Source: Sulfuricurvum sp.
GTDB lineage: Bacteria > Campylobacterota > Campylobacteria > Campylobacterales > Sulfurimonadaceae
Direction of reading: 5' to 3'
Length of the DNA stretch: 64,000 bases
Assembly (NCBI GenBank): GCA_030696775.1
Contig: JAUYRN010000012.1
Coordinates: forward strand, 191,426 to 255,425
In this document: positions 1 to 64,000 of the stretch, piece after piece
How positions within the stretch are numbered: position 1 is the first letter of the stretch
Layout: each line of letters opens with the position of its first letter
The notes under the pieces: generated by a model
Seen by the model: the letters and a program-made list of their open reading frames with translations, nothing else
The model's database searches: none
Told to the model about the DNA's origin: nothing
Made by a program: the position numbers and the translations under genes

Positions 1-970
1 TTTTAAGTGCTATGGCCTGACATACGGCGCAGTCTGATTTATCAATATCGTGAGGATGCAAAATATCATGATTATCCTGTCCCACCAGTTCCCCAGACGT
101 TTTACCAAAACATCTGGTTGTTGCTTGATTAACCTGACGCACTATCCCCTCAGCATCTGCAACCACAACAGAAACAGGTATCGTATCGTAAGTATTAGAT
201 GCCTTTGCCATCATCGAAAAAGGCTCTTTAAGTGCGGCAACGATAATCCCTTGAAATATCATCCAATAAGAAAGAAACTTAAAGATATGTCCTATAACGT
301 GCGTAGTTCCATAAATATCTGCAGCATACATAGTGAAACAAATCTCTGCCGCAATTCCAAATGTCAAGGATAACTGTATCAGGCCATACATTGTTGGATT
401 AAACGTATTTTTCTTTCTATAATAGATCCACATACCAAGCAGTGAAAACACTATAACAGCATACTCGAGTCCGATTTTTATCGGAGTCAACCCTTTTGAA
501 GAATACATTAGTGGAACAACATCCATAAAGATACCTAGATAAATGCAGATTGATAGTGCACCAACAACACTAAAAACTAAACCCGAGGAGACTCTCTTAA
601 AAAGGATAAATGGAGCCAATAAAATTGTTATGATCCACAGTAAACGCGCAAAAATCCATAATGTTGTTGCAGTATTTGGTGTTAAAATATCCGAATACAA
701 ATTCATACCGTGATAACTAAGCATGTGAAAAAGATCTAAAAAAGCAACCCAGAAAAAGCCAATCCCCAACATAAGGAGAAAATTGTTTCTGGTAAATGTA
801 TGCATATAATAGGCGATCACGGCAATGATGATCCCCACAATAACTGCAAATAATTCAACGATTACATGAAAAAGCAAATAGCCTTCATTGAGTCGAATAA
901 AAACCAATACACCGATTAAAACGATAGGTAATAGGAAACTAATGGGATCATATTTTTTAAAAAAATTCAA
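1..970 (-). CDS. MASE3-PAS membrane sensor protein (partial, C-terminus outside window)
   Basis: The reverse strand is open from about 970 to the window edge. My translation gives an N-terminal block of several hydrophobic helices with the signature FFWVAFLDLFHMLSYHGMN, which matches MASE3 membrane sensor domains. Near the edge it reads SGELVGQDNHDILHPHDIDK, a PAS-domain signature, followed by DCAVCQ. The output domain (GGDEF, histidine kinase or other) is cut off. The start is uncertain: a TTG at 970 has AGGA eight bases upstream, and in-frame ATG/GTG codons lie further upstream inside the preceding gene. It overlaps the 3' end of the response regulator gene by about 14 bases, so it is probably the last or a late gene of the chemotaxis operon. 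Confidence 0.75.
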   Translation of the reverse strand, partial: MNFFKKYDPISFLLPIVLIGVLVFIRLNEGYLLFHVIVELFAVIVGIIIAVIAYYMHTFTRNNFLLMLGIGFFWVAFLDLFHMLSYHGMNLYSDILTPNTATTLWIFARLLWIITILLAPFILFKRVSSGLVFSVVGALSICIYLGIFMDVVPLMYSSKGLTPIKIGLEYAVIVFSLLGMWIYYRKKNTFNPTMYGLIQLSLTFGIAAEICFTMYAADIYGTTHVIGHIFKFLSYWMIFQGIIVAALKEPFSMMAKASNTYDTIPVSVVVADAEGIVRQVNQATTRCFGKTSGELVGQDNHDILHPHDIDKSDCAVCQAIALK

Positions 971-2009
971 TATCACCATCCTCGTCATCATTCTCATCGG
1001 GATGAATGAGTGAGATAATTTGCTGAATGCTCAACGTAGTAGGCTGATGAATATGATGAATATTTTTCATCGCCATGCTTTCGGTGGCAAAGCGTTTTAC
1101 ATAAATGCTTAAATCGATACAAATAGCATCAAAAAGTTTGAGTATATGATCCGGTTTGCTATCGAGCATTACAATAAAATCTTTTTCATCTGCGATAAGA
1201 CGGGAAAGTCTTTCCAAACTTTCTGCTAAGGGATCTAAAAATGGGCTGTAACGAAACAAAATATTGGATATTTTGGAAATAGCATCACGTACTCTATAAA
1301 TATGATTTATCTGAGAATCTTGGGTATAAAGAGAAAGTTCATCTGGAATTTCACTCAATAAATCTCCCATCTCCTCACAATCATCCCAAATAAAAACAAC
1401 TTTTTCATGACCTTGATCTTCATCATTGGCAAAATATTCTTCTAAAAGCTGTGATTTATCCTCCGCATGTGCTTGCGTAGAGAGTTCACCCAATTGGTCG
1501 TTTTTGATGTCGACTGTATGCAAATACGAGGTCAAGACTCCCACCATTTGTTTGAGTTTTTTTCGTTCTGCCTGAAGTGCATCGAAAAGCTCGATATTCG
1601 TATTTTGTGCATCTGCATCTCGACAAACAGGATAGAGTACCGTCAGCATGTCATCAAGATTGATAGGTTTAATGATAAAACTGCTCACACCTTTTCGAAT
1701 GAGATTAAGCAGTATCGTCGTTTCATCGTGCGCTGAAATTGCTATGATTTTTTGCTCAGGATTTATTTCCCGTATACGTTCTATCATATCTATGCCATTC
1801 ATGACAGGCATATTGATGTCGGTTATAACGACGTCATAAAGAGTATTATTGTATTTTTCCAACCCTTCTTTGCCGTTTGATGCTAAATCAACACGTTCAA
1901 AAAGTGGCTCAAATACCTTAGCCGTTTCTTCTCTTAAAGAATCATTATCTTCTACATACAACATTTTTAATCGAAGTGAAAACTTCTGCAAATTTTTAAT
2001 CGTAATCAT
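957..2009 (-). CDS. Response regulator with CheY-like receiver domain and unassigned C-terminus
   Basis: 350 aa. Residues about 15-130 form a receiver domain: acidic pair E20-D21, phospho-acceptor D64 in VVITDINMPVMNG, and the conserved Lys in FIIKP. The remaining ~220 residues match no output domain that I recognise. They are rich in acidic and hydrophobic positions, and the protein ends with a very acidic tail. It sits 130 bases downstream of cheB and may have its own promoter. Family knowledge says the receiver is phosphorylated by a histidine kinase, here possibly CheA. Whether the C-terminus binds protein, DNA or a motor part cannot be told from the sequence. Confidence 0.8.
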   Translation of the reverse strand: MITIKNLQKFSLRLKMLYVEDNDSLREETAKVFEPLFERVDLASNGKEGLEKYNNTLYDVVITDINMPVMNGIDMIERIREINPEQKIIAISAHDETTILLNLIRKGVSSFIIKPINLDDMLTVLYPVCRDADAQNTNIELFDALQAERKKLKQMVGVLTSYLHTVDIKNDQLGELSTQAHAEDKSQLLEEYFANDEDQGHEKVVFIWDDCEEMGDLLSEIPDELSLYTQDSQINHIYRVRDAISKISNILFRYSPFLDPLAESLERLSRLIADEKDFIVMLDSKPDHILKLFDAICIDLSIYVKRFATESMAMKNIHHIHQPTTLSIQQIISLIHPDENDDEDGDIEFF

Positions 2010-2036
2010 TGTCCTATACCTGTCCTAAAAAATCTT

Positions 2037-2067
2037 AATTTACTGCTTTTTTGGTGCATTTTGTCAA
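2037..2067 (-). promoter_or_regulatory. Candidate sigma-70 promoter for the response regulator gene
   Basis: On the minus strand a perfect TTGACA (rc of 2062-2067) precedes an AT-rich GTAAATT about 18-19 bases downstream (2037-2043). It lies 28-58 bases before the ATG at 2009, within the gap between cheB and the response regulator. The -10 is poor, so this is a weak call. Confidence 0.35.
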
Positions 2068-2141
2068 ATATATTAATAACATTTAGTCATTATTTTCACT
2101 CATATCATAGATATAAAAAATCACAAAACAGTCTCAGTATA

Positions 2142-3650
<1,509 letters not shown>

Positions 3651-3651
<1 letters not shown>

Positions 3652-4445
3652 TAGAGTTCTATTGCATCATCAAAGGATTCGAATAAAAATTCATTTGAAC
3701 CGCAGGCTTGAGAATCGGGAAGTGCTGATTGGAGAGGAAATGTCATGGTAAATGTTACCGTTGAGTCCTGTGAATCATAATCGATAGTTCCATCCAATCG
3801 TTCACATAGCTCACGTGCAATGCTTAGTCCAAGACCCAGACCATGATCACCTTGCGGTCCGTTGGCAAAACGGGTAAAGATTTGTGGTTTATACTCTACG
3901 TGAGGGAGTGTGCCTTGATTTTTAATTGCAACAATAAGGTTGGAATCATTTTGTGTAATATCAACATTCACAATTCCCCCGACATCTCCATAATGGCATG
4001 CGTTGGCTAAAACATTTTTGAGAATGAGATAAAGTTTTCTAGGATCGGAGACGATTTTTACTTCCAAATCACTCTCAACTTTAACGGTAATATTTTTATT
4101 TTTTATGCGATATTTAAACGATTCCAGCGCTTCTTTAATCAAAACTTTTGGGTCAACCAGCGCATAGGTACTGTCCATATTTCCACTCTCTATTTCAGAG
4201 GCAGCTACAAGATTTTGGATTCGAGAATCCAACAGCAGAGCTTCTTCGTGCGCTAAATCAAAAATAGCTTCCCGAACATCGCCCACAGGCGGTGCTAAAT
4301 GAGGTATCATCCCTAAAAGCGCTGTCATCGGATTGTTAAGCTCATTGGCAATCAGGGATAAAAACCGTGACTTTGCTTTTTCACTTTCGATGAGTTGTTT
4401 GTTCAAATCTAAAATTTTACGGCTTAAAAAAGTTATTTCATCCAT
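3651..4445 (-). CDS. Histidine-kinase-like ATPase protein lacking the phospho-acceptor His
   Basis: 264 aa, soluble, no membrane segment. Residues 1-30 are a short coiled coil. The dimerisation helix reads LIANELNNPMTALLG where kinases have SHELRTPL: Asn34 (codon AAT, 4344-4346) replaces the phospho-acceptor His. The catalytic ATPase domain looks intact, with an N box (NVLANACHYGD) and a G box (GLGLGLSIARELCERLDG). It lies between the PAS/MCP-like gene and cheD, with an overlap to cheD. Likely roles, inferred only, are an ATP-binding regulator, a partner of another kinase, or a dead kinase. Confidence 0.85.
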
Positions 4446-4446
4446 G

Positions 4447-5802
4447 TTATTGTTTCCTTCTTTGCAGGATTAAAATCTCTTCTTTTAACAATTTTGATAC
4501 TTTTTCAATACCGGCTGATTTTTCCATCAAAAGTCGATTTTCAGAATAAAAACTTCCTCCCATTTTTTGCATTGTTTCAATCTCATGCGAGGTTTGCTGT
4601 ACCAACGTTTTGAGCTGTGAGAAGATAACTTGAAACCGTGCGGACTCATCTTGACTTGCAGCAGCTTCGATAATGCCATAAATTTGAACGTAGCCCAAAT
4701 ACATCATTTGCTGTTCGAGCTGATTTAGATTAGTCAGTGTCTCTTGAATTTTTATCTCAAGCTGTGCTTGAACCGCATTTAACTTATCCGTATAGTTTAT
4801 GACCAAAACGACTAAATCGTTCATATTATTCACTATCTCATCCATCCCAGATTTATCGCATTTGTGCAATACTTCTTCTAAAAAAAAGAGCACCATCTCA
4901 ATTTGCAGTCGTATGGCGGAAACAGAAAAAATTACCTCGTTAAGTAAAAGCGTTATCATCTCAACATTACTATGAATCTGATCGATTAGTGCATCATTTT
5001 CTTTTGCATTAATCCGAATATCGCGAGCAAGGACACCAAATGTTTCGCCACCATTTTCGATTTTATAGGACGATACCGAGGCATTGAGTGACAAAAAGAC
5101 GATCTCACGGGCAAGTAAACGCAAGACCAGACCTTTTTCTTCAAACATCGACTTTACTTGGCTAAACATCTCTATTTTATCAAACCAGCTGTCGTACTCT
5201 TTCATGAGCGTCTTACTGTGACTGTAAGCCAAGGTCAAAGGAGATTCACTCTGCGATTCATCTTTTGAAGGAGAAATGACCTTTTGTCGCTCTTGCAACT
5301 CCTGGAGTAAAACCTCACTCATAAAGTGATCATACGATGTGTATCCTAGCTCACTTAATAGTTGTGGAAAGAGTGTAGCACTGGCTTCAACATTCTCTTT
5401 TGTTTCTGCCATCAATAATTTAAAATAGAGCTCTTTTGCTGCTGCGAAGAGCGTGCTGTTGGGTTTAATTCGAATCGAAACATAGCGGTCATCGAGAGGA
5501 AAAACGACCGCTAAAACCCAATAGTATCCCCCCTCTTTTGTTTTGTTTTTCACATACGCCACAATCGGTTTACCCGCTTGCAAATACTCCCAAAATGTTT
5601 TAAAAATAATTTTAGGCATATCTGGATGGCGGATAATGTTATGAAAACTTCCGATTAATTCGTCTTTTCTATAGCCGCTTATTCGAATAAATACTTCATT
5701 TCCGGAACGAATCGTACTGTCTTGATTGGTAATCGAAAAAAAGAGCTCATTGATGTCGAATTTGGCCTCTTTAAGTGTCATAGCAGTTTGTAGTTTCTCC
5801 AT
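4447..5802 (-). CDS. Aer-like PAS protein with degenerate MCP-type signalling region
   Basis: 451 aa. Residues about 15-130 form an Aer-type PAS domain (DSTIRSGNEVFIRISGY, HNIIRHPDMP, GGYYWVLAVVFPL), the kind that often binds FAD or another redox cofactor. There is no membrane segment. The middle contains IVFLSLNASVSSYKIENGG followed by FGVLARDIRINAKEND, which aligns by eye with the MCP hairpin tip (LALNAAIEAARAGE...GFAVVADEVR), but the conserved IEAARAGE block is lost. The C-terminus is long coiled coil. It was probably an energy-taxis receptor and is now diverged. It starts 10 bases after cheR. Confidence 0.8.
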   Translation of the reverse strand: MEKLQTAMTLKEAKFDINELFFSITNQDSTIRSGNEVFIRISGYRKDELIGSFHNIIRHPDMPKIIFKTFWEYLQAGKPIVAYVKNKTKEGGYYWVLAVVFPLDDRYVSIRIKPNSTLFAAAKELYFKLLMAETKENVEASATLFPQLLSELGYTSYDHFMSEVLLQELQERQKVISPSKDESQSESPLTLAYSHSKTLMKEYDSWFDKIEMFSQVKSMFEEKGLVLRLLAREIVFLSLNASVSSYKIENGGETFGVLARDIRINAKENDALIDQIHSNVEMITLLLNEVIFSVSAIRLQIEMVLFFLEEVLHKCDKSGMDEIVNNMNDLVVLVINYTDKLNAVQAQLEIKIQETLTNLNQLEQQMMYLGYVQIYGIIEAAASQDESARFQVIFSQLKTLVQQTSHEIETMQKMGGSFYSENRLLMEKSAGIEKVSKLLKEEILILQRRKQ

Positions 5803-5812
5803 AGGAGCCCTT

Positions 5813-6637
5813 TTATAAACGTTGATAGATCGACGAGCCTAAAAGCTTTAGTGTCTCGCGATGGGTGGTCAAAGATTCGGAACTCCCTAAAAAAAGAGGA
5901 GCTCCTTTTGGCAATACCGTAGTAAAACGGCCGATTAGTTCATGACGAGTCGTATCATCAAAGTAAATCATCACATTACGGCAAAAAACCATATCAAATT
6001 TATTTTTGAAAAAAAATGGATCGGTTACCAGATTATAAAGACGAAATAGTACTTTCTCACGTAAATGTGGTGCTATCTGATACGTCAATCCTTCTTGCGT
6101 TTTTACTTTATCAAATGCACGGTGGAGAATCTCTTTGGAAAGTGATTCTACTTGCTTGGCATCATAGTTTCCGGCTATTGCCTTTGAGAGGACTTTAGCA
6201 GAGATATCGGTTGCCAAAATCTTGATATCCCATTGCTCAAAATCGCTCAAATGATGCTGTAAAAACATCAAAATAGTATACGGCTCTTCCCCGCTCGAAC
6301 ACCCAGCTGACCAGATACGAATTTTTTTCTCCCGCTTTGACGCAATCAGTGCCGGTAAATACGTTTCCAGCCATTTCCATTGCGCCCCTTCACGGAAAAA
6401 GGAGGTAACGTTGGTGGATATGGCATTGATAAACAATGCTAATTCTTCGCCCGATTCTTCCACGATCAAATAATCATAATACGCACGGAATGAGTTTAAA
6501 CCCAACTGATTGAGCCGTTTGTTCAGCCGTCCTTTTACCAATGTACTTTTTTGTTCAGACAATGCGATTCCGACTTTGTCATAAATATAACGACGGAAAA
6601 GGGCAAATTCTTCCGGTTTTAACTCAATTTCCACCAT
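5813..6637 (-). CDS. cheR: Chemotaxis protein methyltransferase CheR
   Basis: 274 aa, full length. The N-terminal all-helical domain (residues 1-75) is followed by a SAM-dependent methyltransferase domain with RIWSAGCSSGEEPYTILM (SAM-binding motif I), ILATDIS and FCRNVMIYFD. It transfers methyl groups from SAM to receptor glutamates. Its start overlaps the cheA stop by 14 bases, so the two are translationally coupled. Confidence 0.95.
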   Translation of the reverse strand: MVEIELKPEEFALFRRYIYDKVGIALSEQKSTLVKGRLNKRLNQLGLNSFRAYYDYLIVEESGEELALFINAISTNVTSFFREGAQWKWLETYLPALIASKREKKIRIWSAGCSSGEEPYTILMFLQHHLSDFEQWDIKILATDISAKVLSKAIAGNYDAKQVESLSKEILHRAFDKVKTQEGLTYQIAPHLREKVLFRLYNLVTDPFFFKNKFDMVFCRNVMIYFDDTTRHELIGRFTTVLPKGAPLFLGSSESLTTHRETLKLLGSSIYQRL

Positions 6638-8702
6638 GAGGAGCCTCGATTAGAGGACGCAGTTCATCGACATTGAGAATAAGTGCAATGTCACCGCTTC
6701 CTAAAATTGCACCGCCTGTGATCTCTTTGAGTTTAGCCAATGCCTTGCCCAATGGTTTAATCACCACCTGCTGGCGCCCTACGAGCTCATCCACCATAAT
6801 AGCAATACGTCCGGCTTCCGTTTCAACGCAGACTAAAATTCCCTCCCACGGCTCAATGCGCTTGGTGGGGAGTTCAAATATATCACTGAGACGGATAACC
6901 GGTATATGCTGTCCTCGCAGAGAGACAAATTCCCCTTTTTCTTTGAGCGCATGGACGATTTCACGTTCGGGTCGGAAGGATTCCACCACACTAAGAGTAG
7001 GAATAATATAAATCTCACCGGCAGCTTGCACCAGCATCCCATCTATAATTGCCAACGTCAGAGGAAGAACCATAGAGAATGTTGTCCCTACTCCCTCTTT
7101 GGATTCAATTTCGATCTTCCCACGCAGTTTTTCAATCGATGTCTTAACCACATCCAAACCAACCCCGCGTCCAGAGAGATCGCTGATAGCATCCGCTGTT
7201 GAAAACCCCGGTTGCATGATGAGTGCGAAAATTTGAGAATCAGTCAGATGTTCATCCCCTGCTATTATCCCTCGCTCAATCGCTTTTTTCAATACTTTTT
7301 CTTTGTTGATTCCTCGTCCGTCGTCACTGACACTGATAACGATACTACCACTTTTATGATAGGCACGCAGTGTTATCATCCCTTCTACTTTTTTACCGAC
7401 ACTCAGTCTCTCAGCGGCATCTGCTTCAAGCCCGTGATCGATGGCATTTCGGATAATATGGATCAATGGATCAGAAAGACTGTCAATCATCGTCTTGTCG
7501 ATTTCAGTTTCTTCACCTTGAACGTTTAGGTGAAGCTCTTTTCCCGTCTTTTTAGACGTGTCCCGAACCACTCGTTTCATCTTGTCAAAAGTATCACGTA
7601 TTGCGACCATTCGCAGACTCATAACCCGGTCTTGAATCCGTTTGGTAATTTTAGACAGCGTTTCGATGGCTCGACTGATCGATTCATCTTCAATGGCACG
7701 TATTTTTTCATTTTGAGCGATAAAATTTTGGGCGATTACCAGTTCACCAACCGAATCAAAAAGCTCATCGAGTTTGAACGTATCAATACGGATAGTCGAT
7801 TTTGGTGCATTCGCAGTGGATGTTTTTATCGCCTCTATATCGGGACTTTTTTCAACAACAACCGCTTTTACTTTTTCTACAGCCACAACGATAGGGTCAA
7901 TGAGCACGATGCTGTATTCATGCTCGGATAAATATTCAAAATTTTCTGCCACATCGTTTGGTGTTTGAGCACTCAAAAGAATTGCGCTTACTCTGGTGAT
8001 CGCATTTTCATCACTGGTAAAGGTATCCAAAGAAGGAACATTATCAAGCTCAAAGAAACTTTCCAATGCAGTTGCGTTTTCAGCCAACAACTTCAAAAAC
8101 AAAAGATGATCGAATCCTCGTTTATAGCAATCAACATCAAGTGTTAACTCAATTTGATAAAGATTTAAACCCTCAGTACGCATAGCTTGATGGATTTCAA
8201 TACTTCGTTCTATCGCTGTGTCATCAAGCTGAAAATCACAAAAAGCAAATTCTGTGGCTAAATCATTAAATACTTGAGAATTTACTTCTATACTCGGTTC
8301 TACAGGTTTGTTTTTTTTCGACGCAATGAGATGTTTGATCTTCTCTAAACATCCTGCATAATCTGCCGGTAAATCAGGAAGTGCATCGAGTTCACATATC
8401 ATGACCTCTTTTATAATGTCCACACTACCGACAAAGAGTTCCAGATGATGCTCTTCAACGTCCTCTTTGGTACTGCGATAATGGTCGAGGACATCTTCGA
8501 AATGGTGTACAAATTCTCCCAAACGGGTAAATCCAAACGCATTGGCATTTCCCTTTAGGGTATGAACTCCTCTGAAAATCTCATTCAGTAGATCAAAATC
8601 AGCCGAGTTCTCTTCAAATCTGAGAATATCGACATCCAATTTTTCGATGATCTCACCCGCTTCTTCGATAAAAATCGCTTTGACTTGTTCTTGTTTAGTC
8701 AT
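6624..8702 (-). CDS. cheA: Chemotaxis histidine kinase CheA
   Basis: 692 aa from the ATG at 8702. An upstream in-frame codon at 8750 exists but lies inside the preceding gene, and MTKQEQVKAIF is the normal beginning. Domains in order: Hpt (P1) with phospho-His47 in IFRGVHTLKGNANAFG; a variable P2 region (about 140-310); dimerisation P3 (around SVGELVIAQNFIA); ATPase P4 with HIIRNAIDHGLE, SVSDDGRGIN and GRGVGLDVVK; and a CheW-like P5 domain to the end. It phosphorylates CheY and CheB. No receiver domain is fused, unlike many Campylobacterota CheA proteins. Confidence 0.95.
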   Translation of the reverse strand: MTKQEQVKAIFIEEAGEIIEKLDVDILRFEENSADFDLLNEIFRGVHTLKGNANAFGFTRLGEFVHHFEDVLDHYRSTKEDVEEHHLELFVGSVDIIKEVMICELDALPDLPADYAGCLEKIKHLIASKKNKPVEPSIEVNSQVFNDLATEFAFCDFQLDDTAIERSIEIHQAMRTEGLNLYQIELTLDVDCYKRGFDHLLFLKLLAENATALESFFELDNVPSLDTFTSDENAITRVSAILLSAQTPNDVAENFEYLSEHEYSIVLIDPIVVAVEKVKAVVVEKSPDIEAIKTSTANAPKSTIRIDTFKLDELFDSVGELVIAQNFIAQNEKIRAIEDESISRAIETLSKITKRIQDRVMSLRMVAIRDTFDKMKRVVRDTSKKTGKELHLNVQGEETEIDKTMIDSLSDPLIHIIRNAIDHGLEADAAERLSVGKKVEGMITLRAYHKSGSIVISVSDDGRGINKEKVLKKAIERGIIAGDEHLTDSQIFALIMQPGFSTADAISDLSGRGVGLDVVKTSIEKLRGKIEIESKEGVGTTFSMVLPLTLAIIDGMLVQAAGEIYIIPTLSVVESFRPEREIVHALKEKGEFVSLRGQHIPVIRLSDIFELPTKRIEPWEGILVCVETEAGRIAIMVDELVGRQQVVIKPLGKALAKLKEITGGAILGSGDIALILNVDELRPLIEAPHGGN

Positions 8703-8958
8703 GACACATCCAATGCAACGTTCCGTAGGCAGCCGATACGGCTTCACCACGTTCGATAAAAGGTATTTTCAGCTCTTTTTTTGTTCGTTTTAAACTCATC
8801 AACAGTGCTAACAATGCACTGTTTCGCAGCTGTGTGCCATCTTCGGCTTCAATGGTTTCTATGTATTCCAAACGAGGTCGGACAAACGCTTCAAACTCTC
8901 GAATCTCTTCCATCGACATATCCAATCCTATCGTGAGGACATCTCCGTCGAATTGCAT
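8695..8958 (-). CDS. Small STAS-like protein in the chemotaxis operon
   Basis: 87 aa. The pattern of a short beta strand (DVLTIGL), then helices, and SALLALLMSLKRTKKELKI resembles the core of STAS/MlaB-like domains, although the usual phosphorylatable Ser/Thr context is only partly there (residue S48 in RNSALLA). It starts 2 bases after the mcp stop and overlaps cheA by 8 bases, so it is a cotranslated operon member. The function is unknown. A scaffold or regulatory role near CheA is inferred from position only. Confidence 0.65.
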   Translation of the reverse strand: MQFDGDVLTIGLDMSMEEIREFEAFVRPRLEYIETIEAEDGTQLRNSALLALLMSLKRTKKELKIPFIERGEAVSAAYGTLHWMCHD

Positions 8959-8959
8959 C

Positions 8960-10597
8960 TTAGAACTCTTTCAAATCATCTTCATGGAGAGGAAAAATAT
9001 CATCCGCTTTAGTGGAAGAGCCTCTGCTTTGAGGAATATTCATAGTTCTACGTTGAGCTACTGGAGCTTTCATCTCTAAATGACGGAGCGGTTTTGCTTT
9101 TGCTACTGGAGCATCCGTTGTCATTCCTACCATTTGAGCAAGTACTCGTACGGTTTCCATCATCGAGGTAGCTTGAGCGTTGAGCTCTTCAGCAGCCGCA
9201 GCGGCTTCTTCCGAGTTGGCAGCAACTTGCTGTGTCACTTGATCGACCTGTCCCATAGCTTGGTTGATTTGAGTCATACCCTCAGCTTGTTCTTTACCGG
9301 CAATGGCAATTTCACCAATAAGATTAGAGACTTTTTTCGACTGTTCGACAATTTCTTGGAATGACGTATGGGTTGCGAGGGCGATTTGATTTCCCTCTTT
9401 GATCTGAGAGACAACCTCTTCGATAATCACAGAGGTCTCTTTTGCAGCAGATGCCGCACGTTGTGCAAGATTTCGCACTTCATCCGCTACGACCGCAAAG
9501 CCCAAACCATGTTCACCTGCACGAGCGGCTTCGACAGCTGCATTGAGCGCCAAAAGATTGGTTTGGAATGCGATTTGATCGATAGTTTTTATGATTCCTG
9601 ATATTTTTGCCGCTGAATCGGTAATAGCGTGCATGGAACGAGAAAGCTGTTCCCCTTTTTCAAATCCTGCACGTGCAGAATCATTGGCATTTTTAGCCAA
9701 AATATCCGCTTGACGTGCGTTATCGGTGTTTTGTGTATTGATCGCCGTACTCTCTTCTAAGGTTGCACTTACCTCTTCAACGCTCGACGCTTGTTCACTG
9801 GCTCCTTGTGCAAGAGATGAAGACGATGCGGCTACTTGATCGGAAGCCGACGTGATTTGCATCGCGCCATCACGGATAGAGGTCACGCTGGATGTAATAG
9901 AACGAGTAATGGAACGAATGATTGCCCATGCCAAAAGTATTGCAAAAAGAATCGAACCAAATGCGATAAACATAAACATCTGTTTATACGAAGTTGATTC
10001 TTCTTTTGCTTCTTTATTCGTATCATCGACAAGTTGTTTATTAATATCGTATACATTCTGTAAATGCGTTCCCGAAGCTTTACGTTTTGCACGTATCGAT
10101 TCGAGCTGGTCGGTCATCTGTACGAAAAGAGCATCAATCTGGAGAGGATCATTTGTTTTAGCCAAAGCATCAACCACTTCACGCTGAAATTTATCACTCT
10201 GTTCTCTCCATGGCCCATAAAAAACTTTAAATTGTTTCCATTCTTCGGCTTCTTCTTTAGATTGAGGAAGTGGTTCGTAGACCTTTATTCCATTGTCAAT
10301 TCGTTCAAATCCTTTGCTCATTTCTTCTGAAGCATTGACCATTTTTTCCTGTAATTTTGGATCACCCTTAAGCCCGCGAACACGATTCATCTGAATCGCT
10401 ACTAACTGCGTTCCATTACGAATACTTCCTGAACTAATCAATGAAGGGACACGGACATCTCCAATTTCAATAATATCTGCCTGCCATCCAACTGTCGCTT
10501 TATAGCCCATAATCCCCAAAACGATCATGGCAAGAACCATCATTCCGGTCAATAACATTAACTTGCTTTGCAATACCATATTTTCTAACCAATTCAT
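8960..10597 (-). CDS. Methyl-accepting chemotaxis protein
   Basis: 545 aa from the ATG at 10597, which has AGGGAG six bases upstream. One membrane helix is at residues ~8-30 and a second at ~205-225. Between them is a ~170-aa periplasmic four-helix-bundle ligand domain. After a HAMP-like segment comes the cytoplasmic coiled coil with the invariant tip, NLLALNAAVEAARAGEHG then GFAVVADEVRNLAQRAA. Flanking QASSVEEVSATLEE and EEAAAAAEELNAQA segments are typical methylation regions. No CheR-tethering pentapeptide is evident. It overlaps no neighbour and lies directly behind cheW. Confidence 0.93.
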   Translation of the reverse strand: MNWLENMVLQSKLMLLTGMMVLAMIVLGIMGYKATVGWQADIIEIGDVRVPSLISSGSIRNGTQLVAIQMNRVRGLKGDPKLQEKMVNASEEMSKGFERIDNGIKVYEPLPQSKEEAEEWKQFKVFYGPWREQSDKFQREVVDALAKTNDPLQIDALFVQMTDQLESIRAKRKASGTHLQNVYDINKQLVDDTNKEAKEESTSYKQMFMFIAFGSILFAILLAWAIIRSITRSITSSVTSIRDGAMQITSASDQVAASSSSLAQGASEQASSVEEVSATLEESTAINTQNTDNARQADILAKNANDSARAGFEKGEQLSRSMHAITDSAAKISGIIKTIDQIAFQTNLLALNAAVEAARAGEHGLGFAVVADEVRNLAQRAASAAKETSVIIEEVVSQIKEGNQIALATHTSFQEIVEQSKKVSNLIGEIAIAGKEQAEGMTQINQAMGQVDQVTQQVAANSEEAAAAAEELNAQATSMMETVRVLAQMVGMTTDAPVAKAKPLRHLEMKAPVAQRRTMNIPQSRGSSTKADDIFPLHEDDLKEF

Positions 10598-10598
10598 C

Positions 10599-11096
10599 TC
10601 ATTCTCCCTCACGCATTTGTATTTGCTGTATTTGTTCTAAACTCACCAACTCATCGGCTTCAAAAAGCTTGAGCACATCCAAAATCATCACAACATTTTC
10701 TTCGATCTGAGCCATAGCGCAAATGAAATCAGTATCGATATGACTGCCAAATTTAGGTGGCTCACTCAAACGCGCCGTATCGATAGAGGCAACCTCTTCG
10801 ACACGATCAACGATAAATCCAATATTAACTTTTTCCACTTCAACAATAATAATTGCTGTGTGCATCGTTTCCTCTTGTGGCTCCATCCCAAAACGAAGAC
10901 GGGTATCAACGACGGGGATAATCGATCCTCTTAAATTGATCACGCCGCGCATATAGTGAGGAGTTTTAGGTACTTGAGTCACTTTCATCATCGCAATGAT
11001 CTCTTTGATCCGATCGATTGAGATTCCGTATTGTTCTTCTCCTAGGAAAAAAGTGAGGTAGCGTTCCTTTCGTGACTGGACGATATTGGACTCCAT
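10599..11096 (-). CDS. cheW: Chemotaxis coupling protein CheW
   Basis: 165 aa, a single CheW domain. Diagnostic stretches are YLTFFLGEEQYGISIDRIKE, the MRGVINLRGSIIPVVDTR motif and FIVDRVEEVASID. It links receptors to CheA. It starts 2 bases after the cheY stop and ends beside mcp, so it is an operon member. Confidence 0.95.
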   Translation of the reverse strand: MESNIVQSRKERYLTFFLGEEQYGISIDRIKEIIAMMKVTQVPKTPHYMRGVINLRGSIIPVVDTRLRFGMEPQEETMHTAIIIVEVEKVNIGFIVDRVEEVASIDTARLSEPPKFGSHIDTDFICAMAQIEENVVMILDVLKLFEADELVSLEQIQQIQMREGE

Positions 11097-11098
11097 TG

Positions 11099-11485
11099 CT
11101 ATACCCCCAATACCATTTTGAGGGATTTCACCAGTTTCTCTTCGCTAAACGGTTTGACCATCCAGCCAGTGACTCCGATCTCTTTTCCGACCATTTTCAT
11201 CTGTTCTGAACTTTCGGTAGTCAAGATAATAATGGGTTTTGTTTTGTATCGATCATCAGCTTTAATCAATCGTGCCAAATCCAAACCATTCATCTCAGGC
11301 ATATTGACATCACTGATAAGCAGATCGAAATTCTCGCTTCCCGATTGTAATGCTCCCAATAAATCCAATGGATTTAAATACGATTTAAACTCGATCACCC
11401 CACTGGTGATCAAACCGTCCAATGCTAATTCTGCCGTCGCAACTACTGCTCGCGAATCATCAACGATTATTACTCTTTTCGCCAT
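11099..11485 (-). CDS. cheY: CheY-like response regulator
   Basis: 128 aa from the ATG at 11485, chosen because GGAGGT stands seven bases upstream. A stand-alone receiver domain starts MAKRVIIVDDSRAVV, with acidic pair D9-D10, the phospho-acceptor Asp in FDLLISDVNMPEMNGLDL, Thr in IILTTES and Lys in GWMVKPFSEE. It is the first gene of the chemotaxis operon, after a ~275-base gap that holds the rpoN terminator and probably the operon promoter. Family role: phospho-CheY acts on the flagellar switch. A twitching or other output cannot be excluded. Confidence 0.88.
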   Translation of the reverse strand: MAKRVIIVDDSRAVVATAELALDGLITSGVIEFKSYLNPLDLLGALQSGSENFDLLISDVNMPEMNGLDLARLIKADDRYKTKPIIILTTESSEQMKMVGKEIGVTGWMVKPFSEEKLVKSLKMVLGV

Positions 11486-11701
11486 TTTTACTACCTCCAT
11501 GCATTATGTGTCATTTCAGAGACTTTCTATTTTCAGCAATCTTATTGTTAAACTGTCACAAAAGAATCACAATAGTGATATAGCTTTATTTAATAGAAGT
11601 CTATGTTACAAGATGATTACAAAAGGGCATAAAAGCTACTCTTCTTTTTGATAAACAATATTGCGCTGATATTTAAAAATATTATTCATAAAATTTTATG
11701 C

Positions 11702-11731
11702 AAAAAGTACAACAGCTAGTTGTGCTGTTGT
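11702..11731 (-). terminator. Rho-independent terminator after rpoN
   Basis: On the minus strand ACAACAG pairs with CTGTTGT (11709-11715 and 11725-11731, nine-base loop), followed by TACTTTTT. It starts about 30 bases after the rpoN stop and separates rpoN from the chemotaxis operon. The rest of the 11486-11762 gap is AT-rich and should hold the cheY promoter, but I see no clear -35/-10 pair. Confidence 0.7.
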
Positions 11732-11762
11732 TAAAAGAAGAAAAGGAAGGAGTTGTGTACGT

Positions 11763-13031
11763 TTAAAGCAGCTCTAACTTATACAAAAATAATCGTTCTT
11801 TGTACGATGGAACATCAAGTTCTTGACGGTATTTAGCGATCAAACGACGCACCATTTTTACACCAAACCGCTCTTCAATCATCTCATGCAGTGTCTTATC
11901 GCTAAAGGGATCGTCTTTGTTTTCACTCAAAACAAGCCGTTTCAAAAAGTGTTTAATCTCTGAAGTCGATACTTCTCCGATGCAATTCGAGAAAAAATCT
12001 TTAAAGGGATACAACCCTCGCTCAGTTTGCATATATTTATCCGAAATTGCTCTGGAAATCGTCGATTCATTAAAGCCTAACTCATCAGCGACATCTTGGA
12101 GACGAAGCGGTTTGAGATCTCCTCCCATAAAAAAGCTGTACTGTTTCTCGATTAACACCAATGCGACATTATAAAGGGTTGCTTTACGCAAATCGAGAAG
12201 TTTGACGAGTTCACGTGCCTCTTTGAATTTTTGTTTGGCAAAATTGTCGTACTTATCAATCATATTGACTTTCAAATCGGGATAAAAAGTATGATTAATC
12301 CGAATATTCAACTCCGACCCCGAGAACTCGACAAACAAATCAGGAACAATTTGCGTTTCTGGCTCCATATACTCTAATGCCGGAGGATTTTTGAGATGCT
12401 GCAGCACATGCTTGGCATCTCCAAAACGAGGATTCTTGATAAATTTTTCCATCTTATCGAACTGCAAAATCATAGCAGAGAGCAAAATGCTCAAATCGTC
12501 ATCGAGTTCATAATCATTGAGCTGAAACAAAAAGGATTCTTTGTAATCACATGCTCCAACCCCTGATGGTTCCAAGTGCGCGAACCGCTGACGTACACGC
12601 TCAACCGTATGAGAATCCGTATCGCATTGCTGGGCAATCTCTTCCACACTTCCCTCGAAGTATCCTTCATCACTGATGTAATAAATAATTTGTCGAGCAA
12701 TTTTTTGAGATATTGGTGTTGGAAAAAGCGGTGCAACGATCTGTTCATCCAGTTTTTCATACAAAGAAGTCGAAGAGATACTAAGCCATTCGATTTGATC
12801 ACTCGAAGCATTCGAAACATAGTTTTGAAAAGCACCATACGCCGATGCCCCTCCTGCTTGTGCATTCGATTCTTCAAAGCCCGATTTCATCTCAATACAA
12901 GGATTTTCATTGGTAATGACTTGTAAATGTTTTTCTAAATCATTCAAGGAACATTGCAACAATGGAAGCCATGTCTGCATCGAAAGTCGTGGAAGTTGTT
13001 TTTGTTTATAAGAGAGAGTTGTTTGCATCAT
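11763..13031 (-). CDS. rpoN: RNA polymerase sigma-54 factor RpoN
   Basis: 422 aa. Region I begins with an activator-interacting segment (LSMQTWLPLLQCSLNDLEKHL, ITNENPCIE) typical of RpoN. The core-binding domain is in the middle (DEGYFEGSVEEIAQ, RFAHLEPSGVGACD). Near the end are the DNA-binding helix (VADELGFNESTISRAISDKYMQT) and a divergent RpoN box (VRRLIAKYRQ against the usual ARRTVAKYRE). Sigma-54 serves flagellar and nif promoters in related bacteria, and both kinds of gene flank it here. AGGTGG precedes two adjacent ATGs (13031, 13028). A TATAAT at 13090-13095 (minus strand) may be its -10. Confidence 0.93.
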   Translation of the reverse strand: MMQTTLSYKQKQLPRLSMQTWLPLLQCSLNDLEKHLQVITNENPCIEMKSGFEESNAQAGGASAYGAFQNYVSNASSDQIEWLSISSTSLYEKLDEQIVAPLFPTPISQKIARQIIYYISDEGYFEGSVEEIAQQCDTDSHTVERVRQRFAHLEPSGVGACDYKESFLFQLNDYELDDDLSILLSAMILQFDKMEKFIKNPRFGDAKHVLQHLKNPPALEYMEPETQIVPDLFVEFSGSELNIRINHTFYPDLKVNMIDKYDNFAKQKFKEARELVKLLDLRKATLYNVALVLIEKQYSFFMGGDLKPLRLQDVADELGFNESTISRAISDKYMQTERGLYPFKDFFSNCIGEVSTSEIKHFLKRLVLSENKDDPFSDKTLHEMIEERFGVKMVRRLIAKYRQELDVPSYKERLFLYKLELL

Positions 13032-13123
13032 AATCCACCTAAAATCTATAAATCTGTCCTAGATACTGCATATTTTGTTCTTGATAAATATTATAGGAGT
13101 TTATGGAAGATATAAGTGATTAA

Positions 13124-13153
13124 AATTGAGGCAATTTGCCTCCTAAGAGGCAA
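13124..13153 (-). terminator. Hairpin terminator of the nif accessory cluster
   Basis: TTGCCTC (13136-13142) and GAGGCAA (13147-13153) form a seven-pair stem with a four-base loop a few bases after the last ferredoxin stop. On the minus strand it is followed by ATTGCCTCAATTTTAAT, a weak T-tract. Confidence 0.5.
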
Positions 13154-13157
13154 GTTT

Positions 13158-13448
13158 TTAGTATTTAATACGTACCAGTCCGTTAGGCTGTACCACTTTC
13201 ATTTGGCAAGCAAGACGTGCTTTTGCACTGGTTTCACCCACTGTTTTAAGTACCGCTTTTTCTTTATCATTGATAGGACTCATAAACTCCATACCTGATT
13301 CAATCATTACGACACAAGTACCACATTCACCATCACGGCAACCGAATGGTAGAGCACTTCCTGATGCTTCTACGATGTCTTGGATCGTTTTGCCCGGATG
13401 GACATTGATCGCCAAAAAGTCATTTATAATTTCTACGCGTGTTGTCAT
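13158..13448 (-). CDS. [2Fe-2S] ferredoxin (nif-associated)
   Basis: 96 aa plant-type [2Fe-2S] ferredoxin. Ligands are visible as CRDGECGTC (C-x4-C-x2-C) and a distal Cys in ARLACQMKV. The N-terminal HPGKTIQDIVEASG segment matches the beta-grasp fold. It is the last gene of the nif accessory cluster. In this family such proteins serve as electron donors to nitrogenase or to FeMo-cofactor assembly. The donor role here is inferred from position. Confidence 0.88.
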   Translation of the reverse strand: MTTRVEIINDFLAINVHPGKTIQDIVEASGSALPFGCRDGECGTCVVMIESGMEFMSPINDKEKAVLKTVGETSAKARLACQMKVVQPNGLVRIKY

Positions 13449-13493
13449 CTCAACCCCTTGTTTTATTATTTTAAACGCTCAAGGAACACGTCC

Positions 13494-13537
13494 CTAGAGC
13501 TACGTTAACACTGGGTTTACTTCGGCAGTAAGCCCAT
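13494..13537 (-). repeat. Structured intergenic repeat, copy B
   Basis: On the minus strand it reads ATGGGCTTACTGCCGAAG, then TAAACCCAGTGTTAACGTAG. It is about 90 percent identical to copy A at 15896-15938. Stem 1 (TTAC...GTAA around TGCCGA) and stem 2 (GT-GTTA-AC) differ from copy A by paired changes that keep the pairing. It lies between the two ferredoxin genes. Confidence 0.7.
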
Positions 13538-13564
13538 ATGTATTGGCACACCTTGACAGATCTT

Positions 13565-13948
13565 TTAGTTAAACGGCTTCACTAAGATTGAGGCATTTTT
13601 GATAGCACATTGACATGCCAAACGTACCGGTGTCGGACGATTGTACTGTTGAGCTACTTCTGCTTCTTTTTTAGTGATTGCACCCATACTTATCAACGTT
13701 TCAAGCTCTTTATCGTCCATATAGACAGCTTGTCCCTTTGATGAATAGTCTTCAGTTGTTGAATCCATTTTCTCATCATTTGAAATCTCTTCAACTCTAA
13801 CAGCACAGCTTCCGCACATACCGTCTTTACATTCTGATGGAATTTTTATTCCATTACTTTCAGCAACACGTAATAATACATCGCCTGTTTTAGCAAAAAC
13901 ACGCTTGTCTACCTTTTCACCGAAACCACAAAAAATGACGTTTACCAT
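13565..13948 (-). CDS. [2Fe-2S] ferredoxin, second nif-cluster copy
   Basis: 127 aa. The ligand pattern is CKDGMCGSC (C-x4-C-x2-C) with a fourth Cys in VRLACQCAI. Compared with the 96-aa ferredoxin it carries an insertion of about 30 residues (SNDEKMDSTTEDYSSKG..., ELETLISMGAITKKEAE) between the cluster loop and the last Cys. It is related to nif-associated ferredoxins of other diazotrophs and is in the same direction as nifZ. Electron transfer to nitrogenase or its assembly proteins is inferred. Confidence 0.85.
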   Translation of the reverse strand: MVNVIFCGFGEKVDKRVFAKTGDVLLRVAESNGIKIPSECKDGMCGSCAVRVEEISNDEKMDSTTEDYSSKGQAVYMDDKELETLISMGAITKKEAEVAQQYNRPTPVRLACQCAIKNASILVKPFN

Positions 13949-14033
13949 TTTATACCCCCTACCGATTTTTCTTTATCAATACGCTCATGGCTTTTCGTAT
14001 TTTTTAAAGAGTGCACATATCCCAAAAAGTGAA

Positions 14034-14540
14034 TTACTCCTCCTCTTTTTGAGATTGCGCCAACTTCTGGGCGGCACGTTGCGCACGATGTTCTTTGAGC
14101 CATTGTAACTCTTCTGCAACCTCATCGTATCCATCATCTTCAAGAGCACTTTCAAGTTCCGCTTCACGACAACCGAACGTCAGACCTTCTTCGATAAAGT
14201 TGACTTCATAAACTCGTATCGTTTGAAGAAAATCTCCAATTTTACGGACATACCCTTCCGAACCTGCCTCAACAAGAGTATCCCCTGTGCGTGCATGCGG
14301 ATAGGTTCCGTCATTACGTATAGTTTTAGTCAGTCGAACACGCTCACCAACTCTAAATACAGAAAGAATCTCATCTTTGGTCGACATCTTGTAGAGGTTT
14401 GTTTTTCGTGCTTCATTATTAATCGGCATTGCTTCACTATCATGCTCACATGATTCCAATGCAGCTTGTGCTGCATCAGCCGTTTGTGTCAAAAAATCAG
14501 AAGCTGAGGCTTGGTTGGCTGACACAGGCATGGACTCCAT
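14034..14540 (-). CDS. nifZ: Nitrogen fixation protein NifZ
   Basis: Up to 168 aa. Residues ~60-130 carry the NifZ domain (FRVGERVRLTKTIRNDGTYP, GSEGYVRKIGDFLQ, VYEVNFIEEGLTFGCREAELE). NifZ helps mature the P-clusters of the MoFe protein. The first ~50 residues are not typical, and the listed start lies inside nifW, so translation may begin later, at MPINNEARK or MSTKDEIL. The C-terminus is a charged helix ending in EEE. It overlaps the end of nifW by 44 bases if the long start is used. Confidence 0.85.
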   Translation of the reverse strand: MESMPVSANQASASDFLTQTADAAQAALESCEHDSEAMPINNEARKTNLYKMSTKDEILSVFRVGERVRLTKTIRNDGTYPHARTGDTLVEAGSEGYVRKIGDFLQTIRVYEVNFIEEGLTFGCREAELESALEDDGYDEVAEELQWLKEHRAQRAAQKLAQSQKEEE

Positions 14541-14874
14541 GACTCACCTCCTCTACATCATTACAACTGGTGGACGTTGCACATGTACCGCATCCGCTAG
14601 GCTTATCAAACATATCCCAGACATCGGCAGCTGATGGACTGTAACCATTTTCGAAATTTTTATACACACTGATGAGGGCAAATTTATAAAACTCAAGCAG
14701 TTTTTCATCGCCACCCATATCATATCCTTTGGATTTTTCGACCATTTCACCAAATTTTTTCATGATATGAAAACGTTTTGAGTTCACAAGACGCTCATCG
14801 TATGCCAAATCGAAAAACTCGAAAAACTCTTCAGTATCCGTAATAAGTTGAAATTCCGCTAACGTTCCCATCAT
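14497..14874 (-). CDS. nifW: Nitrogenase-stabilizing protein NifW
   Basis: 125 aa from the ATG at 14874, placed after AGGAG. The NifW pattern is clear: LITDTEEFFEFFDLAYDERLV, then NSKRFHIMKKFGEMVEKSK, then LLEFYKFALISVYKNFENGY. The tail adds a Cys-rich segment (SGCGTCATSTSC), which is not usual. NifW protects or helps assemble the MoFe protein. It is in the nif operon between nifF and nifZ. Confidence 0.85.
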   Translation of the reverse strand: MMGTLAEFQLITDTEEFFEFFDLAYDERLVNSKRFHIMKKFGEMVEKSKGYDMGGDEKLLEFYKFALISVYKNFENGYSPSAADVWDMFDKPSGCGTCATSTSCNDVEEVSHGVHACVSQPSLSF

Positions 14875-14881
14875 AATCTCC

Positions 14882-15397
14882 TTATAGTCCCATCTCAATT
14901 TTGAGCTGGTTTGCCCAGCTTACAACGCGTTCTTCCGTTAAATCCTCTTGGTTCACATCATCGATTCCAAGCCCACAAAACTTCCCATCTCGCTCGGCTA
15001 AAGAAAATTTATAGTCATATCCATCGGTAGAGGTAAATCCATACGCTTCTGCTCCCAAAGATACAAATAAATCATGCATTTTTCCAAGTGCACTGAGGAA
15101 ATGTTCCCCATGCTTATCTTGATCTCCTGCACCAAAAAATGCCACTTTTTTACCACTTAGATCAGGGCTATCATTGGTAAGATCAAACAATGGATCGACC
15201 CAATCACGTTGAGGATCACCCTGCCCCCAGGTAGAGGAACCGATAAGAAGAACATCAAACTCCTCAAACTGCTCTATCCCGTCAAAATCTTCTTCCATAT
15301 CGATAAGTTCTGAACCTGATAACTGTTCACAGAGCAATTCTGCTGCCCCACGAGTCACACCGCTACTGCTACCGAAAAAAATACCTATTGTTGCCAT
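14882..15397 (-). CDS. nifF: Flavodoxin NifF
   Basis: 171 aa from MATIGIFFGSSSG, where TIGIFFGSSSGVTRG is the FMN phosphate loop. Further flavodoxin motifs are IGSSTWGQGDPQRDW and VAFFGAGDQDKHGEHFL. Length and sequence fit long-chain flavodoxins that donate electrons to nitrogenase. Position between DUF269 and nifW supports the name NifF. The upstream in-frame codon at 15418 is less likely, because it overlaps the preceding gene. Confidence 0.92.
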   Translation of the reverse strand: MATIGIFFGSSSGVTRGAAELLCEQLSGSELIDMEEDFDGIEQFEEFDVLLIGSSTWGQGDPQRDWVDPLFDLTNDSPDLSGKKVAFFGAGDQDKHGEHFLSALGKMHDLFVSLGAEAYGFTSTDGYDYKFSLAERDGKFCGLGIDDVNQEDLTEERVVSWANQLKIEMGL

Positions 15398-15399
15398 AA

Positions 15400-15852
15400 T
15401 TACACACCTATCATGCACGGTTTGTATTGTTCATACACTTTCAATGCACGTTCCAAATTTTTATCCCCTTCTTCAAAGAGAGCTTCAAGACTGCGAAAAC
15501 TGAAACGATGCGCATCTTTAAAATACTTATCTATAATACAAATCCGATCGCTTAGAATCGCACAGCGTCCAAACCCTTCATGACTCATCTCCATGATGAC
15601 ATTACAAACAATCCCCGTTTTACGTTCAAACGAAAGAGCAATCGCTTTGTAGATCATTTTGATGTCATTGATCATCATCTCATCTATATCTGCAATGACA
15701 GGAACTGCCTTGAGCTCTTCTTTAGTCTTGACGTATTTCTTGATCAGTAATTCATCATCAGTGATACGTGACCAATTTCCAAACTGATCAAGTGCACGGA
15801 TTTGGCGGATTAGCTCCACACCAAAAGGACTCATTGTTTTTTCTGCTTCCAT
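15400..15852 (-). CDS. NifX-associated nitrogen fixation protein (DUF269)
   Basis: 150 aa from the ATG at 15852 after AAGGT. The sequence SPFGVELIRQIRALDQFGNW, then VKTKEELKAVPVIADID and the ending LYEEGDKNLERA-like helix match the DUF269 family that nearly always follows nifX. The exact role in FeMo-cofactor handling is not known. It ends 2 bases before nifF. Confidence 0.85.
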   Translation of the reverse strand: MEAEKTMSPFGVELIRQIRALDQFGNWSRITDDELLIKKYVKTKEELKAVPVIADIDEMMINDIKMIYKAIALSFERKTGIVCNVIMEMSHEGFGRCAILSDRICIIDKYFKDAHRFSFRSLEALFEEGDKNLERALKVYEQYKPCMIGV

Positions 15853-15882
15853 CTTATTACCTTTAATTTTTATACGCCAAAG

Positions 15883-15943
15883 GAGCAAAGCCCCTCTTGA
15901 CTACGCTAACGCTGAGTTTCCTTCGGCAGGAAGCCCATTGCTC
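15883..15943 (-). repeat. Structured intergenic repeat, copy A
   Basis: On the minus strand an outer pair GAGCAA...TTGCTC encloses ATGGGCTTCCTGCCGAAGG and AAACTCAGCGTTAGCGTAG. The inner stem TTCC/GGAA around TGCCGA and the small stem GC-GTTA-GC correspond to those of copy B, with compensatory base changes. It occupies the whole gap between nifX and DUF269. Confidence 0.7.
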
Positions 15944-15948
15944 ATTTA

Positions 15949-16401
15949 TCATTCGCCCACTGCCCATCGGTCTTGTCGAACATCGTGTTCGGTTTTCATT
16001 TGGATTATCTGTTTTATCCACGGTGGCGGATTCCCATTAATCATCTCTACTAAACTTTTGAGTACATCTTCGATCAATGTCGACTCATTTACTTTCATCG
16101 GATGGATTCCAGCACGGATAACTTTTGCCGCTGCCGTACCGCCAATGCTCTCGCTGTACATAATATTCACACCTTTAAGTGCACGAACACGAAAATCCGT
16201 TTTATCATCATCTTCGATGTCATTGGTATCGGTTTTAATCACTTCAGAGACTTCATACCCCTCTTTAGAGACGTTATAAACCACAAACTCTTTTGCCCCT
16301 CCGAAGTGGGCATTGATCTCTTCCATATCTTTGGTTGCAAAAGCAACTCGCAAAGCGCTATCCATCATTCCATTCCCCTCTACTGTGATTTTAGTGTTCA
16401 T
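15949..16401 (-). CDS. nifX: FeMo-cofactor carrier NifX
   Basis: 150 aa. A dinitrogenase iron-molybdenum cofactor family domain reads LRVAFATKDMEEINAHFGGA, VYNVSKEGYEV, ALKGVNIMYSESIGGTAAAKV. NifX binds NifB-co and the VK-cluster on their way to NifE/NifN. It overlaps the nifN end by 11 bases, which couples them translationally. The C-terminus (PPPWIKQI) is typical. Confidence 0.92.
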   Translation of the reverse strand: MNTKITVEGNGMMDSALRVAFATKDMEEINAHFGGAKEFVVYNVSKEGYEVSEVIKTDTNDIEDDDKTDFRVRALKGVNIMYSESIGGTAAAKVIRAGIHPMKVNESTLIEDVLKSLVEMINGNPPPWIKQIIQMKTEHDVRQDRWAVGE

Positions 16402-17689
16402 GTTTGACCTTTCTCAGATGGTTTGCAATTTCAAATAAAAAGTACGTACTTCCCTCATACAGCTGATCGTTTTTAAGCTGATTCCCTAACTCTTCATAAT
16501 TGGGGAAACCTCGAATTACCAATGCCGTATCGTGATAACTATGCAAGATTCGTTCTGCATGAAAATTGCTGATGACCATATCCGCTTTATCAAAGAATCG
16601 TTGTGCATCTTCCAAATCCCCCACGAAAACATTCTCCGCTTCAATAGTGTGCAGGACGTCACTAAACGTCGTAGATACAGCAGCTTCGATGGTTCCGCCG
16701 ACACTTCGAATCAGCGCGCACATTCCCACCAGCATATCCGGTTCACCCGTGATGACAAAATGAGAGCTTCCGATGAGAAAATGAGAATCCAGCATTGCAT
16801 CTTGTAAACGTGCCCGCCATCGTTTAATCAGTGGCTTGGGTTGGGTATGTCGGATTTTCATCAATTGGTCGACAAAATTGTCGTTCGAGTCCAATCCCAT
16901 CAAATGATCGAAATGGAGATGTTCGATAGAGGGGTTCTTTTTTTGCAAAGCAAGTGCCGATTTTTTCATCGACTGACCGATACTAATCACAGTCGCGCAG
17001 GTAGCGAGAGAGCGTATCTCCTCAACCGTAATACCACCATTGGAAAGTTTCCCCTGAGCCTCTTCCCAATATCCATCCAAAGACGTAGAGAGATCGGGAA
17101 GTGCATAGGTCTCAAAGCCAAAATCTTCGCACAGTGCTTTTATTTTTTCAACCTCGATGGGTTGCATACTCAAATGAGGTAAAAGGACGAGCTTATTGGG
17201 TTTTACTTCTGTGGCAGAAAAGGTTAACTGTTCGATCATAGCTGTAACCGTCAGCGCCCAACCACTCTCCATGCCCCCCTCATAATCAGGAGTATTGACA
17301 AAAACGTACGGGATTTCGATGTGCATCCCCACGCCCCTTACATCATCCCCTTTCGTTTCGGTGAGCCCCGTTGTGTGTAAACCGATCATTGAGGGCTTGA
17401 TATTTTTCTCTTTGCTCTGGATATTTTCGATCGCCATCAAAATCGAGTAGTCACCACCATCCAAAACGGCAGTAATATCACTCACCGAAGTATTACGCAC
17501 CGCAATGGGTTCATTAAAATGGCGGGTAAAAAAGACCTTGGTATACGATGCACACCCTTGCGCACCATGCATGAGTGGCATACAATCTTTAACTCCTAAA
17601 AAAGCAAGCGTTGCCCCCATAGGCTGAGAATGCTTAATCGGGTTTACTTGAAGCGGTTTGTGTTCTTTATGTGTGAGGGAGAATTCCAT
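16391..17689 (-). CDS. nifN: FeMo-cofactor scaffold subunit NifN
   Basis: 432 aa. Belongs to the nitrogenase component 1 family: NPIKHSQPMGATLAFLGVKD, MHGAQGCASYTKVFFTRHFNEP with conserved Cys, and VLDGGDYSILMAIENI. Together with NifE it forms the scaffold on which the FeMo-cofactor precursor matures. Unusually, it does not directly follow nifE: a 515-aa unrelated gene lies between them. Confidence 0.93.
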   Translation of the reverse strand: MEFSLTHKEHKPLQVNPIKHSQPMGATLAFLGVKDCMPLMHGAQGCASYTKVFFTRHFNEPIAVRNTSVSDITAVLDGGDYSILMAIENIQSKEKNIKPSMIGLHTTGLTETKGDDVRGVGMHIEIPYVFVNTPDYEGGMESGWALTVTAMIEQLTFSATEVKPNKLVLLPHLSMQPIEVEKIKALCEDFGFETYALPDLSTSLDGYWEEAQGKLSNGGITVEEIRSLATCATVISIGQSMKKSALALQKKNPSIEHLHFDHLMGLDSNDNFVDQLMKIRHTQPKPLIKRWRARLQDAMLDSHFLIGSSHFVITGEPDMLVGMCALIRSVGGTIEAAVSTTFSDVLHTIEAENVFVGDLEDAQRFFDKADMVISNFHAERILHSYHDTALVIRGFPNYEELGNQLKNDQLYEGSTYFLFEIANHLRKVKHEH

Positions 17690-17701
17690 AACGACTCTTT
17701 C

Positions 17702-17771
17702 AGCCTCAAAGAGGCAAGCTTTAGTGCCATAGCGGCCAGCATAGCCAATCGGGCTTAGCTCCGATGGCGTT
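17702..17771 (-). repeat. Hairpin cluster upstream of nifN
   Basis: In the 122-base gap before nifN the minus strand contains GCCA-TCGG pairing with CCGA-TTGGC around an 8-base loop, and then GCCTC-TTT-GAGGC close to the nifN start. It resembles the other structured gaps of this cluster in style but is not an obvious copy of A or B. It may end the preceding transcript or shape nifN mRNA. Confidence 0.45.
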
Positions 17772-17811
17772 TAAAAGAAATCGTATTGCAAGATTTGTAC
17801 GAGGGGAATGA

Positions 17812-19359
17812 CTAGTTGTAAAATTCCAATGTGTCAAAGTTGACTATATTACTTGGTTCCACAGCCATAACATCATGCGAAAAAGATAAGTTCTTTTGAT
17901 TGGTAATACCACTGACATATTGAATCATATAATTCAAATTTTCCAAATTGAAATACCCTGTTTTATTATCTCTGTAAATTTCATCCAATCTCGGATTTTT
18001 GATATTGCTATAGATCACAAAAGGCACCATAAATTCATCTTTAAATGCTGGTAAAAAACCATGCCCATTGTTTTCCATATTGATATTTTCTCCATGATCC
18101 GATACATAGATTAGCAACAATTTTTCGTTCTTAAATCGCTCGTATATTTGACTTAAAATGATGTCAGTATAGTGGATGGTGTTATCATACTGTTCAACGA
18201 TATTGGTGGTATTTTTGAACAAAGCAGTTTCATTTTTATATCGGTTTATATAATCAGAATGAGACCCCATAATATGCAAAAGATACATCTCTTTTTTCGA
18301 ATTTTTTTGAAGCTTGTCTAAATGATCCAATATGACATCATCCGTTTTAGCCTCTAAATAATTTAGATTTGCAAACAATGTCGTATTGGCTTCATACGCC
18401 ATCGATGAAATTGAAGAATCATTTTTTCCTACTCGCCCTTGGTTTGAAATCCAAAACGTTTCATATTGGTTGGCTTTGAAGTTCGTCAGTATGGAACACG
18501 AGTGTAAATATCGAGACTCATAATAATGCACATTCGCCTCACTCAAATCGATGGGAAGTGAGTATCGGGTCTGATTCGTGGGTGCTATCGCATTAAAGAC
18601 ATACAGATGATTTGATTTTTGGAGAGACGTAAAAAAAGGAGTTGTTGGAAGAGAATAACCATAGATTGACATATGATTTTTATTGACACTTTCGCCCATG
18701 ACAACGATTATCTTGTCATAAATCTGATTTTTTTGTTTTGCTTTCATAATTTTCATTTGATCGATGTATTTTGCTCTCTCAATCATGATTTGATCAATTT
18801 TATTTTTATCATCCATCACGGTACAAATTTTACAAGGGACGCTAAAAGGTTCGAATTCTCTGATGGGATTAATGTAAAAAGTGACTGCTAAAAGTATCGA
18901 TATAAAAACGCCTAATCCTATAATCCTGAAGGTTTTGTAAGAGTGCGTGAAATGTTTAAGAAACTTGAATAACAAAAATAAAACGAAAAATGAAAAAAGT
19001 ATTAATCCGTAATCTCTATAGTCAATATAGCTGGAAATATATTCTTTGGATTCATACAGCGGTGATAAAAAAGCAACTTCGATACGAGGAGTAATATCCG
19101 GTAAAGCATATCCCCAATGCAGAGCAATATGCCCGATAAGAATATTACTTAGATTGATAAATACGATAAATACAGAAAATAATATTTTACTAAACTTGGG
19201 AATGGTAATCAATAATATCAAGGTAATGATTAAAAATAGAGAATGAGTGAAATTTGGAGAAAATATCAACTGTGGTAATAGCGTTAATAGAGATATCAAT
19301 ATACCAAAATAAAAATAGGATTTATTATTATGAAATTCTAGTTGGATTTTATTTTTCAA
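17812..19359 (-). CDS. Sulfatase-fold phosphoethanolamine transferase-like membrane protein
   Basis: 515 aa. Five hydrophobic helices fill residues ~1-165. The periplasmic catalytic domain starts near 215: IIVVMGESVNKNHMSIYGYS (nucleophile region, with Ser where EptA-type enzymes have Thr), HSCSILTNFKANQYETFW, HIMGSHSDY and the metal-binding LLIYVSDHGENI...NGHGF. Related enzymes put phosphoethanolamine on lipid A, LPS core or flagellar proteins. Base composition is clearly more AT-rich than in the nif genes on both sides, and structured repeats flank it. It has no evident link to nitrogen fixation, so it was probably inserted between nifE and nifN. Confidence 0.82.
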   Translation of the reverse strand: MKNKIQLEFHNNKSYFYFGILISLLTLLPQLIFSPNFTHSLFLIITLILLITIPKFSKILFSVFIVFINLSNILIGHIALHWGYALPDITPRIEVAFLSPLYESKEYISSYIDYRDYGLILFSFFVLFLLFKFLKHFTHSYKTFRIIGLGVFISILLAVTFYINPIREFEPFSVPCKICTVMDDKNKIDQIMIERAKYIDQMKIMKAKQKNQIYDKIIVVMGESVNKNHMSIYGYSLPTTPFFTSLQKSNHLYVFNAIAPTNQTRYSLPIDLSEANVHYYESRYLHSCSILTNFKANQYETFWISNQGRVGKNDSSISSMAYEANTTLFANLNYLEAKTDDVILDHLDKLQKNSKKEMYLLHIMGSHSDYINRYKNETALFKNTTNIVEQYDNTIHYTDIILSQIYERFKNEKLLLIYVSDHGENINMENNGHGFLPAFKDEFMVPFVIYSNIKNPRLDEIYRDNKTGYFNLENLNYMIQYVSGITNQKNLSFSHDVMAVEPSNIVNFDTLEFYN

Positions 19360-19380
19360 TTTTCACTTTCAAATACTTGC

Positions 19381-19409
19381 CCTCGTAGCAAACTTTACGC
19401 TAGTAGAGG
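19381..19409 (-). repeat. Inverted repeat between nifE and the transferase gene
   Basis: CCTC...GAGG (19381-19384, 19406-19409) encloses GTAGC and GCTAG arms around a small loop. It is one of several hairpins that mark the gaps of the nif region. It may be a weak terminator for nifE or an mRNA-end structure. Confidence 0.4.
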
Positions 19410-19452
19410 ATTGTAAATTAAGCGAATTATAACAAACTTTCTGACGTACTTC

Positions 19453-20811
19453 TCACACTTCCCATGGAGCAGGTTTTCCGACATTAGCAAACACAGGATT
19501 TTTAAACGCATATTTCAGATCTTCTGCAAGATTGAGCAATCCGCCGTATCCGCCGTAGCTTGTCTTTTTTTCCTGATTGACATCGATAAAGGAGATTTTT
19601 TTCTTGATCGCCGTGTAGAGGCTTCGACCTCCCGCGAGGAGGATATGCGCACCCGTTGAATCGATGATCTTTCCTTGTTCAGAAGCTGGTTTGGTCATAA
19701 GAACACCGTTTTCACCCAAATACTCTCGTGCTTTGTCGATGTCGTCTTGCGTTGATTTAGCCACACTCGTCGCAACTACTTCGATTCCCAAATCCTGCAA
19801 GCCTGACGCAATCGACCATGCTTTATTTCCGCCCGTGTTGAGTACTGCTTTTTTGCCTGCGAACATTTGGCGATAAGGGATAAGTGCCGTTTCAAGCTCG
19901 GCTTCAGCTTCGGCAATCACTGCTTCAGCACGTGCCGTTAGTTCGGGGCATCCTAGAGCCGTGACGATTTCTCGGATGGCAAAAGAAGTATCGCGTTTGC
20001 CGTAAAATGAAACGGATATCCAGGGAATTGCATACTGCTCTTGCATCTTACGTGTAAGAGTAATGAGAGATTTGGCACACACAATAACATTGAGTTTCGC
20101 CCGATGTGCGGTGCGTATATCCCCTACTCGTCCATCCCCGCTCATGGAACTTAGAACTCGTATTCCAATTTTTTCAAAGAGAGGAAGATACTGCCACATA
20201 TCTCCCGTGACATTGTAATCACCGATAAGATTGATGTCGTATGGTGTAGTAAACTCAGGTTCTTTGGTACCGATTAGATGTTCCAGTACCGCTTCACCCG
20301 CCAGTCGTGATCCTAGATTTTTACTTCCAATAAATCCTGCGGCATGGACAGGGACAATAGGTACACCGTACTTTTCACTTCCAAGTTTGCACGTCATATC
20401 CATGTCATCCCCGACAAGTGCCGTTACGCAGGTAGAATATACGAAAATTGCTTCGGGTTTATAATTTTCCATCACGTAATCAATGGAACTGGCAAGCCTT
20501 TTGTCCCCGCCAAAAATGACATCATTCGTCGTAATACCGGTCGTAAATCCCATTTGTGTATGATCACGCCCAGTGTACGACGTTTTTGTCTCACGAGTCT
20601 CCCATGACGCACCTAAACATGTTTGAGGGCCATGCACGAGATGTACCGCATCAGCATAGGGAAAAAGGGAGATTTGAGCACCATCAAAAGCACAACCCCC
20701 TGCTGCAAGTCCGGGCTTTGGCTTGTCACATCCCTCTCCCGGTTTTTTGTCTTTGCTGTGAGAGCAAGCGCTCTCATTCATAAGTTCTTTTATTTTTGCG
20801 CGGCTGACCAT
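19453..20811 (-). CDS. nifE: FeMo-cofactor scaffold subunit NifE
   Basis: 452 aa. Nitrogenase component 1 family with an N-terminal Cys-rich lead (SACSHSKDKKPGEGC) and GLAAGGCAFDGAQISLFPYA, VHLVHGPQTCLGASWETR, FVYSTCVTALVGDDM and a C-terminal SYGGYGGLLNLAEDLKYA. It pairs with NifN as cofactor scaffold. Start: ATG at 20811 with AGGAG six bases upstream. The TonB receptor gene ends only 48 bases before it on the same strand, so nifE may lie in that transcript. Confidence 0.95.
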   Translation of the reverse strand: MVSRAKIKELMNESACSHSKDKKPGEGCDKPKPGLAAGGCAFDGAQISLFPYADAVHLVHGPQTCLGASWETRETKTSYTGRDHTQMGFTTGITTNDVIFGGDKRLASSIDYVMENYKPEAIFVYSTCVTALVGDDMDMTCKLGSEKYGVPIVPVHAAGFIGSKNLGSRLAGEAVLEHLIGTKEPEFTTPYDINLIGDYNVTGDMWQYLPLFEKIGIRVLSSMSGDGRVGDIRTAHRAKLNVIVCAKSLITLTRKMQEQYAIPWISVSFYGKRDTSFAIREIVTALGCPELTARAEAVIAEAEAELETALIPYRQMFAGKKAVLNTGGNKAWSIASGLQDLGIEVVATSVAKSTQDDIDKAREYLGENGVLMTKPASEQGKIIDSTGAHILLAGGRSLYTAIKKKISFIDVNQEKKTSYGGYGGLLNLAEDLKYAFKNPVFANVGKPAPWEV

Positions 20812-20859
20812 GGAAAACTCCTAGGGAGTGAATTATCGAGGTATATGCAAGATTCGTGC

Positions 20860-22899
20860 TTAATAGCGATATGTCAGCGTTAAACGTGCTGATCGAGGTT
20901 CGCCCGGATGAACCATATGATCCGTCATGGATGTAGTTTCACTCGCTAATTTTGACTCATAATAATACTCGATGTCATACGTTTTGCGGTCAAAGAGGTT
21001 GTAAACATCAACACTCACATCAATATTCTTCGTCAAATGTCGCCCTGCTTTTAGATTAACCAAAGTAGAGGGTTTAGAGCGTACCAAATTATCCTCTATT
21101 AAGGCACGACTCCCGAAATAACGAAGTCTCAATCCTCCAAAATAATCGTCATAATCGGTAACAGCGGCTCCGATTGAAACCGTTTTCTCGATTGCTTCGG
21201 GAACATATTCTCCCCCTGCTGATGAGGGATCTTTATAGCGTGCACGTGAGATGGCGACATCAGCATCGAGGATAAACCACGGTGTCGGTGTCCAGTAATT
21301 TGCCCACTCTATTCCCATACGGCGTGATGGACCCGTAGGTTCCGTCCCTCCCGTATCGCCCGCAAAAACAAGCTCTGAATCACTGTCCATCATCCACAAA
21401 GCTACGGAGGATTCCAAATGATCCACAGCCCGTGTTCTTACCCCAAACTCACCCCCTTTGGTTCGCACCAATGGTGTTGCAGGATCAACGGCATGGGTTA
21501 CACCACGTGCATCATTGCTGTGAAAGCCATATCCACCATTAAGAAAGAGTTCCGTATCTGCCCAAGGAGTGAAGATAAAACTTAGTTTCGGACTGGCGAT
21601 GCTAGCGGTTTTAACTGCCGTATCTACTGGATTGACATCACTCGTCACATCAAAACGGACCAAATCACCTCGAATGCCTGCAATCATACGGACATTATCG
21701 CTGAAAGTCAGCTCATTTTGATAGTAAAGTGCGGTATTGGTCTCATTGACCTTATCGGAAGTAATGGTGTTAAATCGAACACGATTTTGGGTGTTATAAA
21801 GTCCAACACCACGGATAGCATCGTGACGCAGTTGGAATCCGTACGACTGAACCGAGTTTAGACCGAACATCGAACCAAACGATATACGTCCAATATTCCC
21901 GCCAATAATCGTACGGGCATCTTTTTGTTCAAACTGATCTCCTTCTACTGGATGATCTAAATAGTAGGTGAAATTAGAAAACAAATCAAGCCCATAATCA
22001 ATGATATACGCATTTGCACTCGTGACTCCGTTATTATCACGGTGGGTATATTCTCCTGATAAACTGTATCGATGGGTATCTCCTCCATCACTGGGATCGA
22101 GTGAACCGTATGTCCCGATGGTTCCGCTATCGATTGCACGAAGCGGAACATGGTTGGTTGCGTCCCAATCTCCTTTGTATGCCATTGCTGTAATCTTGTA
22201 GCTGTCTTTTCCCTCTTCTTTGGCATAGCTCACAACGCCGTTTAATCGTTTATACCCCTCTGGATGATCCCAAGGACCGTCATTGTAAAAATATTCCAGT
22301 GCATACAAAAGCTTTCCGCCATTCACATCGAAAGCATTGGCATTGAGGAGACGTTTTTGATTAAAACTTCCTACGGTTACACTCGCAATCCCTTCTTCTA
22401 GTGTGTCTACATAATGAATGTGGGCACTTCCTGTTGAAGCAAAATCCCCCTCGGTCGCATAATACGGCCCTTTTTTGTACATCACACTCGAAATCAATTC
22501 AGGTATGAGAAAATTAAGATCATTATACCCTTGACCATGCGCATGTGTAGGAAGATTGGTCGGCATACCCTCAATGGTTGTGAAGAAATCGGTACCGTGG
22601 TCGAGACTGAAGCCACGTAAAAAATACTGATTCGCTTTACCGTCACCACTGTGCTGCGTAACGATGAGTCCGGGGACACTCTCTAGTACCTCAGCAGGAC
22701 GGAGAATCGGTCGGTTGGCTAACTGCCGTGTGCTCACTGTTCCCTCTGTTGCTGCATCAGTATTATACGAAGATTCAGCCTCACCTTTTACACTGATCGG
22801 CTGGAGTGTCACATCTTTAAGCGTCTGTTCTCCTCCTGCGTATAATGAAGAGGACAAAATCACTCCAATCATTACACCGCTTAACATCGGATATTTCAT
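20860..22899 (-). CDS. TonB-dependent outer membrane receptor
   Basis: 679 aa. A signal peptide occupies residues ~1-21 (ends SSSLYAGGE). A plug domain follows (RPAEVLESVPGLIVTQHSGDG, YFLRGFSLDHGTDF, DFASTGSAHIHYVDTL), then a 22-strand-type barrel, ending in an aromatic-rich last strand (SARLTLTYRY). It is divergent from nikR with a 168-base shared gap and sits just upstream of nifE. NikR-controlled TonB receptors import nickel in Helicobacter, so nickel is the best guess for the substrate. Molybdate or an iron chelate for nitrogenase is the alternative. I cannot tell these apart by sequence. Confidence 0.88.
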   Translation of the reverse strand: MKYPMLSGVMIGVILSSSLYAGGEQTLKDVTLQPISVKGEAESSYNTDAATEGTVSTRQLANRPILRPAEVLESVPGLIVTQHSGDGKANQYFLRGFSLDHGTDFFTTIEGMPTNLPTHAHGQGYNDLNFLIPELISSVMYKKGPYYATEGDFASTGSAHIHYVDTLEEGIASVTVGSFNQKRLLNANAFDVNGGKLLYALEYFYNDGPWDHPEGYKRLNGVVSYAKEEGKDSYKITAMAYKGDWDATNHVPLRAIDSGTIGTYGSLDPSDGGDTHRYSLSGEYTHRDNNGVTSANAYIIDYGLDLFSNFTYYLDHPVEGDQFEQKDARTIIGGNIGRISFGSMFGLNSVQSYGFQLRHDAIRGVGLYNTQNRVRFNTITSDKVNETNTALYYQNELTFSDNVRMIAGIRGDLVRFDVTSDVNPVDTAVKTASIASPKLSFIFTPWADTELFLNGGYGFHSNDARGVTHAVDPATPLVRTKGGEFGVRTRAVDHLESSVALWMMDSDSELVFAGDTGGTEPTGPSRRMGIEWANYWTPTPWFILDADVAISRARYKDPSSAGGEYVPEAIEKTVSIGAAVTDYDDYFGGLRLRYFGSRALIEDNLVRSKPSTLVNLKAGRHLTKNIDVSVDVYNLFDRKTYDIEYYYESKLASETTSMTDHMVHPGEPRSARLTLTYRY

Positions 22900-22920
22900 T
22901 TTAGCTCCCTGAAAACTTTC

Positions 22921-22969
22921 AGTATTATTTTTATAACTTTAGTATTATTGCTATATAATTTAAATAATG
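22921..22969. promoter_or_regulatory. Candidate NikR operator in the nikR / TonB receptor gap
   Basis: AGTATTATT occurs twice (22921-22929 and 22941-22949, 20 bases apart), and TATTATT (22943-22949) faces AATAATG (22963-22969) in inverted orientation with a 13-base spacer. Epsilonproteobacterial NikR sites are described as TATTATT-N11-AATAATA type, so the spacer is two longer than expected. The position, close to the receptor start, fits repression. Confidence 0.4.
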
Positions 22970-23067
22970 GCTTAAGTTGAATGGATATTCATTTATTATT
23001 TTGAATTACTCGTATTGCACATGTAATTTTGGATAAAATTGTAAAAATAGTATGATAGGAATTTTCA

Positions 23068-23481
23068 ATGGCCAGCGACGCAATCATCCGCTTTAGTATC
23101 TCTCTTCCCGAAGATCTTCTAATATCTTTGGACAATCAAATTGTTAATCAGGGATATGTCTCACGGTCTGAATTTATGAGAGATCTCATTCGTGAACAAT
23201 TGGTAGAAGATCGCTGGAACAGCAGTGAAGAAATGGTAATCGGTGTTCTAACTCTAATCTATGATCATCATCAGCGCGATCTTTTACAGAAAATGACCGA
23301 TTTACAACACGATAATGATGCTCAGATACTTTGTAATACCCATGTCCACATTGACCATCACAACTGTCTTGAAACAATTATGATAAAAGGAACTCCTGAA
23401 CAAGTAGAAGGAGTCGCGAGTAAAATCAGCGGGCTAAAAGGGATTAACTTCTCTAAGCTAACCAAAACTGCCTCTTTTTAA
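23068..23481 (+). CDS. nikR: Nickel-responsive regulator NikR
   Basis: 137 aa. An N-terminal ribbon-helix-helix DNA-binding domain ([21 protein letters not shown]...[13 protein letters not shown]) is followed by an ACT-like nickel domain with the [11 protein letters not shown] motif that supplies the square-planar His/His/Cys site and IYDHHQ upstream. It represses or activates nickel uptake and urease or hydrogenase genes depending on nickel. It is divergent from the TonB receptor gene, and its stop TAA shares one base with the ATG of the next gene. Confidence 0.95.
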
Positions 23482-24371
23482 TGATAACTTTTAAAACTCC
23501 TATTACCAACACTCATCGCGGTATCTTGCTTATGCTTGCCGCTTCTTTTTTGTTTGCGCTTACCATGCTCTTTGCTAAACTCCTCTCAGCTCACATGGGC
23601 TCCGTTGAAGTAACATTTTGGCGTAATGCCATAGGTCTGCTTGTAATAGTGGTTTTTATTGTGCGCAAACCTATCCAAAACGTTGGCGGTCGACCCTATA
23701 CACTCATTTTTAGAGGGATTATCGGAACAATTGCGCTGCTGACATTTTTCTACACCATCAGTGCTACATCCCTCTCAAATGCCATCGTATATGCCAAAAC
23801 TGAACCCATTTTTACCGCTATTTTGGCATTTTTTCTGTTAAAAGAAAAACTCAAATCTCACGCTGTATTTGCCATTATCATAGGCTTTTCAGGGGTAGCG
23901 ATTCTCAGTGGATTTCATATAGACTATTTGCATATTATGGGACTATTAACCGGTTTTTTATCCGCACTTGCCTATACCAGTGTAAGAAGTCTAAAAGCCT
24001 ATTATGATGAACGCACTGTTGTACTGTCATTTATGTTTTTTGGTGTCTTAATCCCGCTTATCTTAATGATAATCACGGAATTTACTGCTTCAGAATTTTT
24101 TGCTTTTGCTCTCAATGCGTTTGTTATGCCCGTTGGCATCGACTGGTTATGGATTGTGTTGATGGGAGGTGCAGCGGCATTTGGACAGCTGTACATGACA
24201 AGAGCTTATTTTTATGCGAAAGCAGGATTGGTGAGCACTATCAGTTACAGCGTCGTACTGTTTGCCTCACTTTTTGGGATGGTATTAGGTGATGTGTTAC
24301 CGACACCGATGGTTATTATCGGAGCCGTGTTGATTGTTGCAAGCGGTATACTGCTCTCACGCAACAAATAA
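23481..24371 (+). CDS. DMT-family (EamA) inner membrane transporter
   Basis: 296 aa with ten predicted membrane helices in two EamA repeats (first RGILLMLAASFLFALTMLFA, second from about HIMGLLTGFLSALAYTSVRS). The substrate is unknown. Its ATG overlaps the nikR stop, so it is cotranscribed with nikR. Whether it is a metal or metabolite exporter controlled with nikR is open. It converges with a small membrane protein gene on the other strand. Confidence 0.88.
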   Translation: MITFKTPITNTHRGILLMLAASFLFALTMLFAKLLSAHMGSVEVTFWRNAIGLLVIVVFIVRKPIQNVGGRPYTLIFRGIIGTIALLTFFYTISATSLSNAIVYAKTEPIFTAILAFFLLKEKLKSHAVFAIIIGFSGVAILSGFHIDYLHIMGLLTGFLSALAYTSVRSLKAYYDERTVVLSFMFFGVLIPLILMIITEFTASEFFAFALNAFVMPVGIDWLWIVLMGGAAAFGQLYMTRAYFYAKAGLVSTISYSVVLFASLFGMVLGDVLPTPMVIIGAVLIVASGILLSRNK

Positions 24372-24372
24372 T

Positions 24373-24639
24373 TTACAACTTATCCTTAAACTTATCCGCG
24401 ATTTTATCACCCAACTGATCGATGGGTCGTCCACTTTTATCTGCCCACGAAGAAGGATTGGCATTTTCTTTGGCATTATTATGTTCTGCTTCATGAATGA
24501 CAGCATCAGGTACAGTGACCACTTGTTCCACGGTAGTATTGACTTCATTATCAGGCTCAGAGGGTAACGAATCGAGATAAAAAGCCTTAAATAAAATAAA
24601 AGCAAAAAGTACAATAATGATATACATAAAAGGTCGCAT
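24373..24639 (-). CDS. Small single-pass membrane protein, unknown function
   Basis: 88 aa. One N-terminal hydrophobic helix (residues ~4-18, FMYIIIVLFAFILFKAF), then a hydrophilic acidic stretch and a C-terminal KIADKFKDKL. TAGGAG lies five bases before the ATG, a strong ribosome site. Not recognised. It is 38 bases upstream of mscS on the same strand and may share transcription with the genes around it. Confidence 0.6.
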   Translation of the reverse strand: MRPFMYIIIVLFAFILFKAFYLDSLPSEPDNEVNTTVEQVVTVPDAVIHEAEHNNAKENANPSSWADKSGRPIDQLGDKIADKFKDKL

Positions 24640-24677
24640 CGGTACTCCTATCGGTTATTAAAAGAGTATGATAGCAT

Positions 24678-25508
24678 TTAAACCATTTTTTGTTCGTAAA
24701 TGCGTACTTCTCGCTGAGGATAGGGGATGGTCAGCTTCGCCTCACCCAGCGCTTTATAAACAGCCAAATTGACTGCATACTGTACTTTAAAAAAACTCCT
24801 AGTAGGAATCCAATAGCGCATACCAATTTCAACTGCATTGTCCCCAAATTTTTCTATCCCGATGATGGACTTATTCTCTTTGGAAACATTTTCAAAATTA
24901 TCGATAACATTTCGGATAATCTCTATCGCTTTTTCTATATCATCGTCATAAGAAATACCAACATTCGCTTCAACAATACGATATTTAAACGAATTTATGA
25001 GAACCTCTCCAATCATATTTTTATTGGGTACGGTTATAAGTTCTTCATCCTCAGTACGAAGCGTTGTATAGGCAAGCTTGATCTCTTCAACTTCCCCATA
25101 GATTTTATTCACCAAAATCGTATCGCCTATCTTAAAGGGACGACTGATAATCAGAGAAATGCCCGCTGCAAAGTTAGCAACACTTCCCTGAATTGCCAAA
25201 CCTGCCGTCAAGAAAACGGCACCAACTGCAGCAATAAAAGGTGCAATTGAGATACCAAGCTTACCGATAGCAACGATAATCATAGCACCAAAAATTAATC
25301 CCCGTACCCCATTGGCAGCAAATCTCCCCAACGTCACATCAAAATCATGCTTATTAAAAAATTTCAACAATAGATTAAAAATATACTTCGAGAGAAACCA
25401 TCCGATGACAACAATGATGAGGGCACCAATAATCTGAAAACTGTAATTGGCTAAAAAATCAAATGCCTGATTATAAAATTGTTGTACGTAATGCAGTTCT
25501 TGATTCAT
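24678..25508 (-). CDS. mscS: Small-conductance mechanosensitive channel MscS
   Basis: 276 aa. Three membrane helices occur in the first ~130 residues, with a pore-lining TM3 containing AVGAVFLTAGLAIQGSVANFAAG (Gly/Ala-rich, typical). A beta domain (FKIGDTILVNKIYGEVEEIKLAYT, LRTEDEELITVPNKNM) and a C-terminal alpha/beta domain follow. It releases osmolytes on hypo-osmotic shock. It lies just downstream of dnaE. Confidence 0.93.
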   Translation of the reverse strand: MNQELHYVQQFYNQAFDFLANYSFQIIGALIIVVIGWFLSKYIFNLLLKFFNKHDFDVTLGRFAANGVRGLIFGAMIIVAIGKLGISIAPFIAAVGAVFLTAGLAIQGSVANFAAGISLIISRPFKIGDTILVNKIYGEVEEIKLAYTTLRTEDEELITVPNKNMIGEVLINSFKYRIVEANVGISYDDDIEKAIEIIRNVIDNFENVSKENKSIIGIEKFGDNAVEIGMRYWIPTRSFFKVQYAVNLAVYKALGEAKLTIPYPQREVRIYEQKMV

Positions 25509-25532
25509 AATGGGACTTCCTTTATGCTGGAT

Positions 25533-28500
25533 TTACAGAACATCCACACCCTCTAATGCATTCAATTCTTCAATTACCTTGTTATCAACCCGTATCGCCG
25601 AATTGATTACAACATCGGCAAGTTTCGAGACAATGGTGAGCTTGATCTCACGGCGTCCCGGATGACGGCGGATGAGAGTATAAAGTTTTTCGAGCGTTTC
25701 AAGATTGTCGCTGAGGCGTATGCGTATCTGCAACGGCTCCTGTGGCGGAAGATTTTCGACGATCTTCGTCTCCACTTTTTTTGCCTCTTTTTTTGCTTCA
25801 GAAAGAGTCATTATCTTCGTCACACCGATGCGGGTAAACATCTCAGTATGCGTAACTTTGACCTTAAATGCAATCGGTTCGTCCAAATCCATTTTTTCGA
25901 GTTGTTCAAGTTTATCGGAGAAAAGCATCATCTCGATATTGCCATGAAAGTCCATGAGACTTACAAGCCCGAATGCTGACCCTTTTTTCGACATTTTTTT
26001 CGTGATTTCTTCTACTTTTCCGATAAAGATGGCCGTGGACCCATCCGCGATATTTTCAACTTCTGAGGATAATGTATAACTTATCGCATCGATTTGCTCA
26101 CGGAAATTGTCGAGAGGATGCCCGGATACATAAAAGCCAAGCGTATCTTTTTCAAAATCCAAAAGTGTTTTGAGATCGTATTCCTCAAAATTCTTGAGAT
26201 TCAGCTCGACACTCATAACCTCTTCATCATCTCCAAAAAGACTAAATTGTGCATCTTTTTGCAGTGAAGAACTTTTTTTAGCCGCTTCTACCATTATTTC
26301 TACTTGCTCGATCAAGGCACGTCGGGAATAGCCAAAAGCGTCAAAACCCCCTGCTTTGATGATACACTCAATCACCCGCTTATTCACTTTTTGTGGTTCA
26401 ATACGGTTGATGAAATCTTGAATGTCTTTAAATTCACTCTTGGATCTGGCATCGAGAATAGACTCTACAGCCGCTTCTCCGACCCCTTTAATCGCACCAA
26501 GCCCGAAAAGAATCTGATCTTGACCATCTTTATTGATAGCAGAAAATTCCAGTTGAGAATGGTTAATGTTGGGAGCACCGAGGAAGATTTTCATCCGCTT
26601 CGCTTCTTCAATATATTTGACTACTTTGTCCGTATTGTCTTTTTCCGAGGTAAGTAGTGCTGCCATAAACTCTTGCGGATAATAGGTTTTGAGCCATGCT
26701 GTCTGGAACGTGACCATCGCATACGCCGCTGAGTGCGATTTATTAAATCCGTATCCCGCAAATTTTTCGATCAGATCAAACAGTTCGGAGGCTTTTTTAT
26801 AGTCCAAATTTTGTTTTGCCGCACCTTGACTAAACTCATCATTGTAGGCGGAGAGGTCTTTTTTCTTACCCATTGCACGACGGATAATATCTGAATACCC
26901 CAGACTAAAGCCCCCAATCGTTTGAACGATTTGCATGACCTGCTCTTGATAGACGATGACCCCATAGGTTGGTTTTAGGATTGTCTCCATCGCAGGGAAT
27001 GTATAAGCAATTGCCTGTCGCCCGTGTTTACGCTCGATAAAATCGTCCAACATTCCCGATTCCATCGGTCCCGGTCGATAAAGTGCCAATACCGCAATCA
27101 AATCCTCAAAAACGCTGGGTTTAAGACGACGATTAAGATCTTGCATCCCCGTGGATTCGATTTGGAACATCCCTACCGTATCACCGCCTTGAATGACCTC
27201 ATAGACTTTAGGATCATTTTCATCGATAGCGTGCCAATCGATCTCTTTGGCATAACGATGGCGGATAAGCTTGATCGCGCTGTCGATAACGTCGAGCGTT
27301 TTGAGTCCCAAAAAGTCAAACTTAATGAGGTCAATATCTTCGAGAAAGTTAAGTGAATACTGAGTGATGTAGTTTTCTTCACCAGAGGGCTTGTAAATCG
27401 GTGTCTTTTTCCACAACGGCTCGTTGGAGATAACAACTCCTGCTGCGTGCATGCCTGCGTTACGTTTTAGACCTTCGAGTTTTTTCGCGAATTCCCAGAC
27501 ACGGGCAGCATTTGTATCACTTTCGACAAGTTCTTTGATCTTCGGTTCTTTTTGGAATGCACCATCCTCGGTTTTACCGCCTTTGGTTTTACCGTTGAGG
27601 GTAATCCCTAACTCATCAGGAATCAGTTTTGCCAGCATATCAGCTTGAGAGAGAGGCATTTCCAATACGCGCGCAACGTCACGAATAACCCCTTTGGCTA
27701 ACAGTGAACCGAAGGTAATGATCTGTGCGACTTGCTCGCGACCGTACTTTTGAACCACGTAATCGATAACTTCCCCACGACGTGCTTGCATAAAGTCCAT
27801 ATCGATATCGGGCATCGATACCCGCTCAGGATTGAGAAAACGCTCGAAAAGTAAATCGTACTTCATCGGATCGATGTCGGTAATTTCTAGGCTGTAGGCG
27901 ACCAAACTCCCTGCTGCCGATCCACGCCCAGGTCCCACGGCAATTCCCATCCGTTTGGCTTCACGAACGAAATCCCAAACGATGAGCATGTAGCCGGGAA
28001 ATTTCATCTGATTGATGACCCCTATCTCAAATTCCAGGCGCGCTTTGTATTCCTCATGTTTTGCTGCGGGAACGTGTACCAGTCTCTCATCCAAACCGAT
28101 GCGGCAACGATGGATAAAATACTCAGAATCTTCCTCCATTACCAGTCCCTCTTGGAGGGCATATTCAGTAGTAAATTTAAAGTTAGGTGGAGTCGGATCG
28201 CCAAGTTTGAGCTCTAAATTACATTTATCGACAATCTCTTGCGTGTTGTACAAGGCTTCAGGAATGTCCGCAAAAAGTCGCGCCATCTGTTCGGGTGATT
28301 TGATGTAAAACTCATGCACCGAGTGACGCATACGTTTTGGATCATCGTAAAGTTTATTCATCCCGATACACATAAATGCCTCATGATATTGGGCATCACC
28401 GGCATACGTGTAGTGCGTATCATTAGTTGCAACAAGCTTAATACCAGTTTCATTCGAAATCTGTATAACCTGTTCATCGATAAAAAGCTGATCACTAATC

Positions 28501-29066
28501 CCGTGACGCATGATTTCCATGTAAAAATCATCTCCGAAGATCTCTTTATACTCTAGCGCTACTTTTTTGGCTTCCTCATATCCCCCTGCCCCGTTTTTAA
28601 TATTACGTTCATTGACGGTATTGAGATGCCAGTTCACTTCTCCCTGCAAACACGCAGAGGTACAAATAATCCCCTCGAAATTCTCACGCAGAAGATTTTT
28701 ATTGATACGCGGATAGTAATAAAATCCATTGATATAGGCTTGCGAGGAGAGATACATCAGATTTTTATACCCGATCTCATTTTTAGCAAACAGACAGACG
28801 TGAAAGCGCTGTCGAACGCTTTTATCCCCTAATTCTTCACCATTGTGAATGTACGCTTCCATCCCGATAATCGGTTTAAGACCTGCACCCCTCATCTGTT
28901 GATAAAAATCAATAGCACCAAACATATTGCCATGATCACTCATCGCAACCGACGTCATCCCAAGCTCTTTTACACGGCTTGCAAGAGCAGAAATCTTATT
29001 AGCCCCATCGAGGAGAGAGTATTCAGTATGTAAATGCAGATGGGTAAATGGGGGAATCGTACTCAT
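25533..29066 (-). CDS. dnaE: DNA polymerase III alpha subunit DnaE
   Basis: 1177 aa, normal length. An N-terminal PHP domain (FTHLHLHTEYSLLDGANK, MSDHGNMFG) leads into the polymerase core with PGRGSAAGSLVAYSLEITDID and the catalytic MPDIDMDF Asp pair, the finger domain (RPGPMESGM, KSHSAAYAMV), a helix-hairpin-helix (FGLGAIKGVGEAAVESI) and an OB-fold near 990-1070. It is the replicative polymerase catalytic subunit. The last ~80 residues are tau/C-terminal. Its promoter shares a gap of ~190 bases with the divergent superoxide reductase gene. Confidence 0.97.
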   Translation of the reverse strand: MSTIPPFTHLHLHTEYSLLDGANKISALASRVKELGMTSVAMSDHGNMFGAIDFYQQMRGAGLKPIIGMEAYIHNGEELGDKSVRQRFHVCLFAKNEIGYKNLMYLSSQAYINGFYYYPRINKNLLRENFEGIICTSACLQGEVNWHLNTVNERNIKNGAGGYEEAKKVALEYKEIFGDDFYMEIMRHGISDQLFIDEQVIQISNETGIKLVATNDTHYTYAGDAQYHEAFMCIGMNKLYDDPKRMRHSVHEFYIKSPEQMARLFADIPEALYNTQEIVDKCNLELKLGDPTPPNFKFTTEYALQEGLVMEEDSEYFIHRCRIGLDERLVHVPAAKHEEYKARLEFEIGVINQMKFPGYMLIVWDFVREAKRMGIAVGPGRGSAAGSLVAYSLEITDIDPMKYDLLFERFLNPERVSMPDIDMDFMQARRGEVIDYVVQKYGREQVAQIITFGSLLAKGVIRDVARVLEMPLSQADMLAKLIPDELGITLNGKTKGGKTEDGAFQKEPKIKELVESDTNAARVWEFAKKLEGLKRNAGMHAAGVVISNEPLWKKTPIYKPSGEENYITQYSLNFLEDIDLIKFDFLGLKTLDVIDSAIKLIRHRYAKEIDWHAIDENDPKVYEVIQGGDTVGMFQIESTGMQDLNRRLKPSVFEDLIAVLALYRPGPMESGMLDDFIERKHGRQAIAYTFPAMETILKPTYGVIVYQEQVMQIVQTIGGFSLGYSDIIRRAMGKKKDLSAYNDEFSQGAAKQNLDYKKASELFDLIEKFAGYGFNKSHSAAYAMVTFQTAWLKTYYPQEFMAALLTSEKDNTDKVVKYIEEAKRMKIFLGAPNINHSQLEFSAINKDGQDQILFGLGAIKGVGEAAVESILDARSKSEFKDIQDFINRIEPQKVNKRVIECIIKAGGFDAFGYSRRALIEQVEIMVEAAKKSSSLQKDAQFSLFGDDEEVMSVELNLKNFEEYDLKTLLDFEKDTLGFYVSGHPLDNFREQIDAISYTLSSEVENIADGSTAIFIGKVEEITKKMSKKGSAFGLVSLMDFHGNIEMMLFSDKLEQLEKMDLDEPIAFKVKVTHTEMFTRIGVTKIMTLSEAKKEAKKVETKIVENLPPQEPLQIRIRLSDNLETLEKLYTLIRRHPGRREIKLTIVSKLADVVINSAIRVDNKVIEELNALEGVDVL

Positions 29067-29253
29067 AAAAAACCTTGGGAAAATATGAAGAGATTATAGT
29101 ACGATGACAGTAAGGAAGAGCTTTTAAACTACAAATTTTTTCATTACTTTGATAAAAATTAATCCATGAATAAACTATTCTCTTTGTGGAATTTTAAAAG
29201 TTTGGAAAGGTACAATGTCCCTATTAAATACAAAAATAACATAAGGGAATCAT

Positions 29254-29673
29254 ATGCCAACAATTAACAAATACGTTGATATTGACACTGTAGAGCGAGA
29301 AGCTAAAAAAGATCTTATCGATCGTCACTCACCGTTTATCACGGTTGCAGGTGATGCTAAAAAAGGTGAAATGCTCGCAGTAAATGTAAGAATGGGTCAA
29401 GAATATACTCATCCGGATGATTTTGATCACTACATCGAAAGTATCACTCTTTTCAATGGTGAAACAAAATTGGCAATGGCTACATTCGTACCAGGAACAC
29501 TTGGAAATGAAAAATCTCATGCTGAAGTAACATTCAATATTCGCCCAATGGGTAAAAAATTGACACTTGTTGCTCATGGTTACTGTACAAAACACGGTGT
29601 ATGGGAATCAACCCCTGTAATCGTAGAAGTTGAAGAAGCTTCTCAATGCTGCGGTGGCGGACACTGTTCATAA
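29254..29673 (+). CDS. Superoxide reductase (neelaredoxin / desulfoferrodoxin class II)
   Basis: 139 aa. The mononuclear iron-site ligands are visible: RHSPFI, the HPDDFDHYI motif (two His), and CTKHGVW (Cys and His). There is no N-terminal desulforedoxin domain, so it is class II. The C-terminus ends with CCGGGHC, an additional Cys/His cluster that is not part of the standard fold. It reduces superoxide to peroxide without making oxygen, suited to a microaerophile or anaerobe. A TACAAT at 29211-29216 may be the -10, and AAGGGAATC precedes the start. Confidence 0.9.
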   Translation: MPTINKYVDIDTVEREAKKDLIDRHSPFITVAGDAKKGEMLAVNVRMGQEYTHPDDFDHYIESITLFNGETKLAMATFVPGTLGNEKSHAEVTFNIRPMGKKLTLVAHGYCTKHGVWESTPVIVEVEEASQCCGGGHCS

Positions 29674-29681
29674 GTAGCTTA

Positions 29682-29712
29682 CTTGGCCTCTAAGGGGTCG
29701 AGTACTTATTTC
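29682..29712 (+). terminator. Terminator after superoxide reductase
   Basis: CTTGGCCTC (29682-29690) can pair with GGGGTCGAG (29694-29702) in nine pairs including G-U pairs with a TAA loop, followed by TACTTATTTC. It starts nine bases after the stop. Confidence 0.5.
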
Positions 29713-29749
29713 ATCTATATCTTCCTCAAATCTTACCATCATTCTAAAA

Positions 29750-30610
29750 TTATTTATTTTGTCTCGAAAGATAGTTATAAACTCCCGTTCCGACGATGAG
29801 CAATGTGACTCCTATAATAAGATAAAACGCATTGATTATCTTACTGTAATCATCCAATACAATTTTAAATACTGCCATCAAAGATTCGATGGAAAGGGCA
29901 ATGATAATAGAGGTAAGAAATTTACCGAGGGTTTTACTCTGCATCTCGACACCATAATCAAGACTTTTAAACAACACCTCATTTTCAATCATCGTTTTCG
30001 CTAAATCATAAATAGCAAGTCCTATCGTAATCGAAATAATCGACGTAAATATTTTATGCATCACTTCATTTTGATTATGATGCATAAAAAGAATACCTCC
30101 GAAAATATAGGCACCATAAAGAATTAAAAATACAGACACTATTCCCAGTAACAATCCGCCAAGACCCATTACTATTTTATTAACCTTCTCTAGTCCACTA
30201 TTGTGCTCAATCAAACGAAGTTCTTCGAGCAGTTTAAGCATATCAAAATCTGCAACCAGATAAATATCATTTTCCTGTTTGACTACGGTAAGAGTTGGTC
30301 GCCCGCTCATGTGATGCAAGTAAGGATTGCTAACATGAATAGGCTCATCCACAAAACTGACCCACTTAAAATAAAAAGATTTATCGGCGCCAACACGACC
30401 TTCATCATTCTCTTTTCGGCCATAACTAGGTGTAGATTGAGTAAAAGAAGATGAAACAGCATAAATAACTTCTGCCGCTTTTTCAAATTCAAAGAACCGC
30501 TTCATATCTTGTGGATTTAGTGAAATAGGATGAAAATTTTCCAAAATATTACGAAGATAAAATTGAGTACTATTTTTGTGTTCAGTATAGATACTTATAA
30601 TCCGTTTCAT
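29750..30610 (-). CDS. Membrane protein with PDC-like sensor segment
   Basis: 286 aa. The N-terminal ~130 residues resemble a PDC/Cache sensor (DKSFYFKWVSFVDEPIHVSN, HHMSGRPTLTVVKQENDIYL, ADFDMLKLL). Then come a helix around 145-170 (LGGLLLGIVSVFLILYGAYI) and three further hydrophobic helices to the end. No kinase, GGDEF or MCP output domain follows. Oddly, there is no N-terminal signal peptide before the sensor segment. Such stand-alone PDC proteins recur in Campylobacterota. The function is unknown. It is divergent from sodB. Confidence 0.65.
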   Translation of the reverse strand: MKRIISIYTEHKNSTQFYLRNILENFHPISLNPQDMKRFFEFEKAAEVIYAVSSSFTQSTPSYGRKENDEGRVGADKSFYFKWVSFVDEPIHVSNPYLHHMSGRPTLTVVKQENDIYLVADFDMLKLLEELRLIEHNSGLEKVNKIVMGLGGLLLGIVSVFLILYGAYIFGGILFMHHNQNEVMHKIFTSIISITIGLAIYDLAKTMIENEVLFKSLDYGVEMQSKTLGKFLTSIIIALSIESLMAVFKIVLDDYSKIINAFYLIIGVTLLIVGTGVYNYLSRQNK

Positions 30611-30756
30611 TAGAAAACTCCTTAGAACAAGTATTCGGTTTATGTTTTACACCCCTTTGAATTAAGATTGATATTAATATCTAAAATAATTAATTATTTT
30701 TTGGTAAACTTTAGAGATATAAGATTATGATCTTCTACAATTTAAAGGAGTATGAA

Positions 30757-31347
30757 ATGAAATTTGAATTGATGGATCTGCCTTATGCGCAGTCAGCACT
30801 CGAACCTTACCTCTCGTCCGAAACCCTTTCATATCATTATGGCAAACACCATGCGGGATATGTGAACAAGCTTAATGCCCTTATCGAAGGGACAGAGTTT
30901 ATCGATAAATCGCTTGAAGATATCGTGAAAAATGCTAATGGTGCTATTTTTAACAATGCAGCACAAGTTTTTAATCATGACTTTTACTGGCACGGACTAT
31001 CGCCTGTTCCCACCAATATTTCACCCAATATTTCTGAGCAAATAACACAAGATTTTGGATCGTTAGAGCTCTTTAAAGAGAAATTTTTAACCATTGCTTC
31101 AGGATTTTTCGGTTCGGGTTGGATTTGGCTTATTGTCACACAAGATAAACATCTCGTCATCGAAACGACTTCTAATGCAGACACTCCGATACGTCATGGA
31201 CAAATACCGCTACTTGTGTGTGATGTATGGGAGCATGCTTATTATATCGACTACCGCAATGGACGTCCAGACTATCTGGAAAATTGGTGGAAATTGATTA
31301 ACTGGGAATTCGTAGCGGATAACTTTGAAGGCATAAAGAACTCTTAA
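30757..31347 (+). CDS. sodB: Iron superoxide dismutase SodB
   Basis: 196 aa from the ATG at 30757, which follows AAAGGAG. Metal ligands are seen in SYHYGKHHAGYV, FNHDFYWHGLSP, and DVWEHAYYIDYRNGRPDYLE. The pattern and length fit cytosolic Fe-SOD. Upstream a perfect palindrome GATATTAATATC (30670-30681) lies near TATAAG and may be an operator. It is close to superoxide reductase, giving two distinct superoxide defences within 2 kb. Confidence 0.95.
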   Translation: MKFELMDLPYAQSALEPYLSSETLSYHYGKHHAGYVNKLNALIEGTEFIDKSLEDIVKNANGAIFNNAAQVFNHDFYWHGLSPVPTNISPNISEQITQDFGSLELFKEKFLTIASGFFGSGWIWLIVTQDKHLVIETTSNADTPIRHGQIPLLVCDVWEHAYYIDYRNGRPDYLENWWKLINWEFVADNFEGIKNS

Positions 31348-31395
31348 TTGAGTTCTTTATCTCTTTTTAACGCCCTTTTTCTTATACTATCTTTT

Positions 31396-32061
31396 ATGAA
31401 TTCTTATCAAAATCTTGCTTTACTCGAAAATCTTTATCGGCTCAAATCACTGGGATTCAACTATGTCGATCCCATAAATCCGAACAAAACTCAAGCTCAG
31501 ACGTCATCACTCCCAAATTCGTATGAAATGCTCAATACAACGATAAAAGGATGTCATCTCTGTGATTTGAGTAAGTCACGCACCCAGAGTATGAACGGAT
31601 TTGGCAGCACTCATCCTAAAATTCTTTTTTTAGATGCTTTTGTCTCCAGTGCAGAGGATGATTCCAACACGTATTATGCAGGTCGTTCAGGTTCAATGCT
31701 TCGTGATATGATCGAAAAAGTACTTGATCTCACCATCAATGATGTGTATATAACCCACGCTGTAAAATGCAAGCCATTTGGTTTTCAGCAACCCTCGTCC
31801 AGTGAATGCAGCAGCTGTTCTCCATTCCTACACAAACAGCTCGAAATTCTTGCTCCGAAACTTATTGTCACCCTGGGAGAAGATGCATACCGTCTTTTAA
31901 CGCATGATGAAAGTGATTATGAACGTATACGCGGACAACTCATCCCATTTGGAAACATCCCGATCATTCCGATACACCATCCCACTTTTTTAGTTCGTAA
32001 CCCTTCGTTTAAAAAAGAGACCATGCGTGATTTACAAACCATCAAAGAGGCTCTTCGATGA
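31396..32061 (+). CDS. Family-4 uracil-DNA glycosylase
   Basis: 221 aa from the ATG at 31396. An in-frame TTG at 31348 overlaps the sodB region and is less likely. Features: IKGCHLCDLSKSRTQS (first pair of Fe-S cysteines), GFGSTHPKILFLDAFVS (active-site strand, divergent from the usual GEAPG), the later Cys pair in SSECSSCSPFL, and IPIHHPTFLV (catalytic His motif). It removes uracil from DNA. It overlaps the next gene by 4 bases. Confidence 0.85.
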   Translation: MNSYQNLALLENLYRLKSLGFNYVDPINPNKTQAQTSSLPNSYEMLNTTIKGCHLCDLSKSRTQSMNGFGSTHPKILFLDAFVSSAEDDSNTYYAGRSGSMLRDMIEKVLDLTINDVYITHAVKCKPFGFQQPSSSECSSCSPFLHKQLEILAPKLIVTLGEDAYRLLTHDESDYERIRGQLIPFGNIPIIPIHHPTFLVRNPSFKKETMRDLQTIKEALR

Positions 32062-33065
32062 AACTGTTTATTCTGTTTTTTGGGCTTTTGTTCTCTTTAT
32101 GGGCTCAAGATCCCTATTCCAGTCAAAAACTTAAAATCGCTCTTCTTGTTGCCCCCTCGGTAGTCGGGCAGTACAGTCAATCTACCTACAATGTGGCACT
32201 ATCAACGCTTATGGCTTCTAAAGTTCCTTTTGAACTGGTGTCTTATGAAATGAAGGATGAATCGGTAACATCCATCGAGCAGGCATTAGAAAAAATCAGC
32301 AACGACTCCATGCAAGCTGTACTCGCACCACTAACCCTCAATGGTGTAAAAAATTTGCTAACACTCAATCCGGATAAACCGATTTTTATTCCCACAGTAC
32401 ATAAGCGTGATGCTGGTGTGTGTAACAACAATATCATTTTTGGAGCCATTGATTATCAAGCTCAAATCGAAGCGCTTGTTCCTTATATGGGGCACTCATT
32501 AGCCATATTTTATGGTGATTCAGCGGTTGGTAATAATCTGGCTAAAATGACCCAAACTATAGCGTCTGATGCCAGAAAAGGTTCCATTCCATCAAATCTC
32601 TATTCCGTCGATACTCAGGGAGCTAATATCGTCAAATATTTGGCCAGACCTGCCGCTTTTTCGAAAAAAAGTATCGTTATCCATCTCCCGGTTGTTAAAG
32701 CATCCATGCTTGCCTCGCATTTAACTTTTACCGGTGCACATGAACATAATATTCTTTCAACTCAAATCAATTTTGATCCGACACTCATCACTTTAACACA
32801 GTACAATGATCGGCGCAATATGATCGTTGCCAACTCTATCGTAGAGCAAGTACCGTCGATTTATGAAATTAATTCATTGATGAATAATGATCTCACATTT
32901 GATTGGATCAACTATACCACCAGTGTTGGAATCGATTATCTAATCTCTTATCTGAATTCCACGGAACGCTTGTACAGCATGCGTCTTATAGATTCACAGG
33001 TCATTTATCCTGTTGAACTGATGAAGCCCAAAGAGTTTGGCTTTGAGCCCATGATGAGTAAATGA
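32058..33065 (+). CDS. Periplasmic substrate-binding-fold protein (LpoA/Peripla_BP type)
   Basis: 335 aa. Signal peptide: residues 1-17 (LFILFFGLLFSLWAQD). The body resembles a type I periplasmic-binding fold (KIALLVAPSVVGQYSQS, VLAPLTLNGVKNLLTLNPDK, LAIFYGDSAVGNNLAKM). Proteins of this type in the phylum are labelled putative periplasmic or PBP-activator-like. I cannot assign a ligand. It overlaps the UDG gene by ATGA. Confidence 0.65.
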   Translation: MKLFILFFGLLFSLWAQDPYSSQKLKIALLVAPSVVGQYSQSTYNVALSTLMASKVPFELVSYEMKDESVTSIEQALEKISNDSMQAVLAPLTLNGVKNLLTLNPDKPIFIPTVHKRDAGVCNNNIIFGAIDYQAQIEALVPYMGHSLAIFYGDSAVGNNLAKMTQTIASDARKGSIPSNLYSVDTQGANIVKYLARPAAFSKKSIVIHLPVVKASMLASHLTFTGAHEHNILSTQINFDPTLITLTQYNDRRNMIVANSIVEQVPSIYEINSLMNNDLTFDWINYTTSVGIDYLISYLNSTERLYSMRLIDSQVIYPVELMKPKEFGFEPMMSK

Positions 33066-33071
33066 TTCACT

Positions 33072-33701
33072 ATGATACAATCCATTGAAATATTTAGTCA
33101 TCTGTCCCCTGCACAACTCCAAAAGCTTGAAAATATTTCAATTATCCGCCACTATGAATCCAATGAAATAATTTTTTATCAAGGAGATGCAAGTGAATAT
33201 TTTCATTTTTTACTCCAAGGTGACGTTTCGGTTTATAAATCCAATGCTACTGAAACACTGGAGGTCCATCGTTTTCGTGCCCCGTCCATGATTGCAGAAG
33301 TAGCTACTCTCAAATCGCTCCCTTTTCCTGCCAGCGCCGAAACATTGACTGCCTGTACGATTTTAAAAATAGCAAAAGTACCCTTCGTAGACATCCTTCA
33401 CAACGATGCTGGGCTTAGTATCGCCATGATGACTTCCCTTATGAATAAAATCGGAACTCTTGAGCGAGCGATAGAGAATCTTAGCGCACCCGATACAATG
33501 TCTAAAATAGTACGTTTGATGATGGAACAGCCGCACCTTTTTAGTGAATTAAAAGGGACACAAATCGCTAAAAAACTCTCCATTACCCCCGAAACACTTT
33601 CCCGAAATCTCACAAAACTCAGAAAAGAGCAACTTATTTCCCATCAACCTCACAAGCATTTTGAAATTCTTAATAAAATGGAACTTGAAAAATACATTTG
33701 A
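33072..33701 (+). CDS. Crp/Fnr-family transcriptional regulator
   Basis: 209 aa. N-terminal cyclic-nucleotide-binding-like domain (FSHLSPAQLQKLENI, NEIIFYQGDASEYFHFLLQGDVSVYK), dimer helix, and C-terminal winged helix (ELKGTQIAKKLSITPETLSRNLTKLRKEQ). There are no clustered N-terminal cysteines, so it is not an Fnr-type Fe-S sensor. It resembles NO/nitrosative or redox regulators of the phylum, but the ligand is unknown. It follows the periplasmic protein gene closely and precedes the ferritin-like gene. Confidence 0.88.
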   Translation: MIQSIEIFSHLSPAQLQKLENISIIRHYESNEIIFYQGDASEYFHFLLQGDVSVYKSNATETLEVHRFRAPSMIAEVATLKSLPFPASAETLTACTILKIAKVPFVDILHNDAGLSIAMMTSLMNKIGTLERAIENLSAPDTMSKIVRLMMEQPHLFSELKGTQIAKKLSITPETLSRNLTKLRKEQLISHQPHKHFEILNKMELEKYI

Positions 33702-33702
33702 G

Positions 33703-33718
33703 GATAATAATTATTATT
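33703..33718 (+). promoter_or_regulatory. Candidate Fur-type operator upstream of the ferritin-like gene
   Basis: ATAATAATTATTAT (33704-33717) is a perfect 14-base palindrome within GATAATAATTATTATT, close to the A/T-rich Fur-box style. It lies 50 bases before the ferritin-like start. TATACT at 33734-33739 could be the -10. Confidence 0.4.
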
Positions 33719-33767
33719 TAAGACTCCGAGGGCTATACTCTTTTTCATCACTTCAAAGGAGTTTCAA

Positions 33768-34274
33768 ATGGCAAAACGCGGAATATCAATCCTAAAAGGG
33801 ATAGAAGCAAAAACCGTTATTGATGTTCTAAATAAAGCATATTGTGATGAATGGTTGGCATATTATCAATACTTTATCGAATCTAAAGTGGTCAAAGGGA
33901 TTATGAAAGATGCCGTAATTGCGGAGCTTACATTGCATGCCGCAGATGAACTTCGTCATGCAACAATGATTTGTGGCCGTATTATTCAGCTGGGCGGGAC
34001 TCCGATACTGCATCCGGGAGAGTGGCTTACGCATTCAAACTGCAGCTATGATGCTCCGACCAATCCTGATGTTCGCGCGATCTTGGATCAGGCTATTTCA
34101 GGGGAACAATGCGCTATTACTACCTATTCTAATCTTTTAGAACTCACCCGAGAAAAAGACATCGTTACCTATGATCTAATATCACAGATTTTGGCGGATG
34201 AAGTCGAGCACGAAGAGGATTTACAATCACTATTTGATGATATAGAAGAATTTGTTACACAATTTAAACAATGA
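33768..34274 (+). CDS. Ferritin-like (bacterioferritin/DPS-type) iron-binding protein
   Basis: 168 aa all-helical. Di-iron ligands: DEWLAYYQYFIES (E), HAADELRHATMICGRI (E..H), ISGEQCAITTYSNLL (E), and ILADEVEHEEDLQSL (E..H). The pattern fits a ferritin-like four-helix bundle that oxidises and stores iron. Position next to superoxide reductase and SodB fits iron and oxygen stress defence. AAGGAG lies before the ATG. Confidence 0.9.
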   Translation: MAKRGISILKGIEAKTVIDVLNKAYCDEWLAYYQYFIESKVVKGIMKDAVIAELTLHAADELRHATMICGRIIQLGGTPILHPGEWLTHSNCSYDAPTNPDVRAILDQAISGEQCAITTYSNLLELTREKDIVTYDLISQILADEVEHEEDLQSLFDDIEEFVTQFKQ

Positions 34275-34720
34275 AAAAAATAGTCTTTTTCCTCCTATTA
34301 TCTGCCACTCTTTTGAGTGGTGCGGATATATTCAAACTGGTACAAACCATTGACCGAAACGATACAGTAGAGTTTAAACGATTAGTCCAAACCATAGAAG
34401 ATGCCAATACCGCCCGTTCAGATAACAACAAAACTATTCTGATGTATGTGTCATGGGTAGGTAATATCGATGCAGTCAAACATTTAGTGGATTTAGGGGC
34501 AAATGTCAATGCCCAAGACAGTTCCAACGCTACTGCATTGCATTTAGCCATTTGGAAAGATCACACCGATATAGTTCTGTATTTAATAGAACATGGAGCA
34601 TCGGTATCAGCTATGAGCGTGGATGGTATGACCCCCAGTGATATTGCCCTTCTTCGGTCCAACACCAAAGTAATCGAAGCAATCAATCAGGCTAAACCAA
34701 AACTTAAAAGCCTTCTATGA
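34271..34720 (+). CDS. Secreted ankyrin-repeat protein
   Basis: 149 aa. Signal peptide: residues 1-18 (KKIVFFLLLSATLLSGAD). Three ankyrin repeats follow, with NKTILMYVSWVGNIDAVKHL, DLGANVNAQDSSNATALHLA and IWKDHTDIVLYLIEHGASV. It acts by protein-protein contact, presumably in the periplasm. It overlaps the ferritin-like gene by 4 bases and ends face to face with ybgC. Confidence 0.85.
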   Translation: MKKIVFFLLLSATLLSGADIFKLVQTIDRNDTVEFKRLVQTIEDANTARSDNNKTILMYVSWVGNIDAVKHLVDLGANVNAQDSSNATALHLAIWKDHTDIVLYLIEHGASVSAMSVDGMTPSDIALLRSNTKVIEAINQAKPKLKSLL

Positions 34721-35089
34721 GAGACTTAGTAAAAAAGTTCTCTCTTCTTCTGGAATAAGAGCAATATTCCCTTCATGTGTCAAATGCACTAGTTGTATTT
34801 CCATCACAAAGAGTTTTTCTTCGTCACGATAAACGCTCTGAAGCAGAGTAAACGAAGCATTTTTAATACTTTTTAAAGCCGTCTTAACCTCTAATAGATC
34901 ACCAAATTTCGCACTTTTCAAATAATCGGCTTCAATATGTTTCGCCACGAAATGTCCACCCTCCAAGATCGGTGAACGTCCCGCATCAAAAAAAAGTTGA
35001 CTACGTGCCCGCTCGCAAAAGTTTAAATAATTGGAGTGATAAACAACACCGCCAACGTCTGTATCTTCATAATATACTCGAATATTCAT
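34715..35089 (-). CDS. ybgC: Acyl-CoA thioesterase YbgC (4-hydroxybenzoyl-CoA thioesterase family)
   Basis: 124 aa, hotdog fold. RVYYEDTDVGGVVYHSNYLN carries the catalytic Asp region and is followed by FCERARSQLFF. The normal YbgC start is complete. The gene's ATG overlaps the integrase stop of the mobile element (ATGA), and its ribosome site (AGGGG) lies within the integrase 3' end. That suggests that integration occurred precisely at the ybgC start and left the protein intact. Confidence 0.92.
   Translation of the reverse strand: MNIRVYYEDTDVGGVVYHSNYLNFCERARSQLFFDAGRSPILEGGHFVAKHIEADYLKSAKFGDLLEVKTALKSIKNASFTLLQSVYRDEEKLFVMEIQLVHLTHEGNIALIPEEERTFLLSLS
35081..35089 (-). repeat. Candidate att core, left copy (ATGAATATT)
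   Basis: The first nine bases of ybgC. The integrase gene ends on it. A match lies at 48910-48918 in the same orientation. Nine bases is short and chance matches are possible. Confidence 0.35.
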
Positions 35090-36294
35090 CCTGCTATCCC
35101 CTGTGTATCGGCATTTGAGCCGGTATTTTCTTTTGGTGTGACAAAAAGTGTGACAAACTGGCTAAGAAACAGTTCTCTTTCGTTTTCATCTTTTGGAACG
35201 AACTTCGCATATTTTTGAAGCGTAATTTGAATATTAGAATGCCCCATTGTTTTTGAAATCCATCCTATATCAATTTTTTTTGCAAGCATTTGAGATGCAA
35301 ACGTGTGTCTTGTATTATAAATATTACGCTGAGCAACACCTATGTTTTTCAAAAGCAATTTAAACCGAGTATTCAAAAAGTCTGGGCTATGCCATGCTTT
35401 TCCCCATCGATTCAAAAAAACCTTTCCATTTTTTAAACCAGTTTCCAAAAATTGAGACCGCAAAGCTTCTTCAACTTGTGGAAGCATGTCAGCTGATCTG
35501 TTGGATGCAATAGTTTTAGGTTTTCCTATAATATAACCACCGCTACCACTTCGTTTAGTGGTTTTTGATACCTTGATTTTTTTAGTATCGAAACAAATAT
35601 CCGACCAATCCAAAGCAACCGCTTCACCGGGCCTAATCCCTGAAAAAATTGAAAACTGCAAGAAGCATTTAAATTGCCCTTTTGCATTTTTTAAAATCAG
35701 AGAAATTTCATTTTCAGAGAATGGAAGCATCTCTGTACGGAATACTTTCGCATTTGTATTTTTAGGAAGCTTGACCTTTGAGACGGGATTCTCAGATATA
35801 AGCCCATCTCGCCAAGCATCATCCAAAATGTGATTTAGCACACCTCGATATTTTTTAATTGTTCCGAGACTTAAACGTTCAGCAAGTCTGTTTTGCCATT
35901 CTCTGATTTCACTCGGCTGAAGTGAATTGATTTTTCTCGAACCAAAATATGGCAAGATGTCACGCTCTAGAATTTGCTGTTTTGCTTCCAAAACATGCCC
36001 TTCGACATCGTATTTTTGTAAAGCGATACTTCGTTCCGCATAGTCAGCAAAAATTGGTGTTTTTGGTGCTTGAATTTTTAGAGCAATAGGATCAATTTTT
36101 CGACCTGTAAGCTCCAAATAAAGCTTCGGTAAAATCTCACTTTTGATTGATTCCAAATTCTCAGACGTGGCTTTCATTTCCATTGAGGGTCGCTGTCGCT
36201 GACCATCGTAAAGAAAATCAAGTTTCCAAATTCCCTTTATATTGCGAATTGTAAAAACTAGATCTCCAAATTGACATTTGTAATTATTTTTCAA
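35086..36294 (-). CDS. int: Tyrosine-type site-specific integrase
   Basis: 402 aa. Arm-binding N-terminal domain (DLVFTIRNIKGIWKLDFLYDG), core-binding SAM-like domain (LQPSEIREWQNRLAERLSLG), and the catalytic domain from about 190 with Arg in SGIRPGEAVALDW, His-x-x-Arg region YNTRHTFASQ, MGHSNIQITLQKY (His and the nucleophile Tyr). All catalytic residues appear present. As in lambda-type elements, the 3' end of int lies at the attachment site and an excisionase-like gene is directly upstream, overlapping by 4 bases. Confidence 0.92.
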   Translation of the reverse strand: MKNNYKCQFGDLVFTIRNIKGIWKLDFLYDGQRQRPSMEMKATSENLESIKSEILPKLYLELTGRKIDPIALKIQAPKTPIFADYAERSIALQKYDVEGHVLEAKQQILERDILPYFGSRKINSLQPSEIREWQNRLAERLSLGTIKKYRGVLNHILDDAWRDGLISENPVSKVKLPKNTNAKVFRTEMLPFSENEISLILKNAKGQFKCFLQFSIFSGIRPGEAVALDWSDICFDTKKIKVSKTTKRSGSGGYIIGKPKTIASNRSADMLPQVEEALRSQFLETGLKNGKVFLNRWGKAWHSPDFLNTRFKLLLKNIGVAQRNIYNTRHTFASQMLAKKIDIGWISKTMGHSNIQITLQKYAKFVPKDENERELFLSQFVTLFVTPKENTGSNADTQGIAG

Positions 36295-36686
36295 AGAACT
36301 TCTCCTTTCGGAGTCTCTTCACGCGAAGAAATTCTACCTATTTTTTGCAAAATTTTTTGAGTGTGCGGGTTATTAGCTGGTACAACATCCTCTGTAAGAA
36401 TTTCTTTTTTGCTTTCACGGCGATTTTTATACCCACCGTAGCGCTTCAAAGCAATGATAAAAGTAGGCACAAATTCAATATCACCACGACCATTAATACA
36501 GTAATGAATGCCCTGCTCTATTGGTGAATCAGCGTCCTTGAGCCAGTTATTAATCGACTGCTCTGTAATTCCGAGAAATGTTGCCACGTGTCGTTTTTTA
36601 CGAAGATCAGGAATGAAAAGTTCCAACAGTTCCTGAGTCTCTTCAAGTTTGGTAAGAACAAGGTCAAGTTTTTCCTCAAAAAACAT
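36291..36686 (-). CDS. Excisionase-like helix-turn-helix protein
   Basis: 131 aa. Helix-turn-helix in LRKKRHVATFLGITEQSINNWLKDADSP (residues ~28-56), resembling MerR/excisionase-type or phage helix-turn-helix domains, followed by a beta hairpin (IHYCINGRGDIEFVPTF). It overlaps int by 4 bases, the usual place for a recombination directionality factor. That function is inferred from place and fold only. It overlaps the 266-aa gene by 11 bases. Confidence 0.65.
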   Translation of the reverse strand: MFFEEKLDLVLTKLEETQELLELFIPDLRKKRHVATFLGITEQSINNWLKDADSPIEQGIHYCINGRGDIEFVPTFIIALKRYGGYKNRRESKKEILTEDVVPANNPHTQKILQKIGRISSREETPKGEVL

Positions 36687-37476
36687 TACGCGACTTTCGT
36701 TGAAAAATTATTTTTTTTGCCTCATAAAAAGCAATATCAAATATAAAGTGATGTATTTCAGCACCAATTTCTTGCTCAAACATCTCTTTTATTTCCCTAC
36801 AAAGTTTTCGATCTAGATTACCAAAATTAGTAAATTCACCAATCATGCGTTCTAATTGATACGATGATTCAAGTTTGATTTGCTTCCACTCTGAAAAATC
36901 TTTATACTCCCTACTCTCTTGATTTTCCAAATCTCTTAAAATACTTATTTTAAGTCCTTTCGGATTATTTACACTATGGTCAGATAGACGAAATTCAATG
37001 TATGAATGTACTTCATCACCACCAATATAATTTAACTCTAAATTCTTATCTATAGTAAAAGCGTTTGGCATCCCTTTATCTCCTGATTTGATGCTGTTCG
37101 CTGCACTATATTGAATCTGTTCATCTTCAGTATCTTCAATGATTTCAGGTGTTTGGTAAGCTTTTGCTTTCTGTTTGACAGCTGTTTGGCTAATTTTAGG
37201 CTTTTTTTGGTTTGATTTCTCATTTATTTTATTAGAAAAATCAATACGAGCACGACGATAATCTCCAATTGCACTCCTAAAATCTTGACACCAATCTCTA
37301 GAACTTGCTGAGGACTTTAAATCCCATTTGCGACCATATTCACGATCAGATACAGGATTATCAGTCATATAGTCAACTGTGAATTCCAGAAAAGCTATCG
37401 CTTTTCGTCTATTTTTAAATTTAAGCTGTGTATAATAAGCTATAGGGAGTTGTGAAAATTGATGTTCGGCACTCAT
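36676..37476 (-). CDS. Unknown element protein, possible replication or regulatory function
   Basis: 266 aa. The N-terminal ~85 residues (AYYTQLKFKNRRKAIAFLEF, DREYGRKWDLKSSASSRDWC) look like a helical winged-helix type DNA-binding fold. The middle is a charged linker (KINEKSNQKKPKISQTAVKQ) and the C-terminus has no recognised motif. Low GC compared with the chromosome. It overlaps the 34-aa gene upstream and the excisionase-like gene downstream, so all are cotranslated. Name withheld. Confidence 0.55.
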   Translation of the reverse strand: MSAEHQFSQLPIAYYTQLKFKNRRKAIAFLEFTVDYMTDNPVSDREYGRKWDLKSSASSRDWCQDFRSAIGDYRRARIDFSNKINEKSNQKKPKISQTAVKQKAKAYQTPEIIEDTEDEQIQYSAANSIKSGDKGMPNAFTIDKNLELNYIGGDEVHSYIEFRLSDHSVNNPKGLKISILRDLENQESREYKDFSEWKQIKLESSYQLERMIGEFTNFGNLDRKLCREIKEMFEQEIGAEIHHFIFDIAFYEAKKIIFQRKSRNVF

Positions 37477-37577
37477 AAAACACCTTCAAAAAGTAAAATA
37501 ATACTTTTTTTGCTATAATTATTTTCAAGCATCTGCATAATAACCCGGCTAGGTAAATTTTGTCGGTGCTTATACAT
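37473..37577 (-). CDS. Small 34-aa element gene
   Basis: MYKHRQNLPSRVIMQMLENN then YSKKSIILLFEGVL. GGAGG stands five bases before the ATG, inside the end of the preceding gene. The stop overlaps the next gene's start as ATGA. The perfect ribosome site and overlaps on both sides argue for a real translated gene, either with its own function or as a coupling peptide. It has a helical middle and no known domain. Confidence 0.55.
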   Translation of the reverse strand: MYKHRQNLPSRVIMQMLENNYSKKSIILLFEGVL

Positions 37578-37998
37578 TGTTTCCTCCTGATGGTGAATAG
37601 TAAACCTTTGGTAACTTTTTATTGCGTACCGCAGACCCAAGTGCGCTCCAATATTTGTCTAGAGCAAGTACTAGAAATTTCTCTGTATCCCCTCTAATGC
37701 TTTCAATATAATCGAGTGTTTTTTTCTGAGGGTTATAATATTTTGAAGCTTCAGGGTGCCTTACCCAGTGAGACCACAAACCAAACAAAACTCTGTGAGC
37801 TTCTTGCAAAGCTGCAAGGTTTAATTCCATTTTATGAAAACAATTTGCATATTGTGAAGCTTCAATTATGGCTTCAAAATACAATTTTACATTTTTTTCA
37901 TCCGCCAACATAAGGTCATTAGCAAATATTTCAGATACCTCGGATTTTCGAATAATCCTATTTTGAAACTGCTTTTTCACAGCTTGACTTTTTGACAT
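37570..37998 (-). CDS. Hypothetical helical protein of the element
   Basis: 142 aa from the ATG at 37998 after AAAGGAAAG. Basic N-terminus (SKSQAVKKQFQNRIIRKSEV), then mostly amphipathic helices with several Trp residues (FGLWSHWVRHPEASKYY). No motif recognised. It is the first gene of the unit that runs through the small gene to int. The gap upstream (37999-38170) is very AT-rich and should hold its promoter. Confidence 0.55.
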   Translation of the reverse strand: MSKSQAVKKQFQNRIIRKSEVSEIFANDLMLADEKNVKLYFEAIIEASQYANCFHKMELNLAALQEAHRVLFGLWSHWVRHPEASKYYNPQKKTLDYIESIRGDTEKFLVLALDKYWSALGSAVRNKKLPKVYYSPSGGNNV

Positions 37999-38170
37999 AT
38001 ACTTTCCTTTTCTAAAAAGATAATGCATATTAACGCTTTAAGCATGTTGTTTATATTGGACAAACAATCAAAAAATAATATTCCACAAAAAGGTAATTTT
38101 TTTTTGATTATGCCTGGAAAAACAAATCTTTTACCCTTATTTTATAAACTCAAAAATACCCGATAGGTGG

Positions 38171-38227
38171 CTATTTATGCATTTTTTCCTCGTCTATTAA
38201 AAAGACATTATCCATTGATTTTGCCAT
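38171..38227 (-). CDS. Possible 18-aa micro-ORF after the relaxase
   Basis: MAKSMDNVFLIDEEKMHK, with AAAGGAAATAAAAGT before the ATG. It lies 37 bases beyond the relaxase stop in an otherwise empty AT-rich gap, next to a small hairpin (GCCC...GGGC at 38258-38272). The ribosome site is fair, but there is no other support. Confidence 0.25.
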   Translation of the reverse strand: MAKSMDNVFLIDEEKMHK

Positions 38228-38263
38228 ACTTTTATTTCCTTTTTTTAAAATTTATCAGCCCAA

Positions 38264-41200
38264 TTAAAGGGCGAACATTTTGCTCTTAACAATCTCACTA
38301 ACGATTGAACCATCACCTTCTTTAAAAATCAAACTGAGTGCGTGGCCTCCTTGCTGTTGAGGGTGTTGATGGAATCCTGTAAATCGTTCAAGACTTTCAT
38401 TAGCCTGCTTAAAAACTCTTCCAGATCCATCAAGGGCGAGCTCCCACCCGACCCGCTGGAGATGTCTTTTAGCATTGTGTAAATCGCATCCGTCGTTGAT
38501 TGGAGATTTTCCAGCGACGTGGTGTTGCTTTGTATTTGCTGCTCCATTGGCACGATCGCTTGGGCGATTATGTTTATTGATTGCATGATTTGATTCATCT
38601 GCAGTGACTGCTCTCGCGTTGTTGGGTCTTCTTTCATTTTGGATCCCTTGTATTGTTTTTCGAAGAGTTGAGTGCTTAGATTTCTCATCCTCTACACATA
38701 TACGAAATTTGACTGCATCATTTACAAAAAACTGTAAATTTTTCTTTGCCCTTGTGATCTGAACATAGAAAGATTCGCGTGATGATCGTTGAGAATGGGC
38801 TGCAACAATTACATTTTTGGAGGTTTTTCCTTGCGCTTTGACGTCGCTGATGCAATATGAATAATCCAAATAAGGGTATTCATTCATATCGATAGTGATA
38901 GACTTTCCCTGCTTCTTAATAGTGAGAACATCTCCGTTAATCGCTGTAATAATTCCAGTTTGACCATTTTTAACGTTCAATTGCTTATTGTTTCGTCCAA
39001 ACAAAATTCGCTCACCGATAGCAATCTTCTTTTTATGCTGATTAAACACAGAAATCATGGCTGCTGATTGGGAGAGTGCAATGGTATGAATTGAAGTATC
39101 TTCTTTTTGGACGGTGATGGTGTTGGCTTTTTTGTCGGTACTTACGATGACCCCCTGTTCTCCATTTTTACCAATAATCCCTTGCCTATTAGCAATAATC
39201 ATTTGTCCCAGTGCGTAGTTTTGAGCAAAAAGTTTATCGACATCGTTTATGTCAACTGAGCTGAGGATATTGAGTAGTCGTTCATCCTTAATTGCACCGG
39301 TTTCAAGCATCTTATGACGCACCAAGTGATTGAGTGCGTTACGTTCCTTGTTTGTGCTGGCAATCATCAAAGTCTCATTTTGATTGCTTTTCAAATACGC
39401 TGCTGCAATTGCATTGAGTCGCATTTCATCATCTTCAATGGATTGAACCATATTGTATTTGTTAATTATGTCAAACGCTTTGGTATAGTCAAGATGCATA
39501 TTGATGGACGCTACGGCATTAATTAATGATTCTTCTGTTTGGCGCATTACTTCAGGCATATGGGAAAATTCCATAGCTTGTAGCTGCTTCAGATCAGTAA
39601 AGATTGTGCCTGCACTTATTGATTGATACTGTTTAATATCACCGACCAAGACGATTTGAGCGTTTTCAGACAGTGCTCGATCGATGACTTGATTTAGGAG
39701 TTTGCTACCAACCATTGAGGCTTCGTCGATTATCCAAATTTTCTTTTTATTGCTAATGTTTGGTGTGGAGTTGGAGGCTAAAAAACCGTGGATTGTTGTG
39801 GATTTTATTCCGCTTTCTTTCTCAAGTTCATCAGCTGCTGCGCCTGTGAATGCAACTCCTTGAAACTCTATTTCATCAGATGCAATCTTTTTTGCCCACT
39901 TGAGCATAAAAGTTTTACCACTACCTGCATTGCCCTGTATTCCTATGTATTGATCAGATGTTGTGAGGATATGAGTTAATGCTTCTTGCTGACCGATTGT
40001 TAGGCCTTTGTCACTGATAGCTATAGTGATTTCATCCTCGGTATAAATAGGTTCAAAAGTATTTTTACCTTGCATTATTTTTTGAATGATGTCGTTTTCA
40101 AGCTTGTAGAATGCATTGGTGGTGATAGAAGTATCAGTGAATCGGATTAGGTCCTGATGTTTATCTATTGCAGTTTCAATCTCGGCAATCTGTATGGTTT
40201 TATTATTGCCATGTGTGAGGCTCAATACTGCTTTGAGGAGATCTTCGTAGGAAAAACACGCTTGCTTCTCATTGAGCGCACCGGCTGCCTCTGTAACAAT
40301 GGCGTTTAGCTCGTTTTTTGTAATAAAAACTGTACGCGCAGAAGGGTTTAAATAGCTTTCTAATTGATCGGTATCAAAGCCAAATCGCTCTTCAACGTCT
40401 GCTACAAATTCTGTGAGTATCTCATCAATGTTTCGCTTGCTTTTTTGAGGGCGATGTAAGCGCTTTATGGGCTCTTTCTCAGCATAGGTTAACTCACGTC
40501 CCAGTTTCTCTTCATGGAGCTTGTAGGCCTTTTCAATGCTCTTGGTTCGTGAGCTATAGTACTCAGTGATGATAGGGTTGAAACCTTTGATGCCAAAGGT
40601 TCCTTTTTTATAATCGGTGATTTGCGTTTGAAGTCCGATTTTATGAAGCTCAAGAGCTAAATTAGTATGCCAAATTTGATGAAAGAGGTCTTGGTTTTTA
40701 AAGATGCGGAAGTTTTCTAAAGCGCGATGTTCTCCATTTTTATCAATAACCATATTATAGATGAAATTGTGAGTGTGAAAATGCATTTCATCCAACCTGT
40801 TAATTTGATGATCGAACGCAGCAGCGATAAGATTGCCAGATTTAGTGAACTTTGTTTGCTTGTTTTTAGTGATTCGGCAACCAGCGTACCTCTCGATAAA
40901 AGCCAAAGTATTGGCAACTGCTGTGTCGTGAGCGGTTTGGAGTTTTTGGGCTAGAGGATGATTTTTACTTTGTGCATAACCGCGCATAATTGAGACGTCT
41001 TTAGGATCTGCCATGGTGATGTCGAACCCTGCAACGTGTTTCTCGCCAGCTCCTTGAGCGACCAGTTGCTCTGAGCCATATTGACCATTACAGAGCATTG
41101 TGTGCAGTTGATAGCTGTCTGGCGTGATAGGTGTTTTATTGAGTCCCATAATGAGGGCAGCCTTCCCATGAAAGTAACCCAATGTTTGAGAACTACCAAG

Positions 41201-41272
41201 ATAATAATTCATGTCTTTTTGAAAATACTGATCAGCTTGATCTGCAACTTGTGGTTCTGACATTGTGAGCAT
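38264..41272 (-). CDS. MOBF conjugative relaxase-helicase (TrwC/TraI type)
   Basis: 1002 aa from the ATG at 41272 (AGGAG six bases upstream). The N-terminal relaxase domain has the catalytic tyrosine region DQYFQKDMNYYLG, GFDITMADPKDVSIM (the PKSVS motif) and the three-His metal site DEMHFHTHNFIYNMV. The C-terminal RecD-like helicase has Walker A GIQGNAGSGKTFMLKW, Walker B IWIIDEASMVG, and later VQITRAKKNLQFF. It nicks oriT and unwinds the transferred strand. The recognisable helicase ends near residue 870. The last ~120 residues, oddly rich in His, Asn and Arg, are read in a different frame from the nested gene 38329-38637. Confidence 0.92.
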   Translation of the reverse strand: MLTMSEPQVADQADQYFQKDMNYYLGSSQTLGYFHGKAALIMGLNKTPITPDSYQLHTMLCNGQYGSEQLVAQGAGEKHVAGFDITMADPKDVSIMRGYAQSKNHPLAQKLQTAHDTAVANTLAFIERYAGCRITKNKQTKFTKSGNLIAAAFDHQINRLDEMHFHTHNFIYNMVIDKNGEHRALENFRIFKNQDLFHQIWHTNLALELHKIGLQTQITDYKKGTFGIKGFNPIITEYYSSRTKSIEKAYKLHEEKLGRELTYAEKEPIKRLHRPQKSKRNIDEILTEFVADVEERFGFDTDQLESYLNPSARTVFITKNELNAIVTEAAGALNEKQACFSYEDLLKAVLSLTHGNNKTIQIAEIETAIDKHQDLIRFTDTSITTNAFYKLENDIIQKIMQGKNTFEPIYTEDEITIAISDKGLTIGQQEALTHILTTSDQYIGIQGNAGSGKTFMLKWAKKIASDEIEFQGVAFTGAAADELEKESGIKSTTIHGFLASNSTPNISNKKKIWIIDEASMVGSKLLNQVIDRALSENAQIVLVGDIKQYQSISAGTIFTDLKQLQAMEFSHMPEVMRQTEESLINAVASINMHLDYTKAFDIINKYNMVQSIEDDEMRLNAIAAAYLKSNQNETLMIASTNKERNALNHLVRHKMLETGAIKDERLLNILSSVDINDVDKLFAQNYALGQMIIANRQGIIGKNGEQGVIVSTDKKANTITVQKEDTSIHTIALSQSAAMISVFNQHKKKIAIGERILFGRNNKQLNVKNGQTGIITAINGDVLTIKKQGKSITIDMNEYPYLDYSYCISDVKAQGKTSKNVIVAAHSQRSSRESFYVQITRAKKNLQFFVNDAVKFRICVEDEKSKHSTLRKTIQGIQNERRPNNARAVTADESNHAINKHNRPSDRANGAANTKQHHVAGKSPINDGCDLHNAKRHLQRVGWELALDGSGRVFKQANESLERFTGFHQHPQQQGGHALSLIFKEGDGSIVSEIVKSKMFAL
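38329..38637 (-). CDS. Nested gene in the relaxase 3' end (coiled-coil protein)
   Basis: 102 aa from the ATG at 38637, with AAGGGA six bases upstream. The protein is a regular amphipathic helix (MNQIMQSINIIAQAIVPMEQ, TTSLENLQSTTDAIYTMLKD, EEFLSRLMKVLNDLQDSINT), much more protein-like than the relaxase frame over the same bases. A copy of the element's 20-bp motif lies 62 bases upstream (38699-38718), as before two other units. Same strand, different frame, wholly inside the relaxase coding region. A role as transfer accessory protein is a guess. Confidence 0.6.
   Translation of the reverse strand: MKEDPTTREQSLQMNQIMQSINIIAQAIVPMEQQIQSNTTSLENLQSTTDAIYTMLKDISSGSGGSSPLMDLEEFLSRLMKVLNDLQDSINTLNSKEATHSV
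38699..38718 (-). promoter_or_regulatory. Element motif copy a (TATACGAAATTTGACTGCAT)
   Basis: Plus-strand TATACGAAATTTGACTGCAT, differing from copy c at two of twenty positions. It stands upstream (minus strand) of the nested gene, inside the relaxase coding sequence. Confidence 0.6.
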
Positions 41273-41315
41273 ATTAATCTCCTGTGTTGCTTTGAGGAAT
41301 TACTCCCCTTACCTC

Positions 41316-41335
41316 TATACGAAAAAAGGATGCAC
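41316..41335 (-). promoter_or_regulatory. Element motif copy b, upstream of the relaxase
   Basis: Plus-strand TATACGAAAAAAGGATGCAC, preceded by CCTTACCTC as copy c is preceded by CCTTACCTG. It is 44 bases before the relaxase ATG. Likely an operator or a promoter part of the transfer genes. Confidence 0.6.
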
Positions 41336-41370
41336 GATTTGAAGGTTTTGGCTCTTTCTCTTAAAAAAAC

Positions 41371-41406
41371 AGCACAGTCCGCAGGACTTGCGTGGGGTCT
41401 GGGGTC
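41371..41406. other. Candidate oriT nick region
   Basis: AGTCC-GCA-GGACT (41376-41388) is a perfect five-pair hairpin, followed by TGCGTGGGGTCTGGGGTCTT, a G-rich stretch that stands out in this AT-rich element. A hairpin beside a nick site, upstream of the relaxase gene and next to phased repeats, is the standard plan of oriT. The precise nick position is not known. Confidence 0.5.
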
Positions 41407-41456
41407 TTAAAGAGTTGAAAAATACGAGCAATACTTGCCAATGCTTTGTGAATGTA

Positions 41457-41521
41457 TTGAAAGCAGGTGAAAAAGCATTGAGGCAGATTGAATATACTTG
41501 AATCTAATTGAAAGACATTGA
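41457..41521. repeat. 10-bp-phased TTGA repeats (oriT-proximal array)
   Basis: TTGA begins at 41457, 41478, 41488, 41498, 41508 and 41518, with GTGA at 41467 filling the gap. Six of seven are exact TTGA and five are spaced exactly ten bases. Sites on one face of the helix suggest cooperative binding by an element protein, for example the 106-aa product encoded next to it. The array comes just after the 41547-41867 gene on the minus strand. Confidence 0.75.
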
Positions 41522-41546
41522 AATACGGTAGAAATGGATTGCGGGA

Positions 41547-41867
41547 TCAGCTCCCCCGCATTCCCTGCTTCAATTCAGAAAATCCGCTTTTAAATGGAGC
41601 TTTCGACGTATCAGTCTCATTTTTTTGCATTTTAGCAGTGCTATCAGCATTTTTTTTCAGATATCTGGATAAGTTTTGATGTGATGTTTTACATCCTAAT
41701 GCCGAGAGTAGCTCTGTAATGGCTTGCTGAGTATAGCCCTCATTGATTTTTTGACGTATCTGTGCGTCATAATTGCCAAGCCGGCTGCGTGAGCGGCTTG
41801 GAGTGTGGGTTTGTTCCCACTCACGTATAATTGCTTCTTGATCGTCATTTAAAACATTGGCTTTCAT
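41547..41867 (-). CDS. Helix-turn-helix protein beside oriT, likely relaxosome or Stb-type DNA-binding protein
   Basis: 106 aa. Residues 30-75 (RLGNYDAQIRQKINEGYTQQ, AITELLSALGCKTSHQNLSR) form a helix-turn-helix of the type with a serine/threonine-rich recognition helix. The first 30 residues are basic (HTPSRSRSRLG). It is downstream of the ParA-like gene and directly before the phased repeats. In R388 the adjacent stb operon likewise encodes a DNA-binding protein (StbA) for direct repeats near oriT and an ATPase (StbB). The analogy is inferred. A GC-rich hairpin TGCGGG/CCCGCA (41540-41560) covers the stop. Confidence 0.65.
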   Translation of the reverse strand: MKANVLNDDQEAIIREWEQTHTPSRSRSRLGNYDAQIRQKINEGYTQQAITELLSALGCKTSHQNLSRYLKKNADSTAKMQKNETDTSKAPFKSGFSELKQGMRGS

Positions 41868-41876
41868 GATTAGTTC

Positions 41877-42668
41877 CTACAGACCAAGAATGTTTTGAGA
41901 AGCAATGTTTTGATAAAACTCATAAGCCTTACGCAATTCATCCCATATTTTCCAATTTCTGGAATAAATTGTTTTTCCGAATTCACCGGTCTCCTTTGCT
42001 TTTTCCATTGCTAATTTGGACAATATCAATTTCATCTCATCTCTGTGGATGGACCCTTCTTTTATGAAATCACCTAGCAACATATTATCGCGCTGGGCGT
42101 GGTCAAAGTATGGATTGTCCATAATAAAATATATGTTATCAACTCTTTCGAGAATCGATTCGTCTCCTTTTATTTTCAATGCTTTATCGCCAAATATATC
42201 ATTAGCACCACAATCATCTTTAGTCCAACCCTTAGTTCGATTGACAATAAGATTTGCCCTTCCGCCAGCAGCTTCGATCATATCAATTGTTCCCATCGCA
42301 TTTGTGATTTGAGCCTCTTTGCCCTCAACAGGCACGTAGTAGCGGACAATTTCACCCGAATTGGCCAAGGCATGTAATACTTCATCCGTATCACGACCTC
42401 CTCCGATATCGACGATCACTTCTTTATTTTCAACAATCGATTCATATATCACTTCTCCGATCGCTGCAACTGTGTAATCCAATGTAAGGGTTTGTCCCCT
42501 TCCATCTAATATCTCTGAATTGTGAAAAACTTCTGTGGTCAAATTTTTCTCATCGAGTTCGTACATAGCAAAATCACGTCCTAAACGTGCTGCTTCGCTG
42601 CATAATACGTGGAAGGCGATAGTTGACTTTCCGGTTCCTCCCTTGGTATTGGTTACTGCGTGAATCAT
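41877..42668 (-). CDS. ParA/StbB-like P-loop ATPase
   Basis: 263 aa. Deviant Walker A with signature Lys: TNTKGGTGKSTIAFHVLC. Walker B VIVDIGGGRD. ATPases of this kind partition plasmids or position the relaxosome. It overlaps the upstream membrane coiled-coil gene by 4 bases and is followed after 9 bases by the helix-turn-helix gene. Together they form an Stb-like operon. The C-terminal half (YSRNWKIWDELRKAYEFYQN) lacks recognised motifs. Confidence 0.85.
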   Translation of the reverse strand: MIHAVTNTKGGTGKSTIAFHVLCSEAARLGRDFAMYELDEKNLTTEVFHNSEILDGRGQTLTLDYTVAAIGEVIYESIVENKEVIVDIGGGRDTDEVLHALANSGEIVRYYVPVEGKEAQITNAMGTIDMIEAAGGRANLIVNRTKGWTKDDCGANDIFGDKALKIKGDESILERVDNIYFIMDNPYFDHAQRDNMLLGDFIKEGSIHRDEMKLILSKLAMEKAKETGEFGKTIYSRNWKIWDELRKAYEFYQNIASQNILGL

Positions 42669-43339
42669 TGGTTTTCTCCTGTTTTGGTATTTGTGTTATT
42701 TGAAGTATGATAGAGAGCGTTGTAGTCGACACGGACTTTAAGTGTATCGATAGAGCTTGATTCGATACGAAGTGCTTGATCTTGAACCATCTGTAGCAAT
42801 ACAGACTGTTCTGATGTCGCGAAGTACGGTGTTGGTAGCCAAGTGACGAAGCTAAGCAAATACAAGGTTACTGCGCCTGCAACAAATCCTCCTCCAGCAA
42901 CCGCCGCGACAAGCTTCCTATTAATACTGGGGATCTCTTCCGCATCTCTAGCCAATGCATCAATCCGAGAATGGACTTCATCTAAAAGATCATTTGTTTT
43001 TTCAATAGCAAGATCCGACTTTTTGTGCGCATCATTGGCTGATTGTATATATTTACCAATTCGCTCCATCGAATTCACTACTGCAGTCATTTTTCTAAAA
43101 AGAATTTCCTCAAAGCTTTTATCCATACTTGAATAATCAAATCCAAGCATCGCTCCTTCAATCTTATACATTCCATGTTTCATGGAGTCATCAAAACGTT
43201 TTGACGCGTTTTCAAGACGTCCTATTAAACGTTCCGAATCCGGAAAACGTTCATGTAATTGCCTAAGAGCAATAATCAGATACTCTACTTGATTGGTGAG
43301 ATCTTGAATGTCTCCAACAGTCATCTTTTCTAAGCTCAT
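42665..43339 (-). CDS. Membrane-anchored coiled-coil protein of the Stb-like operon
   Basis: 224 aa. Long helical N-terminal part (TNQVEYLIIALRQLHERFPD, DLAIEKTNDLLDEVHSRIDA), one membrane helix at about 142-165 (KLVAAVAGGGFVAGAVTLYL), and a short C-terminal segment. This is the first gene of the unit with the ParA-like ATPase. Motif copy c (43390-43409) lies 51 bases before its start. It could anchor the ATPase to the membrane. Confidence 0.65.
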   Translation of the reverse strand: MSLEKMTVGDIQDLTNQVEYLIIALRQLHERFPDSERLIGRLENASKRFDDSMKHGMYKIEGAMLGFDYSSMDKSFEEILFRKMTAVVNSMERIGKYIQSANDAHKKSDLAIEKTNDLLDEVHSRIDALARDAEEIPSINRKLVAAVAGGGFVAGAVTLYLLSFVTWLPTPYFATSEQSVLLQMVQDQALRIESSSIDTLKVRVDYNALYHTSNNTNTKTGENQ

Positions 43340-43389
43340 AGTTACTCCTCGTATAAATGTTTGGAATGGTTTTAATCACTCCTTACCTG

Positions 43390-43409
43390 TATACGAAATT
43401 TGTTTGCAT
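43390..43409 (-). promoter_or_regulatory. Element motif copy c, upstream of the Stb-like operon
   Basis: Plus-strand TATACGAAATTTGTTTGCAT, preceded by CCTTACCTG. It is 18 of 20 identical to copy a. Confidence 0.6.
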
Positions 43410-43479
43410 GAAATTGGAAAATGGGTTGAATTTTTGTGATTTGGTTGGGGAATTAGTGAAATTTGTTTGAATGATTTGA
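43407..43479. repeat. Second TTGA/GTGA repeat array
   Basis: TTGA or GTGA at 43426, 43436, 43456, 43467 and 43476, with TTGG at 43445 between them: again close to a 10-bp period. It is a looser copy of the oriT-proximal array, placed upstream of the Stb-like operon next to motif c. It is plausibly bound by the same protein for autoregulation or partition. Confidence 0.5.
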
Positions 43480-43775
43480 AAAAGAAGCTAAAAATATCAA
43501 TCTACTCTTAGTTACAATATGAGAATATTTTAGATGGAGCCGTCGATACCATCCACCCTTTACCCCTTCAAAGTAATCCAAAAATGCTTCGTCTTCTTCG
43601 GTTATCGTCCAGATACACTCGAAGCTGTATCAGGAACGATTGAGGCAACACCACGGGTATTGATAATAAAATGATATCCTTTAAGCTCCCCTACTTCGAT
43701 GAATTTGGCACGAGGACAGCGCTCAAACATTTTATCTAAATCCATATTCGCACCATAGTAAAAATAATGCTTCAC
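43453..43775 (-). pseudogene. Frameshifted gamma-glutamylcyclotransferase-like gene
   Basis: From a GTG at 43775 (GTGA overlap with the preceding stop) the reading is KHYFYYGANMDLDKMFERCP, RAKFIEVGELKGYHFIINTR and SIVPDTASS, which matches AIG2/GGCT-like proteins, then it hits a stop. One frame over, the expected sequence goes on: CIWTITEEDEAFLDYFEGVK then GGWYRRLHLKYS. The shift lies near 43618. Either a disabled gene or a sequencing error. The C-terminal tail runs into the repeat array. Confidence 0.75.
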
Positions 43776-44314
43776 TCATTGTCCTTTTTAATCCTTGGCT
43801 CAGATGATAGGATATTTTTAACAATATCTCCTCCAGTGTCTCGCAGGATATTAGCCGCCGCATAGTCAATTGCTTCTTGTCTTGTCATCGGGGTTGGCAG
43901 TATGGTAATTGAGATGGCATTATCGATCAAAGCATTTCCCATGATCTGACAGTAATAGGCAATGCAAGGAGTACTGTTTAATAGATCTTGATGTTGAATT
44001 AATGCTTTAGGCGCTCGGGTAAAGAGAAACACATCAAACTCTCCCTGAAGGATTTCAAACACATAAGTTGAATTGAGCGTATACAGTGTCAACCTCTTCC
44101 CATCAAGCGCATAGTCTTTCAACATACTGGTGCGAAACGTCTCATCACGATCTCTTCCATACCAGTAGGCTTGGGTATTCACATACAACGATCCCGTGAT
44201 ACCCTGATAATGAGACATACCATGGTTAGTGGTGGAGCGTAAAACAGCACGGAGTTCTCCCTCGCGAAGCTGTGAATCAAGCGTTTTATTGGTGTATTTC
44301 GTTGGTTTATTCAT
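43772..44314 (-). CDS. Hypothetical protein between the phosphoesterase and cyclotransferase genes
   Basis: 180 aa from the ATG at 44314 (AGGA seven bases upstream). Mixed alpha/beta with HYQGITGSLYVNTQAYWYGR, LTLYTLNSTYVFEILQGEFD and FTRAPKALIQHQDLL. No known domain recognised. It overlaps the metallophosphoesterase by 8 bases and the cyclotransferase-like gene by 4, so all four genes (two phosphoesterases, this, cyclotransferase) form one translated unit. Confidence 0.6.
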   Translation of the reverse strand: MNKPTKYTNKTLDSQLREGELRAVLRSTTNHGMSHYQGITGSLYVNTQAYWYGRDRDETFRTSMLKDYALDGKRLTLYTLNSTYVFEILQGEFDVFLFTRAPKALIQHQDLLNSTPCIAYYCQIMGNALIDNAISITILPTPMTRQEAIDYAAANILRDTGGDIVKNILSSEPRIKKDNE

Positions 44315-45191
44315 TGGTAGTTCCTGCTGATATTTTTTTAGCAATCTCTATTCTCTTGTCTTTCACATTCCTATTTTCCCCAGGGTAGCCAAGAGGATTG
44401 ACGATCATCTGAACACCATACCATTCATAATCATTCGCGGTATGGGTATGACCGTAGATCCATACTTTTGCTGTGGTAGTGCTGACGTATTTCTCACCAT
44501 CATAGGTGAAGAATGACGTTGAATCATCCTTTCGATAATGTTGATCCGGAATGTGTTCAGGCTTGATTGAGGGGCTTATATGAGTGATCATCACATCGCA
44601 CTCTTGATACGTTGCCTCGATCTTTGGTTTCTCTATTTCCCACAGTTCATCGAAGTGTTTTAGATTGGGCATATAGGCTGCGTCGTTCATCACATACTTC
44701 CATGATCTGCGAACATCATCGATACTGCTCTTAAAATGGGGGTTAAGATTATGCAGCTTATATTGGCCGTCATACCACGAATCACACCCGCCAAATCGAA
44801 CTCCCTCGATCTCTACAACAGTACCATTCAAACAATGAACCCCATCGATTGAATTGAGCATCTCCCTCATCTCTTGGGCACGGTTATAGCTGTTCATATC
44901 ATAATCATCCAAGGCTATTCGATTGATAAGATAGTAATCGTGATTGCCCAACACGCAGACAATATTTTTAAAATACAGTTCCCGCAAAAATCCGATGATC
45001 TTTGCGCTCTCTGCGTTGTAATGCCCCAAGTCTCCCGCGATAACCAAGACATCAGAAGGCTCAACCTTTACACCCTCCACTATTGGAGTGAATATTGGAT
45101 CAAAAAACTTTTGTACTTCTTCTTTGGTTTGTTTAAACGACTTGAAATAAAAATCCAAATGAAGATCAGATAGAATCGATACGGTTAACAT
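44307..45191 (-). CDS. Calcineurin-type metallophosphoesterase 1
   Basis: 294 aa. The dimetal motifs are all there: SILSDLHLDFYF (D-x-H), VIAGDLGHYNAE (G-D-x-x-H), CVLGNHDYY (G-N-H-D), MITHISPS and IYGHTHTAN (G-H-x-H). It is clearly paralogous to the gene directly upstream, with which it shares LGNHDYYLI and the EGVRFGG/WYDG block. Substrate unknown: it could be nucleotide, RNA cap-like dinucleotide or protein phosphate. Overlap with the upstream gene 7 bases. Confidence 0.85.
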   Translation of the reverse strand: MLTVSILSDLHLDFYFKSFKQTKEEVQKFFDPIFTPIVEGVKVEPSDVLVIAGDLGHYNAESAKIIGFLRELYFKNIVCVLGNHDYYLINRIALDDYDMNSYNRAQEMREMLNSIDGVHCLNGTVVEIEGVRFGGCDSWYDGQYKLHNLNPHFKSSIDDVRRSWKYVMNDAAYMPNLKHFDELWEIEKPKIEATYQECDVMITHISPSIKPEHIPDQHYRKDDSTSFFTYDGEKYVSTTTAKVWIYGHTHTANDYEWYGVQMIVNPLGYPGENRNVKDKRIEIAKKISAGTTNE

Positions 45192-46147
45192 GGTGTGTCC
45201 TTTTTATGTTGTGTAATTTCCGGTGGCGTGTATTCAAACACTTTGATCGTTGTCTCCCCTATTCCTTTATTCTTCTTATCGGGATAGCCCATACTGTTGC
45301 AAAGGATTTGTACTTCATTTTTATCTTCACGGATAAACTTGCGCTCAAAGCTTCGATGGGTATGTCCAAACAGCCAATACTTCATGCTACCGTTTTCTAA
45401 AAGTTGTTTACCATCAAAGCAGTAGAAGGCACGATAATCTTGTAACGCTTCGTGGGTGGAGTTGTAGCTTTTGTAAAAACCTGCCAGTGGTTTTTGATAG
45501 TTGTACATCTGGGCGAACTGATTCCATTCACTTAAGGGTGATACATGCGTCATCATGATGTCACAGTGCTGATACACGTTTTCCATATGATGCTTTTGCT
45601 CTTGAAACAGGGTATCAAACTTTGCTCCGTTGTTAGCGTTGGGATAGATCATGTTGGCATCGTTCATTTGCAATCTCCACTCCCAGTTGACATCATCATA
45701 ACTCTTACCGGCATTTAGCAACAGTGAGCCATCGTACCAGCCGCTTGCTCCTCCTATACGAACACCCTCGATATCCACGATATTGCCATCAACGTAATCA
45801 ATTCCCTCTTCTTTCGCTATAAGAAGTTTCATTTCAGCAATACGTTCACGGCTTCCGCCAAGGCGATTGGTTCCATATTGATAGTTGCTTACCATACTCT
45901 TTGAGATGAGATAATAGTCGTGATTGCCGAAGGTCACGACGATACGGCTATAGTATCGTTTCAGGTGACGCAAGCATTGGATGTTTTGCGCATTATAGTG
46001 CCCGATGTCGCCGGGGATTAATAGGACGTCCGCTGGTGCATTGTCCAGTAAGGTTTTAAACTTGGCGTCAAACGCTCGTGCGCTTACGACACTATTAGGA
46101 TTAAAGTAAAAGTCGAAGTGTGTATCTCCGAGGATGGCGAATTTCAT
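45185..46147 (-). CDS. Calcineurin-type metallophosphoesterase 2
   Basis: 320 aa. Motifs AILGDTHFDFYF, LIPGDIGHYNAQ, VTFGNHDYYLI, IMMTHVSPLSEWN, LFGHTHRSFER. Start after AAGGAACACC. It is a tandem paralog of the 294-aa protein. The block around GGASGWYDG and the spacing of the metal motifs are conserved, but surface loops differ. The pair may have split substrates or form a heterodimer. Confidence 0.85.
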   Translation of the reverse strand: MKFAILGDTHFDFYFNPNSVVSARAFDAKFKTLLDNAPADVLLIPGDIGHYNAQNIQCLRHLKRYYSRIVVTFGNHDYYLISKSMVSNYQYGTNRLGGSRERIAEMKLLIAKEEGIDYVDGNIVDIEGVRIGGASGWYDGSLLLNAGKSYDDVNWEWRLQMNDANMIYPNANNGAKFDTLFQEQKHHMENVYQHCDIMMTHVSPLSEWNQFAQMYNYQKPLAGFYKSYNSTHEALQDYRAFYCFDGKQLLENGSMKYWLFGHTHRSFERKFIREDKNEVQILCNSMGYPDKKNKGIGETTIKVFEYTPPEITQHKKDTPC

Positions 46148-46174
46148 GGTGTTCCTTTCTAAATGCGTTTAGTC

Positions 46175-47734
46175 CTAGGCGTACTTCACCTTGAACTTAA
46201 TGTCTCTGTCTTCCTCTTTTTGCTGATCATAATCGTTGAGTGCAAAAAGTGCTTTAAAATAGTTATTCAGTCGTTCCTCTTGATTAGGGATTTCAAACTG
46301 GTAATGGACATGTCTTTCTTCTTTTGTATTGATATTACGAAAGATTAGCATTCTTGAAATATCATAGAACAGATGATCATAAACCATAAGTTCTGCTTTA
46401 CTGGTTTGATAAGCAGCATAGTGACCGTGCATCTCTTGGTAGAGAATCTCTGTTACATCAAGCTCCTTCTCCTCAAAGAATATGGCGTTCCTTTGCATAT
46501 TGGAACAACTAATCTCATCGTAGGCTTTAAAAACACCAGCTTTTTCGGACTGACCGTTAAAGCAAATTTGAGTTTTAAAGTTTTGTTTCATGGAGCTCCA
46601 GGTAATCTCACCCATTTTACGAATCATCTGCTCATCATTTTGGATAGACATGACGACTTCTACTTTGCTTTCACGCAAGATATCAGTACGGATGTCATTG
46701 CCATTGCCTAGGACTCGGTTGGCTTCGTCGATGACGATTGCAACAGGGAGCGGATCTTTATGCTTGGCACGTAAGGATAAAAAGTCCAGTGTCTTGTCTA
46801 GTATTACAGAGAGGACCGGAGCCGTAAATGACTCGCTATTGATAACAACAATCTTCCCCTCATTGAGTAATCCTGCAATGTCGTGTGAGTTTGGCTCATT
46901 ACAGTAAGGGTTTTTCATAAAGCCTGAGATGGAGGCTTGGATCATGAAAAGCATTCCGTTAAATCCTGACGCCTCTGTCGTATCTTGTTTTACTTTGGAA
47001 CCTTTAATCGTCTCTACAATTTCTTCAAGCTCATAGACTAAAGCATCAAAGTCGGTGAGCTTTTTACGCGCAAGAAGTGTTGTTAAACCCATTTCATGAA
47101 GACACACAACAACTTGTTTTTTAATGTCATCTACGTATTTTTGTGCGGTGCCGATAAGCATGATGTAATTTTTCAGCTTTTTTACATAGCGTCCAAACTC
47201 CCGCATGGTTAGAGGCTCAAGCGGGATATCAAGATGATACGTTACATCTTTGTCGGGTGCTGTCTGAGACATAACGGTAGTGGTAATACCAAACTCTTCG
47301 CGTGCGTATTTATGAAGGGCTTTAAGACGCATTAAGAATGTCGAAAGATCCACAAACAATGCAACCCCGCCATCACTCCAAAAGGGATCACTTGCATCTT
47401 TGATAATGGAGCGGGCAAACTTTTCAACTTGTTTCTCGGACATATTGGAAAAGAGATTGATCTTAGCTCCATGAGGTTTACCGATTTCTACCACATCAGC
47501 TAATCTTTCATGTTTATGCGCAAGGTTTTTAACCACACGGTGCTCTTTGGCTTTTTCATCAAAGATCAACATTCCATATCCCGCTTTAATACGACTCTCT
47601 AAAACAGGGTTGATTCCACAGGTGGTTTTACCATCACCCGTTTTTCCACTAAAAAGAGTATGTTCGAAACGACCAAATGAGTCTGAAACGGTAGTATTGG
47701 ACGATTGAGTGGCTAAAAATCCCATTGTTTTCAT
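46175..47734 (-). CDS. Coupling-protein-type ATPase (VirD4/TraD-like, soluble)
   Basis: 519 aa. Walker A FSGKTGDGKTTCGINP near residue 30 and Walker B PVAIVIDEANRVLGNG near 330, with FKTQICFNGQS and the EVVMSIQNDEQMI sensor-like region, fit the TraD/TraG/VirD4 family. No N-terminal membrane helices are seen, unlike normal coupling proteins, so it may act soluble or recruit a helper channel. It is the main ORF of the conjugation unit driven by the promoter at 48080-48108. SD AAGGAC before ATG. Confidence 0.75.
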   Translation of the reverse strand: MKTMGFLATQSSNTTVSDSFGRFEHTLFSGKTGDGKTTCGINPVLESRIKAGYGMLIFDEKAKEHRVVKNLAHKHERLADVVEIGKPHGAKINLFSNMSEKQVEKFARSIIKDASDPFWSDGGVALFVDLSTFLMRLKALHKYAREEFGITTTVMSQTAPDKDVTYHLDIPLEPLTMREFGRYVKKLKNYIMLIGTAQKYVDDIKKQVVVCLHEMGLTTLLARKKLTDFDALVYELEEIVETIKGSKVKQDTTEASGFNGMLFMIQASISGFMKNPYCNEPNSHDIAGLLNEGKIVVINSESFTAPVLSVILDKTLDFLSLRAKHKDPLPVAIVIDEANRVLGNGNDIRTDILRESKVEVVMSIQNDEQMIRKMGEITWSSMKQNFKTQICFNGQSEKAGVFKAYDEISCSNMQRNAIFFEEKELDVTEILYQEMHGHYAAYQTSKAELMVYDHLFYDISRMLIFRNINTKEERHVHYQFEIPNQEERLNNYFKALFALNDYDQQKEEDRDIKFKVKYA

Positions 47735-47764
47735 AATAAGTCCTTTTTGGTAATAACTAAATAG

Positions 47765-47995
47765 TTATAGTTTTATGGTCGGCATGTACCCTTTTTTCAT
47801 TTTCATCCCAAGTAAACGCTCAAATGCGGCTTGAGCATAATCGATCTTCTCAAACACTTCAGCTTTCATGCGCGGTCGGCTCTTTATGGAACCGTACGAT
47901 CGAACCAACAACCATTCTCCAAACAAATTTTGGAGAATCTCTATTTTGTAGTAGCGTTTAGTCTCATTTATCACTCGTGACATAGCAACTTTCAT
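47765..47995 (-). CDS. Short WGR-domain protein
   Basis: 76 aa from the ATG at 47995, with AAGG eight bases upstream. A GTG at 48004 is the alternative. YYKIEILQNLFGEWLLVRSY then GSIKSRPRMKAEVF follows the WGR fold of PARP and MmoQ-like proteins, with the central Trp-Gly-Arg replaced by YGS. WGR domains bind nucleic acid ends or proteins. In plasmids they occur as small orphan proteins of unknown function. It is the first gene of the T4CP unit. Confidence 0.7.
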   Translation of the reverse strand: MKVAMSRVINETKRYYKIEILQNLFGEWLLVRSYGSIKSRPRMKAEVFEKIDYAQAAFERLLGMKMKKGYMPTIKL

Positions 47996-48079
47996 CGTTT
48001 CCACCTTATTTTTTGACCATTTATCCTATTTTTTTTCATAAAGATTAGAAATAGTAAACAAATGATTATTTATATTGTA

Positions 48080-48108
48080 ATTATATACCTATTTGATAGT
48101 TATGTCAA
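48080..48108 (-). promoter_or_regulatory. Consensus sigma-70 promoter of the WGR/coupling-protein unit
   Basis: Minus strand: TTGACA (rc of 48103-48108), a 17-base spacer, then TATAAT (rc of 48080-48085): full match to the ideal promoter. It lies 85 bases before the ATG at 47995. Confidence 0.85.
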
Positions 48109-48117
48109 GTAAATTCT

Positions 48118-48142
48118 ATTTAATTAAGTATTTTAATTAAAT
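48118..48142. promoter_or_regulatory. Perfect inverted repeat next to the promoter
   Basis: ATTTAATTAA (48118-48127) and TTAATTAAAT (48133-48142) are perfect 10-base arms with a 5-base spacer, ten bases upstream of the -35 box. It may bind the divergently encoded HTH protein. The rest of the 302-base gap (48005-48306) is AT-rich, with the HTH promoter (TTGACG at about 48258, CATAAA at about 48281) overlapped by TCATT-N6-AATGA (48262-48277). Confidence 0.55.
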
Positions 48143-48306
48143 TTAGATACTTATTTGTGAATATATTTATACTTTAAAGTGAAAAAACCGCTTAAAAGTG
48201 GATATTTTGAACAAAAGCGTGAGAATTCATCTAGTATTATTTGATTTTAGTAAACATTTGACGTTCATTATGTACAATGACATAAACAAATGAGTAGTGA
48301 GTAAGC

Positions 48307-48546
48307 ATGGACAAAGATATTTTTAACGCCCTTCTTAAAAAAGCTGAGCTTTCTAAAAAAGAGTTTGGTGAGATTTTGGGAACCACCGGCGGTACTATCA
48401 GTAATTGGGGCAATGAAGATCGTGAGATACCTTACTGGGTAGAATCATGGTTAATTCTCTATATTGAAAACTTGCAGTGCAAAAAAATCATAGAGGCAAT
48501 CAAAGATAGCGGTGTATGTACTGTTATCCGCAATACCTCAAAATGA
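48307..48546 (+). CDS. Helix-turn-helix regulator of the element
   Basis: 79 aa. Residues 3-40 (DIFNALLKKAELSKKEFGEI, LGTTGGTISNWGNEDREIP) form a Cro/C1-type or YdaS-like helix-turn-helix. It is divergent from the WGR/coupling-protein unit and is the best candidate to control it through the palindromes in the shared gap. Autoregulation is plausible because TCATT-N6-AATGA overlies its own promoter. Confidence 0.75.
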   Translation: MDKDIFNALLKKAELSKKEFGEILGTTGGTISNWGNEDREIPYWVESWLILYIENLQCKKIIEAIKDSGVCTVIRNTSK

Positions 48547-48572
48547 TGACTGGGTTAGGGTACTAAACAAAT

Positions 48573-48851
48573 ATGGACTTTTTAACATTTGAGTCTTTTA
48601 TTTCTATTAAAGTACTGATAGTACTCTATTACGCAGGTGCTCTTTTTATTCCGATCATCTTCTGGTATAAACGACAATTTATATCAAAGATCATAGACGT
48701 TTTAATACACTCCGCTCCTATTAGAGCAACACGATTGATCCTTGGGTCTATAATCTTTTTTATTCTGCTTGAACTTGGTTGGCGGATGATGTTTGAAATG
48801 CTGATTGGATTTTTTCAGATGAGAGATTATTTACAGCAGTTGGTTGGCTAA
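48573..48851 (+). CDS. Small membrane protein of the element, unknown
   Basis: 92 aa with two or three hydrophobic helices (VLIVLYYAGALFIPIIFWYK, RLILGSIIFFILLELGWRMM). DUF4282-like in general build, though not assigned. It is 26 bases downstream of the HTH gene and is the last gene before the proposed right end of the element. Confidence 0.55.
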   Translation: MDFLTFESFISIKVLIVLYYAGALFIPIIFWYKRQFISKIIDVLIHSAPIRATRLILGSIIFFILLELGWRMMFEMLIGFFQMRDYLQQLVG

Positions 48852-49151
48852 TTACTAAAAAATTCATCTCAATTACGTTTTAGTCGATAAAACTTTCTAC
48901 AATACTAGCAATATTCATACGTTGGTTAACCTAACATAAATTATATTGAGAAAAATAAGAAACTTTATTGCGAGTCTCGCAATTCTCTTATAGAAGCTTT
49001 ACAATCATTAGTAAATTACTAATGAGATCTTTGAAAGATATACTTTCAAAATATCTCTTGCTCACTCTAAAGTTTATAATCAAGTAAAAGCCAAAATTTA
49101 TTGGTATCCAATGTTAATCTGGCAATTTCACATACTTGATACTATGCAGCT
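48852..49151. other. Gene-free gap at the right end of the element
   Basis: No gene seen in these 300 bases. It holds the right att candidate ATGAATATT (minus strand, 48910-48918), a -10-like TATAAT next to it on the minus strand (rc of about 48942-48947), a 17-base palindrome ATTGCGAG-T-CTCGCAAT (48967-48983) followed on the minus strand by a T-rich tract, another palindrome ATTAGTAA-A-TTACTAAT (49007-49023) and a hairpin GAGAT...ATCTC (49025-49059). These could be the porin terminator and the original ybgC promoter cut off by the insertion. Confidence 0.6.
48910..48918 (-). repeat. Candidate att core, right copy (ATGAATATT)
   Basis: Nine-base direct match to the ybgC start at 35081-35089 (minus strand). 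It is preceded on that strand by AGGTTAACCAACGT, which could be the old ybgC leader. Confidence 0.35.
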
Positions 49152-50507
49152 TTAAAAGTTGTAATTTGCGATAACGCGGTATTCATCCCAACTGGTACCA
49201 CCGTCTGCGGCTGTCTCTTTAAAATCTCTTGGGAAATTTCCACGAAGACGCAATTGAAGATTTTTGACTGCTTCAGGAGAGTAGATAACATCAAACCCTG
49301 CTTCAGTAGCTGTCCAAGCATGATTAGCTGAATAACCGTTTAATGTATCCATATCAAAAGAGGTGTAGTATACACCTGTGTTTAGGTTAGCACCCATATC
49401 TTTCCAGTTATAACTCCCCGCTACTTTCCAAGCATCAGTCCCAGCCATAAATTGATGTCGAGTTACCATCCCCTGCGTATATGCCGGCATACCACCCCAA
49501 GGTGTGATTGTCCCACCGTTGATTGCGGCAGATGAATCTTTACTGTTGTGTGAAACCGCTACATAAATGTCGAAATTTGCAACTTTCACCCCTGCTTTTG
49601 CTGCCATAAAATCACTGTTGACTTTAGTAGCATAGCTACTTCCGACATCATCTTCTTTAATGTATTGCGCCGCTAGGTAAGGTGCTACACTCCCTATAGA
49701 CCAGCCATAATTGGCTTCAGCATACACTGCATTGAGGATATCATACGCATAATAATCCCATAGTTGAAGCTTCAATCCTGGAATACCCGAGTAAATTGCC
49801 GCCGCAACACTTACGCCCTTAGTATCATGCCCGATTGCATAGGTTCCCATATCGGTAAATTGCCCAACGTATTTCGTAGCACCTGCTCCGCCACTATATC
49901 CGGCAGTCAATGCTAAAACGTTTCCGGTTCCCGTTGTATAGTTATAACCATTTGCAAAGGTTCCTGCCGCAAATTTCGTCACATGTGCTGCGATCAAAGT
50001 CGTATCTTTGATATCAGTATTACTTAGGACGTAGGCTTCGAACAGACTGGGAAGCATGCGTGCATCATCTAATCCTGCGAGAGGAGTATCGAGTTTTTGG
50101 CGTCCTGTTTTAAATGCCGTATTGCCGTATTTATATTGTAAATACGCTTCTCCTAAATACGTTTCATTCTCTCCGTTTGATCCAAAAAGAGTCAAGTCAT
50201 TTTCAGTTGCAGTTGAACTTTTACTGTCCAATTTATTAGTGGTGTAGAATGCTGCTCCGACACTAAAACCATACAAAGAATCGGTTTCGTATTTCAAATA
50301 ACCTCCAAGTGTTACCCCGTCACGTTGCACGGTACTTGCCCCTGAATAATCACGGTTGATATAAAAAGCACGGATTTGTCCGCTTACTTTTCCTTCTTTA
50401 AATGCTCCTGCCAAATCATCGGACGCTGTTGCACTCAATACTAAGACTGATGCTAAAAGTGAAAGACGTATTGGTGCTGTTACAGCAGATAACAATATTT
50501 TTTTCAT
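49152..50507 (-). CDS. OprD-family outer membrane porin
   Basis: 451 aa. Signal peptide: residues 1-28 (LLASVLVLSATASDD). Beta-barrel protein typical of Campylobacterota OprD/MOMP-like porins (GKVSGQIRAFYINRDYSG, LYGFSVGAAFYTTNKLD, TPLAGLDDARMLPSLFEAYV) ending in RVIANYNF (terminal Phe for BAM). Substrate unknown. Placed after the formate dehydrogenase locus on the same strand but with a separate leader. Confidence 0.9.
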   Translation of the reverse strand: MKKILLSAVTAPIRLSLLASVLVLSATASDDLAGAFKEGKVSGQIRAFYINRDYSGASTVQRDGVTLGGYLKYETDSLYGFSVGAAFYTTNKLDSKSSTATENDLTLFGSNGENETYLGEAYLQYKYGNTAFKTGRQKLDTPLAGLDDARMLPSLFEAYVLSNTDIKDTTLIAAHVTKFAAGTFANGYNYTTGTGNVLALTAGYSGGAGATKYVGQFTDMGTYAIGHDTKGVSVAAAIYSGIPGLKLQLWDYYAYDILNAVYAEANYGWSIGSVAPYLAAQYIKEDDVGSSYATKVNSDFMAAKAGVKVANFDIYVAVSHNSKDSSAAINGGTITPWGGMPAYTQGMVTRHQFMAGTDAWKVAGSYNWKDMGANLNTGVYYTSFDMDTLNGYSANHAWTATEAGFDVIYSPEAVKNLQLRLRGNFPRDFKETAADGGTSWDEYRVIANYNF

Positions 50508-50584
50508 ATTACTTCCTATTTAAATTTAAATGTACAAGATATCCATCGTTTGCTAAGATTTCGTTATCAAAATAAGCAATCGAT

Positions 50585-51634
50585 TTAATCAACTAAGATT
50601 GCATGCAACTGTCTATATTTATAGATTACTTTCCCTCCAATATTTTTAACGTCTTCACACGTCAAATTGCCAAATGAAAAACTTATAGCTATCCGTATCT
50701 CTTCATCTGAATATCCTATAGTCTTTAAGATACGTGAGGGTTGGGACAAACCTAGAGAACATAGTTCTCCATTGGTTAGATAGATTCCTTCCAATGCCAT
50801 CGTACGGATCATATCTCGGGCATAAACTCCATCAAAACTGATATAACAGCTGTTGGGTAAAATCAATTGCGGATTGATTAGGATTTTTACTTTATTCCCC
50901 AGAGCATCTACAATCTGTTTTAAAAATTGGTCGCGTATCACTCCAATATTTCCATATTTTTCATGTGAAAATTTTATGTATGCATGATAAAAATGGTCAT
51001 AAACCGTTAAGTCTATTGAGGGGATCATGTCAGAAGAATTGCATTTACTGCACATAAAAACACCCGAATGTTTGAATGAACCGACTTTATAACCCCAAAT
51101 AAAGGCAGCAAATGCGTTTGGAATATTCTCAAGCTTAAGGGCATTACTTACATCTACCAGGAGATGTTTCATGTCAAAATATCGGTTAATTTTTTCCATA
51201 TCTTCGATGTAAAACGTATCTTCATCAACAGCACTGCATACTAAATAATGTGCTCCGTGCTCTTTTGCCGATGCCAAGGATTTTTCACATAATCCTCCCT
51301 GTAAATCTGCATCAATCCATATAATTTGACGTCCGCATTTTTCTAATAATTGACCCGCATGATAAAGATGGTAAGGAAGTTTTGAAGAGAGGGCAATAAT
51401 CTCATTGTCAGGAACAGACTGATCAATGAAAAAGCTCAAAGAAGCAGGTGAAAAATCGCAAAAAATTGATTCAGAGTATCCAAATGCTGATGAAAAAGAT
51501 TGATTTAATGTTTTCAAAAGTTCAAGACTCGTTCCGTCTCCACTTCGTAAACGTAAACCTATCGGTAAAGAATCAAAGGGCTGAAAGTTCGGGGCATGAT
51601 TGACATCTAAATAAAACAACTGCTTAGGATGCAA
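50585..51634 (-). CDS. Divergent cysteine-desulfurase-like (class V aminotransferase) protein in the fdh operon
   Basis: About 350 aa; start probably TTG at 51634 (GAGG six bases upstream), with GTG 51637 and TTG 51649 as alternatives, overlapping fdhD. The C-terminal half aligns with IscS/NifS: HLLVDVSNALKLENI (PLP Asp region), WGYKVGSFKHSGVFM (Lys at the PLP position, His replaced by Tyr), LTNGELCSLGLSQPSRIL (catalytic Cys) and FSFGNLTCEDVKNI. The N-terminal half is hard to align. The place beside fdhD suggests delivery of sulfur to FdhD for formate dehydrogenase, or of selenium. This is inferred. Confidence 0.7.
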   Translation of the reverse strand: MHPKQLFYLDVNHAPNFQPFDSLPIGLRLRSGDGTSLELLKTLNQSFSSAFGYSESIFCDFSPASLSFFIDQSVPDNEIIALSSKLPYHLYHAGQLLEKCGRQIIWIDADLQGGLCEKSLASAKEHGAHYLVCSAVDEDTFYIEDMEKINRYFDMKHLLVDVSNALKLENIPNAFAAFIWGYKVGSFKHSGVFMCSKCNSSDMIPSIDLTVYDHFYHAYIKFSHEKYGNIGVIRDQFLKQIVDALGNKVKILINPQLILPNSCYISFDGVYARDMIRTMALEGIYLTNGELCSLGLSQPSRILKTIGYSDEEIRIAISFSFGNLTCEDVKNIGGKVIYKYRQLHAILVD

Positions 51635-52475
51635 CACACACCTCTTCAATAGTATGAACGGATGAATCCGTATTGATCAGAGTATGTGCTGTATCAACTC
51701 GTGAAGAATGGGTATAAAGATTCATTTTTCCTTCGCGCGCGAATCCGATAAGAGTAATACCGTGCAACTGTGCGGTTTTAATTCCTAATCGTGTCGGAGC
51801 TGCTTTAGATATAACCATAGTGATACCGTGCATAACGCATTTAACGACCATTTCCATGGACAAGCGACCGCTTACGATTAAGAATGCATCTTTGGTATCA
51901 ACACGGGAGAGTCTGGCTTTTCCGATTACTTTGTCAATGGCGTTATGACGACCGACATCTTCTGCTTCGATCGCTTCACTGCCTTTTAGAACCAAACGCG
52001 CCTTATGGACACATCCGCTTTGACGGAACAAAGCACTGCTTCCATAAAATCGATCTACTTCATCAAACAACAATTCAAGGCTATAGGTAACCGTAGAGCG
52101 ATTAAACTCTTTAACGATTTTATCTTCAACATTTCCTGTTACACCAACACAGCATCCTGTAGTAAGCGTCTTCTCTTTAAAAAGGTTTTGAATATTTTCA
52201 TCGCTTACCGTAGCATCAATATACACGGATAAACCGTTATCGGAAATTCTTAAAGAATGGATATTATCTACATTTGTAATGACTCCTTCGCTCATCAAAA
52301 ATCCAACGATATGGGCATCTTGATCCTGCGCTATGCCCATTACAGAGAGTAGTTTCATTCCGTTTAGATAAAAGTCGATACGCTCTTCGGCTATGATCTC
52401 ATCTTCCTCAATCATTACTGAGCCGTTGCGATATACTTTTTCTATAATCAATTTTTTAAGAATTTCTTGTGACAT
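51624..52475 (-). CDS. fdhD: Formate dehydrogenase sulfurtransferase FdhD
   Basis: 283 aa. Conserved CxxC-type loop TLTTGCCVGVTGN, SGCVHKARLV, VGRHNAIDKVIGKA, and SGRLSMEMVVKCVMHGIT. FdhD takes sulfur from IscS and passes it to the molybdenum cofactor of formate dehydrogenase, which FdhA needs. It is downstream of the fdhABC genes by 51 bases. Confidence 0.93.
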   Translation of the reverse strand: MSQEILKKLIIEKVYRNGSVMIEEDEIIAEERIDFYLNGMKLLSVMGIAQDQDAHIVGFLMSEGVITNVDNIHSLRISDNGLSVYIDATVSDENIQNLFKEKTLTTGCCVGVTGNVEDKIVKEFNRSTVTYSLELLFDEVDRFYGSSALFRQSGCVHKARLVLKGSEAIEAEDVGRHNAIDKVIGKARLSRVDTKDAFLIVSGRLSMEMVVKCVMHGITMVISKAAPTRLGIKTAQLHGITLIGFAREGKMNLYTHSSRVDTAHTLINTDSSVHTIEEVCVAS

Positions 52476-52526
52476 TTCGATACCTCATAGTCAAAATTGC
52501 GGAGGATAATTCCTCCGCGTGGAACA

Positions 52527-53474
52527 CTATTGTCGTCCCGCTTTTTTCAAATCTTCTAACACATCCGGAGCAACCTGTTCTAGGTATTCTCTCGGATAGC
52601 TACCAGTCCATAGTCCTTTTAAATATCCTTTGACCGAAATAGCCGAAGCGTATACAAAATCAAGAATAAAGAACATGATCAAAACACTGGCACCAAAGTG
52701 CAAATAGAGCAATACGCGTCTAAATTGGATCACGTCGGCATGGGTTAATGAACTCGGATGCAATGTAATAATCATCGCACCACTGAAACAAAGACCTGCC
52801 CCCATAGCTGCATAGAAAAACCAAATAACACGTTTTGAAGGTTTAAAACTTCCCGGCAAAATATGTCGGAATAAAGTATTTTTTCTCCAGCCTTTTAAAT
52901 CTTTAGCTGCAATAACGGTAAAAACAAGCCAAACACCAATCCATGCCAAACCGGTCAGTTCATGAAACTCTCTCAAAAGACGAGGAAGATCTCCCCCATC
53001 AGAGCGTAAACTCCATGTAATATTGAATCCGGTAAGTACCAGCATCAAAATCATCCCGATATTAAGCCAAATAACCGTACGTTGGAACGGGGTCAAAACT
53101 TGAACCATGTCATCTGGACGTGTTATAGTAGGAGTGAGCCGACCATTTTTAACGTACAAAAAGACAAAAATCATAATTTCGGCAAAAAAGACATACCAGA
53201 TGTATTCTTGTCGCTCATTGCTCGCACGAATAATTTCAGGAGCAACACTGTTGTATGCCGGACCGAAAGCAGCGTTCACCATCTGTTCCAACTCCGAAGC
53301 TGGTGCAGTAAGCACTCCGCTTGTATCACCAATCATCATATGCATCGTATATTGGATCAGGTAACCCCAATCCATAATCATCATGAATCCGACAAATACG
53401 AATCCAACTACACCAAGTCCAAGAGCCGTTAGAATATAGGCTTTATTACACTCCCAAAAAGTTTTACTTTCCAT
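52527..53474 (-). CDS. fdhC: Formate dehydrogenase cytochrome b subunit FdhC (gamma)
   Basis: 315 aa. Five or so membrane helices with His residues for haem: AYILTALGLGVVGFVFVGFM, FQRTVIWLNIGMILMLVLTG, LLREFHELTGLAWIGVWLVF, LLYLHFGASVLIMFFILDFV. It takes electrons from FdhB to the quinone pool. The N-terminal ~100 residues include a periplasmic loop. It overlaps fdhB by 11 bases. Confidence 0.92.
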   Translation of the reverse strand: MESKTFWECNKAYILTALGLGVVGFVFVGFMMIMDWGYLIQYTMHMMIGDTSGVLTAPASELEQMVNAAFGPAYNSVAPEIIRASNERQEYIWYVFFAEIMIFVFLYVKNGRLTPTITRPDDMVQVLTPFQRTVIWLNIGMILMLVLTGFNITWSLRSDGGDLPRLLREFHELTGLAWIGVWLVFTVIAAKDLKGWRKNTLFRHILPGSFKPSKRVIWFFYAAMGAGLCFSGAMIITLHPSSLTHADVIQFRRVLLYLHFGASVLIMFFILDFVYASAISVKGYLKGLWTGSYPREYLEQVAPDVLEDLKKAGRQ

Positions 53475-54060
53475 TGTTGTATGCCTCCCATCCGTATGGT
53501 TTTAACGATGTATTACCACCGCGTTTAGCCGTACGATACTCGTAGATCTTATCGACTTCGGAAGCATCACCGGCGATGAGTGCTTTGGTTGAACACATTG
53601 ATGCACACATCGGAATTTTTCCCTCGGCAATACGATTTTGACCATAATGTTCAAACTCTGTTTCGCTGAGTGTATCATCCGGACCGCCCGCGCAAAAGGT
53701 ACATTTATCCATAACACCTTTGACACCGAAGATACCTTCATGACCAAACTGCGGAGCACCGAACGGACATGCGTAAAGACAATATCCGCATCCGATACAT
53801 TTATCTTTATCATGCAATACGATACCATCCGTTCGGATATAAAAACAATCCGTCGGACATACTTTTTGACACGGTGCATCCGAACAATGCATGCATGCCA
53901 CAGAGAGAGATTTTTGTTTGCCTTCAATCCCCTCGTTGATAGTGATAACCCGTCGGCGATTCACGCCAACAGGAATTTCATGTGCCTCTTTGCACGCGAC
54001 GACACATCCGTTACAATCGATGCATCGGTAATCGTCACAATAAAATTTCATACGTGTCAT
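53464..54060 (-). CDS. fdhB: Formate dehydrogenase iron-sulfur subunit FdhB (beta)
   Basis: 198 aa, four [4Fe-4S] motifs: CIDCNGCVVACKEAH, CMHCSDAPCQKVCP, CIGCGYCLYACPFG, CTFCAGG. It has the ferredoxin-like electron wire between FdhA and FdhC. There is no C-terminal membrane anchor. It follows fdhA after 13 bases and is transcribed with fdhC. Confidence 0.95.
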   Translation of the reverse strand: MTRMKFYCDDYRCIDCNGCVVACKEAHEIPVGVNRRRVITINEGIEGKQKSLSVACMHCSDAPCQKVCPTDCFYIRTDGIVLHDKDKCIGCGYCLYACPFGAPQFGHEGIFGVKGVMDKCTFCAGGPDDTLSETEFEHYGQNRIAEGKIPMCASMCSTKALIAGDASEVDKIYEYRTAKRGGNTSLKPYGWEAYNNGK

Positions 54061-54073
54061 CTATTGCCTCCCC

Positions 54074-56914
54074 CTACGCTTTTTCAATACGCGCAAGCGT
54101 ACATTTGGTTTCAGGGCAAGATGTGACAATGTCATACCCGTAACTTGTAATCTGATTCGAGTTTTCACCCAGTGCATACGGTGCAGTCCCCTTCGGATAT
54201 TTATCTATGAGGCTTTTACCGCTCCATAGTCCCGAAAAGTTCTGCGGTAAAAAGATATCAGTTTCAGCTACCGAATAACTGTAGCGAGCCTTCACTTTTA
54301 TCTTACCTTCACCTGTCCCGTATATCCAGATCATATCACCGTCATCAATCCCCATTTTTTTAGCGAGTATTGGATGGATCTGTGCGTACATCTCCCCTGA
54401 CAATTCGGCCAAATATTTAGAGGCCCGAGTCTCAGTTCCCGTACCCATATGTTCGACAATACGTCCTGTAACAACATTCACTGGGAAATCTGCAACCCAA
54501 TTTTGCTTTTTCTGTTCACTCGCATAGCGAATATTCGCTCTATAGTGATCTTTTTTATCTTCAAACGTCGGATACTTGGCCACCAAATCCTGACGGAAAC
54601 TGTGAAGCGGTTCACGGTGTTTTGGAAGTTGGTCAACCCAATCCCATGCACGCGCTCTCGCTTTTCCATTTCCATATGGGCAGAGTCCTGCTTCCAACGC
54701 TTTATTGACCAGAATATACGTATTATCGTTTTTCCAGTTTTTCCCTTTGACTTTCTCTTTTTCTTCAGCCGTTAGAGTGATACCGAATGATTCAATATTG
54801 TCTGCGGTAATCTCAAGATGCCCGCCTTTAAATTGTGAACCGACGAGCTCCTTGAGCGCAAGCAACGTTTGCCCATTTTTCTCAGCGATGACAACCGGTT
54901 TACCATCAGGTCCTTTGTCTGTCCATCCAGCACGGAATCCCATACCACCTTCCATAACCGATACATCGGTTCGGTACATGATCGGAGTCCCAGGATGTTT
55001 ATCACTCCAACAAGGCCACGGCAATCCGTAATATTCGCCCTCAACTACACCGCTACCTTTTAGGGTAATCGGATCAAATAGCGCCCAATTCTCTTGTTGA
55101 CGCTTCATGCGTTCTGGAGTTACCCCTTGCAGACCAATCGTTTTAACCGCACGGTTAAACTCTCTCGTTGCATCTTCAGGCCACTCATAACTCGATTTGC
55201 CATTTTTCAATGAACGGGTGAACTCTTCAAGAAAGCCCATACGTTTAGCAAATTCAAATAAAATCTCATGGTCTTCTTTTGCTTCATACAGAGGCTTTAC
55301 AACCTGTGAACGCCATTGATAACTGCGATTTGTCGCGGCTACTGAGCCTGAGCTTTCAACTTGACTGGCTGCCGGAAGCAAGAACATATTATCGGTACGA
55401 TCGGTAATTACTGCCGCATCATTGACATACGGATCGATAAAGACGACCAAATCGAGTTTATCCAGAGCTTCTTTCGTTTTATGGGTCATTGTAATAGTCG
55501 AAATACCATTCCCGATACAAATCAGCGCTTTAAGCGGAGATCCCGCATTGTTTACGGCATTCTCGTCATCAATAACACCCCAAGGCCATGTGGAAAGTGA
55601 AAACCCTTTTTTCTCCATCATATCTTTGGTTTTAAAACGTCCTTTCAGCCATTCATAGTCTACTTGCCATTGTCCGGCATAGTATTTCCATGATCCCTCA
55701 TTTAAAGGATAATATCCTGGAAGACTGTCGGCTAAGTTAGCCATATCGCTTGCCCCTTGGACGTTGTCATGTCCGCGAAGAATGTTACATCCGCCACCAA
55801 CTTTTCCAATGTTTCCTAGAAACATCTGCATAATCGGACCTAAACGGGTATTACTGGTTCCGATCGTATGCTGCGTCCATCCCTGATTCCAGATTAGACA
55901 GCCTGGAGAGTTCTCAGTAAAGAGTTTTACCACTTCAAGAAACTTTTCTGCTGTACATCCACATACATTTGCAACGACTTCCGGCGTATACTGTTCTGCT
56001 TCTTCTACAATCGATTCCCAGTCAAATACACGCTCATCCAAATACTGTTTATCATGTAGATCATTTTTAACGATATAACGAATCATTCCGTACAAGAATA
56101 CGATATCGGTTCCAGTTCGGATACGTGCAAATAAATCTGCATGCGCAGACGTTTTGGTATATCGAGGATCAATCGAAATAATTTTCGCACCGTTCTCTTT
56201 CCCTTTTAGAATGTGTTGCATCCCAACGGGGTGATTGACAGCAGGATTTGCTCCCATAATCAAAATAACTTTCGAATTCTGCATATCTCCCAAATGGTTT
56301 GTCATACCGCCAAACCCAAGTGTATTCGCCACACCGGCGACTGTAGGGCTATGTCAGATACGAGCCTGATGGTCAATATTATTCGTTCCCATAAACGCAG
56401 AAAATTTGCGGATATAGTACGATTGTTCATTCGAAACTTTTGCTGACCCAAGCAGCATAATACTGTCAGGTCCATATTTTTTTTGAAGCGCTAGTATTTG
56501 GCTGCTGACAGAATCAAGGGCCTCATTCCATCCGATACGTTCCCATACACCATTTTTTTTGACCGTTGGGTAGCGTAAACGATTGGTTGAACGCACTTTG
56601 TCGATCAAGTCGGCACCTTTACAGCAATGACCTCCGAGACTTACGGGATGCTCTTGAGCAACCTCTTGTCTCACCCACACGCCATCTTTTACTTCCGCAA
56701 TAATTCCGCATCCGACCGAGCAGTGAGTACAAATCGTTTTCACTTTTTTCGAACCAGGATAGGCTTCTTTTAGCTGTTTTGGCGTTGCTTTTACTATTGG
56801 TTCACTTGCTGAGCAAACAGCAACCGCACCGACCGAAGTCAGAGCGCCCATTTTTAAAAATGCGCGGCGCCCAATCTTCGAATTCAACAATTCCGTTGAG
56901 TTTCTTGGACTCAT
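54074..56914 (-). CDS. fdhA: Selenocysteine formate dehydrogenase catalytic subunit FdhA
   Basis: 946 codons including an in-frame TGA (56354-56356) read as selenocysteine 187. Context: NNIDHQARI-U-HSPTVAGV, the known active-site pattern of FDH-N/FdhF-type enzymes. Twin-arginine signal SKIGRRAFLKMG at residues ~12-23. [4Fe-4S] motif ICTHCSVGCGI with GGHCCKG. The molybdopterin domain runs throughout (GCNILRGHDNVQGASDMANL, GTGTETRASKYLAELSG). A stop-based reading would split the gene in two parts. The neighbours selA, selB, tRNA-Sec and fdhD support the reading. Periplasmic formate oxidation. Confidence 0.95.
56326..56340 (-). promoter_or_regulatory. SECIS hairpin of fdhA
   Basis: In the mRNA, 13 bases after the UGA, UCGCC (56336-56340) pairs with GGCGA (56326-56330) around the loop GGUGU. 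Stem, distance and the G-rich apical loop resemble bacterial SECIS elements, which bind SelB. Confidence 0.75.
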
Positions 56915-56934
56915 TCGTTCTCCTTTGTTTAAAT

Positions 56935-57150
56935 TTAGAGGGCAGATTTATAAAATTTGTCCCAATATTCCGTTTTTGAGTAGAGTGTTTCATCTTTGCG
57001 CGAATTCCCTACAGCTACACCATCACCTTCGGTGTGTTCACCCCGATCGCGAGTGGGATGCGTAGCAGTGATCACGCCTAAGCTCCCCGCCGCAACAACC
57101 CCTCCGATTCCTAACCGTTTGAGAAAATCTCTTCGTCCGTTAGTGTCCAT
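56935..57150 (-). CDS. Small twin-arginine protein of the formate dehydrogenase operon
   Basis: 71 aa. Tat signal NGRRDFLKRLGIGGVVAAGS, then a short tail with DETLYSKTEYWDKFYKSAL, the motif of small Tat proteins found in Campylobacterota fdh operons. Function unknown; perhaps a maturation partner or extra subunit. Placed between TorD-like chaperone gene and fdhA, 20 bases before fdhA. Confidence 0.85.
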   Translation of the reverse strand: MDTNGRRDFLKRLGIGGVVAAGSLGVITATHPTRDRGEHTEGDGVAVGNSRKDETLYSKTEYWDKFYKSAL

Positions 57151-57164
57151 TGTTACCTCCTTTC

Positions 57165-57746
57165 TTAAGATAAATAAAATTCAAAATATGATTTTTCAAA
57201 TGCAATAAAGAGCGCTAAAAACGAAGCACAATCTTTGTAAAAATCTGCTCTTCCGCTGTTAAACTGCGCATCGATAAATCCTTTGATATAGGGTTCAACA
57301 ACCTCATAAAAAAGTTTCTTTTGCAACTCAGTATGTCCATCGTGGAGCAAACGAGCCGAGAGTCCGAATAATATTCCCGCCTCATCTTCCCCGACACTCA
57401 CAAAATCAGCTTTAATGTATCCTGCTTCGCACATAATCTCTTTAGTGTTTATCGTAGGCATTCCCAGTTCACGTTCATCATGATAATAGGACATGGATGA
57501 GTTAATAAAATCTCCAAACGGCAGATTAAACAAAACATGCGCTTCACGTGCGACCTCGTCTTTATTCTCTCGTAATGCATGTAGCATCCGATTAGTGTAT
57601 TCTTCGATTCCCTCCGCAAACGGCGATTCATTTACGACACTTAAAACCGTAAGAATCAGTTCGTAGTCATTCTCTACCCCTTCGTTTCGGTATAACGAAC
57701 CTAATACGGTATAGATTGCAGCTCTTGCTTCTACAAGCGATTCCAT
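57165..57746 (-). CDS. TorD-family chaperone for formate dehydrogenase
   Basis: 193 aa, all helical. It has MLHALRENKDEVAREAHVLF, NLPFGDFINSSMSYYHDERE and ELGMPTINTKEIMCEAGYIK, as in TorD/DmsD chaperones that bind Tat signal peptides and the molybdoenzyme before export. Its ATG is next to the stop of the 4Fe-4S gene, so they are coupled. It acts in the cytoplasm. Confidence 0.85.
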   Translation of the reverse strand: MESLVEARAAIYTVLGSLYRNEGVENDYELILTVLSVVNESPFAEGIEEYTNRMLHALRENKDEVAREAHVLFNLPFGDFINSSMSYYHDERELGMPTINTKEIMCEAGYIKADFVSVGEDEAGILFGLSARLLHDGHTELQKKLFYEVVEPYIKGFIDAQFNSGRADFYKDCASFLALFIAFEKSYFEFYLS

Positions 57747-59252
57747 TTAGTATCCCTCCTTAGAAGTGACTTTATCAAAGTGCTCTTTGAGCATCAATTT
57801 TGGTTTGCAGTCTGCACAACAATAAAGAGTACGTGTTTTGACATCATCCCACATCAACGAAGCAAACATACCGGCGACTTTGGCTATAGCCTTTTTTGTT
57901 GCAAACGGCTTACCGCATTCGACACAGCAATACACTTCATCTTTTGCAACTGCCGAAAATGTGACATAGGTCTCCTCTTCTCGAAAACGTCCAGGAGTCA
58001 GTGTGATAGAGTGCTCAGGACATACTTTCTCACAATGACCGCATCCGGTGCATAAAGCAGGATTAAGTGTGAGTGCTTTGTTCTCCGGTTGAGCCTGAAA
58101 CGCACCGCTTTTACAAACATAGGCACACCCCATACACAAAGTACATTTATCATCAACATGCAAATCACTAAAAAGTGAGTTTTGCAAGGTGTACGTGTTG
58201 TTGCTGTATGCTTTTAAGGACCCAAGCCCTTCACTCACGGCCATACGAAGGGGTAAATTATCCAATCGTCGAGCAATTGGTGTAAAACATTTACTATGTC
58301 GTGATTCTGAAACGATGTCTCCGATTGCATTCGCACCGAAGCGTTCAAAAATACGGTTCACGTTGCAGATTGCTACTTGAGTAGATACCGGTAATGTTGT
58401 CATATCAGGGAAGTAAACTTCTCCTCCTGATTTGAGAACCAATAATGAAAGATAAAGTTCATTAAAAAGAGAATAATTCGGAACGCTGAGTATTACCATT
58501 TCATGATAAAGAGGTGAGGTCAGTTTCATCAAATCTGCATCGGTTGCGATGAGAACACCATAGCCTTCTGCGTTTTCCAATGCTGAAATCAAGCCTGAAA
58601 CACTGAGACGAGAATTTTGGATTGCACCGGATGGGCACACAGAAACACAAGCACCGCACTCTGTACAGTCACTCATGCGCAAATGGATTGTTTTTGCTGT
58701 TATATCTTCTACAAGTGCGAAATATTCACAACTGTCCAGACATGCACGGCAAGCAGGTGAATCTTTTGATGCATAATCGCATTGACCTTCATTAAAGAGG
58801 AGAGTTTTTACAAAGGTATCTTTTGTGGTTCTTGCGCTTAATTGTGGAGCGATACGAGATAAATTTCCGTGAACCTCAATCGCATCGTATTTCAACCATG
58901 TATTGTTGTTGCCGCAATAAACAAGCGATGATGCAGGATATTTAATAATCTCATTATCATGGCGCACGTGGACATGATAATCTCCTGCACGTCCTTCGAT
59001 ACGAACTACTTTAGCGGTATCAACAACTTTTACATTGAACGCTTCTCCTAAAGAACCGATTAAACTATACGTACCGTCATTCAAAACGACAATATCATGT
59101 TTACTTTTCAAAGGATAAGAAAAATCTAAAGCATTATCAAATAAAGCATCATCCATCGATTGTTGTATACGGATCAATTTTTCTTTATTGGTATCGGGAG
59201 AGTTTTCGAGCAAATACATACAAGCGTATGTCATAGCACTATAATCGGTCAT
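57747..59252 (-). CDS. Multi-cluster 4Fe-4S protein of the formate dehydrogenase operon
   Basis: 501 aa, first gene of the operon. Ferredoxin-type clusters: CTECGACVSVCPSG (~190), CTLCMGCAYVCKSG (~370), CTGCGHCEKVCPEH (~400). Further Cys pairs: ACRACLDSC, and CCVECGKPF and YCCADCKPK at the C-terminus, which look like zinc or rubredoxin-like sites. No flavin motif seen. It occurs in fdh operons of the phylum, probably as an electron-transfer or maturation protein. The role is not established here. Confidence 0.8.
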   Translation of the reverse strand: MTDYSAMTYACMYLLENSPDTNKEKLIRIQQSMDDALFDNALDFSYPLKSKHDIVVLNDGTYSLIGSLGEAFNVKVVDTAKVVRIEGRAGDYHVHVRHDNEIIKYPASSLVYCGNNNTWLKYDAIEVHGNLSRIAPQLSARTTKDTFVKTLLFNEGQCDYASKDSPACRACLDSCEYFALVEDITAKTIHLRMSDCTECGACVSVCPSGAIQNSRLSVSGLISALENAEGYGVLIATDADLMKLTSPLYHEMVILSVPNYSLFNELYLSLLVLKSGGEVYFPDMTTLPVSTQVAICNVNRIFERFGANAIGDIVSESRHSKCFTPIARRLDNLPLRMAVSEGLGSLKAYSNNTYTLQNSLFSDLHVDDKCTLCMGCAYVCKSGAFQAQPENKALTLNPALCTGCGHCEKVCPEHSITLTPGRFREEETYVTFSAVAKDEVYCCVECGKPFATKKAIAKVAGMFASLMWDDVKTRTLYCCADCKPKLMLKEHFDKVTSKEGY

Positions 59253-59436
59253 AAAAATCCTTTGTCGTCTATTACGATTAGATTTTTGCCAATGTGTAGT
59301 GATACAGCCTGTATCTTTTGGGGCAATAAGTAAACTTTTTTTTTACGTTTTGTAATTATTCTTTATTAACGCTTAAAATAATATTAAAATTACTTATTTT
59401 AGAATAAGGTCAAATCAAGTGAAACATAAGTTAATT

Positions 59437-59457
59437 AGGTTAAAATATTTTTAACCT
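59437..59457. promoter_or_regulatory. 21-bp palindrome, copy 1 (fdh side of tRNA-Sec)
   Basis: AGGTTAAA-N5-TTTAACCT with spacer ATATT, perfect arms. It lies between the tRNA-Sec 3' end and the fdh operon start. It may be an operator or the tRNA's transcription end. The rest of the gap (59253-59497) is AT-rich, with no clear promoter seen. Confidence 0.7.
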
Positions 59458-59497
59458 TTTATGATTTTATGGAGTAAGTTGTAGAGAAAAGAGGATT

Positions 59498-59600
59498 TGG
59501 CGAGAAGGTGAAGGAATTGAACCTTCCTTCGAACAGCCACCTGCCCGAACAATGGGTTTGAAGTCCATGGTGCCCACCAGGGTCACATACCTCCCATCTC
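59498..59600 (-). tRNA. selC: tRNA-Sec (selenocysteine, anticodon TCA)
   Basis: Minus strand. Anticodon loop CTTCAAA gives TCA. The long variable arm (TTCGGGCAGGTGGCTGTTCG region) and extended acceptor arm are typical of SelC, as is the T arm GGTTCAATTCC. GAGATGG pairs with CCTTCTC (one mismatch), ending GCCA. Ends may be off by one or two bases. It is placed between the fdh operon and selA. Confidence 0.85.
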
Positions 59601-59623
59601 GCAGCACCATTCTAACCAAACAA

Positions 59624-59644
59624 AGGTTAAAATTTTTTTAACCT
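59624..59644. promoter_or_regulatory. 21-bp palindrome, copy 2 (selA side of tRNA-Sec)
   Basis: AGGTTAAA-N5-TTTAACCT with spacer ATTTT, 20 of 21 identical to copy 1. It lies between the divergent starts of tRNA-Sec and selA, ending 16 bases before the selA ATG. Confidence 0.7.
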
Positions 59645-59660
59645 ATATCGGAGCACTACG

Positions 59661-61013
59661 ATGAAGACTAAAAACAGACCTTCCATCCCTCAGTTGGGAA
59701 GATTTTTGGATAGAGTTGAATTTGTTGAACTTAATCGACAAACATTAACCTTTTTGACACGAGAACTCTTTGAAGAAATTCGAACTGGTAAAATCAATAT
59801 TCCCACGGATGAAGATGAATCCGAATTGGTTAAACTTGTCTTATCCAGACTGGATACACTGTGTGCAGATTCATTGGTTCCGCTGATCAATGCTACAGGA
59901 ATCGTTTTACATACAAATCTTGGGCGAAGCCCCATCGAAAAATCAATACTCGATGAAATGCAGGAGAGTATCGGTAGCTACTGCAATCTTGAGTTTGATA
60001 TTGATAGCGGAAAACGCGGGGAACGCTACGGTCATCTAACAAAAAAACTCTCCTTTTTACTGGGATGCGAAGATGCTATTGTCGTCAACAACAATGCAGC
60101 TGCTGTCTTTTTGATCCTTAATACCTTTGCTACGGGAAAAGAGACAATCGTCTCGCGAGGCGAATTAGTAGAAATCGGAGGCTCCTTTAGAATTCCCGAT
60201 GTTATGAGTGCCAGCGGTACGGTATTAAAAGAAATAGGAACAACGAACAAAACAAAAGCATCAGACTATACGGCAGCGATCACCCCTCAAACCGCTATCA
60301 TGATGAAAGTACACCGATCCAATTTTTCCGTTGTCGGCTTTACTCATGAAGTGGAATTTGAGGAGCTGATACCGCTAGCTCAGTCAAACAATCTTATCGA
60401 TTATTATGATGCCGGAAGTTTGAATCTTTTCGACGCTCCTTATCTGGGCAATGAGACATGTGCAAAATCACTTTTTGAGCACTCACCTTCTTTGGTCAGT
60501 TTTAGCGGAGATAAACTCCTCGGTTCCGTTCAAGCGGGAATAATCGCAGGTAAAAAAGAGTTTATTGATAAAATCAAAAAAAATCAACTCTTACGTATGC
60601 TTCGAGTGGATAAACTCACTATGGCTGTATTGGAAAAAACTTTGACCCGCTACATTCAAAAAGGGCCTCAAGCGATTAAAACCCATAAGCTGCTGAGTAA
60701 AACAATCATCGATATGCAAGTACAAGCGGATACTATCCTTTCACATATGGACCATTCGCAGAAACTTTCAATCGGCAAGACTTCAACGTATGCCGGCGGC
60801 GGATCACTTCCCCAACACCTCCTGGAAAGTCTAGCCTTGATTATCCAAGATCACCCTAAAAATGCAGAACGTCTAATCAAAGCACTTCGTGCTAATGGGC
60901 TCATCGCAAGAATCGAGAAAGATCGGGTTATTCTTGACTTACGCAGTATCGATGATGATGAGCTAACACATGTCACCGCAATTTTAAATACCGTTTTGGA
61001 GGAGCGTCCATGA
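59661..61013 (+). CDS. selA: Selenocysteine synthase SelA
   Basis: 450 aa, PLP enzyme. N-terminal RPSIPQLGRFLDRVEFVELN; core INATGIVLHTNLGRSPI, NNNAAAVFLIL, PLP Lys in SFSGDKLLGSVQAGIIAG. It converts seryl-tRNA-Sec to selenocysteyl-tRNA-Sec with selenophosphate from SelD (selD is not in the window). It overlaps selB by 4 bases. GGAG precedes the ATG. Confidence 0.97.
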   Translation: MKTKNRPSIPQLGRFLDRVEFVELNRQTLTFLTRELFEEIRTGKINIPTDEDESELVKLVLSRLDTLCADSLVPLINATGIVLHTNLGRSPIEKSILDEMQESIGSYCNLEFDIDSGKRGERYGHLTKKLSFLLGCEDAIVVNNNAAAVFLILNTFATGKETIVSRGELVEIGGSFRIPDVMSASGTVLKEIGTTNKTKASDYTAAITPQTAIMMKVHRSNFSVVGFTHEVEFEELIPLAQSNNLIDYYDAGSLNLFDAPYLGNETCAKSLFEHSPSLVSFSGDKLLGSVQAGIIAGKKEFIDKIKKNQLLRMLRVDKLTMAVLEKTLTRYIQKGPQAIKTHKLLSKTIIDMQVQADTILSHMDHSQKLSIGKTSTYAGGGSLPQHLLESLALIIQDHPKNAERLIKALRANGLIARIEKDRVILDLRSIDDDELTHVTAILNTVLEERP

Positions 61014-62842
61014 AAACCACGATTGTCGGTCTCGCCGGACATGTCGATCACGGAAAAACATCACTTATACGTGCGCTCAACGGATTTGACGGAGATCAAA
61101 CCAGAGAAGAAAAACGCCGTGGGTTAACGATGGATCTAAGTTTTACGTTGATGGATCATGAAGAAAAACGAATATTTTTAGTCGATGTTCCCGGACATGA
61201 AAAATTTGTAAAACATTATTTGGCAGGAGTTTTTGGTTTTGACGTTCTTCTTTTGATTGTTGCGGCAAATGAAGGGATTTGTAAACAAAGTATCGAGCAC
61301 CTCGAACTCGCGCATCTTGCTGGAGTCAAAAATGTTATTTTGGTTCTTACTAAATGTGATTTGGTAGAACCTCATGAAGCTTCAGTGGTTGAAAAAGACA
61401 TTATTGGCCTTCTCGAGAGAATCGGTTTGGAGAGTCTGTTTTCTGCTCATGTCGGACGACATGATCCATCATCTTATGAAAGATTAAAACATAAACTCTT
61501 CTCATCTGATTTGCCTCAACGTCCTGAAGAGCCTTATTTTCGCTACTACATCGATCGGAGTTTTTCTAAAGACGGGTATGGAACCGTTGTCACTGGAACT
61601 GTTTTAGGCGGATCATTAAAAACAAAAGACAAAATCTACATTCCACAACTGAAGACTTCAGCCGCTATTAGAACCATTCACTCTGGATTGCAGCAAGTAT
61701 CCACCGCTCAATCGAATGAACGCATTGCCCTCAATCTCTCCGGAGTAAAAGCGCATGATCTCAAACGCGGAGACATTTTGTGTTCCCCCAATTTTTTACG
61801 CGGTTTTTTACACGTTGACGTCATGATCACTCCCCTCAAAGGTGTAATACTAAAACATCAGACTGAAGCTACACTGTACATAGGTTCAGCACGCCACAAT
61901 GTTGTCCTTAAAATTGTTTCAGAACATGAGGGATACGCCATTGCCATTTTCGAAAGTACTACCGCGATTTATGCTATGTATCGAGAAAAATTTATTCTGC
62001 GTGATGCACAAGGTACCATTGGAGGAGGAGAGATTTTAAACCCTATCGCCGATCCTATGAAACGAAAACAAAAAAATGACTTTCTATTGTTACTGCAGCA
62101 AAAACAACTTTCTGAAGCATTTACTATGCTGATGAATATTCATAAAAAAGGGTTTGGTTTGATTGGGGCCTATCAGCGTTTCGGGATGGATCATTCTGCA
62201 GCGCTTGAATTAGCATCTGTTATCCCTGATTCCTATCTTGATCATGATGAAAAAGTTCTCTACCCTTCAAGCACATTAGAGATGCTAAAAGAGTACATAC
62301 GAGCGATTTATAAGAAGAACAGACGCGCTCTGCTCTCGAAAAATTCGCTTCATCTACGATTTACATGGGCTTCAATAAATCTTTGTCAAGAAATACTCAT
62401 TCAACTGGAATTCAAAAATGAGGTTGTTTTCACTGACGGTTTATACCGAAGTATTGATTGTGATATTGAGGACATACAGCAATATGTGGAGGACTCACTC
62501 TATGCTATTTTAGAGATACAAGGGTGGGAGCCTCAGGCACCGTATGTGATCTATGAAAGTCTCGATCTTGACCGTATTCATGGAGACAACTCTATGAAAC
62601 GGCTATGCAGCGCCGGCAAAGTAATACGCTTAGCTCATAATCTTTTTATCAGCGCACCTCATTTATCTCTAACCATCTTGTACTTACGCGGAATAATTGC
62701 CAAATATGGATTTGTTGATATAGAGCTTGCTAAAGTTCAAACAGGACTAAGCCGAAAGTATTTAATAGCCTATTTGGAACATCTTGACCGATTTGAAGAC
62801 ATACGCAGTGAGGGTACTCGCCGATCTTTGAAGACAGTATGA
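61010..62842 (+). CDS. selB: Selenocysteine-specific elongation factor SelB
   Basis: 610 aa. G1 GLAGHVDHGKTSLIRAL, DVPGHEKFVKHYLAGVFGFD, and TKCD motifs of the EF-Tu-like GTPase; domains 2-3 with GYGTVVTGTVLGG; then C-terminal winged-helix domains that bind the SECIS hairpin. It carries Sec-tRNA to UGA codons such as that of fdhA. It overlaps selA. It has the normal length. Confidence 0.97.
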   Translation: MKTTIVGLAGHVDHGKTSLIRALNGFDGDQTREEKRRGLTMDLSFTLMDHEEKRIFLVDVPGHEKFVKHYLAGVFGFDVLLLIVAANEGICKQSIEHLELAHLAGVKNVILVLTKCDLVEPHEASVVEKDIIGLLERIGLESLFSAHVGRHDPSSYERLKHKLFSSDLPQRPEEPYFRYYIDRSFSKDGYGTVVTGTVLGGSLKTKDKIYIPQLKTSAAIRTIHSGLQQVSTAQSNERIALNLSGVKAHDLKRGDILCSPNFLRGFLHVDVMITPLKGVILKHQTEATLYIGSARHNVVLKIVSEHEGYAIAIFESTTAIYAMYREKFILRDAQGTIGGGEILNPIADPMKRKQKNDFLLLLQQKQLSEAFTMLMNIHKKGFGLIGAYQRFGMDHSAALELASVIPDSYLDHDEKVLYPSSTLEMLKEYIRAIYKKNRRALLSKNSLHLRFTWASINLCQEILIQLEFKNEVVFTDGLYRSIDCDIEDIQQYVEDSLYAILEIQGWEPQAPYVIYESLDLDRIHGDNSMKRLCSAGKVIRLAHNLFISAPHLSLTILYLRGIIAKYGFVDIELAKVQTGLSRKYLIAYLEHLDRFEDIRSEGTRRSLKTV

Positions 62843-62938
62843 TTAAAAATATTTATTTTATACGCATGATCGCACCTGTTTTAAAACAAATTTATCCATT
62901 ATAAAGTAAACTATTTCTTTATTTTTATTTATTAAAGT

Positions 62939-64000
62939 ATGATGATGCAAAAAAAAATCAATTCTATCTCTCTCTTGTTGCTTTTCATTATTCTTATCAC
63001 AATATTTTTTCTATTTAATTTTGAACATGAAAATAAAAAAGATATTGTATTTGGCTGTAGTGCCGCTCTTACAGGTCCATTAAAAGACAACGGAATTGAC
63101 TACACAAATGGAATATTGTGCGGATTTAAAGCGTTTAACGATGCCGGAGGAGTACAAAAACGCCATGTCAAACTTAGGGTATTGGATGATCAATATGAGC
63201 CCTTCATCACAGGTAAAAATATAGAATCCTTAATGCTTGATACAAAGTTATTCGGTATTTTAGGTGTTGTTGGAACACCTACGTCCGAAGAAGCATTAAA
63301 GATTACGGCCAGAACACAAATCCCATTTTTGATGCCTCTAAGCGGTGCTGAGTTTTTATATAATTACCCCTATACCCATCTTTATACTCTCCGTCCTAGC
63401 TACGCTGATGAAGCGCGTGAAATGGTCAAACATATGCAAAAACAAAATATCCATAAAATTGCCATCTTCTATCAAAATGACAGCTATGGACTCGCTTCGT
63501 TATACGCACTCCAACAAGCAGTACGGTCAACACCCATTAAAATTGCTGCCGAAGGTGTTTATAATCGCAATACTCTTTCTATCCATTATGCGTTTAATGA
63601 GATCACTAAAGCCAATCCTGAAGCAGTCATCATCGGTGGAGCATTAAAACCGACCATCGAATTCATCCGTAAAACAGCACAGTTTAAACCCAAACTTACC
63701 TTTTACACTTTCTCATTTGTCGGCTATGAGCCTCTACGTAATGCATTGCTCGCAGAAAATTTAAAACATGTGCCGATGTACATGACACAAACTGTTCCGC
63801 CTCTAAGTAAAAACTTGCCCGAAATCACTCATTTTAAAGATCTTTACAAACACTATTATCCATTGAAAGAACCGACATCTATCGCCTTCGAAGGATATCT
63901 TGCTTCACTGGTCGTACTCAAAGCACTCACTGCCAATAAAAATCTTTCCCGTACTTCATTTGAAGATTCCCTTTCCAGACTAGAGTTTCCACTCGTTGAT
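62939..64000 (+). CDS. Periplasmic-binding-domain sensor or ABC substrate-binding protein (partial)
   Basis: Open from ATG 62939 (three ATGs in a row) to the window edge, 354 codons. Hydrophobic helix at residues ~10-26, no lipobox. Then a leucine/isoleucine/valine-binding-type fold: DIVFGCSAALTGPLKDNGID, YTNGILCGFKAFNDAGGVQK, ILGVVGTPTSEEALK, FYTFSFVGYEP. Since the N-terminal helix looks like an uncleaved anchor, it may be an extracellular sensor fused to an output domain beyond the edge. It could also be a transporter subunit. Upstream 95-base gap has a palindrome TGTTTTAAAACA (62877-62888). Confidence 0.7.
   Translation, partial: MMMQKKINSISLLLLFIILITIFFLFNFEHENKKDIVFGCSAALTGPLKDNGIDYTNGILCGFKAFNDAGGVQKRHVKLRVLDDQYEPFITGKNIESLMLDTKLFGILGVVGTPTSEEALKITARTQIPFLMPLSGAEFLYNYPYTHLYTLRPSYADEAREMVKHMQKQNIHKIAIFYQNDSYGLASLYALQQAVRSTPIKIAAEGVYNRNTLSIHYAFNEITKANPEAVIIGGALKPTIEFIRKTAQFKPKLTFYTFSFVGYEPLRNALLAENLKHVPMYMTQTVPPLSKNLPEITHFKDLYKHYYPLKEPTSIAFEGYLASLVVLKALTANKNLSRTSFEDSLSRLEFPLVD

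Follow-up and report, generated by a model that had tools for sequence, protein, structure and literature searches.

A probable separately translated gene overlapping the 3' end of a MOBF relaxase gene in Sulfuricurvum, with same-place counterparts in other Campylobacterota

Does the 3' end of a conjugative relaxase gene encode two proteins at once, and what would the smaller one do? The question is raised by a stretch of 64,000 nucleotides from Sulfuricurvum sp. (contig JAUYRN010000012.1, positions 191,426 to 255,425; here called the window), in which a relaxase gene on the minus strand (38264..41272) encloses a small open reading frame in another frame (38329..38637, minus strand). We regard this ORF as probably a genuine gene, translated separately from bases that it has in common with the relaxase 3' end, both frames being used, and its product would most likely be a relaxosome helper. 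Relaxase genes with a helper gene nested inside them are already established (RP4 traH and RSF1010 mobB are such helpers), having been described in a few plasmids of the MOBP and MOBQ classes. New here is that MOBF relaxases from several families of a single phylum repeatedly show the nested layout, in some cases with a TraH-type gene, and that annotation easily misses such genes; a literature search of incomplete coverage returned no earlier description of a gene nested in a relaxase of this class.

The host gene encodes a MOBF/TrwC-type relaxase-helicase of 1002 aa, assigned by Pfam, NCBIfam and its relatives: a TrwC relaxase domain (Pfam E 4e-50) is followed by an SF1 helicase domain (AAA_30, E 8e-43), and the protein scores 157 bits against the NCBIfam MobF model, which has a cut-off of 100. 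Helicase motif VI (YVQITRAK) lies at about aa 835 and the likeness to relatives extends to about aa 870-905, so that the nested gene begins near the end of the conserved relaxase sequence. The relaxase frame reads through the nested gene and terminates 62 nt beyond the nested stop. The nearest relative of the window relaxase is only about 36% identical over the relaxase; initial scans of genome contigs and viral sequences with this relaxase alone gave no match, and the distant helicase-type matches of an alignment-based viral scan were set aside. Arg-rich or -ER C-termini, perhaps a transfer signal, are common among the relaxases of other loci (L006, L015, L024, L026, L027, L033, L035, and L037), and the window relaxase ends without one.

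The nested ORF (102 codons plus stop) lies wholly within the relaxase ORF, one base ahead of its frame (+1), and starts 43 codons past motif VI with an ATG preceded by AAGGGA (38644..38649, minus strand), a Shine-Dalgarno-like site with equivalents in nearly all relatives. Translation and coordinates thus bear out the frame as the earlier note had described it, and an alternative in-frame ATG upstream, at 38688, would give 119 aa. A regular coiled coil had been read from its translation; the product is acidic (pI 4.4), coiled-coil-like and free of cysteine, and AlphaFold predicts two helices (residues 5-61 and 68-100, mean pLDDT 84), while the relaxase residues encoded by the same bases are basic (pI 9.8). 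A homologue of the protein was not found in 100 relatives, viral contigs or plasmids; the search against plasmid proteins that had been proposed as a check (tblastn, 72,556 plasmid records) yielded no match at E<=1. Weak matches in G083 (E about 5e-4, within frames of 675-686 aa) were set aside as chance coiled-coil matches, and the Pfam and NCBIfam matches of the nested proteins were far under cut-off and reflect coiled-coil composition. Compared with the nested proteins of other loci, the window protein reaches z values of -0.4 to 4.2 against shuffles, a range that coiled-coil composition could give.

Taken from the window alone, the case for the nested gene is moderate, and the comparative evidence is much stronger. 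When the relaxase residues are held fixed and synonymous codons are redrawn, the +1 frame is open in about 7-11% of redraws; when the nested protein is held fixed, the relaxase frame is open in just 0.04-0.16%. Codon likelihood places both window frames above their shadows, and we do not treat this as decisive for dual coding, as much of the signal is the absence of stops: with stop codons left out, the result is only suggestive, both frames ranking at about the 95th percentile among shadow frames and the 1st among true ones. Such percentiles, midway between coding and non-coding, match the expectation for two competing constraints and are suggestive, short of proof. The GC content at nested position 3 in the overlap (0.62-0.63) is also as dual constraint predicts. 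Two other window genes (11763-13031 and 53464-54060) contain embedded +1 ATG ORFs of about 125 aa, and long embedded frames can be chance.

Relatives of the relaxase were searched for in Campylobacterota genomes and in a collection of named genomes, where two loci belong to Sulfurospirillum and Sulfurovum. Many distant Campylobacterota MOBF relaxases contain a +1-frame ORF that starts about 42-75 codons past helicase motif VI (loci L005, L013, L024-L026, L027-L032, L033-L036, and L043), and nearly all of these same-place ORFs are preceded by a strong GGAG- or AGGA-type Shine-Dalgarno sequence. Among +1 ORFs of at least 35 aa, 15 of the 23 in relaxase tails have a strong site, against 4 of the 42 in relaxase bodies, and the +2 frame of the tails holds no ORF of this length. 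The nested coiled-coil products are all acidic (pI 4.4-5.7), and the overlapping relaxase residues are basic at all coiled-coil loci except L024 and L026. The window gene fits this set by position, +1 frame, start site, and acidic helical product. The nested ORFs of L005/L035, L013/L036, L024/L026, L025/L027, and L033 share these features and a MOBF host with the window gene, but differ from it in having no demonstrable sequence homology with its protein, and several of the sub-families are barely related among themselves. A comparable ORF was not found in long-tailed Campylobacterota relaxases such as L009-L011, nor in the small panel of MOBF relaxases examined from outside the phylum, which comprised six from Moraxella, Acidovorax, Alcaligenes, and cyanobacteria together with several from further phyla. 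In other phyla, such relaxases mostly lack a nested gene and stop 60-100 aa beyond motif VI.

Selection on the two frames was compared by counting substitutions at relaxase codon positions 1, 2, and 3 in the core and in the overlap of alignable pairs of relatives; the test covers the relatives' copies, the window copy having no close relative. Position 3 takes most of the changes in the relaxase core. Within the overlap, the changes shift to relaxase position 1 (equal to nested position 3), and nested position 2 mostly has the fewest. The shift is seen in L024/L026 (113, 65, and 212 changes at the three positions in the core against 31, 20, and 11 in the overlap, p 6e-7), L029/L030 (14, 8, and 79 against 7, 5, and 0, p 2e-7), L005/L035 (158, 107, and 245 against 32, 18, and 16, p 0.001), L013/L036 (p 0.0005), and L027/L030, with pairs within the L027-L032 group being mutually non-independent; in L033/L034, a very close pair, changes are too few for a pattern to show. 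Over the shared bases, the nested proteins are also more alike than the relaxase residues (51 vs 33% identity in L005/L035, 58 vs 44 in L024/L026, 55 vs 28 in L013/L036, and 39 vs 16 in L025/L027). Because overlap substitutions fall at nested position 3 and nested identity exceeds relaxase identity, the nested frame is, on this comparison of relatives, the more constrained of the two. The codon-position comparison that the earlier note had called for thus speaks for the nested gene, and together with the same-place ORFs it makes the claim of a real coding frame well supported, by way of the relatives.

The same shift of substitutions can be read in another way, namely that the nested gene is real and the last 120 or so relaxase residues are functionless and run passively over a downstream gene. 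The lower conservation of these residues and the habit of MOBF relaxases in other phyla of ending soon after motif VI agree with such a passive tail. However, every lineage keeps the relaxase frame open over the nested gene, and the probability of that given the nested protein is 0-0.0064 at all loci but L036 (0.045); at L025, moreover, the relaxase is longer and has the nested ORF at its 3' end, tail and nested gene having been kept together despite a large extra domain region upstream. An open frame in every lineage against such low odds favors dual coding over passive read-through, which we therefore hold to be unlikely. Of the two possibilities that had been left standing for the tail, true dual coding is on this evidence most likely and a mere out-of-frame extension is disfavored.

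The absence of a homologue of the nested protein, the appreciable share of redraws in which the +1 frame is open, and the two other embedded ORFs of similar length would all be expected if the ORFs of the relatives were real and that of the window a chance open frame. This we consider distinctly doubtful, since the ORF sits where those of the relatives do, is equipped with a start site and an upstream element motif, encodes an acidic product of two predicted helices, and has the nested-position-3 GC content that dual constraint would give. Far less probable still is a frameshift near 38640, whether programmed or a sequencing error, that would make the nested frame the true relaxase C-terminus. 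As the nested frame is already open at 38688, a shift ahead of 38637 would be possible, but the nested ORFs of relatives share the +1 relation, a start codon, and mostly a strong Shine-Dalgarno site; the relaxase frame stays open beyond the nested stop in each relative with a nested ORF, and a sequencing error cannot recur across unrelated genomes.

If the nested ORF is a separate gene, known systems close to it in layout are the nested transfer genes of plasmids. The +1 ORF nested in the relaxase gene of R751 we take, from its place, to be TraH. In RP4, the acidic protein TraH is read from a different frame of traI and stabilises the TraI-TraJ complex at oriT (PMC7314908). Like the genes of the IncP plasmids RP4 and R751, the window gene is a small +1 gene in the 3' half of a relaxase gene (checked for R751) with an acidic product; unlike them, it has a MOBF rather than a MOBP host, and its protein shows no sequence similarity to TraH and lacks the C-terminal C..CP..W...C.C...CD module of the family. 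The window protein is best seen as a positional and probably, by analogy, a functional analogue of TraH, and not as a member of the TraH family. In RSF1010, mobB is a transfer helper gene nested in another frame in mobA/repB (PMC2200642). The window gene resembles it as an other-frame gene inside a relaxase gene, but differs in relaxase class, and its protein shows no similarity to MobB or to any other protein encoded in the plasmid records searched by tblastn (72,556 records, E<=1). The RSF1010 relaxase belongs to class MOBQ. ColE1 MobB and MobD are accessory mobilisation genes that overlap mobA in other frames; the window gene likewise overlaps a relaxase gene and differs in relaxase class.

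The Cys module itself does occur in MOBF relatives (L006, L007, L033, and L034). TraH-type genes with this module lie in the +1 frame of the MOBF relaxase tails at L033 (954-1259), L006 (1257-1505), and L007 (1299-1541), all on the minus strand, and L033 holds two nested genes, one of TraH type and one coiled-coil gene. The module of the second L033 ORF and of L006 and L007 is common to the +1 gene nested in MOBP relaxases of R751 and of Pasteurella and Campylobacter plasmids, and the TraH-type genes of L133, L134, L136, L138, and L139 also lie in the +1 frame within large ORFs. The L033 Cys-module protein is matched by 903 plasmid records. Nested traH-type genes at L042 (R751, 5103-5495), L041 (3836-4234), and L040 (4019-4288) are absent from the PLSDB gene tables, which are incomplete.

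Nested states lie scattered across the relaxase tree. The relaxase of L013 is close to those of L006 and L007, which carry the TraH type, whereas its nested gene is of the coiled-coil type and similar (55% identity) to the one in the distant L036, a pattern which suggests that the relaxase 3' end may have been exchanged as a module. The window relaxase forms a long branch, and its nested gene may therefore be of independent origin. A broader reading, possible but on balance unlikely, is that the MOBF relaxase 3' end constitutes an exchangeable dual-coding cassette, with a basic tail and an acidic binding partner encoded one frame on, of which TraH-type and coiled-coil versions have been swapped. 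The recurrence suggests that helper genes have been overprinted repeatedly at the relaxase 3' end, and the repeated arrangement in related mobile elements suggests a hidden DNA-transfer helper protein. The MOBF nested genes thus offer a natural system for the study of dual coding and would add an overlooked component to conjugation.

For the window element, we envisage that the relaxase is translated through the nested gene, ending just beyond the nested stop, while ribosomes initiating at the nested ATG would produce the small acidic helical protein. This protein may self-associate or bind the basic relaxase tail, and could stabilise the relaxase at the origin of transfer or pass it to the coupling protein, in the way that TraH acts on TraI and TraJ in RP4. 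A candidate coupling protein with a weak match to the TraG-D_C domain (Pfam E 9e-5) is encoded upstream of the relaxase (46175..47734, minus strand).

Expression of the nested gene may be tied to that of its neighbors by an element motif, TGCAGTCAAATTTCGTATA, which occurs within the relaxase gene, 62 nt ahead of the nested start codon (38699..38717, minus strand). Exact matches also lie upstream of the relaxase start (41316..41334, minus strand) and upstream of a 224-aa gene starting at 43339 (43390..43408, minus strand). The 20-bp motif that had been noticed ahead of the nested gene and of two other units is thus real: TGCANNCNNWTTTCGTATA matches exactly at just three sites of the 2.55-Mb genome, each of them within this element on the gene strand, although the pattern was built from these three copies and the count is therefore post hoc. 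All remaining matches need two mismatches, and at up to two mismatches the pattern has 17 matches in all, against 19 for a backwards control pattern. TGCA..C and TTTCGTATA are common to both gene-preceding copies and the internal one, which lies in coding sequence. The motif is, judged from its placement, probably a promoter or operator of the element, and would probably let the element express the nested gene, the relaxase and the 224-aa gene unit together; a scan for consensus sigma-70 promoters performed no better than chance and did not have the motif site among its predictions. A partial further copy of TGCANNCNNWTTTCGTATA is present near 43458. The element also encodes a tyrosine recombinase of the phage integrase family (35086..36294, minus strand; Pfam), and two adjoining calcineurin-like phosphoesterase genes (44307-46147) lie in the same element as the relaxase.
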